DNA from: Gemmatimonadaceae bacterium
GTDB taxonomy: Bacteria; Gemmatimonadota; Gemmatimonadetes; Gemmatimonadales; Gemmatimonadaceae
Length of the DNA: 14,051 nucleotides
NCBI GenBank assembly: GCA_013816695.1
Contig: JACDDZ010000019.1
Coordinates: 1-14,051 of the forward strand
Reading direction: 5' to 3'
Below the pieces are notes generated by a model, which was not told where the DNA came from, made no database searches, and saw only the letters and a list, made by a program, of their open reading frames with translations. Shown here one piece after another: positions 1 through 14,051 of the stretch. How positions within the stretch are numbered: position 1 is the stretch's first letter; every line of letters begins with the position of its first letter. Made by a program: the position numbers and the translations under genes.

Positions 1-1034
1 GCTGGCCTTTTTTCAAATCGGGATCGCTATTTCCCGCTAATGCAATTGCTGTCGATCTCGGAACGGCCAACACCCTCATCTATGTAAAAGGTGAGGGCAT
101 CGTGCTGAACGAGCCCTCTGTCGTCGCCCTCGATCGCGAGACGAAAAAAATCAAGGGTGTTGGCTTGGAAGCCAAGCGCATGCTCGGACGCACGCCGGAA
201 GGAATCATTGCGGTGCGCCCGATGAAGGACGGCGTCATCGCCGACTTCGATGTTACCGAAAAAATGCTGCGCTACTTTCTCGCGCTCATCATCGAGAACC
301 ACGTGTTCAAGGTGAAGCCGCGTGTGATCGTCTGTGTTCCCAGTGGAATCACCGAAGTAGAGAAGCGCGCAGTCCGTGACTCCGCACTTGGTGCAGGCGC
401 AAAAGAAGTGTTCATGGTCGCGGAGCCCATGGCGGCTGCCATTGGCGTAGGTCTGCCGGTTGAAACGCCGACAGGCAACATGGTGATTGACATCGGCGGC
501 GGCACTACTGAAATCGCTGTCATCGCGCTTTCCGGAATCGTGAGCGACACTTCGATTCGTACGGGTGGCGACGAGCTGGACACGGCGATTGTTCAATTCA
601 TGCGCAAGAATTACAACCTGCTGATTGGTGAGAGCACCGCCGAGCAGGTGAAGATCCAGATTGGAAGCGCTGCATCGGTCGGGGAAGAGCGTGAGATGGA
701 TGTGAAGGGTCGCGATCTCGTTTCCGGAATCCCGAAAACTGTTCGTGTGCATTCGACCGAGATTCGCGAGGCAGTGCAGGAGCCCATTATGCAGATCGTT
801 GACGCCGTAAGGCGTGCCCTCGAAATCACGCCGCCGGAGCTTGCAGCCGACATCGTGGATCGCGGTATCGTCATGACAGGCGGAGGGGCCCTGATAAGGG
901 GGCTCGATGTTCTTTTGAGCCAGGAGACCGGACTTCCGATTCATGTCGATGAGGATCCACTCACATGCGTTGTGCGCGGCACGGGCCGCATCCTCGACGA
1001 CGAGGAAAAGTACTGGTCTGTTCTCTCCACCTGA
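1..1034 (+). CDS. mreB: Rod shape-determining protein MreB (5' partial)
   Basis: Bacterial actin homologue. It polymerises on ATP under the inner membrane and positions the elongasome that inserts lateral-wall peptidoglycan. The reading frame is open from base 3 (first residues WPFFKSGS), so the start codon lies just upstream of the window; from known MreB lengths only a few residues are missing. 343 residues are visible, close to full family length. The phosphate-1 loop [15 protein letters not shown], the phosphate-2 region [14 protein letters not shown] and the adenosine-site [13 protein letters not shown] are all present. The stop is TGA at 1032-1034, and mreC starts 15 bases later, as expected for an mre operon. 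I see no anomaly. A long open frame on the opposite strand is a shadow. Confidence 0.97.
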
Positions 1035-1049
1035 GGCCGGGACTGACAA

Positions 1050-2180
1050 GTGGCGAGACCAGGGCGCAGTAACCCACGACTTGACCTGATAATTCTGGCG
1101 GTGTGCGTTGCACTCGCCGTCATCACACGTGTACTACCCGGCTCGCTTCGGATGCCGATGGCGTCCGGCATGCGCCGAACCGTTCTCGCTCCGCTCGTGA
1201 TGCTGCAGGAACGCTCCGAGCTGTCGAGACGCGCACTAATTCTCAGTGCACCAATCACGCAGGCGCGCGACAGCGTGACCATGCGCGCCCTTACGGTCGC
1301 CAGCCTCGAAGCAGAAAACGACAGGCTCCGCCAGCTCATCGGTCTTGGCGCTCGGCTCAAGTGGGGGTTCGCTCCCGCCGAAGCCCTTCACGGGAAGGGA
1401 GTTCGTGACGTGACGACGCTAACGCTAACGGCCGGATCCAACGCCGGCGTGGGGCGCATGAGTCCTGTCGTTTCGGCTGAAGGGCTGGTGGGCGTCGTTG
1501 AGAGTGTGGATCCCACAATGAGCCAGGCGCTCTTCTGGACGCATCCTGATTTTCGCGTGAGCGCGATGACCGAAGATGCGAGCGCATTTGGAATTGTGCA
1601 GGCACACGCGCCGAGCGCGACGTCTGCGTACATGATGGAACTGCGCGGTGTTCCGTTCAGGACGAATCTCGCGGCCGGAGCACTGGTGATTTCGTCCGGA
1701 CTTGGTGGAGTGTGGCCGCGGGGAATTCCGATTGGGCGTATTGTGCAGGAGATCAAGACATCGGAAGCGTGGGCGCGCACATATCTCGTGCGTCCGGCGG
1801 TATTTCCGGCAGACGTTACGACCGTGATGATTCTCAGGCTCGATCGAGGCGCCAAGGGTCTCGACAATGTCTGGACGTCGGCTGCGGCTATCACTGCGGC
1901 AACGAACCGCATCATTGGTGCTGGAGACTCGCTGGCGAGAACTGCCGCGTTGGCTGAGGCGGCTGCACGTCGTGCAAGTGTGACTGCTGATTCGGTGCGC
2001 GCAGCCAACGGCGGTGTGACACCGACGCCTCCGACTGGCGGACTCATACAAGTTCCGCGTCCGCGTCCGCGGCCACGTCCTGTTGATTCGACAGCCACCC
2101 AGTCGGATACGCCGCGCGTGCTTCAGGTTCCGCCCACAGGCAGCGACTCGCTTACAACACGTCCGGGAGCAGTGCGATGA
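1050..2180 (+). CDS. mreC: Rod shape-determining protein MreC
   Basis: Bitopic inner-membrane protein whose periplasmic part scaffolds PBP2-RodA in lateral wall synthesis. The start is GTG 1050, with a weak purine stretch (GAGG, 1033-1036) upstream. Order in the 376 residues: short basic N-terminus; one membrane helix at about residues 11-27; a helical, probably coiled-coil stretch at about 68-97 (ASLEAENDRLRQLIGL); the MreC beta-barrel domain at about 105-265, with family-like segments such as LTAGSNAGVGRMSPVV and GLVGVVESV; then a tail of about 110 residues rich in Ala, Pro, Thr and Arg, including a Pro-Arg repeat at residues 336-344. The tail lies beyond the conserved domain and is probably disordered. 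The stop overlaps mreD by 4 bases. Confidence 0.95.
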   Translation: MARPGRSNPRLDLIILAVCVALAVITRVLPGSLRMPMASGMRRTVLAPLVMLQERSELSRRALILSAPITQARDSVTMRALTVASLEAENDRLRQLIGLGARLKWGFAPAEALHGKGVRDVTTLTLTAGSNAGVGRMSPVVSAEGLVGVVESVDPTMSQALFWTHPDFRVSAMTEDASAFGIVQAHAPSATSAYMMELRGVPFRTNLAAGALVISSGLGGVWPRGIPIGRIVQEIKTSEAWARTYLVRPAVFPADVTTVMILRLDRGAKGLDNVWTSAAAITAATNRIIGAGDSLARTAALAEAAARRASVTADSVRAANGGVTPTPPTGGLIQVPRPRPRPRPVDSTATQSDTPRVLQVPPTGSDSLTTRPGAVR

Positions 2181-2665
2181 ACTGGGGTAGCATTGTCCGC
2201 GGGCTGATCAGCTTCGTAATCCTTGTAGTTCTGCACTACACGCTCCGTCCGCTGCTTGGCTGGCGCGCGCCGATCGACTTCCTGCTCATTGCCGTGCTGC
2301 TGCTTTCCATCCGGGTGCGGCCCGGCGCTGCTGCGATCCTGGGATTCATTGTCGGGCTGATTGCAGACTCGCTCACGCCCGACTCGCTGGGAGCCGGCGC
2401 AATTGCGATGACTGTTGTCGCGTACATGGCGTCCTGGCTCAAGGCCGTATTCTTTGCCGACAACCTCGCGCTCAACGCTTTCTTTTTCTTTGTCGGCAAA
2501 TGGATGTTCGACATCATTTACTTCGCGGGTGAGCAGAGGCTCGAGGGAGCCCAGCTCATTCAGCAGGTATTTCTCTGGTCACCGTTGTCCGCAGCCGCGA
2601 CTGCGGTTGCCGGGGTTCTTCTCATCGTGATGATGCGTCCGTTGCTCGAGCCGTCACAAGCGTGA
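2177..2665 (+). CDS. mreD: Rod shape-determining protein MreD
   Basis: Small polytopic inner-membrane subunit of the elongasome, thought to modulate MreC-PBP2 activation. The 162 residues are almost entirely hydrophobic, with about five membrane segments: around 8-25, 33-50, 52-65, 74-115 (more than one pass) and 130-152. The stretch GLIADSLTPDSLGAGAIAM at about residues 60-78 matches the conserved MreD pattern of a Gly-rich turn with Asp followed by Leu-Gly. The start ATG 2177 overlaps the mreC stop (ATGA); GGGAG at 2165-2169 is a plausible ribosome site. The stop overlaps the mrdA start (GTGA). The family is poorly conserved in sequence, so identification rests on motif, topology and position together. 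Confidence 0.93.
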   Translation: MNWGSIVRGLISFVILVVLHYTLRPLLGWRAPIDFLLIAVLLLSIRVRPGAAAILGFIVGLIADSLTPDSLGAGAIAMTVVAYMASWLKAVFFADNLALNAFFFFVGKWMFDIIYFAGEQRLEGAQLIQQVFLWSPLSAAATAVAGVLLIVMMRPLLEPSQA

Positions 2666-4431
2666 GCTTCCATCCGAACGACATTGCCCGCCGGACAAGA
2701 CTGAGCTCCATTGCGCTCGCAATCGGCTTCGTTGGATTGCTGACTGCGTTCTTCAGGGCCCAGGTTCTCGACAACGCGAAGTATGCGATGCAGTCGGAAG
2801 AAAACCGGCTGCGCTCCATTCCGGTGCCTGCGCCCCGCGGAATCATTTACGATCTGCGCGGCGACATCATAGCGGAGAACCTGCCGGGCTATAGTGTTTC
2901 CATACTTTCGCCGCGTGTTGATTCGCTGAGGGCCACGTTGGGGAGACTGAGCGCGATCATCCCGGTCAGCCCGCGTGAGATCGAGAACGCAGTGCGCCGT
3001 TTCCGCCGGGCGCCGAATCGCCCGACAGTGGTTCTCGCAGACGCGTCCATCGATGTGGTTTCAGTGCTGGAAGAGCACCGGCTGGATTATCCGCAGATGA
3101 TCATTCAGTCGGTCCCCAAGCGGTACTACCCGGATGGAGCGCTGGTAGGATCGTTCGTGGGATACACCGGCGAAATCACCGAAGCTGAATTGAACTTGCC
3201 CAAGTACGCGGGCTACAAGCCAGGTCAGCAGGTTGGTAAGGGCGGACTCGAGAAAGAGTACGAAGCCATCCTGCATGGAAAGGAAGGCGTGAAGTTCGAC
3301 GAGGTCGATGCACGAGGAAGGCCTGTTCGGACGAGCAGCATGCGTCCCGACATCGCACCTGTAAGTGCGCCCTCGATGAAGACCAACATCGACATGAAGC
3401 TGCAGAAGCAGGTAGCTGCAATTTTCTCAGATACCTTGTTTGGTGGCGCGATCGCGATGGACCCGAAGACGGGCGCCGTGCTGGCACTGTACAGCAATCC
3501 GACCTTTGATCCCAACCGGTTCACAGGCGGAATTCCGGTTGACTACTGGAAAGAGCTGAACACTAATCCGAAGAAGCCGCTCTTCAACAAGGTTATTCAG
3601 GGCACTTATCCACCCGCATCTACATACAAGCTTGCTACTGCGACGATTGCGCTCCAGAACAAGCTGGTGCGACTTGATGAGCACATGCCAATCTCGTGTG
3701 GCGGAGGAATGCAGTATGGGCGTCGTTACTTCAGGTGCTGGGAGAAGCGTGGCCACGGAAGCCTGAACTTGCAGGGTGCCATCGAGAAATCCTGTGACGT
3801 TTATTTCTACCAGCTTGGAATTCGAGTGGGAGTTGCAAATCTTGTTGCCGGTGGAATCGGGCTCGGCATGCGAGAGAAGTCGGGTATCGACCTGCCGAAC
3901 GAATACTCGCCCGTTTTCCCTTACAAGGATGTGAAGGAGTACTACAATCGAAAGTATGGTGCCGGGAACTGGAGTGCGTCTGAGGCTTTGAACCTGTCGA
4001 TCGGGCAGGGGAATAATTCTCAGACGGTCGCGAACATGGCAAAGTTTTATAGTGCGCTTGCAACCGATGGTAAGAGTTCCCGGCCGTATCTCGTGAATCG
4101 GCCGCCGGAACGGAAGCAGATTCTCAATCTTCAAACGGCTCAGCTGCTGCACATTCGTGAGGCGCTCGCCGGCGTGGTTTCGTCGCGCGGTACCGCAGGC
4201 GGTTCTGCGATTCAGGGATTGGTTATCGCGGGAAAAACCGGGACGGCACAGAATGGAACCCCCGTCGACCACGCATGGTTCGTTGGATTTGCACCAGCGG
4301 ACGATCCAAAGATTCTCGTTGCTGTGTTCCTCGAGTTCGGCCATCACGGCTGGTCTGCGGCGCGCGTAGCATCGCGCATCATGGGTTTCTACACTGGGAA
4401 ACTTCCGGCTGAAGTCGTAGTTACCGAATGA
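2662..4431 (+). CDS. mrdA: Penicillin-binding protein 2, elongation transpeptidase
   Basis: Class B penicillin-binding protein that cross-links peptidoglycan during cylindrical growth, anchored in the inner membrane with its catalytic domain in the periplasm. Among 589 residues: membrane anchor at about 15-31; pedestal/dimerisation domain at about 50-230 (PAPRGIIYDLRGDIIAENLPG is the typical class B entry motif); transpeptidase domain from about 240. All three catalytic motifs are visible: STYK (nucleophile Ser320, Lys323), SCD (377-379; SxD is the usual PBP2 form) and KTG (525-527). Cys346, Cys359, His365 and Cys378 are spaced like the metal site reported in PBP2 of some Gram-negatives. The start GTG 2662 overlaps the mreD stop; the stop overlaps rodA. 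The SxD motif and the neighbouring rodA separate it from the divisome enzyme FtsI. Confidence 0.97.
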   Translation: MSFHPNDIARRTRLSSIALAIGFVGLLTAFFRAQVLDNAKYAMQSEENRLRSIPVPAPRGIIYDLRGDIIAENLPGYSVSILSPRVDSLRATLGRLSAIIPVSPREIENAVRRFRRAPNRPTVVLADASIDVVSVLEEHRLDYPQMIIQSVPKRYYPDGALVGSFVGYTGEITEAELNLPKYAGYKPGQQVGKGGLEKEYEAILHGKEGVKFDEVDARGRPVRTSSMRPDIAPVSAPSMKTNIDMKLQKQVAAIFSDTLFGGAIAMDPKTGAVLALYSNPTFDPNRFTGGIPVDYWKELNTNPKKPLFNKVIQGTYPPASTYKLATATIALQNKLVRLDEHMPISCGGGMQYGRRYFRCWEKRGHGSLNLQGAIEKSCDVYFYQLGIRVGVANLVAGGIGLGMREKSGIDLPNEYSPVFPYKDVKEYYNRKYGAGNWSASEALNLSIGQGNNSQTVANMAKFYSALATDGKSSRPYLVNRPPERKQILNLQTAQLLHIREALAGVVSSRGTAGGSAIQGLVIAGKTGTAQNGTPVDHAWFVGFAPADDPKILVAVFLEFGHHGWSAARVASRIMGFYTGKLPAEVVVTE

Positions 4432-5681
4432 ACCTCGCGCGGCGAATTGTCCCGGATCTTCAGCTCCTTACGATAGCGGGGCTGCTCTCACTTTACGGCG
4501 TAGCGATGGTGTACTCCGCCGGCCAGACGGACACCCCAACCGCAGTCGCCGGCGTCTACAAGTCACAGATGCTCTGGCTCGGGCTCGGCATGCTCGGCGC
4601 CTACTTCATCAGCCGCTCATCGGTCCGCTTCATCGAGTGGATGACCTGGCCCTTCTATTTTCTCTCTCTCGTCCTGCTCGCACTGACCCTCGTGATTGGA
4701 ACGGGTGCAGGAACGGCAGCGGGTACCAAGAGCTGGATTGCGATCGGCGGTATTCGACTTGGACAACCGTCGGAGCTCGCCAAGCTCACAGTTGTGCTCG
4801 CGCTCGCCAGTCTTCTGTCCAAGCGCCGCGATCCCCCGAAGTCCCTGATGGACCTCTGGAAACCTGCGCTTACCGTGCTGGTTCCCTGGGTGATCATCAT
4901 GCTCCAGCCTGATCTGGGCACCGGAATCGTGTTCATCGGAATCTTCTTTGGCATGCTTTACTGGGCTGGCGTTTCCTGGCCTTTGCTGCTGCTACTGGGA
5001 AGCCCGGCTGTCAGCCTGATTCTCTCGTTCAGCACTGGCGTCTGGGGCGCATGGTTCCTGGTGTTGCTCGCACTCGTCCTCTGGTACAAGCCCTACCTGA
5101 TCGAAGGCATTGTGCTGGTTGTGATGAACATTGTCACAGGCGTGGTCGCGCCCTTGATGTGGGAAAAGCTCGCGCCATACCAGCAGAAGCGACTACTCGT
5201 CTTCCTCGATCCTGCCGCGGATGCGCGAGGTTCGGGTTACCACGTGATTCAGTCCAAGGTCGCTATTGGATCGGGCGGCTGGTTGGGAAAGGGCTTTACG
5301 ATGGGAACGCAAAAGCGGCTGGCGTTTCTTCCTGAACAGCACACTGACTTCATTTTCTCGGTCGTTGGTGAGGAGCTGGGATTCATCGGCGTCACAGTCG
5401 CGCTAACGCTATTCCTTTTTCTTTTCCTGAGAATCACCAAGGTCGCGAGCAGGGCCAACGATTCTTTCTCAAGTCTTGCTGCGTTCGGCTTGATGGCATC
5501 CTGGTTCGTCCACGTGCTCGTCAATGTCGGCATGACTTTGAACCTGATGCCTATTACTGGTATTCCGCTGCCGTTTTTTAGTTACGGCGGGTCGTTCATG
5601 CTTGCGTCGTGGCTGGCGATTGGGGTGCTTATGCGGATCGCGGGAGAGGGGAAGGGACGGGCTGTTTTTACGGGGCACTGA
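4428..5681 (+). CDS. rodA: Peptidoglycan glycosyltransferase RodA (SEDS family)
   Basis: SEDS-family glycosyltransferase that polymerises lipid II into glycan strands in complex with PBP2. 417 residues with about ten membrane helices. Family landmarks: GTKSWIAIGGIRLGQPSELAKL (about 99-120) including the Gln-Pro-Ser-Glu turn; QPDLGTGIVF (160-169); the large extracytoplasmic loop with FLDPAADARGSGYHVIQSK (about 259-277), holding the Asp261/Asp265 region where the catalytic Asp of SEDS proteins lies; HTDFIFSVVGEELGF (305-319); and the C-terminal PLPFFSYGGS (381-390). Its place directly after mrdA (ATGA overlap) argues for RodA rather than FtsW. It ends the elongasome block: the stop is 14 bases before the left arm of the inverted-repeat cassette, and no T-tailed terminator hairpin is visible. 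Confidence 0.97.
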   Translation: MNLARRIVPDLQLLTIAGLLSLYGVAMVYSAGQTDTPTAVAGVYKSQMLWLGLGMLGAYFISRSSVRFIEWMTWPFYFLSLVLLALTLVIGTGAGTAAGTKSWIAIGGIRLGQPSELAKLTVVLALASLLSKRRDPPKSLMDLWKPALTVLVPWVIIMLQPDLGTGIVFIGIFFGMLYWAGVSWPLLLLLGSPAVSLILSFSTGVWGAWFLVLLALVLWYKPYLIEGIVLVVMNIVTGVVAPLMWEKLAPYQQKRLLVFLDPAADARGSGYHVIQSKVAIGSGGWLGKGFTMGTQKRLAFLPEQHTDFIFSVVGEELGFIGVTVALTLFLFLFLRITKVASRANDSFSSLAAFGLMASWFVHVLVNVGMTLNLMPITGIPLPFFSYGGSFMLASWLAIGVLMRIAGEGKGRAVFTGH

Positions 5682-5695
5682 GGGAAGTGCGGCTG

Positions 5696-5753
5696 GCCAT
5701 TTCGTAGGGTTGGGCCGTTGGTCGTTTTCTGTTGTCTGTTATCCGTTGTCTGA
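5696..5753 (+). repeat. Left arm of the 58-bp inverted repeat
   Basis: Pairs with 6180-6237 read on the opposite strand. Positions 5696-5736 (41 bases) are identical to the complement of 6197-6237. Mismatches follow at 5737, 5739, 5741, 5742 and 5751, after which similarity fades. From 5709 to 5757 the arm reads as seven consecutive degenerate heptamers with consensus YGTTGTC. The stop codon of the internal gene (TAA on the minus strand, 5739-5741) lies in this arm, so the last four residues of that protein (SDNG) come from repeat sequence. Confidence 0.95.
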
Positions 5754-6140
5754 TAACGACGACCGCTCTTTGAGCCGCTTTGATAGGCCGTGGAGCATCA
5801 TTCGAACGCCGGTTAACTCTGTCGTCGCGCGGTGATAGTCGGCGTCCGATATTCCTTTGACATCGCGCGCAATCATCAAGTGGTTCTCGAGCTCCGCGGC
5901 GGAGCCAATTGAATAACCGACGAACCGCGCAAAGTCCTTCGGCGTTTTCTGAACACAACCTTCAGCAAGGTTCGCCGGGATGGACATCGCAGCCCTGACC
6001 ATCTGGCTTCTAAGCGGGGCATACACACCGCCCCGGATTTTCTTGGCGATTTGGTCAACGTCTATGGAAAGGGCATGCGCCTTATTCCACACACGCAATT
6101 TTCGGAACTCACCCATCAATGCAGTCTGACTACGTCCCAT
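5739..6140 (-). CDS. Four-helix-bundle protein, 23S rRNA-IVS (S23) family
   Basis: 133 residues, one to two dozen more than typical members of this small family. Recognisable features: FRKLRVWNKAHALSI (12-26, the family's N-terminal Phe/Leu-x-Val-Trp-x-Lys-Ala helix); APLRSQMVRAAMSIPANLAEG (41-61, the signature Leu-x-x-Gln-x-x-Arg-Ala-x-x-Ser-Ile-Pro-x-Asn-x-Ala-Glu-Gly); a third helix at about 67-93 with the conserved Ala-Glu-Leu-Glu; and a fourth at about 98-126. Members form homopentameric four-helix bundles, and one relative (Avd) binds nucleic acid and reverse transcriptase in diversity-generating retroelements; the role of stand-alone copies is unknown. No reverse transcriptase or template repeat is in this window. 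The first ATG (6140) has a weak GGTGATGG-like purine stretch upstream; a second in-frame ATG at 6116 starts right before the family homology and is an equally possible start. It is the only minus-strand gene here. Confidence 0.85.
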   Translation of the reverse strand: MGRSQTALMGEFRKLRVWNKAHALSIDVDQIAKKIRGGVYAPLRSQMVRAAMSIPANLAEGCVQKTPKDFARFVGYSIGSAAELENHLMIARDVKGISDADYHRATTELTGVRMMLHGLSKRLKERSSLSDNG

Positions 6141-6179
6141 GATTGTCCATCACCCAATCCACACGCGCTCCATCAATTC

Positions 6180-6237
6180 TCGGACAACGGTCACCGGACA
6201 ACAGAAAACGACCAACGGCCCAACCCTACGAAATGGC
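6180..6237 (-). repeat. Right arm of the 58-bp inverted repeat
   Basis: Inverted partner of 5696-5753. Read on the minus strand it shows the same heptamer register (units at 6217-6211, 6210-6204, 6203-6197, 6196-6190 and 6189-6183), the last agreeing with consensus CGTTGTC. Its inner edge is 39 bases upstream of the ATG of the internal minus-strand gene, so a minus-strand transcript covering both arms could fold into one long stem with the gene in the loop. The outer edge is 83 bases before the accD start. Confidence 0.95.
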
Positions 6238-6273
6238 ATACCGCCGTTAAAAGAATTCGCTTAGCCCGCCTTA

Positions 6274-6294
6274 AAGAGGCATAACTTGCCTCTT
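6274..6294 (+). other. Perfect 8-bp hairpin in the accD leader
   Basis: AAGAGGCA (6274-6281), loop TAACT, then TGCCTCTT (6287-6294). The stem is perfect and ends 26 bases before the accD ATG. It is not followed by a T-run on the + strand (CCCCTC follows), so it is not a convincing terminator for + strand transcripts. Read on the minus strand the stem ends in a short T-run (CTCTTTAAGG), so it could weakly stop antisense transcription entering the cassette. It may instead be a leader structure affecting accD translation, because no clear ribosome site lies between it and the start. Confidence 0.45.
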
Positions 6295-6320
6295 CCCCTC
6301 AACCCGGTCACATTTCGAAA

Positions 6321-7184
6321 ATGGCCTGGTTCAAGAAAGAAAAAAAACCCCGCGTACCCCGTCACGAGAAGCACGAGATCCCGCCGGATGCTTGGGAGAA
6401 GTGCGACAAGTGCGGGCACACTGACATTCGCGAAAAGTTCGTTCGCAACCTGAACGTCTGTCCCAATTGCGAATTTCATCGCCGAATTCGCGCCATCGAG
6501 TACGCGAACATTCTTCTTGACGAGGGCACTCTCGAGGAAACCGAGCTCGACATCAGGTCCAAGGATCCGCTGCATTTCCCGGAGTATCCAGCGCGCTTGA
6601 AGAAGGCGATTGGGGCGGCAGGTGATGCGGACGCGATTCTTACATTCATAGGACAGATGGATGGCGCGCCGGTTTGCCTGGCGGTGATGGACTTTGCGTT
6701 CATGGGCGGATCGATGGGATCGGTTGTCGGTGAAAAAATCGCGCGGCTTGGACAGCGGGCGGTCGAGCGCAAGTATCCGCTCATCATCGTCTCCGCATCC
6801 GGGGGCGCGCGCATGCAGGAAGGTGTGCTGTCACTGATGCAGATGGCCAAAGCGGCTGCGATGTTGTCGGAGCTGGCAGAGCGGCGCGTGCCCTACGTTT
6901 CCATCCTCACGAATCCGACGACAGGTGGCGTGAGCGCGAGCTATGCAATGCTGGGTGATGCGATCATTGCAGAACCGGGCGCAGTCATAGGTTTCGCGGG
7001 ACCGCGGGTGATCAAACAGACGATCGGTCAGGACCTGCCGGAGGGTTTCCAGACCGCCGAGTTCCTTATGGAGCACGGGATGCTCGACGCTGTAGTGCAT
7101 CGCAAGGAGCTCAAGAAGACAGTGGGGCAGCTGCTCCGCCACATGAGCGGGAAGCCTGCGGCGGCAGGTTGGCAGCCGGTCTGA
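6321..7184 (+). CDS. accD: Acetyl-CoA carboxylase carboxyltransferase subunit beta
   Basis: Beta subunit of the carboxyltransferase that moves CO2 from carboxybiotin to acetyl-CoA, giving malonyl-CoA for fatty acid synthesis; it works with AccA, which is not in this window. 287 residues, normal length. The N-terminal zinc ribbon is intact: Cys28-x2-Cys31-x15-Cys47-x2-Cys50. The crotonase-fold core follows, with SASGGARMQEG (158-168), NPTTGGVSASYAM (198-210) and GFAGPRVI (224-231). The start ATG 6321 is supported by the Lys-rich MAWFKKEKKP N-terminus common in AccD; no strong ribosome site is visible (TTTCGAAA precedes it). It opens the second block and is followed by folC, an adjacency also found in Escherichia coli. 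Confidence 0.97.
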   Translation: MAWFKKEKKPRVPRHEKHEIPPDAWEKCDKCGHTDIREKFVRNLNVCPNCEFHRRIRAIEYANILLDEGTLEETELDIRSKDPLHFPEYPARLKKAIGAAGDADAILTFIGQMDGAPVCLAVMDFAFMGGSMGSVVGEKIARLGQRAVERKYPLIIVSASGGARMQEGVLSLMQMAKAAAMLSELAERRVPYVSILTNPTTGGVSASYAMLGDAIIAEPGAVIGFAGPRVIKQTIGQDLPEGFQTAEFLMEHGMLDAVVHRKELKKTVGQLLRHMSGKPAAAGWQPV

Positions 7185-8464
7185 GTGAGTATCAGAGCGC
7201 AATAAACTCGCTCTTCGCGCGAGTCACGGGCGCGACAAAGTTTGGCCTCGAGCGCACGCAGAAGCTTCTCGACAGGCTCGGGAATCCACACGGGACGTTT
7301 CCGTCAATTCATGTTGCCGGCACCAACGGAAAGGGAAGCGTCGTTGCTACGCTCGATGCACTTTTTACCGCCAGTGGGCTCCGTGTTGGCCGATATACCT
7401 CGCCGCACCTTATAGATTTTCGCGAGAGAATGGCCGTTGGTCGTTTTCTGATATCCGAAGAAGCCGTTGTCCGCTTTCTTCGGGACAACCAGGAGTTTGC
7501 AGAGCAGATCGGGGCGACGTTCTTCGAGATTACTACTGCGATGGCGTTTGACCACTTTGCGCGAAGCGAAGTTGACATCGCCGTTATTGAGACGGGACTG
7601 GGTGGGAGACTCGACTCAACAAATGTTCTTGGGCCCATCGCTTCAGTTGTCACATCCATCGGATTGGATCACACTGACATGCTCGGTGAGTCGCTCGAAG
7701 AAATTGCCGGGGAAAAGGCGGGCATCTTCAAGGCGGGTGCGGCAGCGATTATCGGAGAACCCGACCCTTCGATCGCAGAATTCCTGGCACTCAGAGCCGC
7801 ATCCGCCGGCGCCACACACATAACCATCCTAGACAACGCAGTTCAAATAGAAAATGTCGAAGTCACCAGCACCGGCACGACCTTCGACCTGCGCGGCGAA
7901 CTCTCCGGTAATTTCTCCACCCCGCTGATTGGACAACACCAGGCCCGGAATACTGCTATCGCGCTGTTAACCGCAGTGCGTCGTTCATCAATGCAGTCGC
8001 AGTTGGAGATCTCTAACGCAGAGATTAATCAGGCTCTGAGCACAATCACCCTGCCTGGACGATTCCAGCGGTTCGAGAAGTACATATTCGACGTAGCCCA
8101 CAATCCGGATGGCGCCCATGCACTTGCCAATGCCATCAGGGAAGTGGACCCGGTTCATCCCAGGACCGCGCTCGTGGCCGTGCTTGGCGACAAGGACTGG
8201 AAGGGCATCATGCGTGAGCTCGTGACAGCTGTTGACCGGCTGTTCATCACCATGCCGCCAGACGCGCCAGCTGGCCGCGAGTTCGACCCGAACGAAGCTT
8301 ACGAGTACGCCATTTCCCAGAACTGGAACGCGGAACTGGACTCGAACTTCGACGATGCCATGACCAGAATCCAGAAACGGTGTGGGACTGTGGTTATCAC
8401 AGGGTCATTTCACACTGTGGGAGCTGCACTAAAACGCTTGCTGAGGTCTCCAATAGCGGGGTAA
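7169..8464 (+). CDS. folC: Bifunctional folylpolyglutamate/dihydrofolate synthase
   Basis: Mur-ligase-family enzyme that adds glutamate to folates (and to dihydropteroate in bifunctional members), using ATP. 431 residues from the TTG at 7169. Landmarks: ATP loop GTNGKGS (51-57), YTSPHLIDFRER (77-87), ETGLGGRLDSTN (141-152), SIGLDHTDMLG (163-173), and the late FDVAHNPDG (307-315). No in-frame ATG or GTG lies near the family's usual N-terminus, so the start is TTG 7169 (16-base overlap with accD) or CTG 7181 (4-base overlap); both are unusual and imply coupling to accD. The usual Glu-Arg-Ile-x-Val-Asn/Asp-Gly-x-Pro-Ile-Ser segment reads ERMAVGRFLIS (86-96) here and coincides with a match to the inverted-repeat arms of the upstream cassette. 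The frame stays open and catalytic motifs are intact, so the gene is probably functional. Confidence 0.94.
   Translation: MAAGLSEYQSAINSLFARVTGATKFGLERTQKLLDRLGNPHGTFPSIHVAGTNGKGSVVATLDALFTASGLRVGRYTSPHLIDFRERMAVGRFLISEEAVVRFLRDNQEFAEQIGATFFEITTAMAFDHFARSEVDIAVIETGLGGRLDSTNVLGPIASVVTSIGLDHTDMLGESLEEIAGEKAGIFKAGAAAIIGEPDPSIAEFLALRAASAGATHITILDNAVQIENVEVTSTGTTFDLRGELSGNFSTPLIGQHQARNTAIALLTAVRRSSMQSQLEISNAEINQALSTITLPGRFQRFEKYIFDVAHNPDGAHALANAIREVDPVHPRTALVAVLGDKDWKGIMRELVTAVDRLFITMPPDAPAGREFDPNEAYEYAISQNWNAELDSNFDDAMTRIQKRCGTVVITGSFHTVGAALKRLLRSPIAG
7432..7473 (+). repeat. Repeat-arm-like segment inside folC
   Basis: Bases 7432-7450 (GGCCGTTGGTCGTTTTCTG) are identical to 5713-5731 of the left arm, and to the right arm on the minus strand. 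If one 7-base unit (5732-5738) is skipped, the match to the left arm continues to 7457 with a single mismatch. Against the right arm, similarity resumes further on at CCGTTGTCCG (7464-7473) with a 2-base gap. It encodes folC residues from about Ala89 to Arg102 (AVGRFLISEEAVVR) without breaking the frame. A 19-base identity by chance in a window of this size is very unlikely (I estimate about 1 in 100,000 from base counting), so common origin is probable. The direction of transfer is not shown by the sequence. Confidence 0.7.
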
Positions 8465-8473
8465 CTTTCAGCA

Positions 8474-9706
8474 ATGTCACGAGGGGCGTTGCCCGGCTTC
8501 AGGGATTTCTATCCCGAGCAGATGGCGGAGCGGAATCATATAACGAACGCATGGCGCGAAATTGCCCGTCGCTATGCGTTCGTCGAGTATGATGGACCGC
8601 CCCTGGAACCACTCGATCTCTACACCAAAAAGAGCGGTGAGGAGATCGTCGGGCAGCTCTACAACTTCCAGGACAAGGGCGAACGGCAGGTGGCGCTCCG
8701 CCCTGAGATGACACCGACGCTGGCGCGAATGGTCGCCGAGCGCGCGAATGCGCTCCGGAAACCAGTGCGCTGGTTTTCGATTCCGCAGCTCTTTCGCTAC
8801 GAACGCCAGCAGAAGGGAAGACTGCGGGAACATTTTCAGCTCAACGTCGACATCATCGGGGAAAGCTCACCCGCGGCAGATGCAGAGCTGCTCGCCAGTG
8901 CAGTGGACATCATGCGCGAGCTCGGGCTTACATCGAAGGATGTTGTCGCTCGTGTATCTGACCGGCGACTGCTCCAGGCAATCCTGCTGGCTTCCGGGGT
9001 TACCGAAGAATATCTGCCAGCCGTTTACGCTGTGATCGACAAGCTGGGTCGCGAGCCAGAAAATATTTCGCGCGAAAAGCTTGCAAAGATTTGCAGCGAA
9101 GCCGTCGCGGATCGTATTCTCGAGCGCATCACGGGACACAAGCTCCAGAGCCTGGACGATTTCACCGGTCTTGCCGCTGATGAACAGATAGCCCCGCTCC
9201 GGGAATACTTCGCCGCACTCGAAGCGCTCGGTGTCGCCGACTGGGTAACTCTCGACCTGGGCATTGTCCGCGGTCTGGCGTACTACACAGGCATCGTCTT
9301 CGAGCTGTTCGACAGGCAGGGCGATTTCCGCGCAATCTGCGGCGGCGGACGTTACGACAATCTGCTCAAGGAGCTCGGCGGCGTAGACATGCCGGCACTT
9401 GGATTCGGAATGGGTGACGTGGTGCTCGGCGAGCTACTGCGTGCACGCGGCCTGATGAAGGACGTGAAGCCTGTCATCGACTACTGGATCATGGGCGAGG
9501 ATGAGGCTCCGGGGCCGGGCGTTCTAAAGAAGGCAACTGAGCTGCGAGCACAGGGGTTCAGCGTGGAGTATGCACTCAAGGCGCAGAGTCTCAAGGCACA
9601 ATGGAAGGCAGCCGGGGCCGCAGGAGCAAAGAAGGTTGTTATTATCAACAAAGACGGAACGATGTCGGACGTGAATAGCACCAAGGACCTCATAAAGAAT
9701 GGCTGA
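8474..9706 (+). CDS. hisS: Histidine--tRNA ligase
   Basis: Class II aminoacyl-tRNA synthetase charging tRNA-His. 410 residues. Motif 1 region near the N-terminus (LPGFRDFYPEQMAERN); the ATP/histidine-binding ALRPEMTPTLAR (74-85); motif 2 PQLFRYERQQKGRLREHFQLN (104-124); histidine-specific segment RGLAYYTGIVFE (266-277); motif 3 GGGRYDNLL (290-298). The C-terminal anticodon-binding domain spans about 333-410 (YWIMGEDEAP onward), which rules out the short paralogue HisZ. Ala269 replaces the Asp of the common RGLDYY motif; this looks like a subtype variant rather than damage, since everything else is intact. It starts 9 bases after folC, without a strong ribosome site, and overlaps proS by 8 bases. 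Confidence 0.95.
   Translation: MSRGALPGFRDFYPEQMAERNHITNAWREIARRYAFVEYDGPPLEPLDLYTKKSGEEIVGQLYNFQDKGERQVALRPEMTPTLARMVAERANALRKPVRWFSIPQLFRYERQQKGRLREHFQLNVDIIGESSPAADAELLASAVDIMRELGLTSKDVVARVSDRRLLQAILLASGVTEEYLPAVYAVIDKLGREPENISREKLAKICSEAVADRILERITGHKLQSLDDFTGLAADEQIAPLREYFAALEALGVADWVTLDLGIVRGLAYYTGIVFELFDRQGDFRAICGGGRYDNLLKELGGVDMPALGFGMGDVVLGELLRARGLMKDVKPVIDYWIMGEDEAPGPGVLKKATELRAQGFSVEYALKAQSLKAQWKAAGAAGAKKVVIINKDGTMSDVNSTKDLIKNG
9683..9687 (+). promoter_or_regulatory. Ribosome binding site for proS
   Basis: AAGGA lies within the 3' end of hisS, 11 bases before the ATG at 9699. It supports this start, which makes proS overlap the end of hisS by 8 bases. Confidence 0.55.
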
Positions 9707-11168
9707 CGACAAGAAGCTCACGACCCGTGCTGACGATTTCAGCGCATGGTATAACGAAGTTGTACTGCGCGCGGAGCTGGCCGATTACTCGCCAGTGCGC
9801 GGCTGCATGGTCATCCGTCCCCGCGGATATGGAATCTGGGAGCGCATGCAGCGCACCCTGGATGACATGTTCAAGGACACGGGCCACGAGAACGCGTATT
9901 TCCCGCTCTTCATTCCTGAGAGCTTCCTCAAGAAGGAGGCGCAGCACGTCGAAGGCTTTGCCCCGGAAACCGCCGTGGTTACCCATGGCGGCGGGAAGAA
10001 GCTTGAAGAGCCGCTCGTAGTTCGTCCCACATCAGAGACGATCATCTACGCGATGTTCGCGAAGTGGGTGCAGAGCTATCGCGATCTTCCACTGCTGATC
10101 AACCAGTGGGCCAACGTGGTACGCTGGGAGATGCGCACGCGTCTCTTTTTGCGCACACTGGAATTCCTCTGGCAGGAAGGTCACACAGCGCACGCAACCC
10201 ACGATGAAGCCGAAGAAGAGACGCGGAAGATGCTGGGCGTTTACCGGGACTTCATGGAAGGCTGGATGGCGATGCCTGTCATCACTGGTGTAAAGACCGA
10301 GTCCGAGAAATTTGCGGGCGCGCTGCGCACATATTCCTGCGAAGCAATGATGCAGGACAACAAGGCGCTGCAGGCCGGGACGTCGCACAACCTCGGGCAG
10401 AATTTCGCAAAAGCTTTCGACCTCAAGTTCCAGACCGAAGCAGGCGGAACCGAGTTCGCATGGAACACGAGTTGGGGAGTTTCCACACGCATGGTGGGCG
10501 GGCTGGTCATGACCCACGGTGACGACAATGGCCTGCGTGTCCCACCGCTGCTGGCTCCCATAGAAGTCGTGATAGTCCCCATCTGGCGCTCCGAGGAAGA
10601 CAAGGCTCGCGTGTTCGAGGCGTGCGACAGGATCAAGGAGCAGATGTACGCATGGGAGCGTCGCAAGCCGGAAAAGCTGCGCGTCCACGTGGACAATCGC
10701 GAAGGCATAAAACCGGGCGCCAAGTACTACGAGTGGGAGCTGCGCGGAATTCCGATTCGTCTTGAAATCGGTCCCCGCGATCTCGACAAGAACCAGGCGG
10801 TGATGGTCCGCCGAGACACTCGCGAAAAAGTTTCCGTCGCACTCGATACGCTGTCAGAGGATGTGGCCGAGTTGCTGAGCACCATCCAGAGCGACATGCT
10901 GACGCTCGCGCGTGACCGCCGCGAGGAGAACAGCATACGGGGTGGCATCACCTACGATCGCTTCAAGGAAGTGATGGCCGGCGCGGGCGCGTTCGTGTAT
11001 GCCGGCTGGTGTGGCTCGGAGAAGTGCGAGTCAGCCATCAAGGAAGAAACCAAGGCCACGATCCGCTGCTTGCCTGATGAGGAGTTTCAGTCCGCCGACG
11101 CACCGACTGTGTGCCTCAAGTGTGGATCGGAGTCACGTCACGAGGCGCTTTGGGCGAAAGCGTATTGA
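9699..11168 (+). CDS. proS: Proline--tRNA ligase, archaeal/eukaryal type
   Basis: Class II synthetase charging tRNA-Pro. 489 residues, the length of the archaeal-type (type 3) enzyme. The bacterial form of about 570 residues carries an editing insertion between motifs 2 and 3, which is missing here. Landmarks: motif 1 region with RPRGYGIWERM (40-50); VVRPTSETIIY (107-117); motif 2 WANVVRWEMRTRLFLRTLEF (137-156); AGTSHNLGQNFAKAF (226-240); motif 3 region SWGVSTRMVGGLVMTHGDD (258-276). The anticodon-binding domain starts at about 285. The C-terminal zinc-binding module has Cys438-x4-Cys443 and Cys472-x2-Cys475, and the chain ends in Tyr489, as in this subtype where the terminal Tyr reaches the active site. 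Spontaneous Ala/Cys mischarging would need a separate trans-editing protein, none of which is in the window. The stop overlaps the likely lysA start. Confidence 0.96.
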   Translation: MADDKKLTTRADDFSAWYNEVVLRAELADYSPVRGCMVIRPRGYGIWERMQRTLDDMFKDTGHENAYFPLFIPESFLKKEAQHVEGFAPETAVVTHGGGKKLEEPLVVRPTSETIIYAMFAKWVQSYRDLPLLINQWANVVRWEMRTRLFLRTLEFLWQEGHTAHATHDEAEEETRKMLGVYRDFMEGWMAMPVITGVKTESEKFAGALRTYSCEAMMQDNKALQAGTSHNLGQNFAKAFDLKFQTEAGGTEFAWNTSWGVSTRMVGGLVMTHGDDNGLRVPPLLAPIEVVIVPIWRSEEDKARVFEACDRIKEQMYAWERRKPEKLRVHVDNREGIKPGAKYYEWELRGIPIRLEIGPRDLDKNQAVMVRRDTREKVSVALDTLSEDVAELLSTIQSDMLTLARDRREENSIRGGITYDRFKEVMAGAGAFVYAGWCGSEKCESAIKEETKATIRCLPDEEFQSADAPTVCLKCGSESRHEALWAKAY

Positions 11169-12427
11169 CCGCGGGATTCACCAGGGAGTCGGGCGAGATG
11201 CGATGTGAGGGCGTCTCGCTGCAGACAGTCTCCGAGGCAGTTGGTACCCCCTCTTATGTCTACAGCGCTGGTGCGATCCGCGAACAGTATGAGCGGCTGC
11301 ACGGGGCGTTCGCGGGCGTGGATCACAGGCTGCACTACAGCGTGAAGGCCAATTCCAGTCTCGCGATTCTAGCCGAGCTGCGGAAGCTTGGTGCTGGTCT
11401 CGACATAGTCTCGGGTGGCGAGCTGTATCGCGCGCTCAAGGCCGGCTTCAAGGGTGAGGACATAGTGTTCAGCGGCGTTGGCAAGGACGTCGCCGAGATG
11501 GAGGATGCCCTCACTGCCGGCGTGCTTCTTATCAATGTGGAATCAGAGGAAGAGCTCATTCAGCTCAACGCAGTCGCGGGACGAATGGGGAAGGTGGCGC
11601 CAATTGCGCTCCGCGTGAATCCGGAAGTGATGGTGGACACGCCGCATCCGTACACACGTACCGGTGAGAAGGGAATGAAGTTCGGAATCCCATTCGACGA
11701 AACGCTGAGTGTTGCGAGGGCGGCGATCGCACTCGAGAACATCGACCTGCAGGGACTGGACATGCATGTCGGGTCGCAGATCTCGCGCTTTGAGCCTTAC
11801 GAGACGGGAATGAGCCGGCTGCTTTCGCTCTTGAATGAAGTTGAAGCTTCCGGTGGAAAGATTCGCTTCCTGGACATTGGCGGCGGACTCGCTGTTACGT
11901 ACGAGGCCGAGAATGCGGTGAATGTGGAAGAGTTCGCTGCCGTTGTGGGCAAGTTGCTTCCGGCTGGCATGAAGCTGATAATGGAGCCTGGCCGGTTTCT
12001 GGTTGGAAACTCCGGAGTGCTGTTGACGCGAGTGCTGTACAGAAAGCGGAGCGGCGGCAAGGAGTTCATTATTACTGACGCTGGGATGAACGACCTTCTG
12101 CGGCCCTCGCATTACAACGCATACCATAGAATAGAGCTTGTCGTGCCGAACGGGCGCGAAACGGTCGCCAACGTTGTTGGACCCGTTTGCGAGAGTGGCG
12201 ATTTCTTTGCACTCGATCGCAAGATGGACGATGCGATGCCGGGCGATCTCCTGGCTGTGCAGTCTGCGGGCGCATACGGCTTCGTGATGGCGTCGAACTA
12301 CAATTCCCGCCGCAAGCCGGCCGAAGTGCTTGTGGACGGAGACGTGTTTGCTGTGATTACCGAGCGTGAGGACTATTCCGACCTCATTCGCAAGGAAACG
12401 CTGGAACCGTACTGGAGAACTGACTGA
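11165..12427 (+). CDS. lysA: Diaminopimelate decarboxylase
   Basis: PLP-dependent decarboxylase making L-lysine from meso-diaminopimelate, the last step of the pathway. I chose TTG 11165 (420 residues), which overlaps the proS stop as TTGA, like the other junctions here, and places GFTRESGEMRCEGV at the N-terminus as in relatives. A longer frame from ATG 11111 would overlap proS by 58 bases; ATG 11198, with AGGGAG at 11183-11188, is a shorter alternative. Numbered from 11165: PLP lysine Lys61 (YSVKANSS), SGGELYRAL (83-91), HVGSQ (201-205), Gly-rich phosphate loop GGGL (239-242), EPGR (274-277), catalytic Cys342 in CESGDFF, and SAGAYGFVMASNYN (367-380). The Cys-Glu-Ser-Gly-Asp motif identifies DapDC rather than ornithine or arginine decarboxylase. 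Confidence 0.95.
   Translation: MTAGFTRESGEMRCEGVSLQTVSEAVGTPSYVYSAGAIREQYERLHGAFAGVDHRLHYSVKANSSLAILAELRKLGAGLDIVSGGELYRALKAGFKGEDIVFSGVGKDVAEMEDALTAGVLLINVESEEELIQLNAVAGRMGKVAPIALRVNPEVMVDTPHPYTRTGEKGMKFGIPFDETLSVARAAIALENIDLQGLDMHVGSQISRFEPYETGMSRLLSLLNEVEASGGKIRFLDIGGGLAVTYEAENAVNVEEFAAVVGKLLPAGMKLIMEPGRFLVGNSGVLLTRVLYRKRSGGKEFIITDAGMNDLLRPSHYNAYHRIELVVPNGRETVANVVGPVCESGDFFALDRKMDDAMPGDLLAVQSAGAYGFVMASNYNSRRKPAEVLVDGDVFAVITEREDYSDLIRKETLEPYWRTD
12414..12419 (+). promoter_or_regulatory. Ribosome binding site for the phosphoesterase gene
   Basis: GGAGAA at the 3' end of lysA, 7 bases from its end to the ATG at 12427. It supports the start that overlaps the lysA stop by one base (TGATG). 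Confidence 0.55.
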
Positions 12428-12915
12428 TGCGAATTGGGTTGATGGCTGACAGTCATGACCGGCTTCCTGCGGTTGCGGCGCTGCTGGAAAAAATGCGGGA
12501 AAAGGGAGTAAGTCTTGTGATGCATGTTGGCGACTACTGCTCGCCATTTGCGCTGGCTCCGTTCCATGACGCGTCAATTCCGCTGCTCGGAATCTTTGGC
12601 CGGAATGATGGAGACCAGGAATCCCTCAAGGCATATGCTGCGCTTGGAATGGGAAGCGAGCTGTACGAATCCCCGCACAGTTTCGATGTGGGCGGACATC
12701 GCATCCTGCTGGTTCACGACCTGGTTGAAGTGAACAGTCGCTCGATCGAGTCGCACGAGTTTGTATTTCATGCATGTACGCACAAAGCCGAAACCAAGGT
12801 GCGGGGTAACACGCTGCTAGTGAATCCCGGGGAGGCGTGCGGCTGGCTTCACGGGGAATGCGCAGCGGCAATCGTTGACCTGGACACCAAGGAAGTAGAA
12901 AAGATCACGCTATGA
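12427..12915 (+). CDS. YfcE/MJ0936-type metallophosphoesterase
   Basis: 162-residue calcineurin-like phosphoesterase of the small MJ0936/YfcE group, two-metal phosphodiesterases of unknown physiological substrate. Metal-ligand motifs in order: Asp8-x-His10 (MADSHD), Gly35-Asp36 (HVGDYC), Asn60-Asp61 (FGRNDGD), His97 (LLVHDL), then ACTH at 116-119 where the family normally has Gly-His-x-His; Cys117 takes the place of the first His. VNPGE (132-136) corresponds to the conserved Asn-Pro-Gly-Ser after the core. The start ATG 12427 overlaps the lysA stop as TGATG with a fair ribosome site upstream; the stop overlaps guaA as ATGA. Position between lysA and guaA does not indicate a substrate. Confidence 0.88.
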
Positions 12916-14051
12916 GCAGCCGGATCCTCATTCTGGATTTCGGCTCTCAGTACACCCAGCTCATTGCGCGCCGCGTGCGTGAGGCTCGTGTGTACTCGGA
13001 AATACATCCGCCTACACGGTCGCTTGAGTGGATCGAAGAATGGGGACCCACCGGAATAATACTGAGCGGCGGTCCTAACTCGGTCTATGCCAAGGACGCT
13101 CCGCACAGCGACCCTGCGATCCTCGACATCGCGCCCGTCCTCGGAATCTGCTACGGCATGCAGCTCATCGCCCACCAGCTAGGCGCCGAAGTAAAGCGAG
13201 AAGGGAAACGCGAGTACGGGCGGCAGGAGATGAAGGTCACCGACCCCACGGGACTTTTCGCCGGATTCGAGAAGGGCCACGCGATGCCCGCCTGGATGAG
13301 TCATGGCGATCACATAGAGCGCGCGCCTAAAGGATTCAAGGTGACTGCGGAAAGCGCCGGGAATCCGGTCACTGCATTCCAGCATGATACGAAACCGATT
13401 TATGGAGTTCAGTTTCATCCAGAAGTCGCGCATACCCCGCGAGGTGCGCAGGTGATTGCGAATTTCCTGTTCGAGATTTGCGGGGCGGCTCCGACCTGGA
13501 CGCCTGCTGCATTTATCGAGAGTGAGATCACCCGTATTCGCGAGCTGGTTGGACCGGCAAAAGTTATTTGCGGACTCTCGGGTGGAGTTGATTCCGCTGT
13601 AGCAGCTGCCCTTGTGCACAAAGCAATCGGTGATCAACTGACTTGCATCTTTGTTGATACTGGAGTGCTCCGGAAAAATGAACGCGACCAGGTTGAGCGC
13701 ACATTCAAGAAACATCTCGGAATTCGTCTCATCACAATCGATGCAGAGAAGCGGTTCCTGGACGGGCTCGCCGGCATCGAGGATCCCGAGAAGAAGCGGA
13801 CTGTAATCGGTCACACCTTCATTGATGTCTTCGAGGATGCTACTTCATCGGTCGAAGGCGATGTCCAGTTCCTGGTGCAGGGAACACTCTATCCCGATGT
13901 AATCGAGTCATTCTCGCCGACTGGTGGGGCCAGTGTGACCATCAAGACCCATCACAATGTTGGCGGGCTCAAGCCGGGAATGAAGTTCAAGCTTATCGAA
14001 CCGCTGCGTGAGCTTTTCAAGGACGAAGTCAGGAACGTGGGTCGTGAGCTG
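12912..14051 (+). CDS. guaA: GMP synthase (glutamine-hydrolysing), 3' partial
   Basis: Converts XMP to GMP using ATP and ammonia released from glutamine. 380 codons are visible and the frame is still open at the window end, so roughly a quarter of the protein (mainly the dimerisation domain) is missing. The N-terminal class I glutamine amidotransferase domain has [18 protein letters not shown] (7-24), catalytic Cys80 in GICYGMQ, and His169/Glu171 in VQFHPEV, completing the triad. The ATP-pyrophosphatase domain follows with the P-loop GLSGGVDSA (221-229), [11 protein letters not shown], and the XMP-side segments [14 protein letters not shown] and [10 protein letters not shown]. The start ATG 12912 overlaps the preceding stop as ATGA. 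No leader element is present because the gene is embedded in the operon. Confidence 0.97.

Follow-up and report, generated by a model that had tools for sequence, protein, structure and literature searches.

A single S23 gene between inverted heptamer arms in a Gemmatimonadaceae contig, probably belonging to a widespread family of minimal mobile elements

Intervening sequences (IVSs) of 23S rRNA that carry an S23 open reading frame, as in Coxiella and Leptospira, consist of one S23 gene with stem-forming terminal inverted repeats and are compact, the Coxiella IVS measuring 428 nt, with helix 45 being a common IVS site (PMC4990558). In the available text of that account, S23 proteins are described as having no known function, the origin and function of 23S IVSs are called unclear, and older ideas are cited in which IVSs are transposition remnants or mobile elements; S23 IVSs are thus already known and the idea of their mobility is old. 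Other described systems share single features with the locus reported here. MITEs and REP-type palindromes are short, palindromic, and present in many copies with ends common to a gene-bearing element (PMC10969869, the main text of which makes no mention of S23, four helix, intervening sequence, 23S, or heptamer). Geobacter metallireducens carries multicopy pairs of 7- to 8-nt tandem arrays on opposite strands, one class being heptamers, that are read as sites for global regulators (IHF/HU) in a main text without the terms "S23" or "four helix" (PMC2700814). Heptamer repeats in Beggiatoaceae and cyanobacteria have a 7-nt unit and are mostly intergenic, like the arms described below, but are mostly direct and built on one fixed motif, and the available text does not contain "S23" (PMC4679880).

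The DNA analyzed here (the window) is a 14,051-nt stretch of a Gemmatimonadaceae contig, in which a 542-bp element occupies positions 5696..6237, the minus strand being the S23 sense strand. The element lies between a rodA/ftsW-family gene on its left (4428..5681, plus strand; PF01098, E 1e-92), to which its S23 gene is antisense, and accD on its right (6321..7184, plus strand; PF01039, E 3e-24; 80 relatives). Its gene (5739..6140, minus strand, 133 aa) encodes a four-helix-bundle protein that belongs to the S23/23S_rRNA_IVP family by both profile match and fold, matching PF05635 with an E value of 7e-26 (91 bits versus a curated cut-off of 33.8) and TIGR02436 with one of 5e-27. The left arm (5696..5756) is the 3' arm of the S23 gene and overlaps the last 18 nt of the coding sequence as listed, and the right arm (6177..6237), its inverted copy, is the 5' arm. 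In local alignment, 55 of 61 arm columns match (90%), the 41 outermost are identical, and 420 nt lie in between, giving an inverted-repeat score of 92, compared with 300 random 318-bp cores in related loci that scored at most 38 in 99% of cases and at most 40 overall. The original prediction of a single minus-strand S23 gene between inverted repeats is therefore borne out by the profile matches and the arm alignment; the repeats are real and identical over 41 outer bases, but they comprise 61 columns rather than the 58 bp first given. With complementary ends that form a long stem around an S23 open reading frame, in a place between rodA and accD rather than inside an rRNA gene, the unit is built like an IVS but does not occupy the place of one.

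The remaining window genes that were scanned have housekeeping roles, with names partly inferred from Pfam domains: mreB, mreC, mreD, PBP, rodA, accD, folC, and guaA, together with hisS- and proS-like genes, a PLP decarboxylase, and a phosphoesterase. A small hairpin (AAGAGGC...GCCTCTT, found by eye) lies to the right of the element at 6274-6294, upstream of accD. Inside folC, positions 7432-7457 match the element's arm at 24 of 26 bases, 19 of them in a row; in the 15 relatives shown the codons at this point differ, often being NG.PI-like, and there is no indel. Chance looks unlikely as the source of this match, and the patch is possibly a copy of arm sequence in folC, or of folC sequence in the arm.

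Armed S23 genes proved common in related genomes. PF05635 matches were found in 95 of 118 genomes from the family of relative G002, at 1-14 per genome. The S23 sample of 117 loci was assembled from 30 of the 45 matches of one search, 27 new loci, and 60 loci picked by hand among the best matches listed; 7 of the 117 lacked 600 bp on one side, leaving 110 to be scored. Inverted arms with a score of at least 40 flanked 91 of the 110 loci, and 79 scored at least 50, leaving 19 without arms at score 40. When flanks were swapped, pairing the 5' side of one locus with the 3' side of another, 1 of 330 combinations was armed. Cold-shock (CSD) genes, used as a small-gene control family in ten of these genomes, scored 17-26 at all 26 loci, one of 27 having been left out as a short partial match and two of the 26 having a short left flank. 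The architecture is conserved in the family, armed relatives having a median length of 591 bp (interquartile range, 561-632) and a median arm of 61 nt. Most S23 loci sampled in Gemmatimonadota have this stand-alone, armed form. The original prediction had presented the window copy as a possible undescribed class of RNA-protein element; its intergenic place and intact arms were upheld, but with 91 of 110 loci armed it is no exception.

The arms themselves are inverted arrays of degenerate 7-mers, a feature that the original prediction did not mention. In the window, the degenerate heptamer array of the left arm starts at about 5713, and the inner part of the arm runs in sevens (GGTCGTT TTCTGTT GTCTGTT ATCCGTT ...), with a lag-7 autocorrelation of 0.50 (p = 0.0009 by shuffling) in the left arm and 0.46 in the right. 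Averaged over 88 arms, autocorrelation was 0.54 at lag 7 and 0.49 at lag 14, compared with 0.27-0.30 at the other lags from 3 to 15 and 0.24-0.27 at all lags in control flanks. The motifs vary by element and include AGTTGAG, GGGCGAC, CGGAAGC, GGTATCA, and GTGGGAC.

Not all S23 genes need have the same status. Eighteen of the 110 loci adjoin ychF (TIGR00092; L086, L106, L125, L135, L136, L173, L178, L180, L200, L202, L208, L210, L211, L212, L213, L214, L217, and L224), and 8 of these lack arms. The place beside ychF is thus a recurrent or settled one for S23, with arms often missing or lost, and because 10 of 18 loci are armed beside ychF compared with 81 of 92 elsewhere, some S23 genes may be settled host genes. 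Among 95 armed S23 loci with longest open reading frames taken as neighbors, S23 was antisense to a codirectional gene pair in 38 and sense in 17, a count that includes the ychF site, so that the loci are not independent.

Similarity between arms, computed between armed elements only, follows similarity between the genes that they enclose. Arms were homologous (alignment score of at least 35) in 7 of 7 armed pairs with at least 80% S23 identity, in a share of 0.41 of 32 pairs at 65-80%, 0.05 of 193 at 55-65%, and 0.01 of 670 at 45-55%, and in 0.00 (rounded) of 2115 and 1206 pairs below that. Four of the seven closest pairs (L123/L183, L083/L193, L096/L101, and L084/L096) are unrelated in both flanks, so close copies in unrelated surroundings share their arms. 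Of the other three, L125/L180 share one place, L166/L172 do so too but with opposite orientations, and L082/L171 have one flank in common, turned round. In the latter two cases, related S23 elements occur at orthologous places of G009 and G112 with their orientation reversed, and these turned copies may be inversions between the arms. The two arms of an element also change together: the 613 arm columns from 11 hand-picked close pairs comprised 446 without change, 41 with an identical change in both arms, 89 with a change in a single arm, and 37 of other kinds. With independent drift at the rate of single-arm change (about 7% per arm), only about 1 identical double change would be expected, or about eight if every change is counted; the arms are therefore copied from, or selected with, each other.

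Arms related to those of one S23 element, L101, recur as short repeats across the genus of G002. A 17-nt core of the L101 arm (at most two mismatches) was found in 14 of the 19 genomes of this genus, with 44 copies in G126, 27 in G003, 26 in G068, 21 in G128, and 16 in G002, figures that count arms and hence up to two per palindrome or S23 element; the reversed pattern was found 0-2 times per genome. In G003, the contig with the only PF05635 match bears none of the 27 copies. Of 18 stretches read, 15 had the form of palindromes of 134-344 bp; the remaining three, L265-L267, did not, L265 and L266 having come in as flank matches. For two S23-less palindromes, L250 and L251, the match to an S23 element of G126 continues about 25 nt inward of the arm, which fits an origin by internal deletion.

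The L107/L101 arm family shows filled and empty sites together with dispersed copies, as expected of a transposable element. At site A, G128 lacks the S23 element L107 (about 642 bp) and has 27 bp without a palindrome between the flanks. The same place holds the same insertion with an internal deletion in G001, an S23-less palindrome with related arms in G126, another S23 element cut by the contig end in G004, and a different palindrome in G045. At site B, G002 carries the palindrome L251, which all six relatives with both flanks matched (G001, G045, G123, G128, G126, and G004) lack; in G124 one flank was matched. No clean empty site was found at the L101 place in G001, which holds about 3.7 kb of other DNA. 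Terminator targeting was rejected as a rule, with terminator-like hairpins on 5 of 189 sides within 100 bp of the arms compared with 3 of 188 at 100-200 bp; site A adjoins a terminator-like hairpin seen by eye. Target-site duplication, a mark of DDE-type insertion sequences and MITEs, was not found in 83 elements (edge direct repeats of 3.67 versus 3.57 +/- 0.09 when permuted). The family differs from MITEs and REP palindromes in this respect and in that its gene-bearing partner encodes S23 and not a transposase. Read from genome comparison, in which many of the genomes are draft MAGs, these insertions indicate that the S23 family is probably mobile. The compact mobile unit originally proposed gains accordingly, with close S23 paralogues sharing arms and a sister element having an empty site.

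The window copy itself was examined through the gap in which it lies. The 80 best AccD relatives of the window are 67-87% identical, and 79 of the 80 record titles name Gemmatimonadota or a member of it, Roseisolibacter among them. rodA and accD are both present at 77 of the 80 loci, with a gap of at most 130 bp in 52 of the 77 and no S23 gene in 75; only L030 and L036 hold one, divergent from the window gene and likewise on the minus strand. The S23 search added a further S23 gene in this gap, L222 in G116, with arms scoring 136. Because only two of the 77 gaps hold a (divergent) S23 gene and 52 are so short, the window S23 gene is not a vertically conserved one, and the comparison of this gap among relatives, proposed with the original prediction, came out in its favor. 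A search for the window arms elsewhere was proposed as well, and here the outcome was negative: no copy was found in the 118 relatives, 8 of which gave weak matches to the S23 coding part only. No relative is close enough to place the ends of the window copy. It looks young, given an open S23 frame and 41 identical outer bases, and is presumed to have the same history as the mobile S23 family, its own arms being without copies in the 118 relatives. Palindromes accumulate in the rodA-accD gap, which contains 13 of the 23 strong inverted repeats identified in 1.06 Mb of AccD loci, a sample chosen around accD so that nearly all loci include the gap. In three of the closest relatives (L001, 7432-7798; L003, 7383-7858; L004, 6412-6818), the gap holds a long inverted repeat without heptamer period or S23, which is an unrelated palindromic family.

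The same anatomy extends beyond the phylum. Plasmid S23 relatives were mostly cyanobacterial, and among 25 plasmid loci (from 25 of the 46 plasmid records with S23) and 4 viral contigs, 19 of 29 were armed at a score of at least 40 and 10 were not, compared with 7 of 290 for swapped flanks. The arms of these 19 loci had autocorrelations of 0.66 at lag 7 and 0.68 at lag 14, with 0.28-0.39 at other lags. The four viral S23 loci, of which L313 and L314 look alike, came from a search of viral contigs with alignment A1; a search of viral contigs with P0006 gave no match, and no S23 was found in the phage records searched. On cyanobacterial plasmids, S23 lies between cas6 and cas4 in L226 and L230, between cas10 and a Cmr3-family gene in L232, and between two ribonucleotide reductase genes in L229. 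On plasmid AZO_p2 of Azospirillum lipoferum (L227), an Rfam match to bacterial LSU rRNA (292-3333) encloses the S23 gene, which is flanked by inverted arrays of AGAGGAC/GGATGAC-like heptamers. L227 is a 23S IVS built like the intergenic elements and so joins the two forms, an S23 gene inside 23S rRNA and heptamer arms; its insertion site is presumably helix 45. The idea of an IVS-like design outside rRNA is supported by an armed S23 gene between protein genes and by a heptamer-armed one in 23S rRNA.

The S23 protein is under purifying selection, with dN/dS values of 0.04-0.18 in 13 close pairs (14 were picked by hand and one gave no value), which argues that it works for something; it has no known catalytic domain, since Pfam finds PF05635 only. 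An AlphaFold2 model of the window protein (mean pLDDT, 92.5) has four helices and in Foldseek best matched the crystal structure of Xanthomonas S23, 2gsc (E 3e-6 to 7e-5; TMt 0.92-0.95), which was also the only sequence match in the PDB, followed by 2rld (E 1e-3 and up). Weaker matches (E 0.045 and up) were the Avd ring 4dwl and chains of the reverse-transcriptase complex of a diversity-generating retroelement (DGR). The Xanthomonas protein is reported to be a homopentameric ring (PMC4990558).

We consider the window unit to be probably one copy of a widespread minimal mobile family, in which a single gene for an Avd-like, ring-forming S23 protein lies between inverted arrays of about 7-nt repeats, with a total length of some 0.55-0.65 kb. 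The best reading of the related forms is that S23-less palindromes are nonautonomous derivatives and the rRNA IVS is one outcome of insertion, and the older idea of IVSs as transposition remnants or mobile elements is supported by the present data. How such a unit would move can be proposed only tentatively, and we hold the following mechanism to be conceivable more than probable. The arms would fold into a hairpin, in single-stranded DNA or RNA, to which the S23 ring would bind; host replication or repair enzymes, the choice of host enzymes being a guess, would then copy the hairpin into a new place. S23 would act in trans on the small S23-less palindromes, and an rRNA IVS would be an S23 element that had landed in rRNA. 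These units could constitute a class of minimal transposable element whose sole protein is an Avd-like four-helix-bundle ring, with no transposase or reverse transcriptase encoded, inverted heptamer ends that vary yet remain complementary, and host enzymes supplying the chemistry, a proposal for which we would claim slightly less than even chances. If it is true, a single system would unite "four helix bundle protein" genes with 23S IVSs and many heptamer palindromes. Heptamer structure, dispersal, and S23-less derivatives are absent from the available text of PMC4990558, and no description of heptamer arms, the usual intergenic form, or S23-less derivatives was found in the literature searched, which took in few subscription journals.

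Alternatively, the unit may be an RNA element, in which selection would maintain the stem of the transcript, RNase III would cleave it, and the excised RNA would be bound or protected by S23, an idea already put forward for the 23S IVS. The minus-strand RNA of 5680-6260 folds at -264.6 kcal/mol, compared with -200.8 +/- 7.5 for 100 shuffles, a very stable fold (z -8.5); RNase III processes the stem of the Coxiella IVS (PMC4990558); and S23 resembles Avd in fold. G-U pairs, however, should be tolerated if an RNA stem is selected, and mismatches in 83 stems showed no excess of G-U (207) over A-C (189; p 0.39), which weakly suggests copying at the DNA level rather than RNA-stem selection. We therefore judge an RNA element unlikely as the main explanation, and RNase III processing of element transcripts may still happen.

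A further alternative assigns the arms to the target, with S23 genes inserting into the tip of preexisting palindromes as IVSs do in rRNA helices. Palindromes of this kind exist, 20 of the 23 strong inverted repeats in the 1.06-Mb sample being without S23 and not all of them heptamer-armed, and the Azospirillum copy does lie inside 23S rRNA. Against a target origin, close S23 copies in unrelated surroundings carry the same arms, the empty site A of G128 is 27 bp without a palindrome, and the similarity of L250 and L251 to an S23 element continues inward of the arm, so that we regard it as improbable. Nearly as improbable, and slightly more so, is a retroelement in which S23 would work with a reverse transcriptase in trans, like Avd in DGRs. 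Avd and PF05635 are homologous (PMC10053308), and the Avd structures of DGRs (PDB 4dwl and 8ub7) resemble S23 with a TM score, normalized by target, of up to 0.88 at E 0.045, as do chains of the DGR reverse-transcriptase complex; yet Pfam found no reverse transcriptase among the window proteins scanned, RVT_1 occurs in 17 of 118 genomes (which may be incomplete) versus 95 of 118 for S23, and the S23-rich genomes G002, G009, G015, and G016 have neither an RVT_1 nor a Y1_Tnp match.

The lack of Y1_Tnp in these four genomes also weighs against a REP/IS200-like system, in which a Y1 transposase would move the palindromes with S23 as a passenger. Such a system would be palindromic and without target duplication, as the S23 family is, but among the relatives Y1_Tnp was found in 22 of 118 genomes, by a search in which the palindrome-rich G003 and G126 were not shown, and we think this explanation very improbable. 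Least credible of all is an ordinary S23 gene beside a local palindrome such as a terminator pair, which would fit the failure to find the window arms in 118 relatives but not the prevalence of arms around S23, their absence around the CSD genes tested, or the lack of an S23 gene in most related rodA-accD gaps.

In sum, a free, many-copy, heptamer-armed form of S23 with empty sites and S23-less derivatives is a possible source of IVSs. S23 elements may explain some inverted heptamer repeats so far taken as regulatory sites, and the family provides a system for testing whether they move, whether the hairpin is bound, and what the S23 ring does. The long-puzzling insert in bacterial ribosomes may have its explanation in such jumping elements.
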